A stretch of 64,000 nt of DNA, from positions 362,712 through 426,711 of the forward strand of contig JAHBXR010000001.1 of assembly GCA_019636335.1 (NCBI GenBank), in the 5' to 3' direction. A program made the translations under genes and the position numbers. This DNA is from Pirellulales bacterium (GTDB lineage: Bacteria; Planctomycetota; Planctomycetia; Pirellulales; JAEUIK01). Of this stretch, positions 1 to 64,000 are shown one piece after another. Below the pieces are notes generated by a model that worked only from the letters and a program-made list of their open reading frames with translations, was not told where the DNA came from and did no database searches. Positions within the stretch are counted from its first letter, which is position 1, and each line of letters starts with the position of its first letter.

Positions 1-1292
1 ACCTACCGCTCTGGCTCGCCGCCCCAGTGGTCTGGACCGGGCTCGAGCTGGCACGGGGGCATCTGCTGACGGGATTCACGCTGGCGAGCCTGGCCCACAC
101 GCAATACCGTTGGCTGGCCGCGATTCAGGTGGCCGATCTCGCGGGGGCCTACGGCGTGGGCTTTGTGGTCCTGTGCGGAGCGGCGTCCCTCGCCGCGGCG
201 CTGCCCTGGAGCGGAGAACGATTTCGCCCGCGCAGGCTCGTGCCTGGCGTGCTGCTCCTCGCAGCGACGCTCGGCTACGGCCAGTGGCGACTGTCGGAGG
301 AGCACACGCGCCCCGGGCCGCGCGTGGCCCTGATTCAGGGCTCAATCGACATCAAGGTCAAGGCCGATCCCGGCATGAAGGAGGTCGTCTTCCGCGAATA
401 TATCGAGCTTTCGCGGCTGGCGCTGCGCAGCGCCGACGACATCGACGTCGTCATCTGGCCCGAGACGATGTTTCGCGAGCCGCTGATCACCTATCGTGAC
501 GATGCCGCGCCCGCGCCGGGGCAGGAATGGGAGCGAGCCGATCTTGAAGCGGCCCATCGCTTGAGCCTCAACAACCTGATCGACTCGGCTCAGGGGCTGA
601 ACTCGGCACTTTTGCTCGGCTTGGATCGCCACGATTATGGCAACCAGCGCGTCTGGCAATACAACTCCGCGGTGCTAGTCGATCGTGCGGGCGAGTTGCG
701 CCATCAGTATGACAAGATGCACCCGGTGATGTTCGGCGAATACATCCCGTTCGGCGAGATTTTTCCCTTCGTCTATCGGTTGAGTCCACTTTCGGTGGGG
801 CTCTCGGCCGGGGCGGGGCCGGCCGCCTTCGAGGTGGATGGGGCACGGCTCGCGCCGAGCATCTGCTTCGAGAACATGCTGCCCCACCTGATTCGCCAGC
901 AAGTACTCACCCTGGCCGAGCAGAACCAGGAGCCCGACGTGTTGGTCAATCTGACCAACGACGGCTGGTTCTACGGTTCGAGCGAGCTCGACCTGCACCT
1001 GGCGAATGGGTTGTTTCGCAGCGTGGAACTAAGGAAACCCATGCTGATTGCCGCGAACACCGGCTTCTCGGCCTGGATCGACGCCGAGGGACGCATCGTC
1101 GAGCAGGGGCCGCGCCGCGCGACGGGATTCATCGTGGCCGATGTCGAACTCGACGATCGCCATAGTCCGTATCAAAGCTATGGAGATCTGCCGGCATGGG
1201 CCTGTCTGCTGGCGACGCTGGCGTTTGGCGCCGTCGGGCTGTGGGACTGGCGACGATCGGTCTGCTCGCTGCCGGGCGAGCCAAAGGGCTAG
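1..1292 (+). CDS. lnt: Apolipoprotein N-acyltransferase (5'-truncated by window edge)
   Basis: Lnt transfers an acyl chain from phospholipid to the N-terminal cysteine of lipoproteins at the outer face of the inner membrane. The frame is open from the first bases, so the start and the first membrane helices lie outside the window. What remains is the last transmembrane segments followed by a carbon-nitrogen hydrolase domain. The expected catalytic elements are visible in order: the glutamate of WPETMF, the lysine of YDKMHPVMFGEYIPF and the cysteine of PSICFENM, followed by NLTNDGWF. A final hydrophobic helix (DLPAWACLLATLAFGAVGLW) sits near the C-terminus, as is usual for Lnt. The motifs leave little room for another nitrilase-family assignment. 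Confidence 0.93.
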   Translation, partial: LPLWLAAPVVWTGLELARGHLLTGFTLASLAHTQYRWLAAIQVADLAGAYGVGFVVLCGAASLAAALPWSGERFRPRRLVPGVLLLAATLGYGQWRLSEEHTRPGPRVALIQGSIDIKVKADPGMKEVVFREYIELSRLALRSADDIDVVIWPETMFREPLITYRDDAAPAPGQEWERADLEAAHRLSLNNLIDSAQGLNSALLLGLDRHDYGNQRVWQYNSAVLVDRAGELRHQYDKMHPVMFGEYIPFGEIFPFVYRLSPLSVGLSAGAGPAAFEVDGARLAPSICFENMLPHLIRQQVLTLAEQNQEPDVLVNLTNDGWFYGSSELDLHLANGLFRSVELRKPMLIAANTGFSAWIDAEGRIVEQGPRRATGFIVADVELDDRHSPYQSYGDLPAWACLLATLAFGAVGLWDWRRSVCSLPGEPKG

Positions 1293-1367
1293 AAACTGGC
1301 CCGCAAAATCGGCTCAAACCCTGCTAGCGTCAATTGTTTCAGCTTGCCTGAGCTGCGCGGATTCTCA

Positions 1368-1397
1368 TTGACAGTGAGAAGAGGGGCTAATTATACT
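1368..1397 (+). promoter_or_regulatory. Sigma70-type promoter of the cell-shape operon
   Basis: TTGACA at 1368-1373 and TATACT at 1392-1397 are separated by 18 bases. The predicted transcript would start near 1404 and carry a leader of about 165 bases before the GTG start at 1571. No other convincing promoter is visible between lnt and the operon. The leader shows no recognised riboswitch. Confidence 0.7.
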
Positions 1398-1570
1398 GGC
1401 CAGTCATGTCAGAGGCTCTATCTCTTGTCTAGCTCAATGGTTGAGTTGCCTGCCCGTGGTTTAGGCCGGGTAGGAACCTGCGTCGCCCACGGCGCGCCGC
1501 GCGACAAGTCTGATACGGAACAGATCCTGCAAGATGCTGCCTCGATCGGCCCCTTGGTAGGAGAGGTGCG

Positions 1571-2437
1571 GTGAATTTCGTCGGCAAGATTTTTGTCGTG
1601 CTGATTACGGTCATGGCCTTGGTGTTCATGGCCTTTGCAGTGGCCGTCTATTCGACGCACAAGAACTGGCGTGACGTGGTGATGAACCCCACGCCCACGC
1701 CGGGCAAGCCTTTGGGCTTGAAGCCGCAATTGGATCAGGCACGCGCCGCCAACAACGATCTGCAGCTACAGATCGAGGCGCTGAGGACGGCCATCGAGAC
1801 CGAACAGGCCGGCCGCCGCGATCAAGTCGCCAAGCTCGAACAGGAAAAAGAACTGCTGACGCGCGAACGGGACGAGCGGCTCCGCGAGCAGGCGGCCCTG
1901 GTCGAGCAGACGCGACGCTCGGTGGCGGCGATGGAGGCCACGCAAAACACGCTTGAAAAGCTGCGCGAAGAGGTGGTGGGGCTGCGGGCTCGCATCGTCG
2001 AGGTCAGCCAGGACCGGGACAAGCACTTCGCCCGCATGGTGGAGTTGACCGATCAACTGCAGCAGGCCGACGGCCGCTTGAAGCTGCTCGAAGCGCGCAA
2101 CACCGAATTGCTCGAGCAGAAAGCCCGCATGGCGCAAGTGCTCGACCGCCACGGTCTCGATGAGTTCACGCCGGTGGACAACATTCCGCCCAAGATCGAC
2201 GGCATCGTGCTGGCCGTGGGAGACAAGGGGTTGCTCGAGATCTCGCTCGGATCCGACGACGGTCTCCGTACCGGACACACCCTCGAGGTCTATCGCCACG
2301 AGGCCACGAACAGCAAGTACCTTGGCCGGGTCGAAATCGTCGATCTCGAACCCGATCGTGCCGTGGCCAAGGTGATTCCCCAGTACCGCAAAGGCGTCAT
2401 TCAGAAAGAAGACCGTGTCGCAAGCCGATTCGACTGA
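1571..2437 (+). CDS. MreC-like membrane-anchored coiled-coil protein
   Basis: This 288-residue protein has an N-terminal membrane anchor (about residues 5-27), a long heptad-rich coiled coil (about 50-195) and a C-terminal beta-rich part (about 205-288). The last part contains SLGSDDGLRTGHTLEVYR and YLGRVEIVDLEPDRAVAKV. That order (anchor, coiled coil, beta domain with a GSxDGhrxG pattern) is the architecture of MreC, the scaffold of the elongation machinery, although overall similarity looks weak. The GTG start is supported by AGGAGAGG about 6 bases upstream. It overlaps the next gene by 23 bases and lies upstream of mreB, which strengthens the MreC interpretation. A generic coiled-coil protein remains possible. 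Confidence 0.6.
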   Translation: MNFVGKIFVVLITVMALVFMAFAVAVYSTHKNWRDVVMNPTPTPGKPLGLKPQLDQARAANNDLQLQIEALRTAIETEQAGRRDQVAKLEQEKELLTRERDERLREQAALVEQTRRSVAAMEATQNTLEKLREEVVGLRARIVEVSQDRDKHFARMVELTDQLQQADGRLKLLEARNTELLEQKARMAQVLDRHGLDEFTPVDNIPPKIDGIVLAVGDKGLLEISLGSDDGLRTGHTLEVYRHEATNSKYLGRVEIVDLEPDRAVAKVIPQYRKGVIQKEDRVASRFD

Positions 2438-2672
2438 TACCCCGCGCGGCGTCTACGTGCAAAAGCCGAAGGCCGACATCTACACGGTCATGCTGGCGAT
2501 TGCGCTCGTCGCGATTCTCGTGGCCTGCGTGTGTCTCTTCCTGGAGATGCGGGCCTACAACTACGATATCAAAGCGACGGAAGGCAAGTTCCGCGGCGCC
2601 ATGCTGCGGCATTCGCTGCCCGTAGCGTCGCGCTCGCTAACGTCCGAATTGCCGAGCACGACGCTCGGCTAA
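2415..2672 (+). CDS. Small single-span membrane protein of the shape operon
   Basis: This is an 85-residue protein with a short cytoplasmic N-terminus, one hydrophobic helix (about residues 25-45, YTVMLAIALVAILVACVCLF) and a short polar tail. It starts at a GTG inside the end of the upstream coiled-coil gene, so the two are probably translationally coupled. The place between an MreC-like gene and mreB would suit a morphogenesis accessory factor, but it is far too small for MreD and has no recognisable FtsL/FtsB leucine pattern. Function is unknown. Confidence 0.6.
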   Translation: MSQADSTDTPRGVYVQKPKADIYTVMLAIALVAILVACVCLFLEMRAYNYDIKATEGKFRGAMLRHSLPVASRSLTSELPSTTLG

Positions 2673-2718
2673 GCCACGCTGGTTTCGAACCCCTCTTTCA
2701 CCGTGGGCCCGAGCAAGG

Positions 2719-3768
2719 ATGCTCAATCGAATCCTCGGATTCTTCGGCGCCGATCTGGCGATCGACCTGGGCACGGCCAACACGCTGATCAGCGTGGCGG
2801 GCGAAGGTCTCGTCTTGAATGAACCCTCGATCGTGGCGGTCGAAGAGGGGACGAATCGCATTCTCTCGGGGGGGTGCGCCGTGGGGCACCTGGCCAAGCA
2901 GATGCAGGGACGCACGCCCGGCTCCATCTCGGTGATACGCCCCCTGTCGCACGGCGTCATCACCGACTTCGAGTTGTGCGAGGCGATGTTGCGCTATTTC
3001 CTGCGCAAGGTGCAGCGCAGTCGCTGGCAGGGACGCCCGCGCGTCGTGGTGGCTGCGCCCGGCTGCATCACGCCGGTCGAGAAACGGGCCCTCTACAACA
3101 GCACGCTGCGTGCCGGAGCGCGGCAGGTGTTCTTGCTCGACGAAGCCAAGGCGGCCGCCATCGGCGTCGCGCTGCCGATTGCCGAGCCCGTGGCCAGTAT
3201 GGTCTGCGACATCGGCGGCGGTACGACGGAAGTCGCCGTCTTCAGCCTGGGGGATGTGGTGTCGAGCGCCTCGGTGCCTACCGGCGGCGACAAGATGGAC
3301 CAGGCGATCGTCGATTACCTGCGTCGCAACTACAGCCTGCGGATCGGGATTCCCACGGCCGAGCGTTTGCGGATCGACATCGGCAGCGCCTACCCGCTCG
3401 AAGAAGAGTTGGTCGACGAGGTGCGCGGACTCGACACCGTCAGTGGCTTGCCGCGCAAGGCGACGATCACGAGTGAAGAAGTCCGCGCGGCGCTGGGCGA
3501 TCCGCTGGAAGAGATCCTCGAAGCGATCCGCGGCACGCTCGATGGTTGCACGCCCGATCTGGCGGCCGACCTGGTCGATCACGGCATCGTGCTGGCCGGA
3601 GGAGGCTCGCTCGTGCGCGGGCTCGACCGCTTCGTGACGGAACGGGTTGGATTGCCGGCGCGCGTTTCGGCCGATGCCCTGACCGCGGTGGCCAAGGGGA
3701 CGTTGATCTGTCTCGAACATTTGCCGCGTTGGCGTCCTTCGCTCGAATCGAGCGACGACGAAGTCTAG
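2719..3768 (+). CDS. mreB: Rod-shape-determining actin homologue MreB
   Basis: MreB forms membrane-bound filaments that position lateral wall synthesis. The 349-residue length is normal. Actin-fold ATPase motifs are visible: phosphate-1 DLAIDLGTANTL near the N-terminus, phosphate-2 CDIGGGTTEVAVFSLG in the middle, and the adenosine motif GIVLAGGGSLVRGL near the C-terminus. The gene lies 46 bases after the small membrane protein gene and 23 bases before the PBP2-like gene on the same strand, so a single operon is likely. MreD and RodA are not encoded nearby. The short acidic tail (SSDDEV) is unremarkable. Confidence 0.95.
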   Translation: MLNRILGFFGADLAIDLGTANTLISVAGEGLVLNEPSIVAVEEGTNRILSGGCAVGHLAKQMQGRTPGSISVIRPLSHGVITDFELCEAMLRYFLRKVQRSRWQGRPRVVVAAPGCITPVEKRALYNSTLRAGARQVFLLDEAKAAAIGVALPIAEPVASMVCDIGGGTTEVAVFSLGDVVSSASVPTGGDKMDQAIVDYLRRNYSLRIGIPTAERLRIDIGSAYPLEEELVDEVRGLDTVSGLPRKATITSEEVRAALGDPLEEILEAIRGTLDGCTPDLAADLVDHGIVLAGGGSLVRGLDRFVTERVGLPARVSADALTAVAKGTLICLEHLPRWRPSLESSDDEV

Positions 3769-3791
3769 CGCGCGAGGCGTAAGGGATTCGC

Positions 3792-6089
3792 ATGCCGGCG
3801 GCGCCACCTTGGAACTGGGATGACGTGCGGCCCGCCGACGAGGCAGGCGCGCCGGCGGTCGATCCCCGCCGGCGGCTGCGCTGGGCCTGGCTGGCCTTTC
3901 TTCTCGGCTGTGCGATGGTCTTTGCGCGGCTCGTCACGCTCGAGGTGAACGAAGGGCCAGCTTTTCGCGCCGCGGCCACGCGGCCCATCGAGCGCCGCTC
4001 CTATCCGCCCGGCATGCGGGGGCGCATCGTCACGCGCGATGGTACCGTGCTGGCCGCCGATCGACCGTCGCAGGTGCTGGCGATCGAGTACCGGCGGCTG
4101 CAGGATCCGCCCCATGCCGACTGGCTGCGCCGCACCGCCCGCGCGGCCCTGCCCCGTCGCGAACGCCGGGACGCGGCGCGTCTGGCCGAGGCGGAGGCCA
4201 AGCTGCGAGTCGAGCTCATCGATCAGCACCGCCGGTTGGCCGATCTTTGTGGCGTGAGTCCCGCGGAGTGGGAACGCCGTCGTGCGGCGATTCAAACGCA
4301 AGTCGAACGCATCTCGCGGCGCGTGAATGAACGCCGCACGGAGCGTGACGCCCACGAGACGGCCCAGACTCGTCGACAGGCCGAGGAGTATTCTGGCGAC
4401 GAGGCCCCCTGGTACGCGCGGCTGGCGCAGATCGCTCGCCGGGTATTGACCCCAGACGAAACCGCACGCGAGTCGGTGCCTATCGTCGTGGCCGAGGAAC
4501 TTGCCTTTCACGTCGTCTCCGATGATCTTACCGGCGACATGGTCGACGAGATCGAACGGCATCCCGAGCGCTATCCAGGGGTCCGCATCGAAGAGCGGAT
4601 GACGCGCGATTATCCCGTCGGTACGCTGGCGGCCAATCTGCTGGGGCACTTGGGCGTTGTCGCGCCGGAAGAAATCGCAGCAGCCGCGAGTTCTCCGGTA
4701 ACGCACGCCTACGACGCGCGCGATCGGGTCGGTCGCATGGGGCTGGAGGCGGGATATGAACCCGTGCTTCGGGGCACGCGCGGAGAAACGGTCGAGTACA
4801 CTGATCCGCTCGGACGCGTCCTTTCGGTCGAGCACGCGCGCCAGGCGGCGGCCGGTCACGACCTAGTGCTGACCGTCGACGCGGCCTTGCAGGAAAGCGC
4901 CGAACGCTTGCTCGACGGCATGCTGGCGCGGCGTCCGCGCGAGCTGAGCGACCCGACGACGTCGCGGCAAGGACTCGGCGGAGGAGCGATCGTTGCACTC
5001 GACGTCGACACCGGGGCCGTGTTGGTGGCGGCTTCGGCGCCGCGCTTCGACCCGAGTTTGTTCTTGGGTGGCGATCCCGCGGAGCTTCAGCGCGTGCTCG
5101 TCGATGCCGAGCATCCCCTGTTCGACCGCGCCACGCGGATGGCGTTGGCCCCTGGCTCGACGTTCGAGCCGATCACGGCGTTGGCGCTGTTGAACGATCG
5201 GCATTTCGATGCCCAGGAATCGTTCGACTGCCAGGGCTATTACAAAACTCCCGAGCGGCAGCGTTGTGCTCAGTTCGTTCGCACCGGCGAAGGGCATGGC
5301 GAGCTCACGCTGCACGAAGCGCTGGCCGCCGACTGCAATGTCTACTTCTATCATCATGCCCTCGCCTTGGGTCCGCCCAAGCTGATCGACGTGGCGCTAC
5401 GTCTGCGGTTCGGACGTCCAACGGGGCTCGATCTGCCGGGCGAGTCGCGCGGATTCCTGCCCACGCCGGCCAATATCCGCGATATCGAAGGGCACGCCTG
5501 GCGCCACGGCGATACGCAAACCCTGGCGGTGGGGCAGGGCTCGCTGGCGGTGACGCCGCTGCAGATGGCTCGGGCCATGGCGGCCATCGCCAACGACGGA
5601 CGGCTCGTCACCCCGTACCTCGTCGAGCGGTTGAGCAAGCCGGCCGGAGGGTATGTCTCGCCCGACTTGCTGTCGGCCTATCAGCCGTCGCGTGGCGAAG
5701 AACGCTATGTGGAAACGATCGACCGTCGCGCGTTTCGCGAGCTGCGCGGGGCGCTCCACCTCGCCGATCGCCACGAATCGGCAGTAGAGACGGAAGCGAC
5801 AAAAGAGTTTCCCGCGCCGCGTCTCGACTTCGCCGGCAAGGCGGGCACGGCTGAAACCGCCGGCGCCCGGGCGAGTCATGCCTGGTTTGCGGGGTTCGCG
5901 CCGGCGGATGCTCCATGCGTGGCGTTTGTCGTCGTGCTCGAGCATGCCGGCGACGCGCAGCAGAACGCCCTGCCCATTGCGACACGGCTCGTCGAGCGCA
6001 TGCGGCAACTGGGCTATTTCGAGTCGGACGACGCGCCGCCTGGCGCGCGAGTCGCCGGCATGCGCCGTGGCGAGTCGCTGGCCGAATAG
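3792..6089 (+). CDS. PBP2-like transpeptidase-fold protein with degenerate active site
   Basis: This 765-residue protein has the class B penicillin-binding protein layout. It has a short cytoplasmic stretch, one membrane helix (about residues 35-55), a dimerisation domain with GMRGRIVTRDGTVLA near residue 75, a charged helical insertion (about 120-220) and a C-terminal transpeptidase fold. The three catalytic motifs are altered. The SxxK box reads Ser456-Thr-Phe-Glu459, so the general-base lysine is glutamate. The SxN box reads Asp514-Cys-Asn516. The KTG box reads Lys683-Ala-Gly-Thr. Family knowledge predicts loss of normal acylation. Its position directly after mreB indicates a role in elongation, perhaps structural. 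The frame is intact throughout, so it is not an obvious pseudogene. Confidence 0.85.
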   Translation: MPAAPPWNWDDVRPADEAGAPAVDPRRRLRWAWLAFLLGCAMVFARLVTLEVNEGPAFRAAATRPIERRSYPPGMRGRIVTRDGTVLAADRPSQVLAIEYRRLQDPPHADWLRRTARAALPRRERRDAARLAEAEAKLRVELIDQHRRLADLCGVSPAEWERRRAAIQTQVERISRRVNERRTERDAHETAQTRRQAEEYSGDEAPWYARLAQIARRVLTPDETARESVPIVVAEELAFHVVSDDLTGDMVDEIERHPERYPGVRIEERMTRDYPVGTLAANLLGHLGVVAPEEIAAAASSPVTHAYDARDRVGRMGLEAGYEPVLRGTRGETVEYTDPLGRVLSVEHARQAAAGHDLVLTVDAALQESAERLLDGMLARRPRELSDPTTSRQGLGGGAIVALDVDTGAVLVAASAPRFDPSLFLGGDPAELQRVLVDAEHPLFDRATRMALAPGSTFEPITALALLNDRHFDAQESFDCQGYYKTPERQRCAQFVRTGEGHGELTLHEALAADCNVYFYHHALALGPPKLIDVALRLRFGRPTGLDLPGESRGFLPTPANIRDIEGHAWRHGDTQTLAVGQGSLAVTPLQMARAMAAIANDGRLVTPYLVERLSKPAGGYVSPDLLSAYQPSRGEERYVETIDRRAFRELRGALHLADRHESAVETEATKEFPAPRLDFAGKAGTAETAGARASHAWFAGFAPADAPCVAFVVVLEHAGDAQQNALPIATRLVERMRQLGYFESDDAPPGARVAGMRRGESLAE

Positions 6090-6092
6090 CCG

Positions 6093-7145
6093 TTATTCCT
6101 TGGTGGAGTCCTCCAGACTCGCGAATCCTGGCGTTTCGCGCGTCTGGAGCTGACCGTCGATCATGCGTACGGCGAACGCCTCGACCCCCTCGATCGATTC
6201 GATGAGCTTGAATCCCCGCTCCAGGCCCAGCACGCAGGCGGCCGTGGCCAGGGCGTCCGAGGTCATACCGTTGGGGGCGATGACCGTCACGCTCATGCGA
6301 TCGGTGAGGCCGATGCCGGTTCTCGGATCGACGATGTGCGAGTAGCGGCGTCCCTCGATCTCGACGAACTGAAAGGCATCGCCCGACGTAGAGACGGCGG
6401 CGTGCTGCAAGGTGAGATAACGGCTCGGCTCCCCCTTCTCGGCGTCGAGCGACGCCACACCGACGCGCCAGCCGGCGCGCCCTGGGGGAGGATCGCTCAC
6501 ACGGATGTCACCGCTGGCCGCGACGAGCGCTCGATCGATGCCCTGCTCCTTGAGGACGCGAATGGCCTCGTCGGCCGCGTACCCTTTGGCGATTCCCCCC
6601 AGGTCGAGCCGCATGCCCGGTACGGCGAGCGAGGCCTGGGGCCGTGTCGGATCGACCGAGAGGAGTCGGAAACCGACCCGCGGACGTGCCTCGGCGAGAC
6701 GCCCGGCCGAGGGGAGCTCGTGCAGCTTGCGGGCGCGGCGCCAGAGCCGGACGTAGGGACCCACGGTGATGTCGAACGCTCCGTCGCTCTGCTCGGCAAA
6801 CCGTTGCGAGGCCTGGAACACGTCCCACAACTCGGGGCTGATCGGATACATTCTGCCCGGCTCGGCCTCGCGGCAGAACCGCATCAGTTCGCTCTTCGGA
6901 TCGTAGTCGGTAAAGAGGTCGTTGAGTTGCTTGATGCGGGCAAATGCCGCGTCGGCCGCGCGGTTTGCGACGACTAGATCGGTTGCGTACAATGAAACCG
7001 TAAACGACACGCCCATTTGGATCTGCGTGAAATCGAACCGCGTCAGATCCGCCGCGCCGACCGGCGCGGAGCCGCAGACCGCCGCCAGGCTGGCCAGCCC
7101 CACGAGCAGGAGTCGGAGCACCACGTGTCGTACCAGCCCTACCAT
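6093..7145 (-). CDS. apbE: FAD:protein FMN transferase (ApbE family)
   Basis: ApbE enzymes attach FMN to threonine of target flavoproteins outside the cytoplasm. The chosen ATG gives a 350-residue protein starting with an export signal ([23 protein letters not shown]); a GTG 36 bases upstream would overlap the start of the divergent gene. Family signatures include [19 protein letters not shown], the segment [11 protein letters not shown], the [26 protein letters not shown] region and [14 protein letters not shown] near the end. No flavoprotein target is encoded next to it, so its substrate here is unknown. Confidence 0.92.
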
Positions 7146-7183
7146 CGTTTGCTCTCCCCCGAAACCCACCGCCTGTGACACCT

Positions 7184-8341
7184 ATGACGCTCGAAACGTC
7201 TGAGACCTCGCTTGAATCCCCCGCTCCCCTGGCTGCACCCGCTCCCATACTCTCCAGCGTACGCTCGCCCGCTGTCGCGCCGCAATCGTCGGTGAACTGG
7301 CGTCGCGTGATCCTGGCGATCATCGTCTTCATCGTGGGGGCGGTGCTGGCGGTGACGTTGAACTCCCGCGTTGCCTCGGCGGCCGATAACTCGGCCGAGG
7401 CCAAGACGCCCGAGGAAATGAAGCCCTACACGCAGGAAATCGCCGGCACGCCGGTCAAGTTCGACCTGGTGCCGATCCCGGGGGGGCGCTTCGTGATGGG
7501 GAGCCCCCCCGACGAAGCGGGGCGAGGCGACGACGAAGGGCCCCAGCACGAGGTCGAAGTGGCTCCGTTCTGGATGGGCAAGTGCGAGGTCACCTGGGAC
7601 GAATACGAGATCTGGATGTTCAATCTCGACATTCAGCGCCGAGAGATCCAGAAGCTTGAGCCGACCGAACTCGACAAGGTGGCCGACGCCGTCACGCGAC
7701 CTACCAAGCCCTACACGGACATGAGCTTCGGCATGGGCAAGGAGAAGTTCCCGGCGATCTGCATGACGCAACTGGCCGCCAAGACCTACTGCCAATGGCT
7801 GAGTGCCAAGACGGGGCATTACTATCGCCTGCCGACCGAGGCGGAATGGGAGTACGCCTGCCGTGCCGGCACGACGACCCCCTATTCTTTCGGCGAAGAT
7901 GCCGCGGCGCTTGACGAGTATGCGTGGTCGTTCGAGAATTCGGACGATACGTACCACGAAGTCGGAGGTAAGAAGCCGAATCCGTGGGGACTGTACGACA
8001 TGCACGGCAACGTGGCCGAGTGGTGTCTCGACCAGTACGATCCGCAGTTTTACGCCAAGAGTGCCCAGGACGGAGCGAGCGTCGCGCCCTTCCTCGCGCC
8101 GACTCGGCCGTATCCGCACGTGGCGCGGGGCGGATCGTGGTACGACGATCCCGAGATGTTGCGCAGCGCCGCCCGTCGTGCATCGGACAAGACGTGGAAG
8201 GTGCAGGACCCACAGTTGCCGCAGAGCATCTGGTACTTTACCGATGCTCAGTTCGTGGGCTTCCGCGTCGTACGGCCACTGGTCGAGCCGTCGGAAGAAC
8301 AAAAGGCCGCCTATATGGCCGCCGGAACGGAGAAGGAGTGA
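7184..8341 (+). CDS. Membrane-anchored SUMF1/FGE-fold protein lacking the catalytic cysteines
   Basis: This protein of about 385 residues has a single membrane helix (about residues 41-59) followed by a formylglycine-generating-enzyme sulfatase domain. Family landmarks are clear: [68 protein letters not shown] and VGFRVVRPL. In true FGE the two catalytic cysteines lie shortly after the GGS motif. Here the corresponding residues are Asp321 and Leu326 ([11 protein letters not shown]), so sulfatase-activating activity is unlikely. Such proteins often act as binding or unknown oxidative modules. Two close starts are possible (GTG 7175, ATG 7184). An oxidoreductase gene follows after 82 bases. Confidence 0.85.
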
Positions 8342-8347
8342 GTGGCT

Positions 8348-8384
8348 AGTGGTTAGTGGTCAGCAGTTCTGCCCACTAACCACT
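8348..8384. repeat. Intergenic inverted repeat built on AGTGG heptads
   Basis: Two perfect 12-base arms (8348-8359 and 8373-8384) flank a 13-base loop directly after the stop of the upstream gene. The left side is three 7-base units of the form AGTGGnY, and the right side is the matching CCACTnn units, extending to about 8394. It could act as a terminator, but there is no T-run. A related element lies at 43326-43409. Confidence 0.6.
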
Positions 8385-8423
8385 GCCCACTGCCAAACCA
8401 TCGATAATCCAGGAGCTTCGAAC

Positions 8424-9734
8424 ATGACTCAGCCGGCCAATCCGTCGCGTCTTGTGATTCCCTCGCGGCGCGAGTTCTTGCGGTCGTCGTCCGCAATCGT
8501 CATCGGCGGAGCGGTGGCCGGCACGCTGTCGGTTTCGCGCAGTGCCCATGCCGGAGGCGACGACGCGATCCGCGTGGGGCTCGTCGGCTGCGGCGGTCGC
8601 GGCACGGGAGCCGCCAGCCAGGCCTTGCAGACCGAAGGCAATGTGCGGCTAGTGGCAATGGGGGATGCCTTCGCCGATAACCTGGCGCACAGTCTTGCAA
8701 CCCTCGAAAAAGAAGAGCCCCTCAAGGGCAAGCTCGACGTGCCCGAGGATCGCCGTTTCGTCGGCTTCGATGCCTTCCAGAACGTGATCGACTCGGGCGT
8801 CGATGTGGTGATTCTCGCCACGCCTCCCGGCTTCCGCCCGCAGCATCTGGCCGCCGCCATCGAGGCGGGCAAGCACGTCTTCTGTGAAAAACCGGTGGCG
8901 GTCGATGCCCCGGGCGTGCGCAGCGTGTTGGCCACGGCGCAGAAGGCCAAGGAAAAGAATCTGGCGATCGGCGTCGGTCTGCAGCGCCACCACCAGAACG
9001 AGTACCTCGAAACGATCAAGCGCTTGCAGGATGGCGAGATTGGCGACATGGTCGCGGCCCGCGTCTATTGGAATGGCGCCGGCGTCTGGGTGCGCGACCG
9101 CCAGCCGCAGCAGACCGAAATGGAATACCAGATGCGCAACTGGTACTACTTCAACTGGCTCTGCGGCGACCACATCGTCGAGCAGCACATTCACAATCTC
9201 GACGTGATCAACTGGTTGAAGGGGGCGTATCCGACCCGTTGCCAGGGCATGGGGGGACGCGAGGTCCGCAAGGGACCGAACAACGGCGAGATCTTCGATC
9301 ACCATGCCGTCGAGTACGAATATGCCGACGGCACGCGCATGTTCAGCTACTGCCGCCACATTCCCGGCTGCTGGAGCAGCGTGACCGAGCACGTCCACTG
9401 CACGAAGGGGACGGCCGACATCAGCGGCGGCAAGATCGAGCCGCACGGCGAAAAGGCCTGGCGTTATCGCGGGCCGAACAACAATCCCTACCAGACCGAG
9501 CACGACGATCTCTTCGCCGCCATTCGCCAGGGCAAGGCCTACAGCGAGGCCGAGTTGGGCGCCTACAGCACGCTCACCTCGATCATGGGACGCATGGCCA
9601 CCTACTCGGGCAAGATGATTACCTGGGAGCAGGCACTCAACTCGGAGTTGAGTCTCGCGCCGAAGGAATTCTCGTTCGAGGCCACGCCCCCCGTCCCGTC
9701 GGTAGCCGTTCCCGGCCAGACGCAGGCTGTCTAG
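8424..9734 (+). CDS. Tat-exported Gfo/Idh/MocA family oxidoreductase
   Basis: The 436-residue product starts with a twin-arginine signal (SRREFLRSSSAIVIGGAVAG), followed by a Rossmann fold with VGLVGCGGRGTGAA. It carries the family segment GKHVFCEKPVAVD, whose EKP lysine is the usual catalytic residue, and the motif DHIVEQHIHNLDVINW in the C-terminal domain. These enzymes oxidise or reduce sugars, inositols or their derivatives with NAD(P), and the planctomycete members are usually exported. The substrate cannot be read from sequence. AGGAG about 9 bases upstream supports this ATG rather than the longer open frame. Confidence 0.93.
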   Translation: MTQPANPSRLVIPSRREFLRSSSAIVIGGAVAGTLSVSRSAHAGGDDAIRVGLVGCGGRGTGAASQALQTEGNVRLVAMGDAFADNLAHSLATLEKEEPLKGKLDVPEDRRFVGFDAFQNVIDSGVDVVILATPPGFRPQHLAAAIEAGKHVFCEKPVAVDAPGVRSVLATAQKAKEKNLAIGVGLQRHHQNEYLETIKRLQDGEIGDMVAARVYWNGAGVWVRDRQPQQTEMEYQMRNWYYFNWLCGDHIVEQHIHNLDVINWLKGAYPTRCQGMGGREVRKGPNNGEIFDHHAVEYEYADGTRMFSYCRHIPGCWSSVTEHVHCTKGTADISGGKIEPHGEKAWRYRGPNNNPYQTEHDDLFAAIRQGKAYSEAELGAYSTLTSIMGRMATYSGKMITWEQALNSELSLAPKEFSFEATPPVPSVAVPGQTQAV

Positions 9735-9850
9735 TTCGATCTGCAGACAGACTTGGGTTTTCAATGGCCACGTCGGATCCGGCGTGGCCATGCCCGGCTC
9801 AACGGTGCGTCTCGTCGCATGCCTCTTCGAATCGGAAAGGAATCGTCACG

Positions 9851-10705
9851 ATGACCGATCCCGGTGCGCCCGAACCCCAGGCCAAGCCGCGCTGGCAGCC
9901 CATCTCGTCGATTGAACGACGTGTGGCGGGCGTGCTGGTCGAAAAGGCCAAGACCACGCCCGAGCAGTATCCGTTGTCGCTCAACGCGCTCAAGGTGGGC
10001 TGTAACCAGAAGAATAACCGCGATCCGGTGCTCGAATTAGAGCAGGAAGCGGTCGAGGCGGCCGTCGACAAGCTGCGCGAGCTAGGGGCCGCCGTCGTCG
10101 TGCAGGGGGGAGGCCGGGTATCGAAGTATCGGCATTGCCTGTACGAATGGTTCGGCGTCGACAAGGTCGAACTGGCTGTAATGACCGAGTTGCTGTTGCG
10201 GGGTCCGCAGACCGAAGGCGAGTTGCGTGGCCGAGCGGCGCGCATGGAGCCGATCGCCGATCTCGCGGCGTTGCGACCGGTGCTAGCCTCGCTCAAGACC
10301 AAGGGGCTGGTGGTTCCCCTTACGCCCGAGGGACGTGGCCACGTGGTGACCCACGCGCTCTATCCGCCGCGCGAGTGGGAACGCATCCAGGCGAAATTCG
10401 CCGGCTACGTTCCGCCTGGCGGTGGTGGCGACGATGAGGAAGAGACAACGTGGGCCAGCGCGCCGCAATGGCATGGTCCGGCAACTGCCCCCCCCGCGCC
10501 GCATGCCGCCGCCACGGGACCACCGCGTTCCGTCGCGTCCGAAGCGTCGAGTGGACCAGTCTTCGAGGAGAAGCTGGCCGAATTGCGGGAGGAGTTCGAG
10601 CGAGAAATTGGCACGCTGCGCAGCGAGGTGGCCGAGTTGAAGTCGACCGTCGCCCAGCTTCGCGACGAAAGCGATCGCCTGCGCCGCGAGCTGGGGGTGG
10701 TCTGA
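9851..10705 (+). CDS. YceH (DUF480, UPF0502) family protein with C-terminal coiled coil
   Basis: The 284-residue protein begins with the YceH signature SSIERRVAGVLVEKAKTTPEQYPLSLNA and continues with VGCNQKNNRDPVL, both hallmarks of this tandem winged-helix family. A second winged-helix part follows (LAVMTELLLRGPQTEGELRGR). After about residue 190 the family ends; the rest is a proline/alanine-rich linker and a short coiled coil (about 235-282) that most family members lack. The molecular role of the family is not settled. AAAGGAA lies about 9 bases upstream of the ATG. Confidence 0.88.
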   Translation: MTDPGAPEPQAKPRWQPISSIERRVAGVLVEKAKTTPEQYPLSLNALKVGCNQKNNRDPVLELEQEAVEAAVDKLRELGAAVVVQGGGRVSKYRHCLYEWFGVDKVELAVMTELLLRGPQTEGELRGRAARMEPIADLAALRPVLASLKTKGLVVPLTPEGRGHVVTHALYPPREWERIQAKFAGYVPPGGGGDDEEETTWASAPQWHGPATAPPAPHAAATGPPRSVASEASSGPVFEEKLAELREEFEREIGTLRSEVAELKSTVAQLRDESDRLRRELGVV

Positions 10706-10739
10706 TTCGGTCTTGCCGCTACGAGCTTCTTCTTGCCAA

Positions 10740-11153
10740 TTAGTTGGTGCTGGCGTCGACGTTGGCCGCCAGTTCCTCGACCAGCGTGCGGTCGACGTGG
10801 ACCGAGTCTTCACCAGTCACGGTCAGTTTGAACTTCTGCTTGTCGAGTTCGATCAGCTTCGTGCCGCGCACGTGAAAGTAGAGCTTCCGATCGCTCTGCG
10901 AGTTGCGCGAAATGCTCACGAGGTGACCGCCCCCTTTGACGAGCATGCTCGAGCAGGGAACGACGCCATCGAGGCTCATGCCCCAAAACGTGTCGCCCGT
11001 TCTTAATTCCATGGCATCAGGTTCTTTGACCACCGGCGTCGGGGGCTGCGTTACTTGTGTGCCCGAGGGATGGGGCAATTGTCCAACCTTCGCGCCGAGC
11101 ATCGCGCCACCGAACGCCAGCGCAGCCAAGACCGGCAACGCAAGGCGTTTCAT
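10740..11153 (-). CDS. Exported protein of unknown function
   Basis: This 137-residue protein has a clear signal peptide (MKRLALPVLAALAFGGAMLGA), a short proline/threonine stretch and a small compact domain with beta-rich segments such as KLYFHVRGTKLIELDKQKFKL. I recognise no family. The ATG at 11153 is preferred over a frame open to 11213 because GGAAGG precedes it and the signal peptide begins there. It is convergent with the YceH-family gene, with 34 bases between stops. Confidence 0.65.
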   Translation of the reverse strand: MKRLALPVLAALAFGGAMLGAKVGQLPHPSGTQVTQPPTPVVKEPDAMELRTGDTFWGMSLDGVVPCSSMLVKGGGHLVSISRNSQSDRKLYFHVRGTKLIELDKQKFKLTVTGEDSVHVDRTLVEELAANVDASTN

Positions 11154-11221
11154 TTCAGTCCTTCCCAAGAAGTGAGGAGAGATGAGGTGCTTGGAGGGGA
11201 GTCTTCTTTCCAAGCATATTC

Positions 11222-11249
11222 AGTATAGTCCACACATTCTACGCTTGAA
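11222..11249 (-). promoter_or_regulatory. Weak candidate promoter for the exported protein gene
   Basis: On the minus strand TATACT (11227-11222) lies 16 bases after TTCAAG (11249-11244). The -10 is good and the -35 is poor. It would give a leader of about 60 bases for the gene starting at 11153. Confidence 0.3.
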
Positions 11250-11413
11250 TTTTGCAAGTTGTTCGGCAGCTAAAACTTGCGGTTTTTCAATCCAACTGGA
11301 CAAAGGGGTTACGTCGCGCGGATGGCCCTCTCGCGACAGAATCCTTATGATGAACCGCACGGCGAAATGGGGGCCAATTTGGCCGGGCTGCACCAAGGCA
11401 CAGTGAGACTGCT

Positions 11414-13030
11414 ATGGCAACCGCAACTCCATCCGTGGCGGCACCAACCTGGCGCATCCGACGCCCCTGGGTGCCCGCCCTAGCCCTGCTGCTGGCGACC
11501 GTCGCGGTCGTGCTGATCTGGGTGTTGCCGGTCGAGTTTTTCGACCGTGGCATGCGTTTCAGCTTTTCGGCCCTGGCCGCCGTGCTGGGCTTTGTCACGG
11601 TCAGCGTGTGGTTCATCTTCAGCAGCGGGCTGCCATGGCGCTGGCGGACGGCCTATCTCGTGACGCTTTGCTGCCTGGCGCTCTTCTTTCCATTGACCGT
11701 GCGGCGCGTCGATTTCACGGGCGACATGCTCCCCTCGTTCGAATATCGCTGGCAGTTGGATCGCTACTCGAAGCTCGAAGCGCACCGCGCGAGCCATCGC
11801 CCCGCGGCGACAGCGACCGCAAGTGCCGAACTCGAGGCTGGTACACCGATTGAAGTCGGCCCGCACGACGTGCTCGAGTATCGCGGGCGCGAGCGCGACG
11901 GAGTGGTGACGGGGCCGGCGCTCGCGCGAGACTGGAACCAGCAGTCGCCCGAGAAGCTCTGGCGGCAGCCGGTCGGGGGGGGCTACGCGGCGTTCGACAT
12001 CGTCGGGCCGTATGCCTTCACCATCGAGCAGCGCAAGGAGCAGGAGGCCATCGTGGCCTACGACAAGCAGACCGGCGAGGAACGCTGGGTCTATCAGTAT
12101 CCTGCCTTCTTTTCCGAGGCCATGGGTGGTGAAGGGCCACGTGCCACGCCGACCTACGCCGATGGCAGGCTCTATTCGCTCGGTGCGACGGGCGTCCTGG
12201 CGTGTCTCGACGCGTCGACCGGCAAGTTGATCTGGGAGCGCAACATCTTCCAGGAGAACGCGGCCAAGAACCTGGTCTGGGGCATGAGCGGCTCCCCCTT
12301 GGTGTACGACCAACTCGTGGTGGTGAATCCCGGCGCGCAGCAGGGAAATCCCAGCAGCCGCGCCGTGCTGGCCTTCGAGCGAGACAGCGGACGGCTGGCC
12401 TGGGCCAGCGAGACGGCGATGGCCAGCTATGCCTCGCCCATGCTGGTCGAACTGGCCGGCGTGCGCCAGGTGTTGATCTTCGATGCGCAGGGCGTGGCCG
12501 GACTCGAACCCGCTACGGGCGAGCGTTTGTGGCGCCAGGAGTGGATCAGCGATTACGACATCAACGCGGCGCAGCCGGTGCTGATCGAAGGGGATCGCCT
12601 GCTCATCTCGTCGGGCAAGGGGAGTGCCCTGCTCCATGTCTCGCAGGTCGACGGCGCCTGGCAGGTCGATGAACTGTGGCGCAACCGCAATATGAAAGCC
12701 TCGTATGCGAACCCCGTCGTACACGACGGCAACATCTATGGACTCGACGAAGGCATCCTCGTCAGTCTCGATCTCGCCACGGGCAAACGCCATTGGAAGA
12801 AAGGCCGCCACGGCCACGGGCAACTGCTGCTCGCGGACGATCTGCTGGTGATCCTTTCCGAGCAAGGGCAACTCGTCCTGGTCGAAGCAACCCCCGAGGA
12901 GTACCGCGAGTTGGGCTCGCTGCCGGCCATCGAGGGACGCACCTGGAACAATCCCACGCTCGTCGATGGCACGATCTACGTGCGGAACCATCTCGAGATG
13001 GCCGCCTACAAACTGCCCCTGGCCCACTGA
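11414..13030 (+). CDS. Membrane-anchored PQQ-like beta-propeller protein
   Basis: The 538-residue protein has three N-terminal hydrophobic helices (about residues 20-40, 48-70 and 76-96), a linker, and then a beta-propeller from about residue 180 to the end. Propeller blades show the PQQ-repeat pattern: IVAYDKQTGEERWVYQYPA, LACLDASTGKLIWERNIF, VLAFERDSGRLAWASE, VAGLEPATGERLWRQEW and LVSLDLATGKRHWKKG. Such propellers occur in BamB-like scaffolds and in quinoprotein dehydrogenases. There is no cytochrome domain and no evident metal-binding dehydrogenase motif, so a scaffold or binding role is more likely. The flavin reductase gene follows after 41 bases. Confidence 0.85.
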   Translation: MATATPSVAAPTWRIRRPWVPALALLLATVAVVLIWVLPVEFFDRGMRFSFSALAAVLGFVTVSVWFIFSSGLPWRWRTAYLVTLCCLALFFPLTVRRVDFTGDMLPSFEYRWQLDRYSKLEAHRASHRPAATATASAELEAGTPIEVGPHDVLEYRGRERDGVVTGPALARDWNQQSPEKLWRQPVGGGYAAFDIVGPYAFTIEQRKEQEAIVAYDKQTGEERWVYQYPAFFSEAMGGEGPRATPTYADGRLYSLGATGVLACLDASTGKLIWERNIFQENAAKNLVWGMSGSPLVYDQLVVVNPGAQQGNPSSRAVLAFERDSGRLAWASETAMASYASPMLVELAGVRQVLIFDAQGVAGLEPATGERLWRQEWISDYDINAAQPVLIEGDRLLISSGKGSALLHVSQVDGAWQVDELWRNRNMKASYANPVVHDGNIYGLDEGILVSLDLATGKRHWKKGRHGHGQLLLADDLLVILSEQGQLVLVEATPEEYRELGSLPAIEGRTWNNPTLVDGTIYVRNHLEMAAYKLPLAH

Positions 13031-13032
13031 AT

Positions 13033-13046
13033 AACGGTCGACCGTT
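13033..13046. promoter_or_regulatory. 14-base perfect palindrome between two co-directional genes
   Basis: AACGGTCGACCGTT is a perfect palindrome located between the propeller stop (13030) and the GTG of the flavin reductase gene (13072). It could be an operator or simply a short hairpin. Nothing else supports a role. Confidence 0.3.
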
Positions 13047-13071
13047 CCATTCTTTCGAAGAGGAGACCCGC

Positions 13072-13548
13072 GTGGCGTTCGATTCGACTTTGCAGCGGCA
13101 CATCATGGGTTGCTTTGCCACGGGAGTAACGGTGGTCACCACGCGGGCCGGCGATGAGCTTTCCGGCCTGACGGCCAATGCCGTGGCGTCCCTTTCGCTC
13201 AATCCGCCGCTGGTGCTCGTCTCGGTCGACCGCAAGGCGCACAGTCATGCGATCTTGCTGGCGGGACGCTGTTTTGCCATGAATATCCTCACCATCCAGC
13301 AAGAGGATCTTTCACGCCGCTTTTCGACGTCTGGGCCGAAGGACTTCTCGGATCTCGCCTGGCACGAAGCCGTGACTGGTGCCCCGGTATTGGACGGATG
13401 TCTCTCGTTCGTCGATTGCCGCGTGGTTGAAATCGTGGCTGGCGGGGATCACGATATCTTCATCGGCGAGATTGTGGCTGGTAACGTCGAGCTCGAAGGC
13501 GAACCGCTCGTCTACTACCGCGGCCGCTACCGCCGACTCGCCGAGTAG
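13072..13548 (+). CDS. Flavin reductase-like (FMN-binding split-barrel) protein
   Basis: This 158-residue cytoplasmic protein carries the flavin reductase pattern: FATGVTVVTTRAG, LTANAVASLSLNPPLVLVSVDRKAHSHAIL, FAMNILTIQQEDLSRRFS, and a final DHDIFIGEIVAGNVELEGEPLVYYRGRY-type ending split across the barrel. Members supply reduced flavin to monooxygenases or act as small oxidoreductases. The partner oxygenase is not nearby. The GTG start has GAGGAGA about 6 bases upstream; the frame is open further upstream but runs through the preceding gene. Confidence 0.9.
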   Translation: MAFDSTLQRHIMGCFATGVTVVTTRAGDELSGLTANAVASLSLNPPLVLVSVDRKAHSHAILLAGRCFAMNILTIQQEDLSRRFSTSGPKDFSDLAWHEAVTGAPVLDGCLSFVDCRVVEIVAGGDHDIFIGEIVAGNVELEGEPLVYYRGRYRRLAE

Positions 13549-13600
13549 AAGATTCAACCGGCAAACGCGACAGAATGGCGAGCTCTCTGAAATCCTTTGC

Positions 13601-13656
13601 GCACTTCGCGCCTTCGCGGTAAGCATTTCTTTTCTTACCGCGAAGGCGCGAAGTGC
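13601..13656. repeat. Long perfect intergenic hairpin
   Basis: Two perfect 23-base arms (13601-13623 and 13634-13656) flank a 10-base loop rich in T. The arm is rich in CTTCGCG and CCTTCGCGG motifs. It is far longer than a normal terminator stem and lies between two co-directional genes. It may be a copy of a dispersed palindromic repeat. A fragment with similar wording (CTCACGCGGAGGCGCGGAAGG) occurs near 19997-20019. Confidence 0.75.
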
Positions 13657-13692
13657 GAGAAGGGCTTGTTCCTTTGAAAAAAGGTCTGCCCG

Positions 13693-15216
13693 ATGCGGCG
13701 CATGCTTGGCAAGTTGGTGTTCTTGGTGGCGATTGGTTTCGTCGGCCTGGTTGTTCGCGGCGCCGAGGAGCGGCCGAATATCCTGTTCATCTTTACGGAT
13801 GACCACGCGGCGCATGCCATCAGCGCCTATGGCTCGAAGATCAACCAGACGCCGAATATCGACCGCCTGGCGCGCGAGGGGATGATCTTTCGCCACTGCT
13901 TCTGCACGAATTCGATCTGCGGCCCCAGCCGGGCCGTGATCCTCACCGGCAAGCACAGCCACTTGAACGGCTTTCTCGACAATCGTTCGGTCTTCGACGG
14001 TTCGCAACAGACGATGCCCAAGCTCATGCAGCAGGCGGGCTATCAGACCGCGATCATCGGCAAGTGGCACTTGAAGAGCGATCCCACGGGCTTCGACGAT
14101 TGGTGCGTGCTCACCGGCGGCGGCGGACAGGGGACCTACTACAATCCCGCGTTCAAGACCGCCGACGGACCCGAGACCCATACCGGCTACGTCACGGACA
14201 TCATCACCGACAAGTCGCTTGCCTGGCTCGACGGGCGCGATCGGTCGAAACCGTTTCTGCTGATGTATCAGCACAAGGCGCCCCACCGCGAATGGGAGCC
14301 CGATCCGAAACACTTCGCTCTGTACGAAGACGAGGAAATTCCCGAGCCGGCGACGCTCTTCGATGACAACGCCGGTCGCACGAGCGCCGCGCAGAAGCAG
14401 GAGATGACCATTGCGCGGCATCTCACGGAGCGCGATCTCAAGCTCAAGCCGCCGGGCAATCTCACGCCCGAGCAACTGGCGGCTTGGAACCAGGCCTATG
14501 AACCGCGCAACGCCGCCTTTCGCCGAGCCAAACTCGAGGGAGAGGATCTCGTCCGCTGGAAGTACCAGCGTTATATCAAGGATTACCTGCGCTGCATCGC
14601 CTCGGTCGACGACAACATCGGCCGCGTGCTCGATTATCTCGACCGCGACGGGCTGGCCGAGAACACGATCGTGATTTATGCCTCGGATCAGGGCTTCTAT
14701 CTCGGGGATAACGGCTGGTACGACAAGCGCTGGATGTATGACACCTCGTTGCGCATGCCCTTCATCGTGCGGTGGCCGAAGCGGATCAAGCCGGGCAGCG
14801 AAGACATGCACCTGGTGCAGAATCTCGACTTCGCCGAGACGTTTCTCGACGTGGCCGAGGCGCCGATTCCCGCCGACATGCAGGGACGCAGCTTGCTGCC
14901 GCTGTGGGCAGGTCGATCGCCTGACGACTGGCGACAGTCGATCTACTACCACTACTACGAATATCCGGCGGTCCACATGGTGGCGCGCCATTACGGCGTG
15001 CGCACGCCCCACCACAAGCTGATCCACTATTACGACATTGGCGAGTGGGAACTGTTCGACCTGGACAAGGATCCCGGTGAGCGGCAGAGCGTCTACGACG
15101 ACCCCGCGTATGCCCAGATGCGCGATGAACTGAAGGCCGAGCTGGACCGACTGCGCAGCGAGGCGCGCGCCGAGGACTTTGCCGACGGCACGCCGACTCT
15201 CAAGAAGGCGCGTTAA
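13693..15216 (+). CDS. Exported formylglycine-type sulfatase
   Basis: The 507-residue protein has a signal peptide (to about residue 23) and a sulfatase domain opening with [21 protein letters not shown]. The modification motif is canonical: Cys76-Gly-Pro-Ser-Arg80, the cysteine becoming formylglycine. Other landmarks are [42 protein letters not shown] and [11 protein letters not shown]. It hydrolyses sulfate esters, probably of carbohydrate, in the periplasm. The substrate is not readable. The large hairpin at 13601-13656 lies just upstream. Confidence 0.94.
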
Positions 15217-15254
15217 CGCGCGTTGTTTTTCCGCGGATCAAAGTTGGCGCGTGC

Positions 15255-15275
15255 GTCACGCACGGGGTGCGTGAC
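15255..15275. terminator. Hairpin between convergent genes
   Basis: GTCACGCAC (15255-15263) and GTGCGTGAC (15267-15275) are perfect arms around a GGG loop. It sits between the convergent stops at 15216 and 15276, so a bidirectional terminator is the simplest reading, although there is no T-run. Confidence 0.5.
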
Positions 15276-16229
15276 CTACTTGAGTCCCACCGGGTGACCG
15301 TCGAGCTTCCATTCTTCCTTCGGCTTCACACCCAGGTGCGCGAGCACCGTGGCAACGGCGTCGACCAGGTGGACGCTTTCTTCGATCTGGCCGCGCTGGG
15401 CGTCGTCGCCGCTGACGATGAGAAAGCTGTTGAGAATATCGGGCTCGTTGTGTCCGCCGCCATGTCCGGTGCCTTTGCCGCCATGATCGCTGGTGACGAC
15501 CACGAGCCAGTCCTCGTCGGCATACGTCTGGCGGTTCTGCACGGCTGTGAGGACTTCGCCCACGTGTTTGTCGGCGGTTTCGATGGCCGAGATGTACTCG
15601 GGCACCGTGGGATGGAAGCCGTGCTTATGGCCCGACTCGTCGACCTGGCCGATGTAGTAGAAGAGGACCGTGGGATCGCGCTCGGCCAGAATCTTGACCG
15701 CGGCCTTCGAGCCGGCTTCGTCAGTTTTGACGTAGTCGCCGTCGATTGGCGGCAGCACGGCGCCGACGTCGGCCGAGCTGACGATGTGCTGCTGGATCGG
15801 AATCCAGTCGACGATGCTCACCGTGTAGGCGTCGGGCTGGACTTCCTTGAGCCGGGCGAAGAAGTGGGGGTACTCGGTGTAGTTCTTGCCCTTGAACTCG
15901 TTGTCGTGTACCCCGTGCTTGTCGGCCCAGACGCCGGTGAGAATCGTCGACCAGCCCGGGCCGCTGATGGTGTCGTTCTTTTTGTAGCGATCGCCGAGGA
16001 TGAGGCACTGCCCGGTATAGCAGCCGTTCTCCATCAGCTTGTCGAGATTCGGCGTCTTTGCCGCGCCGATCGAGTCGAAACGACAACCGTCGATGCCGAG
16101 GTAGAGGACTTTTTTTACCTTCTCGGGCTTGGCGTCCTTATCGGCGGCTTGCGTGGCCAACGTGGCGAGCAGCGTCAGAACCAGGGCGACGAGAAGCGGG
16201 CGGCAAAGATTCAACAACATGCGGTGCAT
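15276..16229 (-). CDS. Exported alkaline-phosphatase-superfamily phosphodiesterase/nucleotide pyrophosphatase-like enzyme
   Basis: The 317-residue protein has a signal peptide (to about residue 30) and then the superfamily opening VLYLGIDGCRFDSIGAAKTPNLDKL. Metal-site landmarks follow: GPGWSTILTGVWADKHGV, holding the likely nucleophile, then YIGQVDESGHKHGF and VVTSDHGGKGTGHGGGHNEPD. This pattern matches the type I phosphodiesterase/NPP branch rather than sulfatases, and there is no CxPSR motif. It probably cleaves phosphate diesters or monoesters in the periplasm. The start at 16229 has GAGGA about 5 bases upstream. It is convergent with the sulfatase gene. Confidence 0.85.
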   Translation of the reverse strand: MHRMLLNLCRPLLVALVLTLLATLATQAADKDAKPEKVKKVLYLGIDGCRFDSIGAAKTPNLDKLMENGCYTGQCLILGDRYKKNDTISGPGWSTILTGVWADKHGVHDNEFKGKNYTEYPHFFARLKEVQPDAYTVSIVDWIPIQQHIVSSADVGAVLPPIDGDYVKTDEAGSKAAVKILAERDPTVLFYYIGQVDESGHKHGFHPTVPEYISAIETADKHVGEVLTAVQNRQTYADEDWLVVVTSDHGGKGTGHGGGHNEPDILNSFLIVSGDDAQRGQIEESVHLVDAVATVLAHLGVKPKEEWKLDGHPVGLK

Positions 16230-16284
16230 GATTTCCTCGCAAGAATGGCAGTCGTTGGTGCTCGACGAATATCGTGTGGTGACC

Positions 16285-16314
16285 AATATCCGCAGCGCGC
16301 AGCGTTCGGGTCAA
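16285..16314 (-). promoter_or_regulatory. Candidate promoter for the phosphodiesterase gene
   Basis: On the minus strand TTGACC (16314-16309) precedes GATATT (16290-16285) with an 18-base spacer, about 55 bases upstream of the start codon. The -35 is good and the -10 fair. Confidence 0.4.
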
Positions 16315-16364
16315 GCTGCACGAGGTGAACTTTATGAAAACTTTACGTGCGGCGGGCGCTGCCG

Positions 16365-16392
16365 GGCATCGCTGTGGAAATCCCGCGATGCC
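16365..16392 (-). terminator. Hairpin downstream of an oxidoreductase gene
   Basis: Perfect 8-base arms GGCATCGC (16365-16372) and GCGATGCC (16385-16392) flank a 12-base loop, about 70 bases past the stop of the minus-strand oxidoreductase at 16460. There is no T-run. Confidence 0.35.
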
Positions 16393-16459
16393 GTCGTCCT
16401 CGAAGTGCCCACTGCGGGGCGAGCCAGCAGTACTACACGATTGCCACTTTGTGTCCAAC

Positions 16460-17734
16460 TTACGACACGGCTTCCGGCGTGTGCGTCAGGTCGAGGGTGC
16501 TTGCCGGAACCATCTTTTCGTGCTTGGCGTCCCAGCCCATCATCTGGTTGGTGCGCCACGATTCGTTGGCCATGTTCACCGCCACAACGCCGGCCAGGCC
16601 TAACTCCGGCGGGCAATTCAAGGGTTCGCCCAAGCGCAGGTGGTTGTGCAGGTTCGTGTGGTGCAGGTGGATGTCCTCGCCGCCGGTCTTCTTGTGCTCG
16701 GCCAGCACGCGATCGTCCTTGTCGCGGATGACCCAGCCCCCGGGGGTGAAGAAGAGCGTGGCGCGGTAACCGCGAATCAGGTGATCGATCGGCACGCGGT
16801 TGCTCATCGTGCCCAGCACGTAGACCGTCATACCGCGCGGGTACTCGCAGATCATCTCAAAGTTGTCGGGCAGGTCGCGGCCGTCGTTCCACTGGTAGAT
16901 GCCCCCCATGCCCACCACGCGGCGCGGGTAGAGCAGGTTGCAGGCCTTCATGATCCGCGTGATGCGGTGAATGAAGAGGTCGGTGGCGATGCCGCCGGAG
17001 TAGACGCCGTAGTTGCGCCACTCGAAGTAGTGATGCGGGTTCCAGTCGACCTTCGGCGCCTTACCGAGCCAGGCCTCCCAGTTCAGGTCGGCGGGCTTCT
17101 CCATCTTTGCGTTGAGATCGGGCTGGCGCCAGGGGCCCTGCGAATCGTAGCGGCGGACGTATTCGATCTGCGCCTGCACGACCTGGCCCAGCTCGCCCGA
17201 GGCGATCGCTTCGGCCGCCGTGCGATAGCTGTCGTCCGACATGGCCTGCACTCCTACCTGCAAGGGACGCTTCGTCTCCTGCTGCTTGCGCATGACTGCC
17301 TGCGCCTCGGGAATGCTGTGCGTCATCGGCTTTTCGCAATAGACCGCCTTGCCGGCCTCCATGGCGTCGATCGTCATCGTCGAATGCCAATGTTCGGGCG
17401 TGGCGATCGTGACGTAGTCGATCTCCTTGATGTCGAGCACCTGGCGATAGTCGTCGAACGACTTTGGGGCCTCGACCTTAGCGGCGCCCGCCTCGGCTCG
17501 CGTCTTCCAACAGTCGGCCACGGCGACCGGCTCGAGGTTATTCGATTCTTTGAGCGACTTGATCGCGCTCAGGTGTCCGCCCCCCATGCCCCCGGCGCCG
17601 ATGAAGCCGACGCGGATGCGATCGTTTGCCCCAACGATCTGGCCATAGCTCTTGGCGGTCCAGGCGACCGCCGTGGCAGCGATGCCGGTGGCCTTGAGAA
17701 ACGAGCGACGAGACGGCGACTCAAACGGCGACAT
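16460..17734 (-). CDS. Tat-exported Gfo/Idh/MocA family oxidoreductase
   Basis: The 424-residue protein starts with a twin-arginine signal (SRRSFLKATGIAATAVAW). The Rossmann motif is VGFIGAGGMGGGHL, and the catalytic-lysine segment is GKAVYCEKPMTHS. The C-terminal half contains GGIATDLFIHRITRIMKAC, another family landmark. It differs clearly from the other two copies in this window (8424 and 59353), so these are paralogues with separate substrates rather than recent duplicates. The ATG at 17734 is chosen because the signal begins there; the frame is open to 17860. Confidence 0.92.
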   Translation of the reverse strand: MSPFESPSRRSFLKATGIAATAVAWTAKSYGQIVGANDRIRVGFIGAGGMGGGHLSAIKSLKESNNLEPVAVADCWKTRAEAGAAKVEAPKSFDDYRQVLDIKEIDYVTIATPEHWHSTMTIDAMEAGKAVYCEKPMTHSIPEAQAVMRKQQETKRPLQVGVQAMSDDSYRTAAEAIASGELGQVVQAQIEYVRRYDSQGPWRQPDLNAKMEKPADLNWEAWLGKAPKVDWNPHHYFEWRNYGVYSGGIATDLFIHRITRIMKACNLLYPRRVVGMGGIYQWNDGRDLPDNFEMICEYPRGMTVYVLGTMSNRVPIDHLIRGYRATLFFTPGGWVIRDKDDRVLAEHKKTGGEDIHLHHTNLHNHLRLGEPLNCPPELGLAGVVAVNMANESWRTNQMMGWDAKHEKMVPASTLDLTHTPEAVS

Positions 17735-17790
17735 GGCAGGTGGGGCTCCAGAATGCTTGCAGGGCAGGGGGGCACGAGCGCCTAGAGGCG

Positions 17791-17828
17791 GGAATGCTTG
17801 CGACTCCGATGATAGTCGGAGGCATTCC
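17791..17828 (-). promoter_or_regulatory. Two-tier hairpin in the leader of the oxidoreductase gene
   Basis: Outer arms GGAATGC (17791-17797) and GCATTCC (17822-17828) enclose inner arms CTCCGA (17804-17809) and TCGGAG (17816-17821) with a six-base loop. A six-base bulge lies on one side only. The structure is 57-94 bases upstream of the start at 17734. A second copy of GAATGCTTGC occurs at 17752-17761. Confidence 0.35.
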
Positions 17829-18022
17829 AGCAGGCAAACTCTCGAGGAGAGGAGCCGCAAACTAGCGAGGACGAAGCGGGCTTAGCTCGCACCCTGGAGG
17901 TCCTTAGGATCGGGAATGTTGTTCGTTGGAGAGTACGATTCTTGTGAGCTCCGATGCACGGGAACTTTCGGCTCCTCTTGCAATCCCGGAAGCAACGACG
18001 ATTCCTTCACGCTCTCTAACTC

Positions 18023-18649
18023 CTACAACTTCGCCTCCAACTGCTCGATCGCGGAGTCCCCCTTTGCCTGTTCCTGCTCGAGGAGACTCTGAGCATGGAG
18101 CAACTCGTTGTACTTGCTCGCTGCTGGACCGAGGTTCCTCCACCCTTCCTTTGTATCCTTCTTCGCGGTCTCCTTCGCGGCTTCCCACTCTTGCTTCGCG
18201 GTTTCGGTCGCGGTCTTGACCGATTGTATTTGCTGTTCAAGCATCCGCCGACGTCGATAGCAAGCCAATAAATGTTCTTCGATTTCTTCCATGTCGGTTA
18301 GTTCTGCTTCAGCAGGGGGCTGCGCAGGCTGGGTTTCGCCAGCGGCGGCTTCGGGGTCAAGAAGTAGTATTTCATCAGATTCGGCCGGGGCCGGCGGTTC
18401 GGTTTGCGCTGGTGTGAGTTCGTCGTCCAGGGGTGGCGATGGTGCTGTGGCGGCCGGCTCGCGATTCAGTTCGTTACGTATGGCATTAATCGAGCCTTGC
18501 AACTGGCGCACCGTATCTTGCAATCGCTTCAGTTCATTGGCCGTGTAGCCCGCGTTGTCGACTTTCTCACGATCGAAGCCGACGAGGCGATAGCCCGAGC
18601 GTTCGCTTTCATCTTTGATTTCGGCAAAGTCGGTGGCGACCGAGACCAT
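18023..18649 (-). CDS. Coiled-coil protein of unknown function (possibly the shifted 3' part of the upstream gene)
   Basis: From the first ATG this is a 208-residue hydrophilic protein with a coiled coil (about residues 38-62), an acidic proline-rich linker and a second long coiled coil (about 120-208). The frame is open upstream to 18871 without any ATG, GTG or TTG, and the 74 extra codons read like protein (for example SRGWFTVEPGGSVPLG and SIRDLLSQVLRNP). The upstream BlaR1-like frame overlaps this open stretch by 202 bases. A one-base frameshift joining the two is therefore plausible. Function is unknown. Confidence 0.5.
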   Translation of the reverse strand: MVSVATDFAEIKDESERSGYRLVGFDREKVDNAGYTANELKRLQDTVRQLQGSINAIRNELNREPAATAPSPPLDDELTPAQTEPPAPAESDEILLLDPEAAAGETQPAQPPAEAELTDMEEIEEHLLACYRRRRMLEQQIQSVKTATETAKQEWEAAKETAKKDTKEGWRNLGPAASKYNELLHAQSLLEQEQAKGDSAIEQLEAKL

Positions 18650-18669
18650 CGGGTTTCTGAGTACCTGGC

Positions 18670-19074
18670 TCAGTAGATCTCGAATGGACTCTTCCGCAGC
18701 GATGGGGGTCTGGCTCCCGACGCTCGCGCGACCATAGAGAGGTCCCAGCGGTACGGATCCGCCTGGCTCGACGGTGAACCATCCGCGGCTCGGTTGGGCG
18801 TGGGAGATGGCGTCGTCTTGAATTGCGCGAGAAACATCTTCGTGTCGCAGACAGCACGTTCTATCTCGTAGTCAGAAACGCCCGCTGTCGGAAAACTCAC
18901 GGCTGCGACGATCAACAGGAACCAGCAGGCAAGTGCCCCGATGAGCAGGCGATGGCGCGTCTCGGGTTGTCGTGGCGCGATGGCCCACATGACGAGAATC
19001 AGCACCGCCCAAACGAGGAAACCGCTCCAAAGGCTGTGCCAGAGCCAGAGACTGAGATAGTTGAGCTCGTTCAT
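18670..19074 (-). CDS. Short BlaR1/M56-like membrane protein without protease domain
   Basis: This 134-residue frame has two membrane helices (about residues 9-33 and 43-64) with a short basic loop containing RHRLLIGALACWF. This resembles the first helices of M56/BlaR1 sensor proteases that partner BlaI. No HExxH zinc motif is present in any frame downstream. The last 50 residues are proline- and serine-rich and unconvincing. Its ATG overlaps the BlaI stop (ATGA), as for a coupled partner. It could be a reduced receptor, a broken gene, or the front part of a frameshifted longer protein. Confidence 0.5.
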   Translation of the reverse strand: MNELNYLSLWLWHSLWSGFLVWAVLILVMWAIAPRQPETRHRLLIGALACWFLLIVAAVSFPTAGVSDYEIERAVCDTKMFLAQFKTTPSPTPNRAADGSPSSQADPYRWDLSMVARASGARPPSLRKSPFEIY

Positions 19075-19472
19075 TTCGACCCCTTTTGCTTGCGGCGATA
19101 GTTTTCGATGGCTTCGCGAATCGATTCGATTTCCTTGGCGTCGGGTGAAGTCGCCTCGAGCAGGTGCGTGACGAGTTCTTCAGCTGAGCCTTCGAACAGG
19201 CGATCCCAGACGTCGCGCAAAACGCGGCGGCGCACGTTCTGCTGGGCCGATTTGGCGGCGTAGCGGTGCGACTTGCCCTGCCGCTCGCGCGTGACTGCGC
19301 CCTTGTCTACCAGGATGTTGAGCAACGTCATGACCGAGGTGTACGCCCGCTCGCGGCCACTGGCGGTGAGCCGCTCGTGCAGCTCGCGGCCGGTGGCGGG
19401 ACCATGCTCCCAGAGGAGTTTTAATAACTCCAGTTCCGCGGGAGTTGGATGGGGAGATTGCGGCCGTGCCAT
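19071..19472 (-). CDS. BlaI/MecI/CopY family transcriptional repressor
   Basis: The 133-residue protein carries the family winged helix: TPAELELLKLLWEHGPATGRELHERL, then AYTSVMTLLNILVDKGAVTRERQGKSHRY. A helical dimerisation tail ends in a basic segment. BlaI repressors bind palindromic operators and are inactivated by proteolysis from a BlaR1-type receptor. The next gene downstream encodes only BlaR1-like helices. A 22-base palindrome inside its own promoter (19518-19539) indicates autorepression. Confidence 0.93.
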   Translation of the reverse strand: MARPQSPHPTPAELELLKLLWEHGPATGRELHERLTASGRERAYTSVMTLLNILVDKGAVTRERQGKSHRYAAKSAQQNVRRRVLRDVWDRLFEGSAEELVTHLLEATSPDAKEIESIREAIENYRRKQKGSK

Positions 19473-19515
19473 GAGTTTATTCCTGCGAACGAGCCTGTCT
19501 TTTGACTTCGTCCCC

Positions 19516-19545
19516 AGATCTACTAATTCGTTAGTAGATTGTCAA
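19516..19545 (-). promoter_or_regulatory. BlaI-type operator overlapping the repressor promoter
   Basis: ATCTACTAA (19518-19526) and TTAGTAGAT (19531-19539) are perfect 9-base arms around TTCG. On the minus strand TTGACA (19545-19540) abuts one end, and TAGATC, 17 bases further, forms a poor -10 overlapping the other end. The palindrome fills the promoter spacer 46 bases upstream of the BlaI start, the normal placement for an autorepressing operator. Confidence 0.75.
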
Positions 19546-19597
19546 CAGGATTCTCCGCGGCGTCTTTTCTGGGGCGTAACGGGGCGGCGAACCGGAG

Positions 19598-19966
19598 TTA
19601 CGGCGCGTCGTCACGGTGAACGGTAGTCGGAGAGAAGGCGGGAAAGCAGACGGCGATATACTCGGCGCCTCCAGCGTCGGGCGTGCTGTAGCGGATCCAC
19701 TCGCCCGGCTCGGTGACGACGGCTTGGCCGGCACGCACGTCGAGCGTGCCCCCTTTATGTTCCACCCGCAACAAGCCGCGCAACACGACCGAGATTTCGA
19801 GAAACTCGGGCGTTTGGCCCGGCTCCTGCCAGCCGCCGGGGGAGATCATCTTCGCCACGCTTGTCACTTCGTGCGACGAATTGACGCGGCCGATGTACTC
19901 TTCGATCTGCTTCGGTGGCTGGCCAGCGGCTTCGATGCGTGTCGGCTTTTCGATCAGACGTGGCAT
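19598..19966 (-). CDS. Cupin-domain protein
   Basis: This is a 122-residue single-domain protein. The beta-barrel pattern is visible as GGWQEPGQTPEFLEISVVLRGLLRVEHKGG and then VRAGQAVVTEPGEWIRYSTP. The usual histidine cluster of metal-binding cupins is not obvious, since the first motif has glutamates but no HxH. It may bind a small molecule without a metal or be a modified enzyme. It is not evidently part of the BlaI operon: it lies upstream of and separate from the repressor promoter. Confidence 0.75.
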   Translation of the reverse strand: MPRLIEKPTRIEAAGQPPKQIEEYIGRVNSSHEVTSVAKMISPGGWQEPGQTPEFLEISVVLRGLLRVEHKGGTLDVRAGQAVVTEPGEWIRYSTPDAGGAEYIAVCFPAFSPTTVHRDDAP

Positions 19967-20201
19967 GGTTTCCTCGAGTCAATGAAGAAGAATTCCTCAC
20001 GCGGAGGCGCGGAAGGAGGTTGTTGCTCGGTATGGTGCGGCGTCAGTCTAACGGCGAGCATGCAATCAGGCGAATTGCGGCGGGCTGGCGAGCGGGTAGT
20101 GTGCTTGTTTTGTGTGCAGGCCGGCATTGGCCGGGCGCGTTTGGAGCTTTCACGAGCTGTTTGAATCGCTGCTGCGGCCGGCAGCGTGATAGAATGCCGG
20201 T

Positions 20202-20459
20202 ATGGAAGGGCACCTCCCACAGTTTACGCTCCGCCGCCTCTTGATAGTGTTCACCGTCCTCTCGCTCGCAATCGGCGGCGCGGCCTCCTTTTATCGCTGG
20301 GGAAACGGGTTCGTTCGCGAGATCGAACGCGACTATGCGAGAACGCGGATTCTGGAAGAAGGGTGGGATCATCCCCACGTCAGAAAGCTGCTCGGCGACG
20401 CAGAAGTGGATCGCCTGCTGGAGGAGTATCATCACCGCAAGCCCACAATTGTCCCCTAG
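20202..20459 (+). CDS. Small membrane protein of planctomycete type
   Basis: The 85-residue product has one hydrophobic helix (about residues 13-31) preceded by QFTLRRLL. This arrangement (an aromatic QF, then TLRxLL, then a helix) recurs in many small planctomycete membrane proteins. The rest is a charged helical tail (DHPHVRKLLGDAEVDRLLEEYHH). No function can be assigned. No good ribosome binding site precedes the ATG. Confidence 0.5.
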   Translation: MEGHLPQFTLRRLLIVFTVLSLAIGGAASFYRWGNGFVREIERDYARTRILEEGWDHPHVRKLLGDAEVDRLLEEYHHRKPTIVP

Positions 20460-20688
20460 CGTCTGCACACGACTTATTGATGGTTGCGGCGGTAAGTGAG
20501 CCCGAATGTCTTGATCACTGGCATGCTGGCCGGGCTCCCGTTGGTCGCCCTGGGTTCATTGGCAGCGTAGGGGTGAATAAGACCCCCGCCAGTGAACGAT
20601 TCCAGTCGCAATTGCCGACTCGAATCGTTATCGTCGTGGGGTCTTGAGTTGCTTGCCTTGCCACCTGTTTTCTCTACCGCCGCGTCGC

Positions 20689-22002
20689 GTGAGTGTTGAA
20701 TCCAAATCTACCGTCGGTTCGATCGGCACGTCGGATGCGCTGCGTGCTAAAGACGCTGACGTGCGCCAGGCCTCTGAGCAATCGATTGTCTGGACAATCT
20801 GGCTCGTCTATGGCGCGTTCTACTTTTGCCGCACGAATCTGGGAGTCGCGGCCGAGGCGATGAAGTTGCCAGTCCTCGATGGCGGACTGGGACTTACTGG
20901 CGAGCAGGTGGGCTGGATCCTGGCGTCGCTCAAGATCACCTACGGCGTGGGGCAGTTGCTCAACGGACAGATTGCCGAGTTCATCTCGCCGCGCAAGCTG
21001 CTGGCGATCGGCATGTTCGGCTCGGCCGCACTGAACGTGTGCTTCGGCTTCAGCACGGGCTTTTACTTTCTGCTCTTCCTTTGGGCGATGAACGGCTATT
21101 GCCAGTCCCTCGGCTGGCCTCCGTCAGTGCGCGTGATCGGCAATTGGGTGCCGGTTTCGGCGCGCGGCCGGGCGCTGGGCATCGTGGGGACGGGCTACCA
21201 GATCACGCTGGGGCTGACCTATTTCGTGGCGGGCATGTCGGTCTCCTACTTCGGCTGGCGCGGGGCCGTCTTCATCCCCGCTGCAATGCTGGCAGCGGTT
21301 GGGATGTTCATGCTCGTTGCTTTGCGCGATGCTCCCGAAGCGGGCGCCCACCGTGCGACCAGCCGCGTGATCGAGGCTCGCTCAGTTGGTTGGCAGACGG
21401 TCATGCTCACTTTCACCAATCCGGCGTTGTGGCTGCTTGGCTTCACGCTTGGACTGCTGAATGCCTGCCGGTACGGCTTCATCGATTGGGGCGTGGCCCA
21501 TCTCACCAAGGTGCAGGGGGCGGAGATCAGCAAGGCGGCGCTGCAGTACGTCGTGCTGGCGATCGGCGCGGCGGCGGGCTCGTATCTTACCGGTTGGGCC
21601 ACCGACCGTTTCTTCGGCGGGCGACGTGCGCCGGTGATGGTGGGGTTGCTCGTGCTCCTTGCGGCGCTCACGATCGCCTACGAATACGTCTCGCAGATCA
21701 GCGTGCCGGCGACCGTTTTTCTGTTGATGCTGATCGGGTTTTGTATCTTTGGTCCCCAGGTGTTGCTGGTCGGGACGGCGCCGGCCGATCTCGCGAAGCG
21801 CGGCACGCCCGCCGCCGCCGCGGGATTCGTCAACTTTCTGGGCTACATGGGAGCGAGCGCCGGTGATGTCATCACGGGGTATTTCACCGATATGAAAGAT
21901 GGCTGGCAGACGGCGATCTATGTTTGGGCCGGTTGGGCCTTGCTCGCCGCCTGCCTGGCGGCCATCTTGTGGAACGCGGCGCCAGAACGAGAAGCCGCGT
22001 GA
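20689..22002 (+). CDS. MFS transporter of the organophosphate:phosphate antiporter type
   Basis: This protein of about 437 residues has twelve hydrophobic segments. The first is IVWTIWLVYGAFYFCRTNLGVA, which matches the YxxxYxxRxN-like opening of GlpT/UhpC-type carriers. MFS loop signatures follow (LLNGQIAEFISPRKLL and GRALGIVGTGYQITLGL). It probably moves a phosphorylated or anionic small molecule across the inner membrane; UhpC-like sensor function is also possible. Start choice is uncertain between GTG 20689 and TTG 20644, as neither has a strong ribosome binding site. It is followed on the same strand by a nucleotidyltransferase gene 75 bases away. Confidence 0.85.
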   Translation: MSVESKSTVGSIGTSDALRAKDADVRQASEQSIVWTIWLVYGAFYFCRTNLGVAAEAMKLPVLDGGLGLTGEQVGWILASLKITYGVGQLLNGQIAEFISPRKLLAIGMFGSAALNVCFGFSTGFYFLLFLWAMNGYCQSLGWPPSVRVIGNWVPVSARGRALGIVGTGYQITLGLTYFVAGMSVSYFGWRGAVFIPAAMLAAVGMFMLVALRDAPEAGAHRATSRVIEARSVGWQTVMLTFTNPALWLLGFTLGLLNACRYGFIDWGVAHLTKVQGAEISKAALQYVVLAIGAAAGSYLTGWATDRFFGGRRAPVMVGLLVLLAALTIAYEYVSQISVPATVFLLMLIGFCIFGPQVLLVGTAPADLAKRGTPAAAAGFVNFLGYMGASAGDVITGYFTDMKDGWQTAIYVWAGWALLAACLAAILWNAAPEREAA

Positions 22003-22077
22003 AGACGCAGTTCGATTTCAGCGGCGCGCGACAGACGTGCCGCTCTTTCACGTAACGACGAGGCAAAGACGAACCCC

Positions 22078-22827
22078 ATGCAGGCGATCATCATCGGAGC
22101 GGGCCGCGGAGCCCGGCTCATGCCCACCACGGCCGACGCCCCGAAATGTTTTGCCGAGGTGGGAGGCAAGCGGATCCTCGATTGGGCGCTCGAGGCCTTT
22201 CGCCAGAACGGCCTCGAGCGGATCGCCTTCATCGGCGGCTACCAGATCGAGAAGGTGAAGGCGGCTTATCCGGAACTCGAGTTCCGCCACAACCGCGAGT
22301 GGGAGAAGAACAACATCCTCGCCTCGCTCTTTACGGCCGAGGACCTCATGGCGGAGGGATTCATTTGTTCGTATTCCGACATTCTCTACACGCCGCGCGT
22401 CATCGAGCGTGTGCTGGCCAGCCGCGACGATCTTTCGCTGGTGGTCGACACCGATTGGTCGGCACGCTACACCGATCGCACGGAGCATCCGCCCGACGAC
22501 GCCGAGAAAGTCACGGTGAAGAACGGCGCGGTGACGCGCGTCCATCGGGCCATACCTTCCGAGGAAGCGCACGGCGAGTACATCGGCGTGATGAAGGTGA
22601 CCGCCGCCGGAGCGGCTCGCTTGCGCGAGGCGTACCATCGGGCCCGCGCGCAGTTTGCCGGCAAACCGTATCGCGAGGCGGCCTTGTTCGAGAAAGCCTA
22701 CTTGATCCAGCTTCTGCAAGAGATGGTCGAGGCCGGCGAGCGTTTCGCGCACGTCGACACGCCGGGCGAGTATATCGAGATCGATACGCAGCAGGATTTC
22801 GACTACGCCCGGCGAAACTGGAAATAG
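22078..22827 (+). CDS. Sugar- or choline-phosphate-type nucleotidyltransferase
   Basis: The 249-residue protein opens with the NTP-transferase signature AIIIGAGRGARLMPTTADAPKCFAEVGGKR, shared by LicC-like cytidylyltransferases. The segment FRHNREWEKNNILASLFTA and the metal-site YSDILYTP are typical of the phosphocholine/phosphonate cytidylyltransferase branch rather than glucose-1-phosphate enzymes. It would activate a phosphorylated alcohol or sugar with CTP or UTP. It lies 36 bases before the MetE-like gene, so the two are likely cotranscribed. Confidence 0.85.
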   Translation: MQAIIIGAGRGARLMPTTADAPKCFAEVGGKRILDWALEAFRQNGLERIAFIGGYQIEKVKAAYPELEFRHNREWEKNNILASLFTAEDLMAEGFICSYSDILYTPRVIERVLASRDDLSLVVDTDWSARYTDRTEHPPDDAEKVTVKNGAVTRVHRAIPSEEAHGEYIGVMKVTAAGAARLREAYHRARAQFAGKPYREAALFEKAYLIQLLQEMVEAGERFAHVDTPGEYIEIDTQQDFDYARRNWK

Positions 22828-22863
22828 CAGGCGCGACGAGCGCGTCTTCAAGAAAGCGGAACG

Positions 22864-23931
22864 ATGAGCAGCAAGCTACTGTTTCCCACTTCGGTCGTCG
22901 GTTCGATGCCGCGGCCGGACTATGTGAAGGATCTGATCAACGACGAGGCGGCCACCTCGACCGAAGAGTATCCGCGCTTGATGCGGGCCGCGGTCGAAAG
23001 CGTCGTCGCCCTGCAGGAGTGCGCGGGACTCGACGTGCTGACGGACGGCGAATGGTGGCGCAAGAGCTACATCGGCGTGATTGCCGAGTTGGCACACGGC
23101 TTCGAGTTGGGGCGCAATCCGGCCGATGGCCGTCCCTGGACGATCGTCGTCGATCGTTTATCGCCCAAACAGCCCGGTTTCATCGCTCAGGAGGTCAAGC
23201 TCGTCAAGCAGCTCACCAAGCGGGAGATTAAGGCCACGCTCCCCTCGCCGGCGCTCTTGGGCGAGCGGATGTGGGACTCCGAGCGCAGCGCGAAGGCCTA
23301 TCCCACGCGCGAGGCGTTCGTCCGCGATTGCGTGCCGATCCTGCGGCGCGAGCTGGAACTGCTGCGCGACGAGGGGGTCTCGATCGTGCAGATCGACGAC
23401 CCGCACTTGTGCCTCTTTGTCGATGACAGCGTGCGCAAGCAATACGACGACGCCGACCGCGCGGCCGACTTCGACGTGGAGATGGTCAACCAGTTGGTCG
23501 ACGGCGTCTCGGGCGTGCGGCTGGCGGTGCATCTCTGCCGCCGCGCCGGGGCTCGCGTGCGGGGCGAGGCGCAGTTCCGCGGTGGCTACGACCCGATCAT
23601 CGCACAGCTTAACCGGCTCAATGTGCATCACCTGACGATGGAGTTCACCGCCCCGGGCGCCGGCGACATGGCGGTCTTTCGGCAGTTGCGCGAGGATCTG
23701 GAAATCGGCCTGGGTTGCATGAGCTGCGAGCCGGGACAGGTCGATTCAGCCGATGCGATCTTCGGCCGTGTCGAGATGGCGCTCCAGCACGTCGCGCCGG
23801 AGCGGATCACGCTCAATCCCGACTGCGGCTTCGCACCAGGCTCGGCGGCCGTGGTGAGCATCGACGAGGTCTATCGCAAGCTCAAGAACGAAGTGGAAGC
23901 GGCGCGACGTCTGCGCGAGAAATACGGTTAG
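22864..23931 (+). CDS. MetE-like cobalamin-independent methyltransferase
   Basis: The 355-residue protein corresponds to the C-terminal catalytic barrel of MetE. It opens with FPTSVVGSMPRPDYVKDL and has the substrate segment DVLTDGEWWRKSY. Zinc ligands are visible: the histidine and cysteine of VHLCRR, the glutamate of MEFTAP and the cysteine of LNPDCGFAPGS. The N-terminal folate domain of full MetE is absent, so the methyl donor may be something other than polyglutamyl folate. In stand-alone proteins of this kind the true acceptor is often not homocysteine. The company of a nucleotidyltransferase and a transporter hints at a small pathway. Confidence 0.88.
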   Translation: MSSKLLFPTSVVGSMPRPDYVKDLINDEAATSTEEYPRLMRAAVESVVALQECAGLDVLTDGEWWRKSYIGVIAELAHGFELGRNPADGRPWTIVVDRLSPKQPGFIAQEVKLVKQLTKREIKATLPSPALLGERMWDSERSAKAYPTREAFVRDCVPILRRELELLRDEGVSIVQIDDPHLCLFVDDSVRKQYDDADRAADFDVEMVNQLVDGVSGVRLAVHLCRRAGARVRGEAQFRGGYDPIIAQLNRLNVHHLTMEFTAPGAGDMAVFRQLREDLEIGLGCMSCEPGQVDSADAIFGRVEMALQHVAPERITLNPDCGFAPGSAAVVSIDEVYRKLKNEVEAARRLREKYG

Positions 23932-23946
23932 TCGAAGGTCTTCGAC
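23931..23946 (+). terminator. Short hairpin at the stop codon of the MetE-like gene
   Basis: GTCGAAG (23931-23937) and CTTCGAC (23940-23946) are perfect arms with a two-base loop, starting at the last base of the stop codon. There is no T-run, so termination is only a possibility. Confidence 0.3.
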
Positions 23947-24158
23947 CGCGGGAAGCAGCCCGTCAAGATATCGAATCGGCAATGTGCTCCGCTACAGCCG
24001 GCACAACCCCTACAGCCGGACTGGGCCGTGGCAAGGAAGTAGGTCTGCCGCGGCCTATTTGTAGCGGCTAGAGGGATCGCGCCGATGATGCAGTTGCCGG
24101 CCTGGATTCCCGGTAGCCGATCGCTTATCGCCCGACCGAAGGGTGCCGAATCGTGGAA

Positions 24159-24698
24159 ATGGACCGCCTGATGCCCCGTTGCTCGCAACAAGACACCCTG
24201 TGTCGCGCGACCCTGATAATGGCCGTCCTGCTGACGCTGCTGGGGCCACGAACGTCGTTCGGCGTCGATGGCGCGAGGCCTGCGACGTCGTGTTGCCAGA
24301 CTTGCTACCTGCCGAGCGAGCAATGCTGCTGCCCGGATAGCTACTGTCCGAAACCCTTTCCTTGCGTAAAGTGGCAGACGCTCTGTTGTCCCGATTGCTA
24401 TTGCTCGAAGCCGTTGCCGAAGGTCTGCTGGCAGCCGCTCTGCTGCCCCGACAACTACTGCTGCAAGCCATTTCCTGACTTGTGCTACGGACCGGTGGCG
24501 AATTGCATTTGCGGACCGTGCGATCGGCCACACGCTCCGCCACCTTGCGCGACAAAGCTGCCCTGTGGCGACGCGATCGCCAAGTCCGAGCCCGCCGCGT
24601 CAACAGGGGTGGCAAGCACGACTGGCGTGAAGAGGCCATCGACGAAGCCAGCGGCAGCGACCGCCTCGTCGCGCGTGATGCGGATGACCGTGCGGTAA
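24159..24698 (+). CDS. Exported cysteine-rich repeat protein
   Basis: The product of about 179 residues has an N-terminal hydrophobic segment (about residues 17-35), probably an export signal. Three tandem 19-residue repeats built on CCPDxYCxKPxP follow (starting near residues 57, 76 and 95), then further cysteines (CICGPCD) and an alanine/serine-rich tail. More than 20 cysteines lie between residues 45 and 136. This suggests a disulfide-stabilised or metal-binding surface protein. I know no family. GTG 24153 and ATG 24171 are alternative starts. Confidence 0.6.
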   Translation: MDRLMPRCSQQDTLCRATLIMAVLLTLLGPRTSFGVDGARPATSCCQTCYLPSEQCCCPDSYCPKPFPCVKWQTLCCPDCYCSKPLPKVCWQPLCCPDNYCCKPFPDLCYGPVANCICGPCDRPHAPPPCATKLPCGDAIAKSEPAASTGVASTTGVKRPSTKPAAATASSRVMRMTVR

Positions 24699-24713
24699 CG
24701 CGCGCAGACGGCA

Positions 24714-25736
24714 CTACGGAACGCTCTGGGCGGATGTGGGTTTTTCCCAGGGGTAGATGACCCGCCAGTCCTGCTTCATGTCGACGACGTGCCAGCCGCG
24801 CTCGGGGGCCTCGTCGAGGGCGCGCTTCAAGCGACCGATCGCTGAATCGCGGTCGTAGGCCCATTCGCGCTCGGCATCGGTGTGATGCACGATCAGGCCG
24901 AAGCGCGGTCCCGCGCCCGCGGTGGTCCAGCGGAGCATCTCATAGTCGCCGTCCGAATTGCCGAAGGCCGCGATCGGACGATGCCCGATGTGCTGATGAA
25001 TGCCGACAGGCTTGCCGGGGCCATCGTCGATAAAGTTGATCGCCGGCAGGCGAAACAACTGGGGCACGTCGTTCTGCAAGCGGAATTCGACCTTGGCCGT
25101 GCTGCCGACGACGTGTTCGGGCGGAATACCGTAGACGCGCCCCGTCCAGGGGCGCATGAAGTCGATGCCGCCTCCGGAGACGATGAACGTCTTGAAGCCG
25201 CTTGCGCGCAGGAATTCGAGCAGCTCGAGCATCGGCTGAAAGACGAGCTCGGTATAGGGTCGATCGAAGCGCGGATGCCGCGCCGTGGCCAGCCACGCTT
25301 CGACGATCTGGCGAAAGTCGTCGGTCGTCATACCGGTGTGGGTGGCCATCATCATGGCCGTGAGCCCTTTTTCGCCGCCGGCGAGCATGCCCTTGACGTT
25401 TCCCTCGAGCGCCGACTTGAAGGGTTCCTGTGTCTTCCATTCGGGATGCTGCGGCGCCAATCCGCGAACGCGGTAAAGAGCGAACTCGAATTGGAAGTAG
25501 ATCGGCATCTCCGACCAGAGGGTGCCGTCGTTATCGAAGGTGGCAATACGATCCGACGGCGCGACGTAGTCCGGCCCCCCTTCGCGCGTCACGCGCGCCA
25601 CGAAGTCGAGTATCGCCTGCTTGCGCGGGCTCTCGTTCCACGAGAGGAGCGGCTGTTGCGCCATGCCGCGCGTGAACTGGATTGCGAGCACGAGCAGACA
25701 GAAGATCACGATCAACTTGAGCTGAGAAGGACGCAT
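24714..25736 (-). CDS. Exported HAD-superfamily phosphatase-like hydrolase
   Basis: The 340-residue protein has an N-terminal signal or anchor (about residues 6-25). HAD motifs are in order: motif I IATFDNDGTLWSE with the nucleophilic aspartate, motif II FIVSGGGIDFMRP, and motif IV AAFGNSDGDYEML. The spacing fits the phosphoserine-phosphatase-like branch with a helical cap. It probably removes phosphate from a small substrate in the periplasm. It is convergent with the cysteine-rich gene, with 15 bases between stops. Confidence 0.85.
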   Translation of the reverse strand: MRPSQLKLIVIFCLLVLAIQFTRGMAQQPLLSWNESPRKQAILDFVARVTREGGPDYVAPSDRIATFDNDGTLWSEMPIYFQFEFALYRVRGLAPQHPEWKTQEPFKSALEGNVKGMLAGGEKGLTAMMMATHTGMTTDDFRQIVEAWLATARHPRFDRPYTELVFQPMLELLEFLRASGFKTFIVSGGGIDFMRPWTGRVYGIPPEHVVGSTAKVEFRLQNDVPQLFRLPAINFIDDGPGKPVGIHQHIGHRPIAAFGNSDGDYEMLRWTTAGAGPRFGLIVHHTDAEREWAYDRDSAIGRLKRALDEAPERGWHVVDMKQDWRVIYPWEKPTSAQSVP

Positions 25737-25792
25737 GCTTCACCTTGGTTGTCGATCCGAGCGACGGCGTTGCCAACCGATCGGGCCGGCGC

Positions 25793-26422
25793 TCAGCTTT
25801 TGGCGTGGGCATTGTAACTGGTGATCAGGTTGCGATACGCCGGCAGGTGATTCGAGAAGAGGTTCGCGAGCCCCTCGATGTCGTTGCGCCAATCGCGATG
25901 CAATTCGCACGCGACGCCAAACCAACTCATGAGTTGGCAGCCGGCGGCCTGCATGCGGGCCCAGGCGGCGTTGCGGGTCGTGAGATTGAACGTGCCCGAG
26001 GCGTCGGTGACGACGAAGACCTCGTATCCCTCTTCGATCGCCGAGAGAGCCGGAAACGCGACGCAGACCTCGGTGACGACCCCCGCGAGGATCAATTGCT
26101 TCTTGCCCGTTGCCTTCACGGCGCGGACGAAGTCTTCGTTGTCCCAGGCGTTGATGTTGCCGGGGCGCGCGATGTAGGGGACGTCGGGGAAGAGAGCTTT
26201 CAGTTCGGGGACGAGCGGTCCATTTGGACCGCTTTCGAAGCTCGTCGTGAGAATCGTGGGCAGTTGGAAATACTTGGCTAGGTCCGCCAGCGCCAAAACG
26301 TTGTTCTTGAAATCGTCGGGCGAGAAATCACCCACAATGTTGCACAGGCCCGACTGATGGTCGACCAGCAACACGGCGGCATCCGATTTATCGAGACGGC
26401 GGTACTTGAACGTGGCGGACAT
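25793..26422 (-). CDS. YcaC-like isochorismatase-fold hydrolase
   Basis: The 209-residue cytoplasmic protein is close to E. coli YcaC through most of its length. Shared segments include SDAAVLLVDHQSGLCNIV, LPTILTTSFESGPNGPLV, ARPGNINAWDNEDFVRAV, and VVTEVCVAFPALSAIEEGY with the catalytic cysteine. Family members hydrolyse amides or related bonds, but the natural substrate of YcaC is not established. The ATG at 26422 has GAGGAG about 6 bases upstream and is preferred over a frame open to 26524. Confidence 0.92.
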   Translation of the reverse strand: MSATFKYRRLDKSDAAVLLVDHQSGLCNIVGDFSPDDFKNNVLALADLAKYFQLPTILTTSFESGPNGPLVPELKALFPDVPYIARPGNINAWDNEDFVRAVKATGKKQLILAGVVTEVCVAFPALSAIEEGYEVFVVTDASGTFNLTTRNAAWARMQAAGCQLMSWFGVACELHRDWRNDIEGLANLFSNHLPAYRNLITSYNAHAKS

Positions 26423-26572
26423 GACAGCTCCTCGATGGCGGCGAATGTTCCGGTAGAAAAACGAGAGACCAGACTGGAAAGTGTAACGGCAGAGGGTTGG
26501 CGCAGGCGAGTAGCCGACACGCATTCCGCGGGAGTATTTCGCCTGGCTGCTGCCGCAAACTCATCGAGGGCA

Positions 26573-28993
26573 TCAAGGGCTCGCGCTGCGCGCGCCGGGC
26601 GCCATGGCCGGCGCCCCCCAACTTTTGTTCCAGCCGTTGTAGAGATCTTGCAGAAAGGCCTTCCATTCGACCGAGCGTCGCGATTCGGGAAAGGGATTCG
26701 GCGCGAGCGGCGCAGCGCCGCTCCACACGATCGAACATTCGCCGTCGGGTTGAATCTGGCCGACGAGGGGGGTCTTGTAGGTGTGTTGCGTATCGGGATC
26801 GAGACGTAATTCGCCCGCCGGCGTCATCACTCGCACCGTCAACATGGTGCGGCGGACACGCTTGGGATCAAGGCTTTGTGCATCCTCGACTGCTGCGGCC
26901 CAAAGAAGCACGCTCGCATAGGCCGATTCCATGGCATCGGTGATGGCCCGCTGCGGAAAACGACGGTGAAACCGCTCGACAAACGACTTGTTGTCGGGCG
27001 TGTCGAGCGAATCGAAGTAGGTCCAGGCGGCATAGTCGCCGGCGATCTCCGGCGTCGTCAGGCTGCGCATGCCTTGCTCGTCGAGACTGAACGATAGCGT
27101 GGGAATCTGCTCGGACGTGATTCCCGCTTCGCGCAGCTCGCGGAAGAACGCGATGTTGGAATCGCCGTTAATCAGGTTCAAGATCATGTCGGGCTGCGCC
27201 GCGCGGATCGCCTCGACGAGGGGCTCCGTATGGGGGCTGCCCAGCGGCAGGAATTCGGCGCCGACGACCTCGGCCCCCAGCATCTTCAAGTGATCTTTGA
27301 TGACCTCGGTCGCAGCCCGGGGAAACAGATAGTCGGAGCCGACGATGAAAAACTTCCGCTGGCCGAGCTTTTCTACAGCCCAATCGAGCGCGGGCAGGAT
27401 CTGCTGATTCGGCGCGGCGCCCAAGTAGACGATGTTCGGCGACGTCTCGAGCCCTTCGTACTGCAGCGGGTAGAGGAGCAGATGGTCGTGCTCCTCGACG
27501 ATCGGCTTGACCGCTTTACGACTAGCCGATGTCCAGCAGCCGAAGATGGCGACGACTTTTTCCTGTGTGATGAGCCTCTCTGTTTCGGACGCGAATCGTC
27601 CCCAATCGGAACCGCCATCGACGACGATCGGTTGAATCGGACGGCCGAGCAGGCCTCCGCGGGCGTTTACTTCGTCGATGGCCATGAGTGTTGTGTCGAC
27701 CACCGCCGTGGCGCTGGTGGCTAGCGTCCCGGTCATCGAATGGATGATGCCGACCTTGATGGGCTCCTCCGTCAGGGCCGCGGCGTCAGCGGCGGCGTTG
27801 CTCGCTTCCATCCCCATCTGCCACAGAATGAATCCTCCACCAACGAGCAGGGCGAGTAGGATGCCCACGCTGGCAAAGATCATCGCGCGGCGCGAGCGCG
27901 TTGCCGCCGCCGGCTGTGTGGAAACAGGCGTCACGTTTGCCAAGTGAGGGGCTGTGGCCGTCATCGTGGTGACTAGCGCCGCGTTCGGCCCCGATTCGCT
28001 CGGTAGCACCATCTGCGCCTGACCAGACAGCGTCGCGTAGAGGGCCTGCAAGTCGGCGATCATCTCGGCCACCGACTGGTAGCGATCGTCCGGCGATTTG
28101 GCCATCGCGCGGGCCACGATCCGCGCGCACGCCTGGGGGATCGTGGAATCGTGATCGCAGGGATTGGGGATCGGCCCATGACAGTGGCTGAACATGAGCT
28201 GCGGGACGCTGTCGGTCTCTTCGTACGGTTGTTTGCCGGTGAGCAGGCAGTAATACGAGGCGCCGAGCGAGTAGATATCGGTCCGCGGGTCGAGCGGCTT
28301 GCCCATGCACTGCTCGGGGCTCATGAAGTAGGGCGTGCCGAGCACCGAACCGGTCTGCGTGATGTGGCGCGACGTATTGGCCAGCGACTTGGCCAGGCCG
28401 AAATCGGTGACCTTGATCGTACCGTCGGCGGCCCGCATGAAGTTTGCCGGCTTGATGTCGCGATGGATCACCCCCGCGGCATGAGCGGCGGCGACCCCCT
28501 GGCAAGCGTCGATGATGGCCCGCGTGGCGTTCAGGACGGATCGCGCACCGCTCTGCTCGATCTCGGTGTCGAGGCTTCCCCCCTCGAGCAACTCCATGAC
28601 GATGTAATAGCGCGGGGCGTCGTGACAGATCTCGTAGACCGCTGTCACGTTCGGGTGGCTGAGCTTGCCGGCGGCGCGGGCCTCGGCCATGAATCGCTGC
28701 GTAGCCGTTTCGTCGGTCGTCAGATGCTCGGCCAGAAGCTTGACGGCGACGTCGCGCTCGATCATCGGATCGTGCGCTCGATAGACGACCCCCATGCCCC
28801 CCTGTCCGACGATGGAGCGGATTTCGTATTTGCCGAGCTTCTGGCCGATCAGCGACTGCGGCGACTCGCGACGTGGCGAGGGATGTTGGGGGGTCGCGGG
28901 ATCCGTTTGGAAGGCCGTCTCGGCCAGGGTCTCGTGCGGCTTTTTCTCTTGCGACTTTACGGCCTGCAGTGGGTCACTTTCTCCGGCGGACAT
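26573..28993 (-). CDS. Hanks-type Ser/Thr kinase fused to a UrtA-like urea/amide-binding domain
   Basis: The 806-residue protein has an N-terminal kinase domain (about residues 55-320). Visible are the glycine loop GQGGMGVVY, Lys85 of AVKLL, the catalytic loop HRDIKPAN at 177-184 and the DFG triad at 197-199. A membrane helix follows at about 370-392. The remainder (about 410-790) reads like the ABC-transporter urea receptor UrtA: VGIIHSMTGTLATSATAV, VAIFGCWTSASRKAVKPI, YPLQYEGLETSPNIVYLG, LNLINGDSNIAFFREL and the near-terminal QHTYKTPLVGQI. Topology implies a cytoplasmic kinase with an external ligand sensor. No urea transporter or urease gene lies in the window. The ATG at 28993 follows a longer open frame. 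Confidence 0.93.
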   Translation of the reverse strand: MSAGESDPLQAVKSQEKKPHETLAETAFQTDPATPQHPSPRRESPQSLIGQKLGKYEIRSIVGQGGMGVVYRAHDPMIERDVAVKLLAEHLTTDETATQRFMAEARAAGKLSHPNVTAVYEICHDAPRYYIVMELLEGGSLDTEIEQSGARSVLNATRAIIDACQGVAAAHAAGVIHRDIKPANFMRAADGTIKVTDFGLAKSLANTSRHITQTGSVLGTPYFMSPEQCMGKPLDPRTDIYSLGASYYCLLTGKQPYEETDSVPQLMFSHCHGPIPNPCDHDSTIPQACARIVARAMAKSPDDRYQSVAEMIADLQALYATLSGQAQMVLPSESGPNAALVTTMTATAPHLANVTPVSTQPAAATRSRRAMIFASVGILLALLVGGGFILWQMGMEASNAAADAAALTEEPIKVGIIHSMTGTLATSATAVVDTTLMAIDEVNARGGLLGRPIQPIVVDGGSDWGRFASETERLITQEKVVAIFGCWTSASRKAVKPIVEEHDHLLLYPLQYEGLETSPNIVYLGAAPNQQILPALDWAVEKLGQRKFFIVGSDYLFPRAATEVIKDHLKMLGAEVVGAEFLPLGSPHTEPLVEAIRAAQPDMILNLINGDSNIAFFRELREAGITSEQIPTLSFSLDEQGMRSLTTPEIAGDYAAWTYFDSLDTPDNKSFVERFHRRFPQRAITDAMESAYASVLLWAAAVEDAQSLDPKRVRRTMLTVRVMTPAGELRLDPDTQHTYKTPLVGQIQPDGECSIVWSGAAPLAPNPFPESRRSVEWKAFLQDLYNGWNKSWGAPAMAPGARSASP

Positions 28994-29223
28994 CCGTAAC
29001 TCCAGGACAGGCAGTAGAGTTGCTCGAGATGCAAGGCGAGCAAGCAGGCGCCACAAAGGCAACTATCCGTTTTTACGCGTTACCAGTCAAACTGGCTCGA
29101 AGGGGCGGCCAAAGCCTTTGCCCGCCTTGATTTCGCAGGCTCAATCGAGCAAAATGCCGGCTTCACGTTTGCCGGCCCCCGCAAGTGGTGGCCAGGTCAG
29201 TGTTTCGGCCGGTTTCGGGAGCG

Positions 29224-29973
29224 ATGTGGACGATGGTCTTCGAGCAGATCGAGCAGCTCAAGCAGCAGTACACCGACAAGTACGTCGTCGTCGATGCGAC
29301 ACGCCCGGAATTGGCGCGTTTTCGCGACCGCACGGGGCAGGTGAAGACGGTCAACATGAGTGGCCGTGCCCTGGTGCAGTTCGACGGGGGGGACAACAAC
29401 ATCGGCTGGTTCGACATTGGGCTCGATTTTCTGAAGGTGGTCGACAAGCCGTTGCCGAAGGTCGCCGAGGAAAAGCCCGCTCGTGAGACCAAGCCCGCCG
29501 CCCCGGCCAAGTCGGCCGGTTCTGCCGCTCACGCTCCGGTTGGGGCCAAGAAGCCTTCGGTGGCCGAGATGGCACGCTCCGGGGGCGCTGCCAAGCAGAG
29601 CACGGCCGACATTCTCGCCGCCGCGCGAGGCAAGGCAGCCGCTCCCAAGGCCGAGGCCGTCAAGGCAGAAGCACCGGCCGCTGCGCCGAAGCCCGCGGCT
29701 GCAACCGCTCCGAAAGGCAAGCTCAGCACGGCGGATATCCTGGCAGCCGCTCGCGGCAAGGCGGTTGCCACGGCAGCCCCCGCGGCACCGGCCAAGCCTG
29801 CTCCCGCGCCGGAACCAGAACCTGCACCAGTCGAAGAGCCGGTAGCCGAAACGGCCGTGGAAGAGGCGCCCGCTCCCGTGCCGGCCGCCGCACCTGCCAA
29901 GGCCGCCAAGGGAAGCCTGCCGAAGGCCACGCCCGAGATCATCGCCTGGTGCCGCGACCACGACACCAAGTAA
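29224..29973 (+). CDS. Protein with small N-terminal domain and Ala/Pro linker carrying repeated ADILAAARGKA motifs
   Basis: The 249-residue protein has an N-terminal domain of about 75 residues (FEQIEQLKQQYTDKYVVVD, then VNMSGRALVQFDGGDNNIGWFDIG), probably a small beta barrel. A disordered alanine/proline/lysine-rich region follows. Embedded in it are KPSVAEMARSGGAA, STADILAAARGKAA and STADILAAARGKAV, short helical motifs that recur exactly. The C-terminus (TPEIIAWCRDHDTK) looks like another short helix. This suggests several docking peptides on a flexible tether. No catalytic motif is seen. ATG 29224 has GGGAG close upstream; an earlier GTG at 29185 is possible. Confidence 0.7.
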   Translation: MWTMVFEQIEQLKQQYTDKYVVVDATRPELARFRDRTGQVKTVNMSGRALVQFDGGDNNIGWFDIGLDFLKVVDKPLPKVAEEKPARETKPAAPAKSAGSAAHAPVGAKKPSVAEMARSGGAAKQSTADILAAARGKAAAPKAEAVKAEAPAAAPKPAAATAPKGKLSTADILAAARGKAVATAAPAAPAKPAPAPEPEPAPVEEPVAETAVEEAPAPVPAAAPAKAAKGSLPKATPEIIAWCRDHDTK

Positions 29974-29976
29974 TCT

Positions 29977-29995
29977 GCCGCCGCGATCGGGCGGC
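29977..29995. terminator. GC-rich hairpin between convergent genes
   Basis: GCCGCC (29977-29982) and GGCGGC (29990-29995) are arms around a seven-base loop, between the stops at 29973 and 30019. There is no T-run. Confidence 0.4.
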
Positions 29996-30018
29996 GTCCG
30001 TCTGCGAGCTGCGCGACG

Positions 30019-31161
30019 TTAGCGCACTTCGAGCATGCGCTCAAGTGCCACGAGCGACCACTTGGCCACATCGGGGTCGACCTCGATCACGTTCACGGGA
30101 TGGCCGGCCGCCAGATTTTCGAGCGACCAGCAGAGGTGCGCGAGATCGATGCGGTACATCGTGGCGCACATGCACACGACCGGCGACAGGAAGTCGATGT
30201 GCTGCTCCGAGTGCTCCTGCTTGAGGCGGTTCACCAGGTGCAGCTCGGTGCCGATGGCCCAACGCGTGCCCGGCGCGGCGTGCTCGACTTCGCGAATGAT
30301 CTTGCCGGTCGAGCCGATCACGTCAGCCCGATCGACCACTTCCATCGTGCATTCGGGATGCACGAGGATCTTGATCTCGGGGTATTTCGCGCGAAACGCG
30401 TCGACGTGCTGCGGCTGAAACATCTGGTGGACGCTGCAATGCCCACGCCAGAGTAAGACGCGACTCTCGCGCAGCACGTCTTCGGTGTTGCCCCCGAGTT
30501 CCTGCCGCGGGTTCCAAACGGGCATCTGCTCGAGCGGAATGCCCATCGCGCGGGCCGTGTTGCGTCCCAAGTGCTGATCGGGAAAGAACAGCACGCGGCG
30601 CGTCCGCTGAAAGGCCCAATCGAGCACGGCCCGCGCGTTGCTCGACGTGCAGACAATGCCGCCGTGGCGGCCACAGAAGGCCTTCAGGCTGGCGGCCGAA
30701 TTGATGTACGTGACCGGGGTAATGTCCGCGGTATCGACCACCTCGCCCAACTCTTGCCAGCAGGTCTCGACCTCTTCGATGGCGGCCATGTCGGCCATCG
30801 AGCAGCCGGCGGCCATGTCGGGCAGCACCACCGTCACGCGCTCGCCGTGGCGCTCCTGGAGCTTGGCCGGACGATTGGCCAGGATGTCGGCCGTCTCGGC
30901 CATGAAGTGGACGCCGCAAAAGACGATCGCACGGCACTCGCTGTTGGCCGCCGCCATCTGGCTGAGCTGATAGCTATCGCCTCGCAGGTCGGAAAGGGCG
31001 ATGACCTCATCCTGTTGGTAGTGATGCCCCAGAATCAACAGGCGTGGCCCCATCTCGGCACGCACGCGATTGATGCGCTCGGCCAGGGTGGCATTGTCGA
31101 GCGAGCGAAAGGGGGCCAGCTCGAGGCGGACCGGGTCGATCACGGGCAACGAAGTGCTCAT
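30019..31161 (-). CDS. nadA: Quinolinate synthase NadA
   Basis: NadA condenses iminoaspartate with dihydroxyacetone phosphate to quinolinate in NAD biosynthesis, using a [4Fe-4S] cluster. The 380-residue protein carries LLILGHHYQQDEVIALSD, the cluster cysteines in MAAGCSMADM, VHPECTMEVV and VVCMCATMYRID, and GGIVCTSSNARAVLDWAF. The ATG at 31161 is chosen because similarity starts soon after it. NadB and NadC genes are not in the window. A long leader region separates it from the divergent FliN-family gene. Confidence 0.95.
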   Translation of the reverse strand: MSTSLPVIDPVRLELAPFRSLDNATLAERINRVRAEMGPRLLILGHHYQQDEVIALSDLRGDSYQLSQMAAANSECRAIVFCGVHFMAETADILANRPAKLQERHGERVTVVLPDMAAGCSMADMAAIEEVETCWQELGEVVDTADITPVTYINSAASLKAFCGRHGGIVCTSSNARAVLDWAFQRTRRVLFFPDQHLGRNTARAMGIPLEQMPVWNPRQELGGNTEDVLRESRVLLWRGHCSVHQMFQPQHVDAFRAKYPEIKILVHPECTMEVVDRADVIGSTGKIIREVEHAAPGTRWAIGTELHLVNRLKQEHSEQHIDFLSPVVCMCATMYRIDLAHLCWSLENLAAGHPVNVIEVDPDVAKWSLVALERMLEVR

Positions 31162-31549
31162 GCGCGGGTTTGCTCCCAATTGGAACGTTGAACGAGCTTG
31201 CGGAAGACCAGTTTCCCCACTTCGCGCCCTCGCCGTGCTTTTACAAGAGCAGTATAGCGGCACGGTGGCTGGGCGGCAGGGAGACGGCACCCCACGTCGC
31301 TGCCTATCGGTTGGCGTAACTATTGACCTGGAAACGAAAAATATTCACCGAGCATTGCTATCGCCTGCAATAGCAGCACGCAGCAACAACACAATCTGGG
31401 TAAAGATTGCGGGCCCACCTGGCTGATAATAGGGAAGACTACGCGCCGTCTCCACGAGGGCCCCGGTGCGCGTCCGAAGGTTATTCCCAGACGACACTAC
31501 ACTGCATTCTATCGGGCTGGGCCAGGATCGAACCGACGAACGAGCGGCA
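31162..31549. other. Divergent intergenic region between nadA and the FliN-family gene
   Basis: This region of 388 bases is free of convincing genes. It is more AT-rich than its surroundings around 31315-31440. It must hold promoters for both neighbours. The one motif that stands out is the TAAAG plus GCTGATAA pair at 31401-31429. No conserved RNA structure was recognised. Confidence 0.5.
31401..31429 (+). promoter_or_regulatory. Candidate flagellar sigma28-like promoter
   Basis: TAAAGATT (31401-31408) and GCTGATAA (31422-31429) resemble the flagellar sigma factor consensus (TAAAGTTT and GCCGATAA), with a 13-base gap where 11 is usual. It lies about 120 bases upstream of a FliN-family gene. 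The spacing is a weakness. Confidence 0.3.
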
Positions 31550-32455
31550 ATGCCAGATCTTAGCACGATCAGCGCAGGGCAAATCATCGCGGCGAGCGAG
31601 GCTCACACCGCGGAGATCGCCTCGTGCCTCGAACCGCTCCTGGGGGGCCTGGTCACTTTGGCGGCCAGCGAACCGAGCAAATTGGCCACGGAGGCCGCCA
31701 GCAACGATTTGGCGGGGCCCGGCCTGGTGTTGCTCTTTTGCCATCAGAACATGGCGGCCGTGGCCCTCCTGCCGGCGTCGTCGGGACTGTTGCCCGAGTG
31801 GGTCGCCGCGCTCGATGCCAAAGGTAGCGAGCGACTGCAAAGCCTGGCCCGCGATCTCAGCGGGCTGTTGTTTCCGCCCGAGTGCGAGCCCTCGGAAGTG
31901 GCGGCGGCCTATGTCGAATCTTTGAACGATACTCTGGAGCGGGCGTCGATCGAGCACGAAGCCTCGCTCGTCCCGTTCACGCTGACCAGGGCCGACGGTG
32001 TCGCGGGCACGCTACGCTTCGTTTGGCCCGTGACGCGCGTCGAGACGGTCTACGGCGCGATCGGCATCACGCGTCAGCGCGGCGAGGCCATCGAGGTGGC
32101 CCCGGTGGCCGATCGTGCCGAGGACCGATCGCCGGCCGCGGGTCGCCGGCGCAGGGAGACTTCGCAAAACGTCGCGGTAGAAGATCTGCCGCCGTATGCC
32201 CGCAGTCTGCTGAAAATCGACGTGCCGGTGATGGTCAACCTGGCCAGCAAGCGCCAGGCGGTCGGGCGCATCCTGGAATTGGGCGTGGGCGCGATTATTC
32301 AATTCGACAAGTTGTGCGACGAACCGCTCGATCTTTACGTTGGCAACCAACGCGTGGCGCAGGGCGAGGCCGTCAAGGTCGGCGAGAAGTTCGGCATTCG
32401 CATTACGACTATCGCGCTTCCCGACGAACGATTCGAACGCGTGCAGCCGAGCTAA
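31550..32455 (+). CDS. FliN/FliM-type flagellar motor switch protein (SpoA domain)
   Basis: The 301-residue protein ends in a SpoA domain (about residues 220-295): LLKIDVPVMVNLASKRQAVG, ILELGVGAIIQFDKLCDEPL and DLYVGNQRVAQGEAVKVGEKFGIRIT, which is the FliN pattern of the C-ring. The N-terminal 170 residues form a CheC-like or FliM-middle-like alpha/beta domain (LVLLFCHQNMAAVALLPAS), making it larger than classical FliN and closer to FliY-type fusions. It would take part in torque generation and switching at the base of the flagellum. No other flagellar gene is nearby. ATG 31550 is chosen over an earlier in-frame start at 31466. Confidence 0.85.
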   Translation: MPDLSTISAGQIIAASEAHTAEIASCLEPLLGGLVTLAASEPSKLATEAASNDLAGPGLVLLFCHQNMAAVALLPASSGLLPEWVAALDAKGSERLQSLARDLSGLLFPPECEPSEVAAAYVESLNDTLERASIEHEASLVPFTLTRADGVAGTLRFVWPVTRVETVYGAIGITRQRGEAIEVAPVADRAEDRSPAAGRRRRETSQNVAVEDLPPYARSLLKIDVPVMVNLASKRQAVGRILELGVGAIIQFDKLCDEPLDLYVGNQRVAQGEAVKVGEKFGIRITTIALPDERFERVQPS

Positions 32456-32572
32456 CGGCGATGCGTCTTCCCCCGCAAGGTGCTTGACCGCGCGCGAGTT
32501 CCACGCTTAGCTGGAAGGATTCGCTCGCGCTGTGGCGAGCAAGATTCCATCTGCGTGTAGGAGAATCGCTCC

Positions 32573-32737
32573 GTGACCGTGCTGCATACCGGTTCGACCA
32601 AGAAGTTCGCCGATGGCTGGGATGGCATTTTCGGCAAGGGGAAGTCGGCCCCCTCGAAGACCAAGGCCACGGCCAGCAAGAAGATGGCCAAAAAACTGGC
32701 CAGCAAGAAGGCGCCGGCGCGTGCCAAGAAGAAATAG
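32573..32737 (+). CDS. Small basic lysine-rich protein (54 aa)
   Basis: A GTG start with AGGAGAA 10 bases upstream opens a 54-residue frame. Its first 24 residues (TVLHTGSTKKFADGWDGIFG and on) look like a defined short motif. The rest is a lysine/alanine/serine tail (KKMAKKLASKKAPARAKKK) like histone H1 tails. The composition suggests nucleic acid binding. I recall similar short planctomycete proteins beginning in the same way, but none with a known function. It lies between the FliN-family gene and the convergent efpL gene. Confidence 0.7.
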   Translation: MTVLHTGSTKKFADGWDGIFGKGKSAPSKTKATASKKMAKKLASKKAPARAKKK

Positions 32738-32779
32738 CACCCGCATGGCGCTCGCCGGTGGTCGGGCCCGAATGTACGC

Positions 32780-33343
32780 CTAGGCCCGCGACAGGAACTC
32801 GGCGGTCCGCGTGTCGATCTTGATGAGTTCCCCCTCGCCGAGATACTCGGGCACGTTCACGACGAGCCCTGTTTCGAGCGTTGCGGGCTTGGTGCGTCCC
32901 GTGGCCGAATTGCCTTTGACGCCGGGATCGCACTGGGTGACCTTGAGGACGACGGTCTGCGGCACTTCGACGCCGATGCATTCGTCGTTGTAGATCAACG
33001 CCATCACGCCTTCGAGCTCTTCGGTCAGAAACTGTGCTTCCTCGGCCACGTCTTCGACCGGCAACGAATATTGGTTGTAATCCTGCTGGTCGAGGAAGTG
33101 GCGGTGCGTGGCATCGGCGTACATGTACTTGACCGGCCGCCGCGCGAAATCGGCCACGTCGAGCGACTCGCCCCCTTTGAGCGTGATATCGACCTTTTGC
33201 TTCGTCCGCAGGTTCCACGTGCGGAACTTGTAGAGGGTTGCCGCACCGCGCGCCGAGGGGCTTTGCACATTCAGCGATTTCACCAAGCAGGGGTCGTTCT
33301 GGTAGACCACGAGCTGTCCTGGCTTGATTTCCTTGGCGATCAT
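32780..33343 (-). CDS. efpL: Elongation factor P-like protein EfpL (YeiP type)
   Basis: EF-P family proteins bind ribosomes stalled at proline-rich stretches. The 187-residue protein has the three-domain layout and the end of the family (KPATLETGLVVNVPEYLGEGELIKIDTR). The domain I loop reads VQSPSARGAATLYKFR, which is the YeiP/EfpL form with Arg32 at the tip instead of the lysine of Kow-type EF-P. Other YeiP-like landmarks are the LPQT-like VEVPQTVVLKV segment and PGVKGNSATGRTKPA. No modification enzyme is nearby. Whether a second, canonical efp exists elsewhere in the genome cannot be seen. Confidence 0.88.
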   Translation of the reverse strand: MIAKEIKPGQLVVYQNDPCLVKSLNVQSPSARGAATLYKFRTWNLRTKQKVDITLKGGESLDVADFARRPVKYMYADATHRHFLDQQDYNQYSLPVEDVAEEAQFLTEELEGVMALIYNDECIGVEVPQTVVLKVTQCDPGVKGNSATGRTKPATLETGLVVNVPEYLGEGELIKIDTRTAEFLSRA

Positions 33344-33668
33344 GTCGGTATGCGTTCCTCTGTGCTACTTATTCACCCCTGCGCTGCCAATGAACCAGGG
33401 CGACCAACGCGAGCCCGGCCAGCGTGCCGGCGATCAAGACATTCGGGCTCACTTGCCGCGCAGCCATCAATAAGCCGCCGCTCGGCGAAACGGGCAGGAT
33501 AGACCATGCCCCGTCGGGCTGACAAGCCGGGCTTTTCCCAGGCGACAGCTCCCTTTTTCGACTGGGGCGGTTAATGCTCGCCCGGAACTGCGGTTCAAGC
33601 GTCGGACCTCGCACTCGAGAGGCGTCCGGCGCGAAACCATGCCTGGGCTAAGGGGGAGGGAGACCGCG
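33344..33668. other. Intergenic region upstream of efpL and of the Coa1-like gene
   Basis: This stretch of 325 bases separates the divergent genes. It holds a possible 32-residue membrane peptide on the minus strand (33369-33467) and the ribosome binding site of the gene at 33669. No consensus promoter, repeat or RNA structure was recognised. Confidence 0.4.
33369..33467 (-). CDS. Possible 32-residue membrane peptide
   Basis: An ATG opens MAARQVSPNVLIAGTLAGLA and continues into VALVHWQRRGE, a single hydrophobic helix with a basic end. There is no convincing ribosome binding site. It could be a real small membrane protein or chance. Confidence 0.2.
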   Translation of the reverse strand: MAARQVSPNVLIAGTLAGLALVALVHWQRRGE

Positions 33669-34148
33669 ATGGGTGCCGAATATTCAGTTCCGAGCAGGCG
33701 TGCGACCAGAGGACGTCGCCGATGGCGGACCACCGTCGTCAAGCTGCTGCTGTTGTCCCTGCTCGTCGTGGGGATTTCCATCTGGCGATATGGGATTCCG
33801 CTCGCCGAACGCGCCATCGGCACGCTGGGCGGATTATTCGCGGCTTTCGCCGCCGGCGCCGGAAATGCCATGAACGACGGCATTGATGAGGTTTACTTGA
33901 TCCTCCGCGACGATGTCTGGGTCAGGGAGCGTCTCGGTGGACCGATAGCCTTTCCACCGTTCGACGAGATCCAATGGAGCCAGCCCGTCGAAAACGGCGA
34001 GCTTCCCTTCTCCTTTGCCATTTATGGCTCACGTGCGGCAGGCGAAGTCCGCGGCCGCTTGCGCATTGAACAAGACCGTAGCAAGGTCGTCGGGCTAACG
34101 GTATCCGACAGCACCCAATCGCATCTCATACTCCCGATCTTCCGCTGA
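33669..34148 (+). CDS. Membrane protein resembling cytochrome oxidase assembly factor Coa1
   Basis: The 159-residue protein has a basic N-terminus, one membrane helix (about residues 23-42) and a soluble part with ERLGGPIAFPPFDEIQWS and then FAIYGSRAAGEVRGRLRIE. A residual LGxPI motif followed by a GSxAxGxVxGxh strand is the pattern of Coa1/Tim21-like domains. In bacteria such proteins have no proven role. No oxidase genes are near. GGAGGGAG about 7 bases upstream supports the ATG at 33669 over one at 33639. Confidence 0.6.
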   Translation: MGAEYSVPSRRATRGRRRWRTTVVKLLLLSLLVVGISIWRYGIPLAERAIGTLGGLFAAFAAGAGNAMNDGIDEVYLILRDDVWVRERLGGPIAFPPFDEIQWSQPVENGELPFSFAIYGSRAAGEVRGRLRIEQDRSKVVGLTVSDSTQSHLILPIFR

Positions 34149-34174
34149 TCGGAAGCGAGGAAAGCTTGGCACGT

Positions 34175-36850
34175 TCAAGGCGATCGCACCGCTTTGAGCT
34201 GCCCGGTCACGTAGCGCAGGTGTCCCACGAGCCGAGACTGCGATGGGTTCAGCAAGTTCCGCGCAATGACCTCCTGGAGTAGTCTGCGGGCATCGACTGA
34301 TCCATTGTGTGCCACGACGAAATCAAGGATGGTAATGCGTCTGCGTAAAGGGACCTCCTGCAATTGCTTCAGCAGCGCATCGAGCTGTGCTGGCTCGAGA
34401 GGGCTTTTTTCGATGTCTCGTACAATCGCCCAGCAATTGTCGCCATACGCCGCGATGGCCTCTGCCGCCTGCAACCGCTCTTCTGCTCGATCTGAAGTTA
34501 ATCCTTGGACAAGTGACTGAAGTTGTGCTTGCTCGGCGTCGAGCGGCGCGAGCAGCTTCGGTCGAAGATGAGGCAACACGGCATCGCCACCCGCACGCAG
34601 GGTTTCTAATAGGTCGTCGCGATGTGTGTAAAAATCGAGGTAGTGATACTGCATCCCGCCGAGTTCTTCGTACAGATCCTGGATTTGCTCCGCGGTAAGG
34701 GGCAGTGGTTCTGTTCTCAAGTCGGAAATCGTTTGCGACAGGTCGAACACGATTGCCGTTCGGTCGGGAAGGCTTGCTCCGAGCAACTGGGAGTCGGGCG
34801 AGAATGTCAACTGGCGAGCTTTGACGTCGAACTGGTGTGTGACGCGTCCCGATTCCACCTCCCAAACATGAATCAAGTCGCGGTACGCTCCTACCATGCC
34901 GTGTCGTGCGACGATACCGGCAATGCGTTTACCGTCGGGAGAGAAGCACACCGGGCCTACGCCCGCTGTTGCAAGGGGGCCTCGTAGCGTGCAGTGATGC
35001 TTCTTCTTGCCCCAATCCCAAATTTGTACTTCATCGCGGTGAGAACCACAGGCCATCCATTTGCCATCGCGTGAAAACGCAGCCGGAACGATGCTGAGAA
35101 GCCCGGGCGCCGCGGCGATCTCTTCCAGCAGTTTCCCACTCGTCGAGTCGTATACTTCCAGCCTCGCTTCCGTGCGGTTTCCCTCGAGTGGAATGGATCG
35201 CCCCACGGCCAATACGCTGCCGTCCGGAGTCAATGCCAGCGTCAGGTAAGGAAGACGCGTGATCGGCATTTCGAGGCGAAGTGTTCCCTCGGGCATGTTC
35301 CAGGTTCGAACAAGGCCATCGGGCGAAACGGATGGTCTCCGTCGCGTGTAGGAAGCGAACGTGCTTCCATCCGCGGACCAGCAATGCTGTTCGGTGGTGC
35401 CTCCTTCAAAGAGACTGGCTTCGGACTCGCGGAATCCGGCCATTGGCTTGATCTCGCTGGTTTCGAGGTTCATGAGCTCGAAGTTTGTATCCAGGTCAAA
35501 AACGCACCAGCGAGCATCGGGTGAGAGGGATGCTCGGTAGCCTGGGCGTTTGTCGCGGGGATTTACCTCGGGCCAGGAGCGCCTCAGGCCGCCCTGCGGT
35601 AGCTCCCATTGGTGTACTTGCTCGGCTGCTGTCGCTGTCAAAATCGTTTTGCTGTCTGGCGCGAACGCGATCGATCGGATCTCTTCCTGGGTCGGAGGGC
35701 CGGGGTGGTCGATCGACTCGCTGGATTGTTCTTCTCCGGTGTCGGCATCGAAGCGACGGATGCGCCCTTCCCAATCACCGGTGACGATTTCGTTGCTCGT
35801 AGGCGACATGCAGACGACTCGCGCGCTGATGTCGAGTTGACTGAGGAGGTCGCCATCGGCGACATGCCAGGCGGTAACGTTATACGCGGGACCTACCGCA
35901 GCCAAACGCGTTCCGTCAGGGGATAGGGCCACCGATGTGCCGTAGCTGAAGGAATTCTTCGGCACCAGCGTGACGAGTCGCTGCTTGCGCACGACGTCCC
36001 AGACGAACAATCCATCGCCCCGAATAAAGTGGCGCGGATGGCCCGACAGGACACAGGCCAGCCGTTTGCCGTCGGCTGAAAAACTCATCGCCGTGACCCC
36101 GAGCGGGGCGGTCTCGAATTGCTGCAGAAGCTTCTTGTCCGTGGTGCCGTAGATTCGCACGGTGCCGTCGGCCGTGCTCACGGCGAACGCCGACCCTCGG
36201 GGGGCCACGATCAGCGATTGAATTTGAGAGCGTTGTCCTTGTTCATTCGCTGGTATCTCCAAACGATGCACTTCACGTCCCGTGGAGACGTCCCAGAATT
36301 GGATGGTGCCATCGGGGGCGCCGCTGATAATGTGGGATCCATCTGCAAAAAAAGCCGCGTAGGTCCGGCGACCGTACATCGAGTTCGGGTAAGGAGCCGT
36401 GCGGAGCAAGTGACGGCACCGACCGGTCTCCAAGTCCCACACGCGGACCGTGCGATCTCGATTGCTGCCAGAGGCCAACCACTTGCCATCCGGCGAGAAG
36501 GCCAACGAGGCACTGCCGCTCAGGTCATCGTGAAACACGTGTAGTGATTGCAGCGTTGGCAACTGCCGCACGATGACCGGGGCACCTTGCTCGAAGCCAC
36601 TCGTCGCGACGCGACGGCCATCGGGAGAAATCGCCATGGTTACGATCGGGCTTCCCTGGCGAAAAGCAGCCCTGCCGAGCCGGGCAATCGCCCCGCGAGG
36701 AAGATCTTGGTCTGCCCGCAATAAGTCACCGGCTCGCTCGAACTCCGCTTCTCGGACCTGAATGGTCGGGGCGGACCAAGCTTGCGCAGTGCAGATCGCT
36801 TTCCCGCCAAGCAAAAGCGCCACCAGCGCGAAGAGCCCTGAGGAATTCAT
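34175..36850 (-). CDS. Exported WD40 beta-propeller protein
   Basis: The 891-residue protein has a signal peptide (about residues 1-23) and then at least ten WD40-type blades, for example VTMAISPDGRRVATSGFEQG, ASLAFSPDGKWLASGSNRDR, VRVWDLETGRC, IQFWDVSTGREVHRLEIP, MSFSADGKRLACVLSGH and VCFSPDGKRIAGIVARHG. After about residue 700 the repeats give way to a helical C-terminal region (EQIQDLYEELGGMQYHYLDF, then TSDRAEERLQAAEAIAAYGD) seen at the end of many planctomycete WD40 proteins. No kinase or sigma-factor domain is attached. It probably scaffolds proteins in the periplasm. The ATG at 36850 starts the signal; the frame is open to 37048. Confidence 0.88.
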   Translation of the reverse strand: MNSSGLFALVALLLGGKAICTAQAWSAPTIQVREAEFERAGDLLRADQDLPRGAIARLGRAAFRQGSPIVTMAISPDGRRVATSGFEQGAPVIVRQLPTLQSLHVFHDDLSGSASLAFSPDGKWLASGSNRDRTVRVWDLETGRCRHLLRTAPYPNSMYGRRTYAAFFADGSHIISGAPDGTIQFWDVSTGREVHRLEIPANEQGQRSQIQSLIVAPRGSAFAVSTADGTVRIYGTTDKKLLQQFETAPLGVTAMSFSADGKRLACVLSGHPRHFIRGDGLFVWDVVRKQRLVTLVPKNSFSYGTSVALSPDGTRLAAVGPAYNVTAWHVADGDLLSQLDISARVVCMSPTSNEIVTGDWEGRIRRFDADTGEEQSSESIDHPGPPTQEEIRSIAFAPDSKTILTATAAEQVHQWELPQGGLRRSWPEVNPRDKRPGYRASLSPDARWCVFDLDTNFELMNLETSEIKPMAGFRESEASLFEGGTTEQHCWSADGSTFASYTRRRPSVSPDGLVRTWNMPEGTLRLEMPITRLPYLTLALTPDGSVLAVGRSIPLEGNRTEARLEVYDSTSGKLLEEIAAAPGLLSIVPAAFSRDGKWMACGSHRDEVQIWDWGKKKHHCTLRGPLATAGVGPVCFSPDGKRIAGIVARHGMVGAYRDLIHVWEVESGRVTHQFDVKARQLTFSPDSQLLGASLPDRTAIVFDLSQTISDLRTEPLPLTAEQIQDLYEELGGMQYHYLDFYTHRDDLLETLRAGGDAVLPHLRPKLLAPLDAEQAQLQSLVQGLTSDRAEERLQAAEAIAAYGDNCWAIVRDIEKSPLEPAQLDALLKQLQEVPLRRRITILDFVVAHNGSVDARRLLQEVIARNLLNPSQSRLVGHLRYVTGQLKAVRSP

Positions 36851-37046
36851 CGCGTGACGCAAAGACAGGCCGGAGGCCACCGTACAAAAAGATGGGGCAA
36901 ACACGCTCTCGTCCTCTCGCGTGGATGTTTCGATCGACGAGGTTACTCCCTGGCTGTATTGTGCTCGATCTCTCGGTACGATGCCAATGTCGGGCCGGAC
37001 GTAAGACAAACAAAAATTTTTCGAGATAGGGGCCCTTCGCAGGAAC

Positions 37047-37229
37047 ATGCAAGACGAAGCCCGCTACCTCTGCCATGCGTGCGGCGAGGAGATTGTCGTG
37101 CCGGTCGATCTTTCGCAGGGGGCCAGCCAGGAGTATGTCGAAGACTGCCCGGTCTGCTGCCGTCCGAACGTGATTCACGTCGAGGTGGACGACGACGGCA
37201 ACGCCTCCGTGTGGGCAGAGCCGGAGTAA
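37047..37229 (+). CDS. CPXCG-motif cysteine-rich protein
   Basis: This 60-residue protein has two cysteine pairs: the first as YLCHACGEEIVVPVDLS, the second as EDCPVCCRPNVIHVEVD. This is a small zinc ribbon of the CPXCG family. The role of the family is unknown. It is divergent from the WD40 gene and overlaps only its open upstream frame, not the gene itself. Confidence 0.85.
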   Translation: MQDEARYLCHACGEEIVVPVDLSQGASQEYVEDCPVCCRPNVIHVEVDDDGNASVWAEPE

Positions 37230-37313
37230 AAAACTCCGCCCGGCCCGGCGTGCGTTCTACGTTCGGCAAGAGTCGCGGCGTTACTCGATCGAAGCGCTGG
37301 CTTCGGCCGGTTG

Positions 37314-38744
37314 CTAGTCTTGCTTCGTGCGCTTCTTCTTCGTCTGTGCCGGTTGCACATTGTCGTTCGAGGTCGGCATCGGGGCGCCGATCGCTTCGCG
37401 CCAGGCCACGAGCATCTGGTGCAGTTCACGGACACGCTCGGGCTCATCTTTCGCGAGATCGTGCGCTTCGCTCACATCATCGTTCAGGCGATAGAGCTCG
37501 AGCCGGCCATCTTCGAGAAATTCCATCAGCTTCCAGTCGCCCTCGCGCACGACGCTCACGGGCAGCGTGCGCCACGAATCCTGGCCGGCTCCCAGGTAGC
37601 CTGGAAAGTGCCAGAATAGTGGCTTGCGCGGCGCGGCGTCGCTCGCCTTGCCGAGCAGTAGGTCGGCGTAGCTGGTGCCGTCGAGGGTGTAGTCTTCAGG
37701 CTCGCGCACGCCAGCCAGGGCCAGCAGCGTGGGGTAGAGGTCGACGCTGTTGATCGGTGTGGCGTTGGTGGTGCCGGGGCCGATATGGCCGGGCCAGGAG
37801 TAAATATACGGCACGCGAATGCCCCCTTCGTAGAGCATGCCTTTGCCGCCGCGCAGGGGCGCGTTGTCGGTAATGTCGCCTGCCTTTTTGACTCCAGCGC
37901 GCACGTATCCCCCGACGCCGCCATTGTCGCTCGAAAAAATGACGATAGTGTTGTCGGTGAGTCCCAACTCTTCGAGCGTCGCTCGGACACGCCCCACGCT
38001 CTTGTCGAGGCTCGAGATCATGGCGGCATAGACGGGAGAAGAATGTCCCCCTGCCGCTGGCTTGCCGCGGAAATGCGCGATCTCGTCCTTCTTGGCTTCG
38101 TGGGGGCCGTGTACGGCAAAGTGAGGCAGATAGAGAAAGAAGGGCTGGTCCTTGTGGCGGCGAATGAAATTCGTCGCCTGGAAGGTGAGAAAGTCGGCCA
38201 GGTAAGTGCCGGGCGGATAGGGTGTCTTCGGATCGGTCTTGAACGCGAAGTGTTGTCCTTGCGAGGCGATCGCCTCGTCGAAGCCGCGCCGGCTGGGGTG
38301 TTCCTCGGGCTTGCTGCCCAGGTGCCACTTGCCGAACATACCGGTGGCATAACCAGCCTTTTTGAGCGCTTCGGCGATGGTGACCTTGTCGAGCGGTAGC
38401 CCGGTCACGTTATCGACCGGCCGCAAGGGGCGGCTCTTCCAGTCGAAGCGATCGATCGAACCGACCGTATAGACGCCGGTGCGCGGGCCATACTGCCCAC
38501 TCATCAGCGTGGCGCGAGTCGGTTGGCAATTCGGTCCACAGGTGTAGCCCTGGGTGAAGCGCATGCCATCGGCCGCCAGGCGATCGATATTGGGCGTCTC
38601 GTAGTAGCCCGACCCGTAGCAGGCGAGATCGGTGTAGCCGAGATCGTCGGCGAGAATGAAGACGATGTTCGGCCGGTCGGCCGCGTGGGTTGCGGACGTG
38701 GCAGCCAGCAGCAGGGCGAAGAGCATCCAGGAAAACGAACGCAT
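37314..38744 (-). CDS. Exported formylglycine-type sulfatase
   Basis: The 476-residue protein has a signal peptide (to about residue 22) and the opening RPNIVFILADDLGYTDLACYG. The modification motif is Cys73-Gln-Pro-Thr-Arg77, fully canonical for formylglycine formation. Other landmarks are YATGMFGKWHLGSKPEEHPS, FLYLPHFAVHGPHEAK, IIFSSDNGG-like VIFSSDNGGVGGYV, and EGGIRVPYIYSWPGHI. It belongs to the arylsulfatase A-like branch. The C-terminus ends in a basic lysine-rich tail (TKKKRTKQD). Confidence 0.94.
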   Translation of the reverse strand: MRSFSWMLFALLLAATSATHAADRPNIVFILADDLGYTDLACYGSGYYETPNIDRLAADGMRFTQGYTCGPNCQPTRATLMSGQYGPRTGVYTVGSIDRFDWKSRPLRPVDNVTGLPLDKVTIAEALKKAGYATGMFGKWHLGSKPEEHPSRRGFDEAIASQGQHFAFKTDPKTPYPPGTYLADFLTFQATNFIRRHKDQPFFLYLPHFAVHGPHEAKKDEIAHFRGKPAAGGHSSPVYAAMISSLDKSVGRVRATLEELGLTDNTIVIFSSDNGGVGGYVRAGVKKAGDITDNAPLRGGKGMLYEGGIRVPYIYSWPGHIGPGTTNATPINSVDLYPTLLALAGVREPEDYTLDGTSYADLLLGKASDAAPRKPLFWHFPGYLGAGQDSWRTLPVSVVREGDWKLMEFLEDGRLELYRLNDDVSEAHDLAKDEPERVRELHQMLVAWREAIGAPMPTSNDNVQPAQTKKKRTKQD

Positions 38745-38845
38745 GGCGAGATCTCCCGCAGCAACCGGCAGGGCCGTTCAGTGGCTCGACGTTTGCCACT
38801 GCTTGATGGCCTTGCTGGGGCTGACGAGCATGAGGATGTTGAGCG

Positions 38846-40438
38846 TTAGGAAGCGTCGGCGTCGCATGTGGTTCGCTTCAATTCGTAGGTTCGCTGTTGC
38901 ACATTGCGACGCGCATTCCCCAAGGCCACCTGGTAAAGTTCCTGTCCGCACGCCGTGGGATACTCGCCCGTGATGCAGGCTTGGCAGAGTTGATCGCTGT
39001 CGTAGCCGATGGCGCGCGCGATCGACTCGACGGGCAGATAGCGGAGTGAGTCGGCCCCCAGGGCGGTCGCCATCTCTTCCTCGATAGCCGGCGACATCGT
39101 CCCTTCGCGCAGGAACTTCGGCGCAAAGAGCTCGTTGATCGTCGACATGTCGATGCCGTAGAAGCAGGGGGCCACGATCGGCGGGCAGGCCACACGGACG
39201 TGGATCTCGCGAGCGTGCCCCAACTCGCGGATGCGCGAGAGGAGCACCTTCATCGTCGTCGAGCGGACGATCGAATCCTCGACCAGAATCACCTTCTTGC
39301 CTTCGAGCACTTCGCGGAGGGGCGTGTACTTGGTTTCGGCCTTGTTGCGGCGGCTGGCCCCCCCCTCGATGAAGGTGCGGCCCGCGTAGCGGTTGCGAAT
39401 CAGACCTTCGCGAGAGGGGACTCCCAGCTTGTAGGCCATGGCGTCCGCGGCGGCCTTGCTCGTGTCGGGGACCGGCACGACGATCGTATCTTCGTCGATG
39501 GGCAACGTCTCGAGCCGAGCCATCTCCTCGCCGAGCGCCGTGCGCGAAAGGTAGACGCTACGATTGTCGAGCGTGCTGGCCACGTTGGCAAAGTAGATCC
39601 ATTCGAAGAAACAGTGCGCCCGGCCCGTCTGGGACGCGAAACGCTCGATTTCGAAACGCCCCTCGGTGATCGAAATGGCCTGCCCCGGCAGCAGCGACTT
39701 GATGTTCTCGGGGGAGAAGCCCAGGTTCAAAAGCGCGACGCTTTCGCTGGCCGCGGCAAAGAGCGGGCCTTCCAGGGCATAGCACAAGGGCTTGATGCCG
39801 AGCGGATCGCGCACGACGAGCATATCGCCCAGCGAGTTCAACAGCACGAGCGAGTAGGCGCCGTCGAATTTCTGCGCGACGCTGCGCCAGACTTCGACCA
39901 GCGTTGGCCGCCTGTCTCCCGACAGTTCGCGGCTGATCTCGTGCATGATGATTTCGGTGTCGTTCTCGCGGGCGAGATGGTTATCGTTGTCGGCCAGCAG
40001 GCTTTCACGCAGCTCCATGTAGTTGGCCAACTGGCCATTGAAGGCAAAGCTGAACCACTTGTGCTTCTGCAGGTGGTGCCGTTCGAAGGGTTGCGCGTAG
40101 CTGCGGTCTTCGGCGCCGCAGGTGGCGTAGCGCACGTGGCCGATGGCCGCGCGGCCCGAGTATTCTTTCATCAGGTTTTCGTGCTTGCCGCGGTGGCTGA
40201 GCCGAAAGACCTCGCTGACGCTGCCCAGCTCTTTGTAGGTATCGATGAGCTGATTGCGTTCGGGATTGAAGCTGGTCATCCCGGCCGAGAGCTGGCCGCG
40301 ATTCTGAATATCGAGCAACATCCGCGGCATGAGCCGCGAGGTTTGATTGACATCGCCGCCGGGCACGAGTGGGCTGACCTCGCGCCCCGGCAGGTGATAG
40401 AGTGCCGCGACGCCGCATTCGTGCTTCAGATCGCTCAT
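38846..40438 (-). CDS. purF: Amidophosphoribosyltransferase PurF
   Basis: PurF makes phosphoribosylamine from PRPP and glutamine, the first committed purine step. The ATG at 40438 places the nucleophilic cysteine at residue 8 ([15 protein letters not shown]), implying a seven-residue propeptide as in Bacillus-type enzymes. The PRPP loop [13 protein letters not shown] is present. Cysteines for a [4Fe-4S] cluster appear as [22 protein letters not shown] and [13 protein letters not shown]. The 530-residue length is slightly above the usual 470-510. It is divergent from mutS. Confidence 0.95.
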
Positions 40439-40705
40439 CGACGGTCCTTGTGCCTCGCGGACTCGGTCCCAGATGGCTCGTGCAACCGCGCTGGCGCAGC
40501 TCGACGTCGACCCATCCTGGGCGTGGCGAGAGAGAGCGCTGCGTGCGATCGAGAGTGCCGACGCACTCATTCTAGAAGCGCGCGCGTTTCTTCACAATCC
40601 ACTGCCCCCGTGCCGCGCCTAGACGCTTGAGTCTCCGCGCCACCATCTGTTAGCATGCCGCAGGCGCAACGACGCGCCACACAACGACTTGTCGCTTGGG
40701 CAACC

Positions 40706-43321
40706 ATGTCCCTTTCTCCCATGATGCAGCAGTACGAGGACGCCAAGCAGGCGTGCCCCGACGCGCTGTTGCTCTTTCGGATGGGAGACTTTTACGAGCT
40801 CTTTTTCGAGGATGCCAAGACCGCGGCGCGGGTGCTGAATCTCGCCCTGACGAGCCGCGACAAAGGGGAAAACCCGGTCCCGATGGCCGGCTTTCCCTAC
40901 CATCAGCTCGAAACCTATCTCGCGCGGCTCATTCAGGCCGGCCTGCGCGTCGCCATCTGCGAGCAGGTCGAGGATCCCAAGAAGGCCAAGGGGATCGTCA
41001 AACGCGAGGTGACGCGCGTCGTCACCGCCGGCACGCTCACCGACGACGCGCTGCTCGATCCGCGCGAAAGCAATTATCTTGCCTCGCTGGTACAAGTAGA
41101 CGACGCGTGCGGGCTGGCGTGGGTCGATCTGTCGACGGGCCGCTTCCAGGCCACGACGGTGGCCACCGCGCGGCTGGCCGACGAGCTGGCCCGCATCGGC
41201 CCCGCCGAGTGCCTGCTGAGCGACGAAGCCGCCCCCCCGCCGGTCGGGCCGAATTCGACCGTGCTCGTCACGCGTCGGCCCGCCTGGGCCTTCGCCGTCG
41301 CTACGGCCAAGGAATCGCTCGCGCGACATTTTCGCACGCTGGCACTCGACGGGTTCGGCTTCGACGAGGATGCGGATCGGCACGGGCTGCGCGCGGCGGG
41401 GGCCATTCTCGACTACCTGCAAGAGACGCAGAAGACGGGCCTCGCGCACATCGATCGGCTGGTGCCCTATCGCGTGGGCACCCGGCTCGAGATCGACGAG
41501 GCAACGCGGCGCAGCCTCGAGATTGTCCGTACCATGCGCGACGGCCGCCGCGAAGGTTCGCTGCTCGGCGTGCTCGACCGCACGACGACCTCGATGGGGG
41601 CCCGGCTGCTGGCCGACTGGATCGCCAATCCGCTGACCGACACCACGGCCATCGACGAACGGCTCGATGCGGTGGCCGAGTTGGTGGCCGACGCTTCGCT
41701 CAACGACTCGCTGCGCGAAACGCTGGACGGCGTCTACGATGTCGAACGGCTGCTGGCCCGCGTAACGACGGGCCGCGCGACACCGCGCGATCTGTCCTTT
41801 CTGGGCAGGACGTTGCGCAAGCTGCCCCATTTGAAGGCAAAACTCGCGGCCCGCCAGAGCGCCTTGCTCTCGCGTCTGGAGGGAGAGCTGGATCTTTGCC
41901 CCGAGCTGCGCAGCAAGCTCGACGCCGCGCTCGAGGAGGACTGCCCGCTCGTCTCGCGCGAAGGGGGCTTCGTTCGAGAAGGTTACCGCACAGAACTCGA
42001 CGAGCTGCGCTCACTGGCCACGGGGGGCAAGCAATGGATCGCGCAGTATCAGGCCGAAGAGATCGCGCGGACGGGAATCGCCAATCTCAAGGTCGGCTTC
42101 AATAAGGTCTTTGGCTACTATCTCGAAGTATCGCGTTCGCAGCACGACAAGGTGCCAGCCCATTACGTGCGCCGGCAGACGGTCAAGAATGCCGAACGCT
42201 ACATTACCGACGAGTTGAAGCAGTACGAGGAAAAAGTCCTCACGGCCGACGAGCGCGCCAACGAGCTCGAGTACGAGATCTTTCTCGAGTTGCGCGAGCT
42301 CGTCGATTTCGCCGCACCGCGACTGCGCCAGGCGGCGGCCGTGTTGGCCGAACTCGACGTGCTCGCCGGGCTGGCCGATCTGGCACGCCGCCAGGGGTAC
42401 TGTCGTCCGCGCGTCGTCGACGCGCCGGTGCTGAGTATCCGCGACGGCCGCCATCCCGTGCTCGATTGTACGGAGCCCACCGGCACGTTCGTGCCGAACG
42501 ACGTGGTGATCGATGCCGTCGAGGCGGGCATGATGCTCATCACCGGGCCGAACATGGCGGGCAAGAGCACCTATATCCGTCAGGCCGCCCTGCTGACCTT
42601 GATGGCGCAGTGCGGCAGCTTCGTGCCGGCGCGCGAGGCCACGATCGGCGTGGCCGATCGCATCTTTGCCCGGGTGGGGGCGAGCGACGAGCTGTCGCGC
42701 GGGCGTAGCACGTTCATGGTCGAGATGACCGAGGCGGCGCGCATTCTGAACACCGCGACGCGGCGCAGCCTGGTGATTCTCGACGAGATCGGCCGCGGCA
42801 CAAGCACCTACGACGGCGTCTCCCTTGCCTGGGCGGTGGTCGAGCATCTCCACGACCGCATCGGCTGCCGCACGCTCTTTGCCACGCATTATCACGAGCT
42901 GACCGATCTCGAGCGGACCCTCTCGGGGGTAAAGAATTTGAATGTGGCCGTGCGCGAGTGGGAAGAAGAGGTGGTCTTCCTGCACAAGATCGTCGAGGGA
43001 GCGGCCGACAAGAGTTATGGCATCCAGGTGGCCCGGCTGGCCGGCGTGCCGCGCGAAGTGATCGAGCGGGCCAAGCAGATCCTCTCGGAGTTGGAAGAGG
43101 AGCATCTCGACGGCGACGGCTCGCCGAAGATGGCCCGCCGTACCTCGAAGGGACGCGGCGCCCAGTATCAGCTCACCCTGTTCGGCCCCGTCGAGCATCC
43201 GTTGCTCGACAAGATCCGTGAACTCGACGTCAACCGCCTGACGCCGATCGAAGCCCTCTCAGCCATCCAGACCTGGCAGGCGGAGTTGACGGCAAGGCTG
43301 GATGGGAAGAAGCGGAAGTAG
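40706..43321 (+). CDS. mutS: DNA mismatch repair protein MutS
   Basis: MutS recognises base mismatches and small loops. The 871-residue protein opens with LSPMMQQYEDAKQACPDALLLFRMGDFYELF, whose phenylalanine and glutamate probe the mismatch. The C-terminal ATPase has Walker A GPNMAGKST at residues 614-622, Walker B LVILDEIGRGTSTYDG, and FATHYHELTDLE. The ATG at 40706 is chosen because homology starts at once; a further ATG lies 51 bases upstream. A tandem repeat array follows the stop. MutL is not in the window. Confidence 0.96.
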   Translation: MSLSPMMQQYEDAKQACPDALLLFRMGDFYELFFEDAKTAARVLNLALTSRDKGENPVPMAGFPYHQLETYLARLIQAGLRVAICEQVEDPKKAKGIVKREVTRVVTAGTLTDDALLDPRESNYLASLVQVDDACGLAWVDLSTGRFQATTVATARLADELARIGPAECLLSDEAAPPPVGPNSTVLVTRRPAWAFAVATAKESLARHFRTLALDGFGFDEDADRHGLRAAGAILDYLQETQKTGLAHIDRLVPYRVGTRLEIDEATRRSLEIVRTMRDGRREGSLLGVLDRTTTSMGARLLADWIANPLTDTTAIDERLDAVAELVADASLNDSLRETLDGVYDVERLLARVTTGRATPRDLSFLGRTLRKLPHLKAKLAARQSALLSRLEGELDLCPELRSKLDAALEEDCPLVSREGGFVREGYRTELDELRSLATGGKQWIAQYQAEEIARTGIANLKVGFNKVFGYYLEVSRSQHDKVPAHYVRRQTVKNAERYITDELKQYEEKVLTADERANELEYEIFLELRELVDFAAPRLRQAAAVLAELDVLAGLADLARRQGYCRPRVVDAPVLSIRDGRHPVLDCTEPTGTFVPNDVVIDAVEAGMMLITGPNMAGKSTYIRQAALLTLMAQCGSFVPAREATIGVADRIFARVGASDELSRGRSTFMVEMTEAARILNTATRRSLVILDEIGRGTSTYDGVSLAWAVVEHLHDRIGCRTLFATHYHELTDLERTLSGVKNLNVAVREWEEEVVFLHKIVEGAADKSYGIQVARLAGVPREVIERAKQILSELEEEHLDGDGSPKMARRTSKGRGAQYQLTLFGPVEHPLLDKIRELDVNRLTPIEALSAIQTWQAELTARLDGKKRK

Positions 43322-43325
43322 GGGG

Positions 43326-43409
43326 CAGGGGTCAGTGGACAGAGAACACTCGTCACTGACCCCTGACCCCTGACCCCTGACCCCCTGACCCCCTGACCCC
43401 CTGACCCCC
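43326..43409. repeat. Hairpin plus tandem TGACCCC array after mutS
   Basis: Perfect 12-base arms (43326-43337 and 43354-43365) flank a 16-base loop. The right arm runs into a tandem array: three 7-base TGACCCC units (43357-43377) and then four 8-base TGACCCCC units (43378-43409). The unit change from 7 to 8 bases suggests replication slippage. It resembles the heptad hairpin at 8348-8384 in plan. Confidence 0.7.
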
Positions 43410-43521
43410 TGACCACGTTTCCGCTTTTTTGCTTGGCTTCGCTCGGGCCGGTAATTAGCCTGAATCAGTGGTTTCGTCCTTGGCGGCGGGCCCAGGAACT
43501 AGAAGCAGTGCGAGGTGTGCG

Positions 43522-44370
43522 ATGGCACGTCCGTGTGGAATGAGGAAACTGGTCGCCTTGACCTGTGCGGCGGCACTGGCGGTCGCGCCGCTGCTCTTGG
43601 TGGCGGCCGAGCGCAAGCCGAAGTCGGGCGAGTACAACCCGAAGCATAAGTCGGTCGAGCTCTTCTCGGCGATCGAGCAGGGAGATCTCGAAGTCGAGCT
43701 CATTCCGCGCGATTCGACGCAGGCGCGTCTGATGATCCACAACAAGACGGGCGAGGCGCTGAACGTGAAGCTGCCCGAGACGTTTGCCGGCGTGCAAGTG
43801 TTGGCGCAAATCGGTGGTGGTATCGGCGGAGGTGGCAACCGAGGTGGTGGTGGCGGTGGCGGACAAAGCTTTGGCGGAGGCATGGGGGGTGGCGGTTTCG
43901 GCGGTGGCGGCATGGGAGGTGGCGGCTTTGGCGGCGGACAGTTCAACGTCGCTCCGGAGCGCGTCGGTGAAGTGAAGGTCCGCTGTGTCTGCCTCGAGCA
44001 CGGCAAGGACGAGCCTCGGCCGAAGATGCACTACGAGCTCCGTCCCCTCGACACGGTCAACGACGATCCTCGTCTCCGCGTCTTGATGCGGGAATTCGGC
44101 AAGGGGGAACTCGATCAGCGGGCCACGCAGGCGGCCGCCTGGCACATTGCCAATGGCATGAGCTGGGAGGAACTGGCGGCCAAGGAGATCAAACGCGCCA
44201 ACGGGACGCGAGAGCCTTACTTCTCGCCGGAAGAGATGCAAACCGCCGTGCAGATGGCCACCGTTGCCGAACGCATCGCCAAGGAAGAAGAGGCGAACGA
44301 GCCGGAGAAGAGCCAGGGCGACGACCACGAATCGTCGGCCAGCCTGGGCGACGAACTGCCGAACGAATAG
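43522..44370 (+). CDS. Exported protein with glycine-rich segment
   Basis: The 282-residue protein has a signal peptide (MRKLVALTCAAALAVAPLLL near residues 7-26) and a small domain (about 30-95). A glycine-rich stretch follows at 97-139, in GGGGFGGG-type repeats with Met and Phe. A C-terminal helical domain (about 145-260) contains a cysteine pair (VRCVCLEHG) and AAWHIANGMSWEELAAKEI. The tail is acidic. I recognise no family; the glycine stretch is probably a flexible linker. GAGGTG lies about 6 bases upstream of the ATG at 43522. Confidence 0.7.
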   Translation: MARPCGMRKLVALTCAAALAVAPLLLVAAERKPKSGEYNPKHKSVELFSAIEQGDLEVELIPRDSTQARLMIHNKTGEALNVKLPETFAGVQVLAQIGGGIGGGGNRGGGGGGGQSFGGGMGGGGFGGGGMGGGGFGGGQFNVAPERVGEVKVRCVCLEHGKDEPRPKMHYELRPLDTVNDDPRLRVLMREFGKGELDQRATQAAAWHIANGMSWEELAAKEIKRANGTREPYFSPEEMQTAVQMATVAERIAKEEEANEPEKSQGDDHESSASLGDELPNE

Positions 44371-44410
44371 TCGTTCGAAATCTGGCGGTGCGTTCGATGC
44401 ACCGCGTTGT

Positions 44411-45943
44411 TCAGGCGGCGACGGCCGATTCAGCGCGTCGCAGGGCCGCGGCCAGACGGCGAATTTCTTGTTGCTGCGCCAAACGCTGGCGTTCCCACTG
44501 TTGCGAGGCCTCGAGCACCTCGGCCTCGCTGGCCGCCAGCGTGCTCTGTCGCGCGGCGAGCTGTTCGGTCTGCCGATCGAATTCTGCCTGACGCGCGGTG
44601 GCCCATTCTTGTAGCTCGAGCTTTCGCGTGGCGAGTTGTTCCTGGAGCTGGGTCAGTTCGGTGCGGAGCCGTTCGAGCTCCGCGCGCCGCTCTCCCAGCT
44701 CGCTCAAGGCCAGGCGATGGTGATCGCCGAGGCGGGCGCGAATTCGCGCGAGCGATTGATTGAGCATGGCGGGGGCCACGCTGCCCGAGAGCTGCGCCCA
44801 TAGCTCTTCGGTGGCCAGACGCATCTCGAGCGACTCGCGATGGACCTGGTTCAGGTCGGCGCGCATCTGCTCCAAGGCCTCGCGGCGCCCGTCCAGTTCG
44901 GCTGCTTCGTCAGCGAAACGTCGCCGCTGCTGCTCGAGTTCTTTGGCGGCGCGTCTTTGTTCGGTGACGAGACGCTGCCGTTCGAGCTTGAGTTGTTCTT
45001 GTAGCTCCTCGCGTTCCCCTTCGGCGGCCTGCCGCGCTCCCTGCAATTCCGTAAGGTGGCGTTCGCAGAGTTGTTCTTCGGAGACGAGACGGCGTTCTTG
45101 CGCCTCGAGGCGGTTCTCCCAGGCGGCGAGCTCCTTGGCCATCGTCAATTGCTGCGGGCTGGGCTCGCGGCGCCATTGTTCGACGCGTGCGGCCTCGGTT
45201 TCAATCGCGGCGCGGCGCCGTTCGAGATTCGCCAGCGCCAGTCGCACTTGCTCGAGCGACGCGGCACGTTGCTGATCGAGTTGCTGCCGTTCGCGCAGGC
45301 AGCTCTGCTCCGTGTCGCGCCGCAGGTGCTCGAGATTCGCGCGTGCCTCGGCGAGCAGCGCTTCTTGCTGCCGCAGACGATCGCTCGCGGCGGTCAGTTC
45401 GCCCATCTGGCGCGTGAGGTCCTGTTCGCGCAGTTGAGCATCGAAGCCGGCGCGGCGGCAGGCCGCGGTGTGGGCGCTTTCGCTCGTGGCCAGTTGTTGG
45501 GCCCGTTCGTCGAGCTGCGTCTGTCGCGCGTCGAGCCGGGTGGCGCGTTCGTCGAGTTCGGTCTCCTTTTCCGCCAACTCCTGGGTTCGTTCCTGGAACC
45601 AGAGCCGGCTGTTGCGCCAGTGACTATCGAGCTCGGCGTGGGCGGCATTGAGCTGCGATTCGCGCCGGTCGAGCTCGCGCTGACGCTCGGCGAGATGCTC
45701 GCCCAGTTGGCGCGCGTGCTGTTCGAGCGGTGCGCGCAGGTCAAACTCGGCCACGGCGAGATTCACCGCCGGAGCGACTTGTTCGGCCCCCTGGCCAGTT
45801 GGTGTCACGGGCGCGGCGACGGTGGCGTCTGCTTGCAGCTCCGACGCCGTACGTAGAACGTGCGGCGCATCGACGCGCGTCTCGGTGAAGCCGCCTTCGG
45901 ACGTGGGCGCCGTGGCGTCCGATTTCAATCGCGTTTTGGCCAT
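44411..45943 (-). CDS. Long coiled-coil protein
   Basis: The 510-residue protein is almost entirely heptad-patterned helix from about residue 65 to 505, rich in glutamine, arginine, glutamate and leucine. Examples are ELAEKETELDERATRLDARQ and ERQRLVTEQRRAAKELEQQR. The first 60 residues are disordered. It has no signal peptide or membrane helix, so it is probably a cytoplasmic scaffold, like intermediate-filament-like or SMC-hinge-free coiled-coil proteins. No family can be named. The start at 45943 follows GCGAGG. Confidence 0.75.
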   Translation of the reverse strand: MAKTRLKSDATAPTSEGGFTETRVDAPHVLRTASELQADATVAAPVTPTGQGAEQVAPAVNLAVAEFDLRAPLEQHARQLGEHLAERQRELDRRESQLNAAHAELDSHWRNSRLWFQERTQELAEKETELDERATRLDARQTQLDERAQQLATSESAHTAACRRAGFDAQLREQDLTRQMGELTAASDRLRQQEALLAEARANLEHLRRDTEQSCLRERQQLDQQRAASLEQVRLALANLERRRAAIETEAARVEQWRREPSPQQLTMAKELAAWENRLEAQERRLVSEEQLCERHLTELQGARQAAEGEREELQEQLKLERQRLVTEQRRAAKELEQQRRRFADEAAELDGRREALEQMRADLNQVHRESLEMRLATEELWAQLSGSVAPAMLNQSLARIRARLGDHHRLALSELGERRAELERLRTELTQLQEQLATRKLELQEWATARQAEFDRQTEQLAARQSTLAASEAEVLEASQQWERQRLAQQQEIRRLAAALRRAESAVAA

Positions 45944-46202
45944 GAGCCTCGCTTCCCGCCGGCCGGCCCGTGCTGGACGGGTCGGCCAGGTCTCTGCAAC
46001 CGGCAAGATTTTCCCAGGGTCCTAAATCGGCCACTTGCGGGCGCAAGTTGACGGCGATTCGGCGCAAAGGGAGAGCCGGCCGGCGCTATAGGGCACAGCT
46101 CCGGGAGACCAGGAGAAATGGGCAGGCGAGGTGCAGCACCCCACCCGGACAGCGACGCTAGCAAGCGGTCGCGCCGGGACGAGGGACAAAAACCGGGTGT
46201 GC

Positions 46203-46529
46203 TTAGGCCTTGGCCGCGTCGAGGGCCTCTTGCAGGCGATGCTTGGGCTGCACACCGACGAAGCGGTCGACCACTTCGCCGCCTTTGAAGATCATCAGCG
46301 TCGGAATGCTGCTGATGCCGTAGTTTTGTGCGGCGCCAGGGCTGTCGTCGATGTTGATCTTCGTCACCTTGACGCTGCCGGCGTACTCGTCGGCCAATTG
46401 CTCGACCAGCGGCGCGATCATGCGGCACGGCCCACACCAGGGAGCCCAGAAGTCGACCAGCACCGGCACATTCGCCTTGAGGACTTCCGAGTCAAAGCTG
46501 GTGTCCGTCACTTCAGTTAGCTTTCCCAT
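46203..46529 (-). CDS. trxA: Thioredoxin
   Basis: Thioredoxin reduces disulfides in cytoplasmic proteins. The 108-residue protein has the classic active site FWAPWCGPCRMIAP with Cys32 and Cys35, followed by KITKINIDD-like VTKINIDDSPGAAQNYG, the cis-proline ISSIPTLMIFKGGEVV and the ending FVGVQPKHRLQEAL. The ATG at 46529 has GGAGGT 8 bases upstream. A consensus promoter lies about 110 bases further up. The gene appears to be monocistronic. Confidence 0.96.
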   Translation of the reverse strand: MGKLTEVTDTSFDSEVLKANVPVLVDFWAPWCGPCRMIAPLVEQLADEYAGSVKVTKINIDDSPGAAQNYGISSIPTLMIFKGGEVVDRFVGVQPKHRLQEALDAAKA

Positions 46530-46644
46530 GTTCAACTACCTCCCGGGCGTAATGGTGGGGGCCACAGCGCGATCAGCCGACGCAAAGCTCGACCCCGACC
46601 ACGTTTGCGGCAATTGGCGCCACAGTTCCGATTTCGTTAGCGGA

Positions 46645-46672
46645 ATTATAGGACTAGCGCGCGGGGTGTCAA
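46645..46672 (-). promoter_or_regulatory. Consensus sigma70 promoter of trxA
   Basis: On the minus strand TTGACA (46672-46667) and TATAAT (46650-46645) are separated by 16 bases; both boxes match the consensus exactly. Transcription would start near 46638, giving a leader of about 110 bases before the ATG at 46529. Confidence 0.85.
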
Positions 46673-46790
46673 CGCAGGGCCCCATGTCCGCGCAAACCAC
46701 CGCGCGACAATTGCATTCGACCTCGGCGCTCCCTACGCTACGCCAAGGCGAGAGCCAGTCTTCCCTGCACTTCCACATCATCGGTCGACC

Positions 46791-47774
46791 ATGCGTTGCT
46801 TCCTTGTCTCAAAAAGCCCCATGGGCGAGATCTCTTCCGCTGTCACTGATGTCGCGGCCGAAGAGCTTCCGCCGGGCGATGTCACGATTCGCGTTGCCTA
46901 TTCCTCGCTCAATTACAAGGATGGACTCGCCTCGACTGGTCATCCCGGCGTCGCGCGGCGATTTCCTCACATACCGGGGATCGACGCGGCGGGTACGGTC
47001 CTTGCGAGCCAGGACACCCGCTATCGCGCGGGGGACGAAGTACTCGTGACCGGGTTCGATCTGGGGGCTGGCCAGTGGGGCGGTTACGCCGAACAAATTC
47101 GCGTACCGGCTGCCTGGGTCGTGCCGCTTCCCACGGGGCTGACGCAGCGCGAGAGCATGATCTTCGGGACCGCGGGCTTTACGGCCGCGATCGGTGTTGA
47201 AGCGCTTTTAGCGCACGACATCACCCCCGAGCGCGGCGAGATTGTCGTCACGGGGGCCACCGGCGGCGTGGGAAGCTTGGCCGTGGCGATGCTGGGCCGA
47301 CTCGGCTACCGCGTGGTCGCGGTGAGCGGCAAACCCGAGGCGGCCGACTTTCTGAAAGAGTTGGGCGCTACGGAAGTCGTGCCGCGCGATGCGGTCGACG
47401 ATCGTACGGACAAAGCACTGCTCGGCGCGCGTTGGGCCGGCGCCATCGACACCGTGGGAGGTAATACGCTGGCCACGATTCTGCGTTCGACGACCCGGCA
47501 CGGCTGCGTGACAGCGTGTGGGCTCGTGGGAGGGGTCGAACTGCCGCTGACGGTGCATCCTTTCATTCTGCGCGGCGTGCAGTTGGTGGGGCTCGATTCG
47601 GCCACGTATCCCTCCGAGAAGCGTCCCGCGCTGTGGGCCAAGATGGCGGGGCCCTGGCGGCCGAAAAACCTCGACATGCTCGTGGCCGACGAAGTCCCCT
47701 TGGAGAGAATTCCGGCGAAGGTAAGCGAGATCCTGGCGGGCAGGATCCGCGGGCGCGTGCTCGTGCGGCTCTGA
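46791..47774 (+). CDS. YhdH/AcuI-family NADPH-dependent quinone/acrylyl-CoA reductase
   Basis: The 327-residue protein belongs to the MDR superfamily without catalytic zinc. Landmarks are VAYSSLNYKDGLASTGHPGV, FPHIPGIDAAGTVL, VTGFDLGAGQWGGYAEQIRV and the nucleotide-binding VVTGATGGVGSLAVAMLGRLGY. The segment LKELGATEVVPRD is typical of the YhdH branch, whose members reduce acrylyl-CoA. The natural substrate here is unknown. It is divergent from trxA. Confidence 0.92.
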   Translation: MRCFLVSKSPMGEISSAVTDVAAEELPPGDVTIRVAYSSLNYKDGLASTGHPGVARRFPHIPGIDAAGTVLASQDTRYRAGDEVLVTGFDLGAGQWGGYAEQIRVPAAWVVPLPTGLTQRESMIFGTAGFTAAIGVEALLAHDITPERGEIVVTGATGGVGSLAVAMLGRLGYRVVAVSGKPEAADFLKELGATEVVPRDAVDDRTDKALLGARWAGAIDTVGGNTLATILRSTTRHGCVTACGLVGGVELPLTVHPFILRGVQLVGLDSATYPSEKRPALWAKMAGPWRPKNLDMLVADEVPLERIPAKVSEILAGRIRGRVLVRL

Positions 47775-47845
47775 TCTGACGCGCTTCGGTCGGCCCGCCC
47801 GCTTGCTGTTTTGCTTCCCTGGCGCGTGGCGACTAGCATGGTCGT

Positions 47846-50800
47846 GTGATTCCTGCCCAACCGCCCATTCGGGCCACGTGGCCCCTGATATTCGCGCGCC
47901 GTTTGCCGCACGCTGTAACTGCGCGCCGCGCCATTCTCGCGCTTGGTTGCCTTGCCACGTTCCTGTTTCTGCCGGCGGGTTCGTCCGCACAAGTCGCCTC
48001 CGACACCACGGACATTACTGGCTTCGAGGTGCCCGCCGGCTTTGAAGTCTCCCTCTTCGCCGACGATGATCTCGCCCACAACATCTACTCGATGACCTTC
48101 GATGCGCGCGGGCGACTGGTCGTGTCGGGGCCGGGCTACGTGCGGCGTTTGCTCGACGACGACGGCGATGGCCGCGCCGACCGCAGCGAAACCTACTGCG
48201 ATGGCCCCGCCAGCGGGGCGCAGGGGATGTGCTTTGTCGACCACGATCTGATCTGCACGGCCGATGGCGCCTTGCTGCGCTATCGCGACGAAGATGGCGA
48301 CGGCACGGCCGATGGCAGCCCGCAACGCTGGACGATGCTGAAGAACTCGGAGCATGGCGCGCATGCCATCGTCCAGGGCCCCGATGGCTGGCTCTACATC
48401 GTCTGTGGCAACGATGCCGGCGTTTCACGCGATCACGTGCGGCACGTGGGCTCTCCCGTGCAGGCGCCGCGCTGCGGCGCGATCTTGCGCGTCTCGACCG
48501 ACGGCAAGCAGTTGGAGGTGCTCGCCGACGGTTTTCGCAATCCCTACGACCTGGCGTTCAACGCGACGGGCCATCTCTTCACGGTCGATTCCGATGGAGA
48601 GCGCGATCATCACCTTCCCTGGTATACGCCGACGAGGTTATTCGATGTGGCCGCCGGCCGCCAGCATGGTTGGCTGAACGACGGTCACGTCCGCAGTTGG
48701 AACCAGCCCGAGTCCTTTGTCGACAACGTCGATCGCGCGGCTCGGTTGGGACGCGGCTCGCCCACGGGACTCGTCTGTTACCAGCACACGGCTTTCCCCG
48801 AGCGCTATCGTCAGGGCATCTTCAGCGCTTGCTGGACGTTGGGACGGATCTACTTCCTGCCGCTGGCGCCCGAGGGCGCCACCTATCGCGCAGAGCCGGA
48901 AACCTTCATGCGCACGACGGGGAACGTGGGCTTCGCCCCGTGCGACCTCGAAGTCGCGCCGAATGGCGATCTCTACGTGGCCATCGGCGGACGACAGACA
49001 CGGGGTGGCGTCTTCCGCATTCGCCATGTAGGAGAAACGCAGAACGAACGGGCAGCAGCTAGTTCCCCCTCCGCGGAACCATCGATCCTCGACGTGTTCG
49101 ATGCGCCGCAGCCCTGGAGCAGTTGGTCGCGCGCCAGGTGGAGGCCGTCGGCCGAACGGATCGGGCCTGCTCCGTTTCTCGCCGTCGCGCGTGATGCGTC
49201 TCAATCGACGGCGCGTCGGCGGCGAGCGGTGGAATTGCTGGTCGAGGTCTTCGCCGGACTTCCGGTCGAAGGGGCGCGCGAGCTGATTCAGGAGGGCGAG
49301 CCCGCCCTGGTGGCCCGCGTGGCATGGGCGGTGGGGCTCGAACGGGGCAACCCCGAGAGCCTCTCGCTGCTAGCGCGTCTGACAGGACACGCCGATCCCC
49401 GCGTGACACGCGCGGCCTGGGAGGGGCTCGCGCGGCAGCGGTCATTCGCGCGCGATCTCGATCCCACGCCCCATTGGCTTGCGGGGCTGGCGAGCGCCGA
49501 TCGGCGAGTGCGCGCGGCCACCATTGCCTGCGGCAAACGGGCTGGCCGCGTGAATTTTGCCGCCGCGATCCGCGCGCATCTCGCCGACGAGAATTCCGGC
49601 ACGTTACCGCCGCGCGTCCAACTTGGCCGGCTGTGGATCGAGCGACCGCTGGCCGCCACGAACCGCGATTGGAGCGAGCTGTGCCTGCACCACTGCCAAC
49701 AGATTTTCCGCGATACGAACGACTCGCAATTGCGTCTCGAGGCCGTGCGTCTGATGCAGGTGGCGTTGGGGGATATCAAGCAGGGGGAAGCGGGCGCGAA
49801 ACTGGCCATCGGCTACGAGGCGAACGCGCCCGACGTGGTGGACGAGACGTTTCGCGAAGAGACGGGGCAAGATCTCGCCGCGAGGTTTCCGACCGGGCAT
49901 GCCGAGCTGGATCGCGAGCTGGCCCGGCTGTTGGCCCTGCTGGGTTGTTCGTCGCTGGAGCTTCCCAGGGCCGTCAGCACGCGTTGGACGAAGGAAAGCA
50001 CCGTTCCCGATGACGTCCATTATCTGATGGTGCTGGCCCAGTTGCTCGGCACGCGCGAGGAGTATGTCAGCCGCGCTACGGCGGCGGCCCTGCTTGCGCT
50101 CGACGAGAAGCTTGCCGCCGGCGGGCTGTTGGTCAGCCGCAACTGGCCCGACCGCGTGCAAGAAACCTTCGATCGACTGATGGCGCGCGATGAGGCCCTC
50201 GTGCCGGCGATGCTCGACGATGCAACCTTCGGCCGCGCCGCGCATAGCATGTTCGCCCTGCGCATGACGCCGGAGGGGCGCGAACGCGCCGCACGGCGCA
50301 TGCTCGACGTGGTGCAAGGGGCCGATCCAGCGGAGGGGGCTGTCTGGACCGACGAACTGGTCCAGGTATTGGCGGGACTGCCCCCCGATGAGGTCTACCC
50401 CGCGTTGCGCGGGCAATGGGAAAACTTCGCCCTGCGCGATTCGCTCCTGACGGCCCTCGCTCAACAGCCGCAAGCACAAGATCGCGAGCACTTTGTCGAG
50501 GCGTTGTCGTCGTCGCAGCCGGAGAGCGTCGAGCGTGCGGCGAGTGCGCTCGTTCAGCTCGAATTGCCCGGTAGCCGTCATGAGGTGGCGCAGGCGATTC
50601 TCGCCCTGCGCCGCTTCAGCCTGATATCGCCCGAGGCGGCGAAGCAACGGCCGCTGGCCGGGGCCTTGGGCGAGCCGGTCGAAGCCCCGTTCCGCCGGCC
50701 ACGCATGGCCCTGACGTCGTTGCTTACACATTGGACGGGAGAGCCTGTCGGCAAGTTATCGTCCGACGAAGAGTCCAGCGCCGCCTCCGCGCCCGATCGC

Positions 50801-51343
50801 CCCAGCGAACTCCTGGAGTCGTGGACACGTTGGTTTAGCGAGAAGTATCCCGACGATGTAGAGCTTCTAACGCCGGTCACAACGGCGAGCACGGCCGCCT
50901 GGCAGGCACGACTGGCGGGCATCGATTGGACCGCTGGCAGCGAAGAGCGGGGGGCGAAGATTTTCGAGCGCGCCACCTGCCACCGTTGCCACGTGGGCGT
51001 GAATCGCTTGGGGCCCGACTTGGCCGGCGTGGCCGATCGCCTGGCGCGTGACGACCTCTTCGGGGCGATCGTCGATCCGGGCCGCGACGTATCCCCCCTT
51101 TACCGCACGACGCTCGTCGGCACGCACGACGGCAACGTCTATCACGGGCTCGTCGTTTACGATTCGCCCGAGGGACTGTTGCTGCAGACCAGTCCCGATA
51201 CGACCGTGCGCATCACGGGCGAGGAACTGACCGTGCGACAAGAGAGTACGCAGTCGCTGATGCCGACGGGCCTGCTCGATGCGTTCACGAACGATGAAGT
51301 GGCCGACTTGTACGCGTACTTGAAGACGCTGCGGCCGAAGTGA
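47846..51343 (+). CDS. PVC-type heme-binding dehydrogenase-like protein with HEAT-like repeats and c-type heme
   Basis: The 1165-residue protein has a signal peptide, then a beta-propeller of the PVC membrane-bound dehydrogenase type: VPAGFEVSLFADDDLAHNIY, MTFDARGRLVVSGPGYVRRL, LYIVCGNDAGVSRDHVR, DGFRNPYDLAFNATGHLF. A long helical middle with HEAT-like repeats follows (LVARVAWAVGLERGNPESL and on). It ends in a cytochrome domain with the heme motif CHRCH (ATCHRCHVGVNRLGPDLAG), and a final beta part (HDGNVYHGLVVYDSPEGLLL). It probably oxidises a carbohydrate-derived substrate in the periplasm. The start is GTG. It is convergent with the DUF1501 gene, 30 bases between stops. Confidence 0.9.
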   Translation: MIPAQPPIRATWPLIFARRLPHAVTARRAILALGCLATFLFLPAGSSAQVASDTTDITGFEVPAGFEVSLFADDDLAHNIYSMTFDARGRLVVSGPGYVRRLLDDDGDGRADRSETYCDGPASGAQGMCFVDHDLICTADGALLRYRDEDGDGTADGSPQRWTMLKNSEHGAHAIVQGPDGWLYIVCGNDAGVSRDHVRHVGSPVQAPRCGAILRVSTDGKQLEVLADGFRNPYDLAFNATGHLFTVDSDGERDHHLPWYTPTRLFDVAAGRQHGWLNDGHVRSWNQPESFVDNVDRAARLGRGSPTGLVCYQHTAFPERYRQGIFSACWTLGRIYFLPLAPEGATYRAEPETFMRTTGNVGFAPCDLEVAPNGDLYVAIGGRQTRGGVFRIRHVGETQNERAAASSPSAEPSILDVFDAPQPWSSWSRARWRPSAERIGPAPFLAVARDASQSTARRRRAVELLVEVFAGLPVEGARELIQEGEPALVARVAWAVGLERGNPESLSLLARLTGHADPRVTRAAWEGLARQRSFARDLDPTPHWLAGLASADRRVRAATIACGKRAGRVNFAAAIRAHLADENSGTLPPRVQLGRLWIERPLAATNRDWSELCLHHCQQIFRDTNDSQLRLEAVRLMQVALGDIKQGEAGAKLAIGYEANAPDVVDETFREETGQDLAARFPTGHAELDRELARLLALLGCSSLELPRAVSTRWTKESTVPDDVHYLMVLAQLLGTREEYVSRATAAALLALDEKLAAGGLLVSRNWPDRVQETFDRLMARDEALVPAMLDDATFGRAAHSMFALRMTPEGRERAARRMLDVVQGADPAEGAVWTDELVQVLAGLPPDEVYPALRGQWENFALRDSLLTALAQQPQAQDREHFVEALSSSQPESVERAASALVQLELPGSRHEVAQAILALRRFSLISPEAAKQRPLAGALGEPVEAPFRRPRMALTSLLTHWTGEPVGKLSSDEESSAASAPDRPSELLESWTRWFSEKYPDDVELLTPVTTASTAAWQARLAGIDWTAGSEERGAKIFERATCHRCHVGVNRLGPDLAGVADRLARDDLFGAIVDPGRDVSPLYRTTLVGTHDGNVYHGLVVYDSPEGLLLQTSPDTTVRITGEELTVRQESTQSLMPTGLLDAFTNDEVADLYAYLKTLRPK

Positions 51344-51373
51344 GGCCGGAGTCGCCGCGGCGAGTACGCGGCG

Positions 51374-52855
51374 TCACCCGCGTTTCAGAATCTCGCGGAC
51401 GATGCGTGCGGGGCGGCCGTCGGTCAGCTTTTGATCCTGCCCGTTGTAGTGGAAGGCCAACTGCGTGTGATCGAAGCCGAAGAGGTGCAAGAGCGTGGCG
51501 TGGTAGTCGTTCGGGCTGACGGGATCGACGACGGCCTTGTGGCCGAACTCGTCGGTTTCGCCGTACGTGACGCCCCCTTGGATGCCGCCGCCGGCCAGCC
51601 AGGTGCTGAAGCCCTGGCCGTTGTGATCGCGACCGACGTTGTCGTCGGAGCCGTTGTTCTCGACGACCGGCAGGCGGCCGATTTCGCCCCCCCAGTGGAC
51701 CAGCGTCGTATCGAGCAGACCGCGGTCCTTGAGATCCTGCACGAGCGCGGCCGAAGGCTTGTCGGTTTTTGCGCAGCAATCGGCCAGCGCCTGGCGGATG
51801 TTCGAGTGATTGTCCCAGATCTGCCCGGCGACAAAGAGTTGCACGAAGCGCACGCCGCGCTCGACGAGGCGCCGTGCGATCAGGCAGCGCGTGCCGTACT
51901 CGGCCGTGACGGGGTCGTCGAGGCCGTAGAGCTTGGCGGTTGTAGAACTCTCTTGCGAGATGTCGAGCGCCTCTTTGGCGGCCGTTTGCATTCGGGCGGC
52001 GAGCTCGTAGCTGGCGATGCGGGCTTCGAGGTCGCCTTCGCCAGGATGCGCCTCGAGGTGGCGGCGATTCAAGGAAGCCAGCAGATCGAGATTCTGCCGT
52101 TGCAACTCGCCGCGCAGGTGTGCCGGCGCGTCGAGGTTCAGGATGCGCGGCTCGGCCGAACGCACCACGGTGCCCTGGTATAGGGGCGGCATCCAGCCGT
52201 TCGACCAGTTGCGCACGCCGTCGACCGGGTGCCCACCGGGATCGGTCAGCACGACATAGGACGGCAGATCCTGGCTTTCGGCCCCCAGGGCATAGGTCAT
52301 CCACGAGCCGAGCGCGGGTCGGCCCGGCTGGGCACGTCCCGTGTTCATGAACCAGATCGAGGGCTCGTGCCCGTTGATATCGGTATGCATCGAGCGGACC
52401 AGCGCGATCTCGTCGACGATCTTTGCCGTGTGAGGCAACAGCTCCGACAGTTCCATGCCGCACTGGCCATGTTTGGCGAACTTCCACGGGCTGCCCAGCA
52501 GCTTCTTGCTGGCGCGATTGACGAAGCTGTAGGTGACTTCGCCTTCGTAGTCGGTGCCGCTACGGCGGGTGAGCTCGGGCTTGGGATCGAAAAGGTCGAC
52601 GTGGCTCGGCCCGCCGTGCATGAAGAGCGAGATCATCGCCCGCGCCTGCGGCGGTTGGGGGGGCTGCTTGGGGAGCATGTCGAAATGATGGTTTGCGCGC
52701 GGCACATGGGGCGCGGCCCCGAGAGCGCCTTCGTCGCGCAGCAGGCAGGCCAGCGCGACGCTGCCGACGCCCATCGCATTGCGTGCCAGGAAGGCGCGAC
52801 GCGTCCAGGGAGCTGAGCGCACTATCGGCGCGTCGTGATTCTCGTTTCGACTCAT
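51374..52855 (-). CDS. Tat-exported DUF1501 protein
   Basis: The 493-residue protein begins with a twin-arginine signal (TRRAFLARNAMGVGSVALAC) and has the DUF1501 pattern: ISLFMHGGPSHVDLFDPKPEL, ALGSWMTYALGAESQDLPSYVV, CLIARRLVERGVRFVQLF, LVHWGGEIGRLPVVENNG and GRDHNGQGFSTWLAGGGI. The fold is related to sulfatases and alkaline phosphatases, but no biochemical role is settled. It almost always follows a DUF1549/DUF1553 gene, as it does here with a gap of 24 bases. Confidence 0.93.
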   Translation of the reverse strand: MSRNENHDAPIVRSAPWTRRAFLARNAMGVGSVALACLLRDEGALGAAPHVPRANHHFDMLPKQPPQPPQARAMISLFMHGGPSHVDLFDPKPELTRRSGTDYEGEVTYSFVNRASKKLLGSPWKFAKHGQCGMELSELLPHTAKIVDEIALVRSMHTDINGHEPSIWFMNTGRAQPGRPALGSWMTYALGAESQDLPSYVVLTDPGGHPVDGVRNWSNGWMPPLYQGTVVRSAEPRILNLDAPAHLRGELQRQNLDLLASLNRRHLEAHPGEGDLEARIASYELAARMQTAAKEALDISQESSTTAKLYGLDDPVTAEYGTRCLIARRLVERGVRFVQLFVAGQIWDNHSNIRQALADCCAKTDKPSAALVQDLKDRGLLDTTLVHWGGEIGRLPVVENNGSDDNVGRDHNGQGFSTWLAGGGIQGGVTYGETDEFGHKAVVDPVSPNDYHATLLHLFGFDHTQLAFHYNGQDQKLTDGRPARIVREILKRG

Positions 52856-52879
52856 GCTCTTCGGCCTCACTCGGTAGGT

Positions 52880-55507
52880 CTAGTCGAAGTAGAGGAATTC
52901 GTTGCTGCCCAACAGCACCTGACAGAAGTTCGTCAGCGCGGTCCGCTCGTGATCGTCAGCGGTAGGGGGATTATCCTTGCGGTCGTCGGGCACCGGCTGT
53001 GCCGCGAGCCACGCCGTTTGCTGCTGGAGAAACTCCGCCACGGTTTTTTGCTCGGCTTCGTTCGGCAGGCGCAGATGCGCCCATTGCCACGCACGCCTGG
53101 CTTGTTCCTCGAGGGTGCCGCCACCGACGTGCGCCCGCGCGGCGAAGTATTTGGCCTGCTCGAGGATGAATTCGCTATTCAAGAGCAACAGCGCCTGCTC
53201 GGCCACCGTCGACGACGTGCGCCGATCGCAGTTCGTCTCCATGACCGGCGCATCGAAGGCCCGCAACACGGCCAGCGGGCGGCTGCGGCGCACCTCGACA
53301 TAGACGCTGCGGCGGAAGGCCTCTTCGCCGATGGGCACCACCTCGCCCGGCGTATTCGAGGCCCCTTTCACATCGACTCCCACGACGACCTGACCGACGG
53401 CGTCCTCGCGCACGGGCACCGCGGGCCCAAACATCTTGCGGCTGAGCACGCCCGAGGTGGCCAGAATACGATCGCGAACCGACTCGGCGTCGAGACGCCG
53501 CACGCTCATCCGCGCCAGCAGGCGATTATCGGGATCGACGGCATCCGCTTCCTCGCGATGCGCCGACGATTGACGGTACGCGGCCGACGTGACGATCAAT
53601 CGATGTAGTTGCTTCATCCGCCAGCCGCTGTCGACGAATTCGCTGGCCAGCCAGTCGAGCAACTCGGGGTGCGACGGCAATTCGCCCAGGCGGCCGAAGT
53701 CGGAGGGCGTACCGACGATGCCCTGGCCAAAGTGGTGCATCCACACGCGGTTTACCAGCACGCGCGCCACGAGCGGATGCCGGCCACTGGTGAGCCAGGC
53801 AGCGTAGGTCGTACGGCGGCCCGTCGTGGGCAGGACACTATCGTCCGCGGCGATCGACAGCGGCGCGTCTTCGGTTGAGCAAACTAACAGGTCGCCCGGC
53901 GCTACCTCGTGCTTCGGCTGCTTCGGGTCGCCACGATGGAACAGGTGCGTGACGGGGATTTGGCCCGGCATTTCCGTCAGCGGACGAATGAAGTGTTCGG
54001 GAGGTTTCTCGGCGCGAATCGTGCCGATCTCGGCGTCGAGCTTCTTCAGTTCGTCGGCGTGCCCCTGGTTGTACTGGTAAAGCACGCCGGGGCTGATGTT
54101 CACGCTGGGATGCTCGGCCAGTAACGCGACTTGCTCGGGCGTGCGCTCGGCCGCGGGTGTGTTGTAGGCCGTGCGCAGCGAGTCGCGTAGCTCCTCGGGA
54201 TGCTTCTGCAATTCCTGCTCGAGCGCGGCCTCCATGAACTCCGCCTGCCGGGCATTGCGCACCGTAACCTTTTCGGCCGCGCGCGCTTCGACTTCGGCGG
54301 CAAGCGCGCGATCCGCATCGGTGTAGAGCGAGATGCGGCGCGCATCGGGCGTGCGCCAATTCACCGGATCGAGCGCCGGCTCGAGCACGGCGCGCAGGCG
54401 ATAGTAGTCGTCCTGCAGGATGGGATCGTAGCGGTGATCGTGACACTGTGCGCAACCCACCGTCATGCCCAGCAAGGCGCTACTGACGATCTTGATCGTA
54501 TCGGCGACGACCTGGTTGCGCGCCAGTTCCTGATCGATGCCGCCGGTGGCGGTGCCATCGGCCGCCATGCGCAGAAAGCCGGTCGCCACGAGCAGGTCGC
54601 GGCTTTCCGGGGTGAGATTCGTGTAGGGGGGCGCGACCATTTCATCACCCGCCAGTTGCTCGCGGATGAACGCGTCCCACGGCTTGTCGGCGTTCAGCGA
54701 GCGGATGACGTAGTCGCGATAGTAATACGCATTGTCGCGCGGACGGTCTTCGTCGGTGTACCCTTCCGAGTCGGCGTAGCCGGCCGCGTCGAGCCAGTGT
54801 CGTCCCCAACGTTCGCCATAGTGGGGCGAGGCCAACAGGCGATCGACCAGTCGTTCGTAGGCATCGGGGGCCTCGTCGGCGACGAAGAGCGCCAACTCGT
54901 CCGCGCTCGGGGGCAACCCGGTCAGGTTGAAGTAGACTCGTTTGGCCAGCGTCCGCTTGTCGGCCTCGGGGCCGAAGGCGATGCCGGACGATTCAAGCCG
55001 GGCAAGTAGAAAGGCGTCGATCGGCGTGCGGACCAGCTCGGTGTGGCCGACAGGAGGCACGGGGGGACGTACTACCGGCTGAAACGCCCAGTACTGGCGA
55101 TCCTCGGGCGAGATGCCGGCGCCGGAGGGAATCGCCTCGGGTTCGTCTCGTTTCGTGGGAGCGCCGGCGTCGATCCAGGCACCGATCGTCTCGATGTCGG
55201 AGGTCGAGAGCTTGTGTTCGGTCGGCGGCATCTCACCGTCGCGGATGCGCTGATAAAGGTAACTGTCGTCGCGCTTGCCGGGGGTAATCGCGACCCCCGA
55301 TTCGCCCCCGGCGACGAGGAATCGCTTGAGACGCACGTCGAGCCCGCCGGCCAGTTCATCGCCATTGCCGTGGCAATGGTAACAATTGGCGCGCATGATC
55401 GGCCGAATGTGTTCTTCGAAGGTGAGCGCAGCCGGATCGGCGGCACGGCCTTCGAGTGCGAAGCAACCAATCAGCAGGGCAAATAGGAGCCAGCCGAGGC
55501 GCGGCAT
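52880..55507 (-). CDS. Cytochrome-containing DUF1549/DUF1553 (PSD1) protein
   Basis: The 875-residue protein has a signal peptide (MPRLGWLLFALLIGCFALEG), a planctomycete cytochrome domain with the heme motif CYHCH (IRPIMRANCYHCHGNGDELA) and PPTEHKLSTSDIETIGAWID. DUF1549 follows (about residues 150-370; RTLAKRVYFNLTGLPPSADE and YGERWGRHWLDAAGYADSEG), then DUF1553 (HPLVARVLVNRVWMHHFGQG, GTPSDFGRLGELPSHPELLD). The pair with DUF1501 is a typical exported unit thought to act on complex carbohydrates; its reaction is unproven. The ATG at 55507 starts the signal. Confidence 0.93.
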   Translation of the reverse strand: MPRLGWLLFALLIGCFALEGRAADPAALTFEEHIRPIMRANCYHCHGNGDELAGGLDVRLKRFLVAGGESGVAITPGKRDDSYLYQRIRDGEMPPTEHKLSTSDIETIGAWIDAGAPTKRDEPEAIPSGAGISPEDRQYWAFQPVVRPPVPPVGHTELVRTPIDAFLLARLESSGIAFGPEADKRTLAKRVYFNLTGLPPSADELALFVADEAPDAYERLVDRLLASPHYGERWGRHWLDAAGYADSEGYTDEDRPRDNAYYYRDYVIRSLNADKPWDAFIREQLAGDEMVAPPYTNLTPESRDLLVATGFLRMAADGTATGGIDQELARNQVVADTIKIVSSALLGMTVGCAQCHDHRYDPILQDDYYRLRAVLEPALDPVNWRTPDARRISLYTDADRALAAEVEARAAEKVTVRNARQAEFMEAALEQELQKHPEELRDSLRTAYNTPAAERTPEQVALLAEHPSVNISPGVLYQYNQGHADELKKLDAEIGTIRAEKPPEHFIRPLTEMPGQIPVTHLFHRGDPKQPKHEVAPGDLLVCSTEDAPLSIAADDSVLPTTGRRTTYAAWLTSGRHPLVARVLVNRVWMHHFGQGIVGTPSDFGRLGELPSHPELLDWLASEFVDSGWRMKQLHRLIVTSAAYRQSSAHREEADAVDPDNRLLARMSVRRLDAESVRDRILATSGVLSRKMFGPAVPVREDAVGQVVVGVDVKGASNTPGEVVPIGEEAFRRSVYVEVRRSRPLAVLRAFDAPVMETNCDRRTSSTVAEQALLLLNSEFILEQAKYFAARAHVGGGTLEEQARRAWQWAHLRLPNEAEQKTVAEFLQQQTAWLAAQPVPDDRKDNPPTADDHERTALTNFCQVLLGSNEFLYFD

Positions 55508-55798
55508 GAGGGACTCCGGCGGTTGGGGCGCGGTCCCGGGTTGGCTGGGGTGGGACCGCAGGTGGGTACGGTTTTCAAGTATCCTCGAACAGGTGCAAAG
55601 TGGCAACCTTTTTTGTCAGCACCCATTGCTTTTCTTCATGCTCAACTGGCGTCGAGACTCACCGCGATTATTGGGCCCACGAACTCGATGAGTTGCAGGA
55701 TATGATGACGTTGCAACTTGCCAAGAAGCAACTTCAAACATATCTCTCTTGGCTGCCTGTCGAGTGGGGAGCCTAGGACGACAAGATTTGCGCTTAAG

Positions 55799-56905
55799 CT
55801 ACCGCAGGCGGCCCCGCGCTTCCAGCGGCCAGATCGCTTCCAGGCGGTCGCCGCGGAAGGCGTAGAACTCGTTGTGCAGTACGGTAGAAAAGTCGCCGTA
55901 GCCGGGAATGATCGTCAGACGGTCGCCGATCTCGAGGTGTTCCGCGCTGGGCGCGAGCTCGAGCACGCCATGTTCGGCCGAGAGGGAGACGAACTCAATG
56001 TCGTCGTGTCCCACGACGCGCGGCGGATGGATCTCCATGTTGTGCGTCTTACGGCCGGCGTCGATGATCGCGCGGTGGGGCGCCGGCCGGCTCACCACGG
56101 TGGCGACGAGCGTCAGCGCAAAGTCGAAGCCCACGATCTGGCAGCGCTCGCGGTAGAAGGCATCCATGAAGATCAGTCCTCCGGCCTGGAGTTCGCTGAC
56201 GCCGGGGCAGGCGAGCGTTGAAGCGTACGAACCCGTGCCCCCCGCCGAGACGATAGGGCAGGGGAGGCCGGCGCGCAAGAGCAGGTCTTTTGTTTCGGTC
56301 AGCATGCCAATGGCCTGCTCGACGCGCGTGCGTTTCTCGTTGGGATCTTCGAGCGTCAAGAGATGTCCTTCGTAACCCATGATGCCGGCCAGTTCGATTC
56401 CCGGGGCGGCGTCGATCAACTTCGCGAGTTCCAAAGTGGCCTCGCCGGGGGCCACGCCACAGCGGTGCATGCCGATATCGACCTCGACGATCATCCGGGT
56501 GTTCGTGCCGGCTGCGCGCATGGCCTGATTGGTGGCTTCGATCTGCAGCGGGTGATCGACCGTGACAATGGGGTCGGCGACGCGCGTCAGTTGTGCCAGT
56601 CGGGCCAGCTTTTGAGCGCCGACAATTTGATTGGCGATCAGCAGGTCGCGAATGCCCCCGGCGGCCATCACTTCGGCCTCGCCCAATTTGGCACACGTAA
56701 CGCCAATCGCGCCGGCGGCCACCTGCCGGCGGGCAATCTCTGACGATTTGTGCCCCTTCGAGTGGGGGCGCCAGTCGACGCCACGTTCGCGGCAGAGCCC
56801 GGCGATGCGGGCTATGTTCGCTTCGAGCCGATCGAGGTCGATCACCAGGGCCGGGGTGTCGAGTTCATCGCGTGTCGAGCCCAGGGGGGGCTGATTCGTG
56901 GCCAT
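55799..56905 (-). CDS. DSD1-family PLP enzyme (D-threonine aldolase/D-serine dehydratase-like)
   Basis: The 368-residue protein has the alanine-racemase-like N-terminal barrel. It opens with DELDTPALVIDLDRLEANI, and RPHSKGHKS follows with Lys50 as the likely PLP Schiff base. Further landmarks are VTCAKLGEAEVMAAGGI, VEVDIGMHRCGVAPGEA and ELQAGGLIFMDAFY. The C-terminal metal motif of the family is HxC or HxD; here it reads His-Asn-Glu (VLHNEFYAFRGDRLEAIWP). The reaction is probably cleavage or dehydration of a D-3-hydroxyamino acid, but the metal site change makes this less sure. Confidence 0.87.
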   Translation of the reverse strand: MATNQPPLGSTRDELDTPALVIDLDRLEANIARIAGLCRERGVDWRPHSKGHKSSEIARRQVAAGAIGVTCAKLGEAEVMAAGGIRDLLIANQIVGAQKLARLAQLTRVADPIVTVDHPLQIEATNQAMRAAGTNTRMIVEVDIGMHRCGVAPGEATLELAKLIDAAPGIELAGIMGYEGHLLTLEDPNEKRTRVEQAIGMLTETKDLLLRAGLPCPIVSAGGTGSYASTLACPGVSELQAGGLIFMDAFYRERCQIVGFDFALTLVATVVSRPAPHRAIIDAGRKTHNMEIHPPRVVGHDDIEFVSLSAEHGVLELAPSAEHLEIGDRLTIIPGYGDFSTVLHNEFYAFRGDRLEAIWPLEARGRLR

Positions 56906-57034
56906 CGTCTGCTCTTGCTATTTCCCAGAAACATTTTCAGCCGGCCTGCGCTTGGTAGGTAGCCGCCGGAAGGTGATTGTTTTCCCCCGGCGCTACAGAA
57001 GCAAGCCACGACAACCATGTCAGGAGTTTGAGGG

Positions 57035-58402
57035 ATGTCAGGTCACCTCAATGCCTTCGAGCGTTATATGCTGGCGGATGACCGTGCGAGTCATCCGATG
57101 ACCTTTACCGTGCGCATGAAGCTGGCGGGCCGGTTCGATGTCGACGTCTTTCGCCGTGCCGTGCGCCAGGCACTGGCGCGACACCCGTTGCTCTGCTCGC
57201 GGGTCGTGGGGACCGGCCGCGCCGCCACTTGGATGGCCAGCGAATCAGAGGTACTCGTCGACGTGGCGGAACTCGACCAGGATCTCCGTTTTCCTGGGCA
57301 GGAAAAAATCGACTTGCAACACGAACTGCCCGTGCGGTTGTGGGTGCGCTCGTCGGGCACGGAGACCGAGGTACGAGCCCAGTTTCATCACAGCGCGACC
57401 GATGGCATCGGGGCCTATCGCTTTCTCGAAGACACGCTCTGCGCCTACGACGCCGAGGTTCGCGGGACGGCGCCTGCCTGGCGACCGGTGCTGGTAGAGA
57501 AGCTCGCACGGCGTGCCAGGTTCGGACTTGCTTGGTGGCAGGTGTTGCTGCGCTTGCCGCAGGAGTTGTGGGGCGTTGTCGTCGGCATGGCCATGTTTCT
57601 GCTGCCGAGACCGGCGTCGCTCCGCTCGGGTCCGCACGTGGTCGTGCCGGCCGACGAACGCCGCGAGTTGCTGAATTATCCGACGCACACGTTCACGGTG
57701 GACGAAACGAAGCAACTGCGCGAAACGGCGCGTGGCGCCGGCGCCACACTGAACGATCTGCTGCTGCGCGACTTGTTTCTGACGATGCAGGCCTGGAGCG
57801 ACGCCCGCGGACTCGGCCGAGCGCGACAATTGTTCCGCATCATGATGCCGGTCAACCTGCGCACGGCGGACGATGACGATCTGCCGGCGGCGAACGTCGT
57901 AGCGATGGTCTTTCTCGATCGGCACCTGGGCCTGTTTCACCACCCGGCCCTGCTGCTCAAGTCGATCAAGCTCGAAACCTGGTTCTTGAAAACCTTTCGC
58001 TTCGGCCTGGCCTTCGTGCGCTCGTGTGCCTTGATCGGATCGATTCGTGGCGGGCTCGAGTTCATGACCCGGGACAATCGCTGTTATGCGACAACGGTGT
58101 TGAGCAACATGGGACAAGTGATGACCGACGTACCGCTGCCTCGGCAGAACGGGAAGATCGTGGCGGGTGAGCTGGTGCTGGAAGCGATCGAGTCGGCCCC
58201 GCCGGTGCGTCCCTTCACTTCGATGGCGATCACGCCCGTGACGTATGCCGGCCGGATGGCGCTCGTGTTGAACTACGACCGCGAGCGGTTCTCGGCGGCC
58301 GAGGCCCAGGCATTCTTGAGTCTTTACGTGCAGCAGCTCCACGCGGCGGCCGGGATCACCGTGACCCTGCCGACGACGCTGGAACCGGCGCTCGCGGCTT
58401 GA
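57035..58402 (+). CDS. Condensation/WS-DGAT-like acyltransferase
   Basis: The 455-residue protein has the CoA-dependent acyltransferase fold. The catalytic motif HHxxxDG is present at residues 118-124 (FHHSATDGIGAYRFLED). The second landmark of the fold, a DFGW-like strand, is not obvious. Segments LNDLLLRDLFLTMQAW and FRIMMPVNLRTADDDDLPAANVV are typical of the WS/DGAT-type half. It may make wax or other esters, or amides. Two hydrophobic stretches (about 170-195) could touch the membrane. A ribosome binding site GGAG lies about 10 bases upstream. The SDR gene downstream is convergent. Confidence 0.75.
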   Translation: MSGHLNAFERYMLADDRASHPMTFTVRMKLAGRFDVDVFRRAVRQALARHPLLCSRVVGTGRAATWMASESEVLVDVAELDQDLRFPGQEKIDLQHELPVRLWVRSSGTETEVRAQFHHSATDGIGAYRFLEDTLCAYDAEVRGTAPAWRPVLVEKLARRARFGLAWWQVLLRLPQELWGVVVGMAMFLLPRPASLRSGPHVVVPADERRELLNYPTHTFTVDETKQLRETARGAGATLNDLLLRDLFLTMQAWSDARGLGRARQLFRIMMPVNLRTADDDDLPAANVVAMVFLDRHLGLFHHPALLLKSIKLETWFLKTFRFGLAFVRSCALIGSIRGGLEFMTRDNRCYATTVLSNMGQVMTDVPLPRQNGKIVAGELVLEAIESAPPVRPFTSMAITPVTYAGRMALVLNYDRERFSAAEAQAFLSLYVQQLHAAAGITVTLPTTLEPALAA

Positions 58403-58413
58403 GGAATCACGGG

Positions 58414-59193
58414 TTACCAGAGCAAATAACCGCCGTCGAGGACGATCACCGAACCGGTCATGTAGCTCGACGCGTCGCTGGCCAGGTAAAGGGCCAGGGC
58501 CCCGATCTCGTGCGGCTCGCCGACTCTACCCATCGGGATGCGCTCTTCGATCTGCTGTTTCAACTCCGGGCGCTCGCCGAACCAGCGCCGATTGGCGTCG
58601 GTCAGAAACGCCCCGGGCGCAATGGCGTTCACCGTCACGTTGTAAGGGGCCCAATCGGCGGCGACCGATTTGGTGAACATGGCCAGCGCCGCCTTGCAGG
58701 TTTCGTAGGAGCGACCGCGCATCAGCTTGCCCGGGACGAAGCCCGAGATCGACGCCACGTTGATCACGCGACCACGCCGTCGTGGCAGCATGGCGCCGCC
58801 AATCAACTTCGTGCAGACAAAGGCCTGCGTTAGGTTCAGATCGACGATCCGCTGCCACTCTTCGAGCGGCATCTCCTCAGTGGGAAAGTTGACTCTCCTT
58901 CCGCCGACGTTGTTCACTAGGATGTCGAGGGGCGCGTATTCGCTCAGCACCTGCTCGCAAAACCTGGTCGCTCCCTCGGGCGTGGCGAGATCCGCCACGA
59001 CGGCCGTCACCCGGGGCGACGACTCGCGCAGTTCGGCGCACGCCGTTTCGAGCTGATCGCCGTCGCGACTGGCAATGATTAGTTCAGCGCCGGCCTGTCC
59101 CAAGACGCGTGCCATTTCCAAACCCAAACCACGGCTGCCCCCCGTGACGACGGCTCGTCGTCCGTCGAGGCGTAATCGGTCGAAAACATTCAT
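58414..59193 (-). CDS. Short-chain dehydrogenase/reductase
   Basis: The 259-residue protein has a classical SDR pattern: TGGSRGLG at residues 17-24, LVNNVGGRRV, the catalytic serine in NVASISGFV and the YxxxK motif as SYETCKAALAMF. The ending ASSYMTGSVIVLDGGYLLW is standard. NAD(P) specificity is uncertain; the residue after the second strand (ASRDG) suggests NADP. The substrate is not readable. Confidence 0.94.
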   Translation of the reverse strand: MNVFDRLRLDGRRAVVTGGSRGLGLEMARVLGQAGAELIIASRDGDQLETACAELRESSPRVTAVVADLATPEGATRFCEQVLSEYAPLDILVNNVGGRRVNFPTEEMPLEEWQRIVDLNLTQAFVCTKLIGGAMLPRRRGRVINVASISGFVPGKLMRGRSYETCKAALAMFTKSVAADWAPYNVTVNAIAPGAFLTDANRRWFGERPELKQQIEERIPMGRVGEPHEIGALALYLASDASSYMTGSVIVLDGGYLLW

Positions 59194-59352
59194 GGTGCGC
59201 TACCTCAAATTCTTCTAGACCAGGTCGGAACCGGGATTTGGCGGAGAGCTTCGAGCGCGAAACGCATCAATCTATTCGCACTTGTGTATTTGTCCGGCTA
59301 CTATAACGCTCCGTCGCCTCGGTTTGTCGTCCATTCGTGAGGGAAACACGTC

Positions 59353-60690
59353 ATGGATCGTCGAACGTTTCTGTCAGGCACGTCCACCGCGCTGGGGCTG
59401 GCCGCGGCGAGCGTTTCATCCACGTTGATCCAGCCACGCCTGGCCAAGGCCGCGCCGAACGATCGCGTGGTCGTCGCCGTAGCCGGCGTGCGCGGGCGTG
59501 GCTCTTCCTTGCTGAACACCTTCGCCGGTTTGCCAACGTGCGAAGTGAAATACGTCTGCGATCTCGATGCGAGTGTGCTGGCCGAACGAGTCGCCGGCGT
59601 CGAAAGCTCGACCGGCCGCCGTCCCGAGGCGATCAAAGATTTTCGCCGCGCGCTCGACGACAAGAGGGTCGATGCCATCGTGCTGGGTACGCCCGACCAT
59701 TGGCACGCGATTCCTACGATCATGGCCTGCCAGGCGGGCAAGGACGTCTACGTCGAGAAGCCGGACGGACACAATATTATCGAAGGGCGCACGATGGTGG
59801 CCGCCGCCAAGAAGCACGGTCGCGTCGTGCAACTCGGCACGCAATCGCGCAGTTCACCCCACTTCCATGCGGCGATGGAGTACCTGCGGGCGGGCAACAT
59901 CGGCCGTCCCCTGTTCGCCAAGGCCTGGGAGAGTGCCCAGCAAGGCTCGATCGGTCATCCGCCCGATGGCGAGCCTCCGGCCGGCGTGGATTACGACCTG
60001 TGGCTGGGACCCGCGCCGAAACGCGCGTTCAATCCGAACCGTTTCCACGGCAACTGGCGCTGGTTCTTCGATTACGGGACGGGGGATCTCGGCAACGACG
60101 GTGTTCATCGACTCGACGTGGCTCGTTGGGGATTGGAAACGGCCATCGCGGCGGCCGGCGAAGCCCCGCTCCCTCTGTTTCCCACCAAGACCACCGCAGT
60201 CGGCGGGAAATACTACTTCGACGACGACCAGGAGTGGCCCGACACGTTGATGGTCACCTGGGACTATCCCGGCCGCGTGTTGACCTACGAGATGCGTCTC
60301 TGGAGCCGGTACCCGCTGTATGGCGATCCCGAGGGAGCGGCGGTCTACGGCGACCGCGGCTACGTGGTGATTGGCAATCGCCGCTGGCGAGCGTTCGGCT
60401 TGAAAGATGAACTCCTGCGCGAAGAGAAAGGGGAGCAGAACGAAATCGGTCACGCGCAGAATTTCATCGACTGCATGCACAGCCGCGGACGGCCGGTGGC
60501 CGACCTGGAAACGGTGGGCCACCCGTCAAGCGCGCTCTGCCATTTGGGAAATATCGCCTGGCGGGTCGGCCGGACGGTGAAGTTCGACCCGGCGACCTAT
60601 ACGTTTCCGGGGGACGACGAGGCGAATCGGTATCTGACGCGGGCGGAATATCGCGCGCCGTGGACGCTGCCGACGCTGGACAACGTCTGA
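59353..60690 (+). CDS. Tat-exported Gfo/Idh/MocA family oxidoreductase
   Basis: The 445-residue protein begins with a twin-arginine signal (MDRRTFLSGTSTALGLAAAS). The Rossmann motif is altered at VAGVRGRGSSLL, and the catalytic segment is GKDVYVEKPDGHNIIEGRTM. Further landmarks are VVQLGTQSRSSPHFHAAMEY and GTGDLGNDGVHRLDVARWGL. This is the third such enzyme in the window, clearly distinct from those at 8424 and 16460. A strong hairpin chain follows its stop codon. Confidence 0.93.
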   Translation: MDRRTFLSGTSTALGLAAASVSSTLIQPRLAKAAPNDRVVVAVAGVRGRGSSLLNTFAGLPTCEVKYVCDLDASVLAERVAGVESSTGRRPEAIKDFRRALDDKRVDAIVLGTPDHWHAIPTIMACQAGKDVYVEKPDGHNIIEGRTMVAAAKKHGRVVQLGTQSRSSPHFHAAMEYLRAGNIGRPLFAKAWESAQQGSIGHPPDGEPPAGVDYDLWLGPAPKRAFNPNRFHGNWRWFFDYGTGDLGNDGVHRLDVARWGLETAIAAAGEAPLPLFPTKTTAVGGKYYFDDDQEWPDTLMVTWDYPGRVLTYEMRLWSRYPLYGDPEGAAVYGDRGYVVIGNRRWRAFGLKDELLREEKGEQNEIGHAQNFIDCMHSRGRPVADLETVGHPSSALCHLGNIAWRVGRTVKFDPATYTFPGDDEANRYLTRAEYRAPWTLPTLDNV

Positions 60691-60700
60691 CGGTGGCGTT

Positions 60701-60859
60701 CTGCGAACAGCCTGGGGAAGAATGCCTTCGTGGCATTCTTCCCCCCCCTCGCCAGGTTCGCAGCAAAGCTGCTCACGGCTCGCAAAATCACGACGGATGT
60801 CGCGATTTTGGGATCGCATCCTGCGATCCGCACAGGCCGAGGAATACTTCCCCGGCCTG
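60701..60859. repeat. Chain of four consecutive intergenic hairpins
   Basis: Hairpin 1: 13-base arms 60714-60726 and 60732-60744, with an outer stem 60701-60708 paired to 60756-60763. Hairpin 2: 11-base arms 60784-60794 and 60799-60809 with one mismatch. Hairpin 3: 8-base arms 60811-60818 and 60822-60829. Hairpin 4: 7-base arms 60833-60839 and 60853-60859, with an inner GGAA/TTCC stem. The first could be a terminator of the oxidoreductase gene; the others go beyond that need. The region lies just upstream of a MaoC-type gene. Confidence 0.7.
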
Positions 60860-60950
60860 CTAACCTCAGGGTTCATCCTGCTGCCCCGGCGGTGTAGACT
60901 TTTGGGAAGCGCGAGAGAACTTCGTGTCCCCAGAAGAGGTCAGCCTCACG

Positions 60951-61415
60951 ATGCCCCCACGCCTTATTCGCGGTCTGGATGAACTGCGTACGCTCGTCGG
61001 CCAGGAGATCGGCAAGAGCGATTGGCTCGAGATCACCCAGGACCGCATCCAGCAGTTCGCCGACGTCACGGGCGATCATCAATGGGTCCACTGCAATCCC
61101 GAGATGGCGGCCGCGCACTCGCCCTATGGCACGACGATCGCGCACGGTTTCCTCACGCTTTCGCTCTGCACGATGCTGGCCCAGGAGATTGCCACGATCG
61201 AGGGCATTCGCATGGGCGTGAACTATGGCTTGAACCGTGTGCGATTTCCCAACGCCGTTCGTGTCGGCGCGCGCATTCGCATGTCGTCGGTGCTCACCGA
61301 ATTGAAGGACATCGCCGGAGGGGGCGTGCAAGTCACGTACAAGCAAACGTACGAAGTCGAAGGAGAGGACAAACCGGCGTGCGTGGCAGAGACTGTCGCG
61401 CGGCTGTTCTTCTAA
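60951..61415 (+). CDS. MaoC-like (R)-hydratase family protein
   Basis: The 154-residue protein has the hot-dog hydratase pattern: ITQDRIQQFADVTGDHQWVH with the catalytic aspartate and histidine, then PYGTTIAHGFLTLSLCTMLA. The rest is NYGLNRVRFPNAVRVGARI. Members hydrate enoyl-CoA compounds, usually to the R isomer. It is a cytoplasmic enzyme. A GTG 27 bases upstream (60924) is an alternative start. Confidence 0.9.
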   Translation: MPPRLIRGLDELRTLVGQEIGKSDWLEITQDRIQQFADVTGDHQWVHCNPEMAAAHSPYGTTIAHGFLTLSLCTMLAQEIATIEGIRMGVNYGLNRVRFPNAVRVGARIRMSSVLTELKDIAGGGVQVTYKQTYEVEGEDKPACVAETVARLFF

Positions 61416-61462
61416 TCGGCAACGTCCCCCCACGACAAAGTCCCACTGGGTTTGCTCGCCTC

Positions 61463-62776
61463 ATGAATTCTTGTGCATTCGTTCGAAGCTCGTTCTTCGC
61501 GCGCGTGGTGGGGCTGTTTGCCCTCGTGGCGCTGTGCGTCCTGGTGTTTCCCTCGCTATCGATCTCCGCCGAGCGCGGGCCGAACGTCGTCCTCATTCTG
61601 GGAGACGATCAGGCCTGGACCGATTTCGGGTTCATGGGGCACCCGACGATCGCGACGCCGCACCTCGACCGGCTTGCCTCGCAGGGGGCCGTCTTCACGC
61701 ACGGCTACGTTCCGACGAGCCTCTGCCGCGCCAGCCTGGCGACCTTTGCCACGGGACTCTTTCCGCATCAGCATGGCATCACGTCGAACGATCCTCCGCC
61801 TGGCGTCGATCGTTCGCTGATGCTGCGACACATGAGCGGCCATGCCACGATACCGCGCCTCTTGGCGCCGGCCGGCTACCTGAGCCTGCAGACGGGCAAA
61901 TGGTGGGAGGGGCAGCCCGCGCTGGGGGGCTTCACGCATGCCATGTCGCACGGCGATCCCACGCGGGGCGGGCGGCACGGCGACGTGGGGCTGACGATCG
62001 GTCGAGAAGGGCTCGCGCCGATCGGCGAGTTTTTCGACACGGTCGGCGAGCGTCCGTTCTTCTTGTGGTACGCGCCGCTGTTGCCTCACATGCCGCACAA
62101 CCCGCCGCAGCGGCTGCTCGAGAAATACTCTGCGCCCGATCGGCATCCCCAGCTGGCGGCCTACTGGGCCATGTGCGAGTGGTTCGACGAGACGATCGGT
62201 GAGTTGCTCGCCCTGCTCGACGAGCGCGGGCTGGCAGAGAACACGCTGGTGGTGTTCGCGGTCGACAACGGTTGGATCCAAGAGACGGGGGAGGCCAAGA
62301 CGACCCGGGGGGGCTTTGCTCCCAAGAGCAAGCTCTCGCCCTACGATGGAGGCGTGAGGACCCCCGTGATCGTGTGCTGGCCGGGGCACGTTTCGCCGAC
62401 GAGCATCGCCACGCCCATCTCGACGGTCGATCTCGTGCCGACGATGCTCACCGCCTGCGGTGTCGCGCCGCCGAGCCATTTGCCTGGTACGAATCTGCTG
62501 GAGGTGGCGACGGGAAGCCCCTATCCGCGGGACACGATCTGTGGCGAGATCTTCACGCACAATGCCGTCGATATCGACCGCCCGGCGGCGAACCTGACCC
62601 ACCGCTGGTGTGTCGCAGGAAACAGGAAGCTGATCGTCCCGGCAAAATCTCCTGCCCTGGTGGAACTCTACGACCTTGCCAACGACCCCACCGAGACGAA
62701 GAATATCGCAGCCGAAGAGCCTGAGACGGTCGCCCGGCTCCGCACGCGGCTCGACGCGTGGTGGCCGGGTAAGTAA
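61463..62776 (+). CDS. Exported sulfatase-fold protein with atypical modification motif
   Basis: The 437-residue protein has a signal peptide (to about residue 35) and the sulfatase opening GPNVVLILGDDQAWTDFGFMG. Other landmarks are present: LSLQTGKWWEG, FFLWYAPLLPHMPHNPPQ, VVFAVDNGWIQETGEAKTT and YDGGVRTPVIVCWPGHV. The modification motif reads Cys88-Arg-Ala-Ser-Leu92, so proline is alanine and the usual arginine is leucine. It may therefore be poorly modified, or act without formylglycine. It follows the MaoC-type gene after 47 bases. Confidence 0.88.
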   Translation: MNSCAFVRSSFFARVVGLFALVALCVLVFPSLSISAERGPNVVLILGDDQAWTDFGFMGHPTIATPHLDRLASQGAVFTHGYVPTSLCRASLATFATGLFPHQHGITSNDPPPGVDRSLMLRHMSGHATIPRLLAPAGYLSLQTGKWWEGQPALGGFTHAMSHGDPTRGGRHGDVGLTIGREGLAPIGEFFDTVGERPFFLWYAPLLPHMPHNPPQRLLEKYSAPDRHPQLAAYWAMCEWFDETIGELLALLDERGLAENTLVVFAVDNGWIQETGEAKTTRGGFAPKSKLSPYDGGVRTPVIVCWPGHVSPTSIATPISTVDLVPTMLTACGVAPPSHLPGTNLLEVATGSPYPRDTICGEIFTHNAVDIDRPAANLTHRWCVAGNRKLIVPAKSPALVELYDLANDPTETKNIAAEEPETVARLRTRLDAWWPGK

Positions 62777-62814
62777 TCTTTCGCGCCGCGCGATTCACGG
62801 GTGACACAGCACGC

Positions 62815-63441
62815 ATGACCCCAGCGTCCACGCCAGAGATCATGGGTTTTACGACGGTTGCCCCCATCCGCCCGCTCGATCCCCAGCGCACCGTGCTGAC
62901 CGATGGCGTCGTGGTCTTGCGCCCGGTCCGCGAAAGCGACGCCGACGATGTTTACGCCTCGGTGCGCGAGTCGCTCTCCGAGATGATCGCCTGGCTTCCC
63001 TGGGCGCATGCCGACTACACGCGCGAGGAATCGGTCTCGTGGCTCTCGCTCTGCGCCGACCACTGGCGCACTGGGCGCGAGTACAGCTTTGCCATCGGCG
63101 ATGCCACCGACGGCTCGTTTTGTGGCGCCGTGGGCCTGAACCACTTCGATCACGACACGCACCGGGCGAACTTGGGCTACTGGGTGCGCGCCAGCAAGTC
63201 GGGACGCGGCATGGCCACGCGGGCCGCCAGGTTGCTCGCTCCCTGGGGCACCGATGTATTGAATCTCCAGCGGATCGAGATCGTGGCCGCCGTGGGCAAT
63301 ACGCGCAGCGTCCGCGCGGCCGAAAAGACCGGCGCCCTGCGCGAGGGGATTCTGCGCCGTCGCTTGCGCGTCCATGGGAACCAGTTCGACGCCGTCGTCT
63401 TCTCCTTTGTCAAAGGCGATTTCTGCCAGCCGACCGAGTGA
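62815..63441 (+). CDS. GNAT-family N-acetyltransferase (RimJ/RimL-like)
   Basis: The 208-residue protein has the GNAT pattern: VVVLRPVRESDADDVYASVR, GYWVRASKSGRGMATRAARL with the acetyl-CoA loop, and NTRSVRAAEKTGALREGILR. This last segment is the RimJ/RimL ending. Such enzymes acetylate ribosomal protein N-termini or small amines. The specific target is unknown. Confidence 0.9.
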   Translation: MTPASTPEIMGFTTVAPIRPLDPQRTVLTDGVVVLRPVRESDADDVYASVRESLSEMIAWLPWAHADYTREESVSWLSLCADHWRTGREYSFAIGDATDGSFCGAVGLNHFDHDTHRANLGYWVRASKSGRGMATRAARLLAPWGTDVLNLQRIEIVAAVGNTRSVRAAEKTGALREGILRRRLRVHGNQFDAVVFSFVKGDFCQPTE

Positions 63442-63590
63442 CGAGCGGCGTCAACGAGCGGATCGCGGGACGGTCCCTATCGCCTGTACGGTGGTTCCCC
63501 TAGAATCGTGGCACCGCGCTTCGTTTCGCCATTTCCGAGGCGATGGGCGCCCCATCCCGCATCTCTCCCCGCTTCGAGAAAGTGTTTCGC

Positions 63591-64000
63591 ATGCCACGTC
63601 GTTTCATCGCGCAGTTCGGCAACCAGGACTCGGTCGACGAGATCTTTCTCGCCGCCGACAAGCAACTGCGGCCGAACCGCAACGGCAACCTGTACCTGCA
63701 GGTCGAACTCTCGGATCGCACCGGGCGCATCGGGGCGCGCATGTGGAACGCTTCGGAGCACGTCTATCGCAGCTTCGAGAACGGCGATTACGTTCGCATC
63801 GAAGGGAGCACGCAGGTCTACCAGGGGGCCGTGCAACTGATCGTGACGAATATCACGCGTGTGCTGCCCGAGGAGGTCGACGAAACGGATTTCATGCCCC
63901 TGGCGACCCGCGAGATCGACGGGTATGTCGTACGCTTGGGAGAGTTGCTGCGGGGTCTGACGAACCCGCACCTGCGTGCCCTGGCCGAAGCGTTTCTCAT
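63591..64000 (+). CDS. YhaM-like 3'-5' exoribonuclease (3'-truncated by window edge)
   Basis: The visible 136 residues start with RRFIAQFGNQDSVDEIFLAA and continue with an OB-fold (GNLYLQVELSDRTGRIGARM, SFENGDYVRIEGSTQVYQGA). This is the N-terminal OB domain of YhaM-type exoribonucleases, whose HD nuclease domain would follow outside the window. The frame is open to the last base. A second in-frame ATG lies 48 bases upstream (63543); the one at 63591 is preferred because similarity begins there. Confidence 0.8.
   Translation, partial: MPRRFIAQFGNQDSVDEIFLAADKQLRPNRNGNLYLQVELSDRTGRIGARMWNASEHVYRSFENGDYVRIEGSTQVYQGAVQLIVTNITRVLPEEVDETDFMPLATREIDGYVVRLGELLRGLTNPHLRALAEAFL

Follow-up and report, generated by a model that had tools for sequence, protein, structure and literature searches.

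A PBP2 homologue with a degenerate transpeptidase centre, kept behind mreB in a Pirellulales bacterium, may act as a non-catalytic SEDS partner

Results

An open pbp2 frame lies directly behind mreB

We analyzed a window of 64,000 nucleotides (the whole stretch of DNA under study) from the genome of a Pirellulales bacterium (6.38 Mb, 99.1% complete, contamination 0.78%). Near the start of the window, a gene for a PBP2-type class B PBP follows mreB. Below, G, C and L handles denote genomes, contigs and loci, with G000 for this genome.

27..1292, + strand: lnt (apolipoprotein N-acyltransferase), 5' end beyond the window
1571..2437, + strand: coiled-coil protein of 288 aa without Pfam family, a position between lnt and mreB that is kept in relatives across the order
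2719..3768, + strand: mreB, 349 aa, 23 nt upstream of pbp2
3769..3791, + strand: mreB-pbp2 junction, occupied by mreC and mreD in G312, G310, G326 (L103) and G294
3792..6089, + strand: pbp2, PBP2-type class B PBP of 765 aa, predicted to be catalytically degenerate (open reading frame, Pfam, phmmer, AlphaFold2, Foldseek)
3864..3977, + strand: predicted membrane helix, residues 25-62 (AlphaFold2 model)
4008..4829, + strand: pedestal, PBP_dimer PF03717, residues 73-346 (Pfam E 6e-29), with conservation typical of the order
4983..5987, + strand: transpeptidase domain PF00905, residues 398-732 (Pfam E 2e-52)
5157..5168, + strand: SxxK changed to STFE, residues 456-459 (alignment with order homologues)
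5331..5339, + strand: SxN changed to DCN, residues 514-516 (same alignment)
5769..5819, + strand: remodelled loop ahead of the KTG strand, residues 660-676, about 5 additional residues, G662E/T663S, low model confidence
5838..5846, + strand: KTG changed to KAG, residues 683-685 (same alignment)

The first-pass annotation had described an intact 765-residue frame with STFE, DCN and KAG in place of the catalytic motifs, and the reading frame, Pfam and the alignment to order homologues bear this out. The frame runs uninterrupted from an ATG and its GC3 is normal (0.77). Its product has the N-terminal membrane helix, the PBP_dimer domain and the transpeptidase domain of class B PBPs. The AlphaFold2 model adopts the PBP2 fold (mean pLDDT 82, pTM 0.77), and its best Foldseek matches are PBP2 structures (6tii, E 4.6e-39; 6pl5, a RodA-PBP2 complex, E 1.4e-37); phmmer matched the protein to 7zg8 (E 5e-54). 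It is the sole PF00905 match in the genome, and the search for a second PBP2 found none. Across the phylum, 288 of 294 genomes carry a PF00905-type protein, mostly two per genome.

The usual elongation context that had been claimed for the gene holds as far as mreB is concerned, but the mreC and mreD of several relatives are missing here. Neither was seen between mreB and pbp2 in the locus comparison, and a search of the genome detected no MreC. The Rod complex set (MreB, MreC, MreD, RodA, PBP2) is therefore incomplete, with MreB, a SEDS protein and the PBP2 frame found, no MreC, and no MreD at the locus. As a cause of PBP2 inactivation, the loss of MreC is non-specific: PBP2 is intact in other genomes that lack MreC.

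Constraint was apparently lost at the catalytic residues and kept in the pedestal

APG-S456-T-F-E459, D514-C-N516 and K683-A684-G685 align unambiguously on the S-x-x-K, S-C-N and K-T-G of order relatives. Because the motifs fall exactly on the relatives' catalytic columns, there is no intact SxxK elsewhere in the protein. The catalytic S456 itself is retained, as is K683, and none of the three active-site motifs of PBP2/MrdA is complete. We infer that the product is a PBP2 homologue and a pseudoenzyme, not an active D,D-transpeptidase.

We compared the protein with 27 intact homologues at the 68-70 columns that do not vary among them; a single intact homologue shows 0 to 4 changes at such columns. 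Six columns are altered here (K459E, S514D, V657L, G662E, T663S, T684A), three of them catalytic residues (hypergeometric p 0.012). G294, another genome of the order with a degenerate PBP2, has seven altered columns (L374I, S456G, A463T, S514G, T663A, K683L, T684S), of which four are catalytic (p 0.0013). The motif losses are not due to chance in either protein. Mean identity to the intact homologues over the membrane helix and pedestal is 41.7 here and 38.9 in G294, inside the intact range of 35.5-46.0, whereas the transpeptidase domains score 47.2 and 47.1, lower than in any of the 27 intact proteins (48.5-56.2). At 0.91, the length of the PBP2 branch lies among those of relatives (0.76-1.13), with no acceleration. 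The pattern is that of a catalytic domain apparently released from selection while the pedestal was held.

Degenerate PBP2s probably arose separately within the order

Of the order's 397 genomes, 49 have a PBP2 homologue, and in the other 348 none could be detected. We could read 46 of these matches, after setting aside that of G423 (E 9.8e-4, four stops), which is probably a chance match, and two more that cover no motif. The motifs are intact in 43 of the 46, with two partial readings among them (G346 at KTG alone, G673 at SxxK alone). We therefore reject an order-wide motif loss, and the suggestion that the change may be lineage-wide is not supported. The remaining three are this genome, G294 and G303. 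A GTDB scan returned no congener of this genome, and the order members that it did return have an intact PBP2.

G294 belongs to the same family as this genome and reads PGGIFK, GCN and LSG. In G303, from a different family, motif segments are deleted or replaced and 29 of 68 invariant columns are lost, but the 698-aa frame is still open; identity there is 33.7 in the pedestal, just under the intact range, and 33.6 in the transpeptidase domain. Besides the degenerate pbp2 (L251, on contig C257), G303 keeps mreB, mreC and SEDS. All three genomes combine an open frame, a membrane and pedestal region near normal, and one SEDS protein with its catalytic Asp.

A tree built from seven concatenated wall genes places G294 with G312, which has an intact PBP2, rather than with this genome (98.8% SH-aLRT, 69% bootstrap), and so speaks against a loss shared with G294; the deep forks of the PBP2 tree itself are weak. 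The losses are therefore best read as independent, so that PBP2 catalysis would have been lost at least three separate times in the order.

The SEDS polymerase is retained wherever a PBP2 frame is retained

In a raw tally of 49 order genomes that ignores relatedness, each of the 28 genomes with a PBP2 homologue, those with a degenerate one included, encodes a single SEDS protein, and the 21 that lack PBP2 encode none. A genome that keeps SEDS therefore also keeps a PBP2 frame, catalytic or not. The SEDS gene of this genome lies on another contig than pbp2:

L082:8044-9219: SEDS (RodA/FtsW), with a TD aligned to E. coli RodA D262

In all three genomes with a degenerate PBP2, SEDS keeps the Asp matching E. 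coli RodA D262 and nearly every invariant position; ours has lost 3 of 57 invariant columns. A Y to H change in SEDS (SHGGS) is not tied to PBP2 degeneration, as G354 has SHGGS together with an intact PBP2. The 23 order genomes examined for it yielded no class A PBP (GT51), and SEDS is therefore the only glycan polymerase of a known type. Conservation of the pedestal, taken together with co-occurrence, suggests that PBP2 may activate SEDS.

The D-Ala-D-Ala and cross-linking branch appears to be down

We also surveyed the rest of the peptidoglycan pathway, with the following features.

L088:8361-10346 (G000, C3), + strand: murB-ftsQ region without ddl, which sits there in six relatives
L191:8558-9667 (G000, C10), - strand: Ddl-like protein of the ATP-grasp type, PF07478, 370 aa; relatives occur in G310 and G337
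L087:9907-11358 (G000, C9), + strand: murF, open frame, catalytic motifs broken (NxNN, AHL, AKGE)
L085:7157-8491 (G000, C11), - strand: the genome's only YkuD protein (LysM and YkuD domains), reading SGGTIA
C4:310461-311876 (G000): S13 (PBP4-like) D,D-peptidase with intact STTK and KTG

Relatives have the order murC-murB-ddl-ftsQ, and here murB is followed directly by ftsQ. The murB-ftsQ region of G354 likewise lacks ddl; that genome has an intact PBP2 and another Ddl-like gene. No canonical ddl was found, since none lies between murB and ftsQ and the remaining PF07478 protein, on C10, lacks the SPGMT segment. This protein is unlikely to restore D-Ala-D-Ala synthesis, its relative in G310 coexisting with a canonical ddl.

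MurF has lost 18 of 74 invariant columns, against 2-8 in relatives, and its branch is accelerated (1.17 against 0.47-0.91). The substitutions at invariant ligase residues include N148D, N150A, N151D, H202E and K216Q, which we take for the residues of the asparagine motif, the invariant histidine and the lysine that carries the carbamate in Mur ligases. The YkuD protein reads SGGTIA where relatives read SRGCIR (SRGC, not SHGC, is the norm in the order), and has thereby lost the catalytic Cys of L,D-transpeptidases; its branch is not accelerated. The same Cys is replaced by Ser in G303 and G296 and kept in G294.

Few invariant columns are lost in MurE (0 of 54), MraY (0 of 14), MurG (1 of 57), MurC (1 of 77), MurB (4 of 104) and MurD (2 of 34), and by this measure MurB, C, D, E and G, MraY and SEDS are intact. 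With ddl missing and both MurF and the sole YkuD apparently broken at their catalytic residues, the D-Ala-D-Ala and cross-linking branch is, as judged from the genes, down. The genome would thus be an intermediate that keeps tripeptide precursor synthesis and SEDS, with the D-Ala-D-Ala branch and both cross-linkers dead. The loss of ddl, the degenerate MurF and YkuD, the missing MreC and the intact SEDS are a pattern beyond that described in the first-pass annotation.

Canonical MurJ is missing from most order genomes with SEDS and PBP2, being present in G313 and G306, and another lipid II flippase is therefore likely in most of the order.

Discussion

Two jobs are ascribed to class B PBPs: they cross-link, and they switch on the SEDS polymerase. 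We consider it probable, with real room for doubt, that the pseudo-transpeptidase is kept for the second, as the non-catalytic partner of the genome's sole SEDS protein, which would polymerize a glycan that known enzymes do not cross-link. The SEDS polymerase would need a class B PBP through its membrane helix and pedestal, and the gene would be retained for that. The catalytic centre would be free of selection because D-Ala-D-Ala stems are neither made nor used any longer in this lineage. With ddl lost and MurF broken, lipid II would be made with a tripeptide stem, which SEDS would polymerize with PBP2 as an activator or scaffold, yielding a glycan without cross-links from any known transpeptidase. 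Loss of acylation, SEDS activation and the uncross-linked tripeptide glycan are all deduced from the genes. This agrees with the structural or regulatory role suggested in the first-pass annotation, which is the best-supported part of an interpretation that stands only in part.

Published work bears on this reading from both sides. RodA polymerization requires PBP2, whose opening activates RodA (PMC10257715), and RodA still polymerizes while mecillinam blocks PBP2 (PMC6207328). In Rhodopirellula baltica, DAP and the sugars of peptidoglycan have both been found (PMC4432640). Uncross-linked strands are, on the other hand, normally degraded (PMC6207328), which counts against our proposal. So do the S13 D,D-peptidase, the retained S456, the lack of a canonical MurJ in most of the order, and the pedestal identity of G303, which is just under the intact range.

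The strongest alternative, which we hold to be rather unlikely though serious, is that pbp2, murF and ykuD are non-functional relics awaiting deletion in a lineage that is losing peptidoglycan synthesis like most of the order, with SEDS and the other mur genes to follow. The relaxed transpeptidase domain, the missing MreC and the decaying MurF fit such a stepwise loss of the whole pathway as well. Most of the order has no detectable PBP2, and few Mur ligases are left in genomes without it. A loss of murA, C, D, F, G, murJ and ftsW has been reported for Pirellulales, Isosphaerales and Gemmatales (PMC12283558). In P. limnophila, rodA and pbp2 can be deleted without effect, and mur and other genes are dispensable as well (PMC10632474). 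Here ddl and mreCD are already gone, and MurF, with its accelerated branch, may at least be decaying. However, all frames are open with normal GC3, the PBP2 and YkuD branches are not accelerated, and MurC, D, E, G, MraY and SEDS appear intact. The open frames, normal PBP2 rate and normal pedestal, together with three parallel cases in which a degenerate PBP2 and SEDS were kept together in apparently independent lineages, argue for a retained function.

Cross-linking may instead be done by another enzyme (the S13 peptidase, a VanW-type or other transpeptidase, or one that uses tripeptide stems), with PBP2 still a non-catalytic SEDS partner. The S13 protein keeps STTK and KTG, and YkuD-family L-Ala-mDAP 1,3-cross-links, for which D-Ala-D-Ala would not be needed, have been reported (PMC10864386). 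We find this improbable, as the genome's sole YkuD lacks the catalytic Cys and the S13 protein (whose STTK and KTG were read in this genome) also occurs in the PBP2-less genomes G121 and G328.

It had also been suggested that the protein has an alternative chemistry, and the remodelled centre with S456, E459, D514 and K683 might then be its active site, but this is very improbable. S456 and K683 remain and the two acidic residues were introduced together, but this set occurs in no homologue, the substitutions differ among the degenerate lineages (S to G and K to L in one, segments lost in another), the upstream D-Ala-D-Ala enzymes are lost too, and the loop ahead of KAG is poorly modelled. A sequencing, assembly or alignment artefact has next to no credibility, for although the exact substitution set is seen in a single genome, the frame is clean, three separate codons are changed, contamination is low, and coherent losses in ddl, MurF and YkuD lie on other contigs.

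A bolder reading, which we put forward tentatively and rather doubt, is a free-living bacterium with uncross-linked MurNAc(tripeptide)-GlcNAc strands, in which the obligate PBP2 of SEDS is a pure allosteric subunit, a conversion that would have happened at least three times in the order. These lineages appear to have split the two jobs of class B PBPs in evolution, three times, which makes the SEDS-activating job testable without drugs or engineered mutants and offers a natural test of an idea known only from such mutants. This genome also suggests a possible order in which the wall pathway is dismantled, starting with the D-Ala-D-Ala and cross-linking branch and reaching precursor synthesis and polymerization later, which is relevant to how planctomycetes came to manage with scarcely any peptidoglycan or none. 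Such cells are predicted to be naturally indifferent to drugs that target D-Ala-D-Ala or its transpeptidases.

Comparison with known systems

The protein shares domain order, fold, sequence and position after mreB with PBP2/MrdA (E. coli, Yersinia pestis, Acinetobacter baumannii and the T. thermophilus RodA-PBP2 complex). It differs in its broken SxxK, SxN and KTG and in a long helical insert in the pedestal, and further in that the SEDS gene is not adjacent and the genome lacks MreC. The genome also fits the Planctomycetia pattern of mur and fts gene loss described for Pirellulales, Isosphaerales and Gemmatales (PMC12283558), as an apparent intermediate in which the tripeptide precursor and SEDS are still kept.

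In a search that covered subscription journals poorly, we found no paper on a class B PBP that has been inactivated repeatedly in nature and retained together with its SEDS partner. The closest parallels are catalytic mutants of B. subtilis PBP2b and C. difficile SpoVD, likewise class B PBPs that their SEDS partner needs and that function without transpeptidase activity (PMC12713402); PMC5656894 gives a further precedent for a class B PBP working without catalysis. Those PBP2b and SpoVD cases are engineered, in cells that have other transpeptidases, whereas the loss described here is natural and apparently repeated, and would leave the cell with no active class A or class B PBP.
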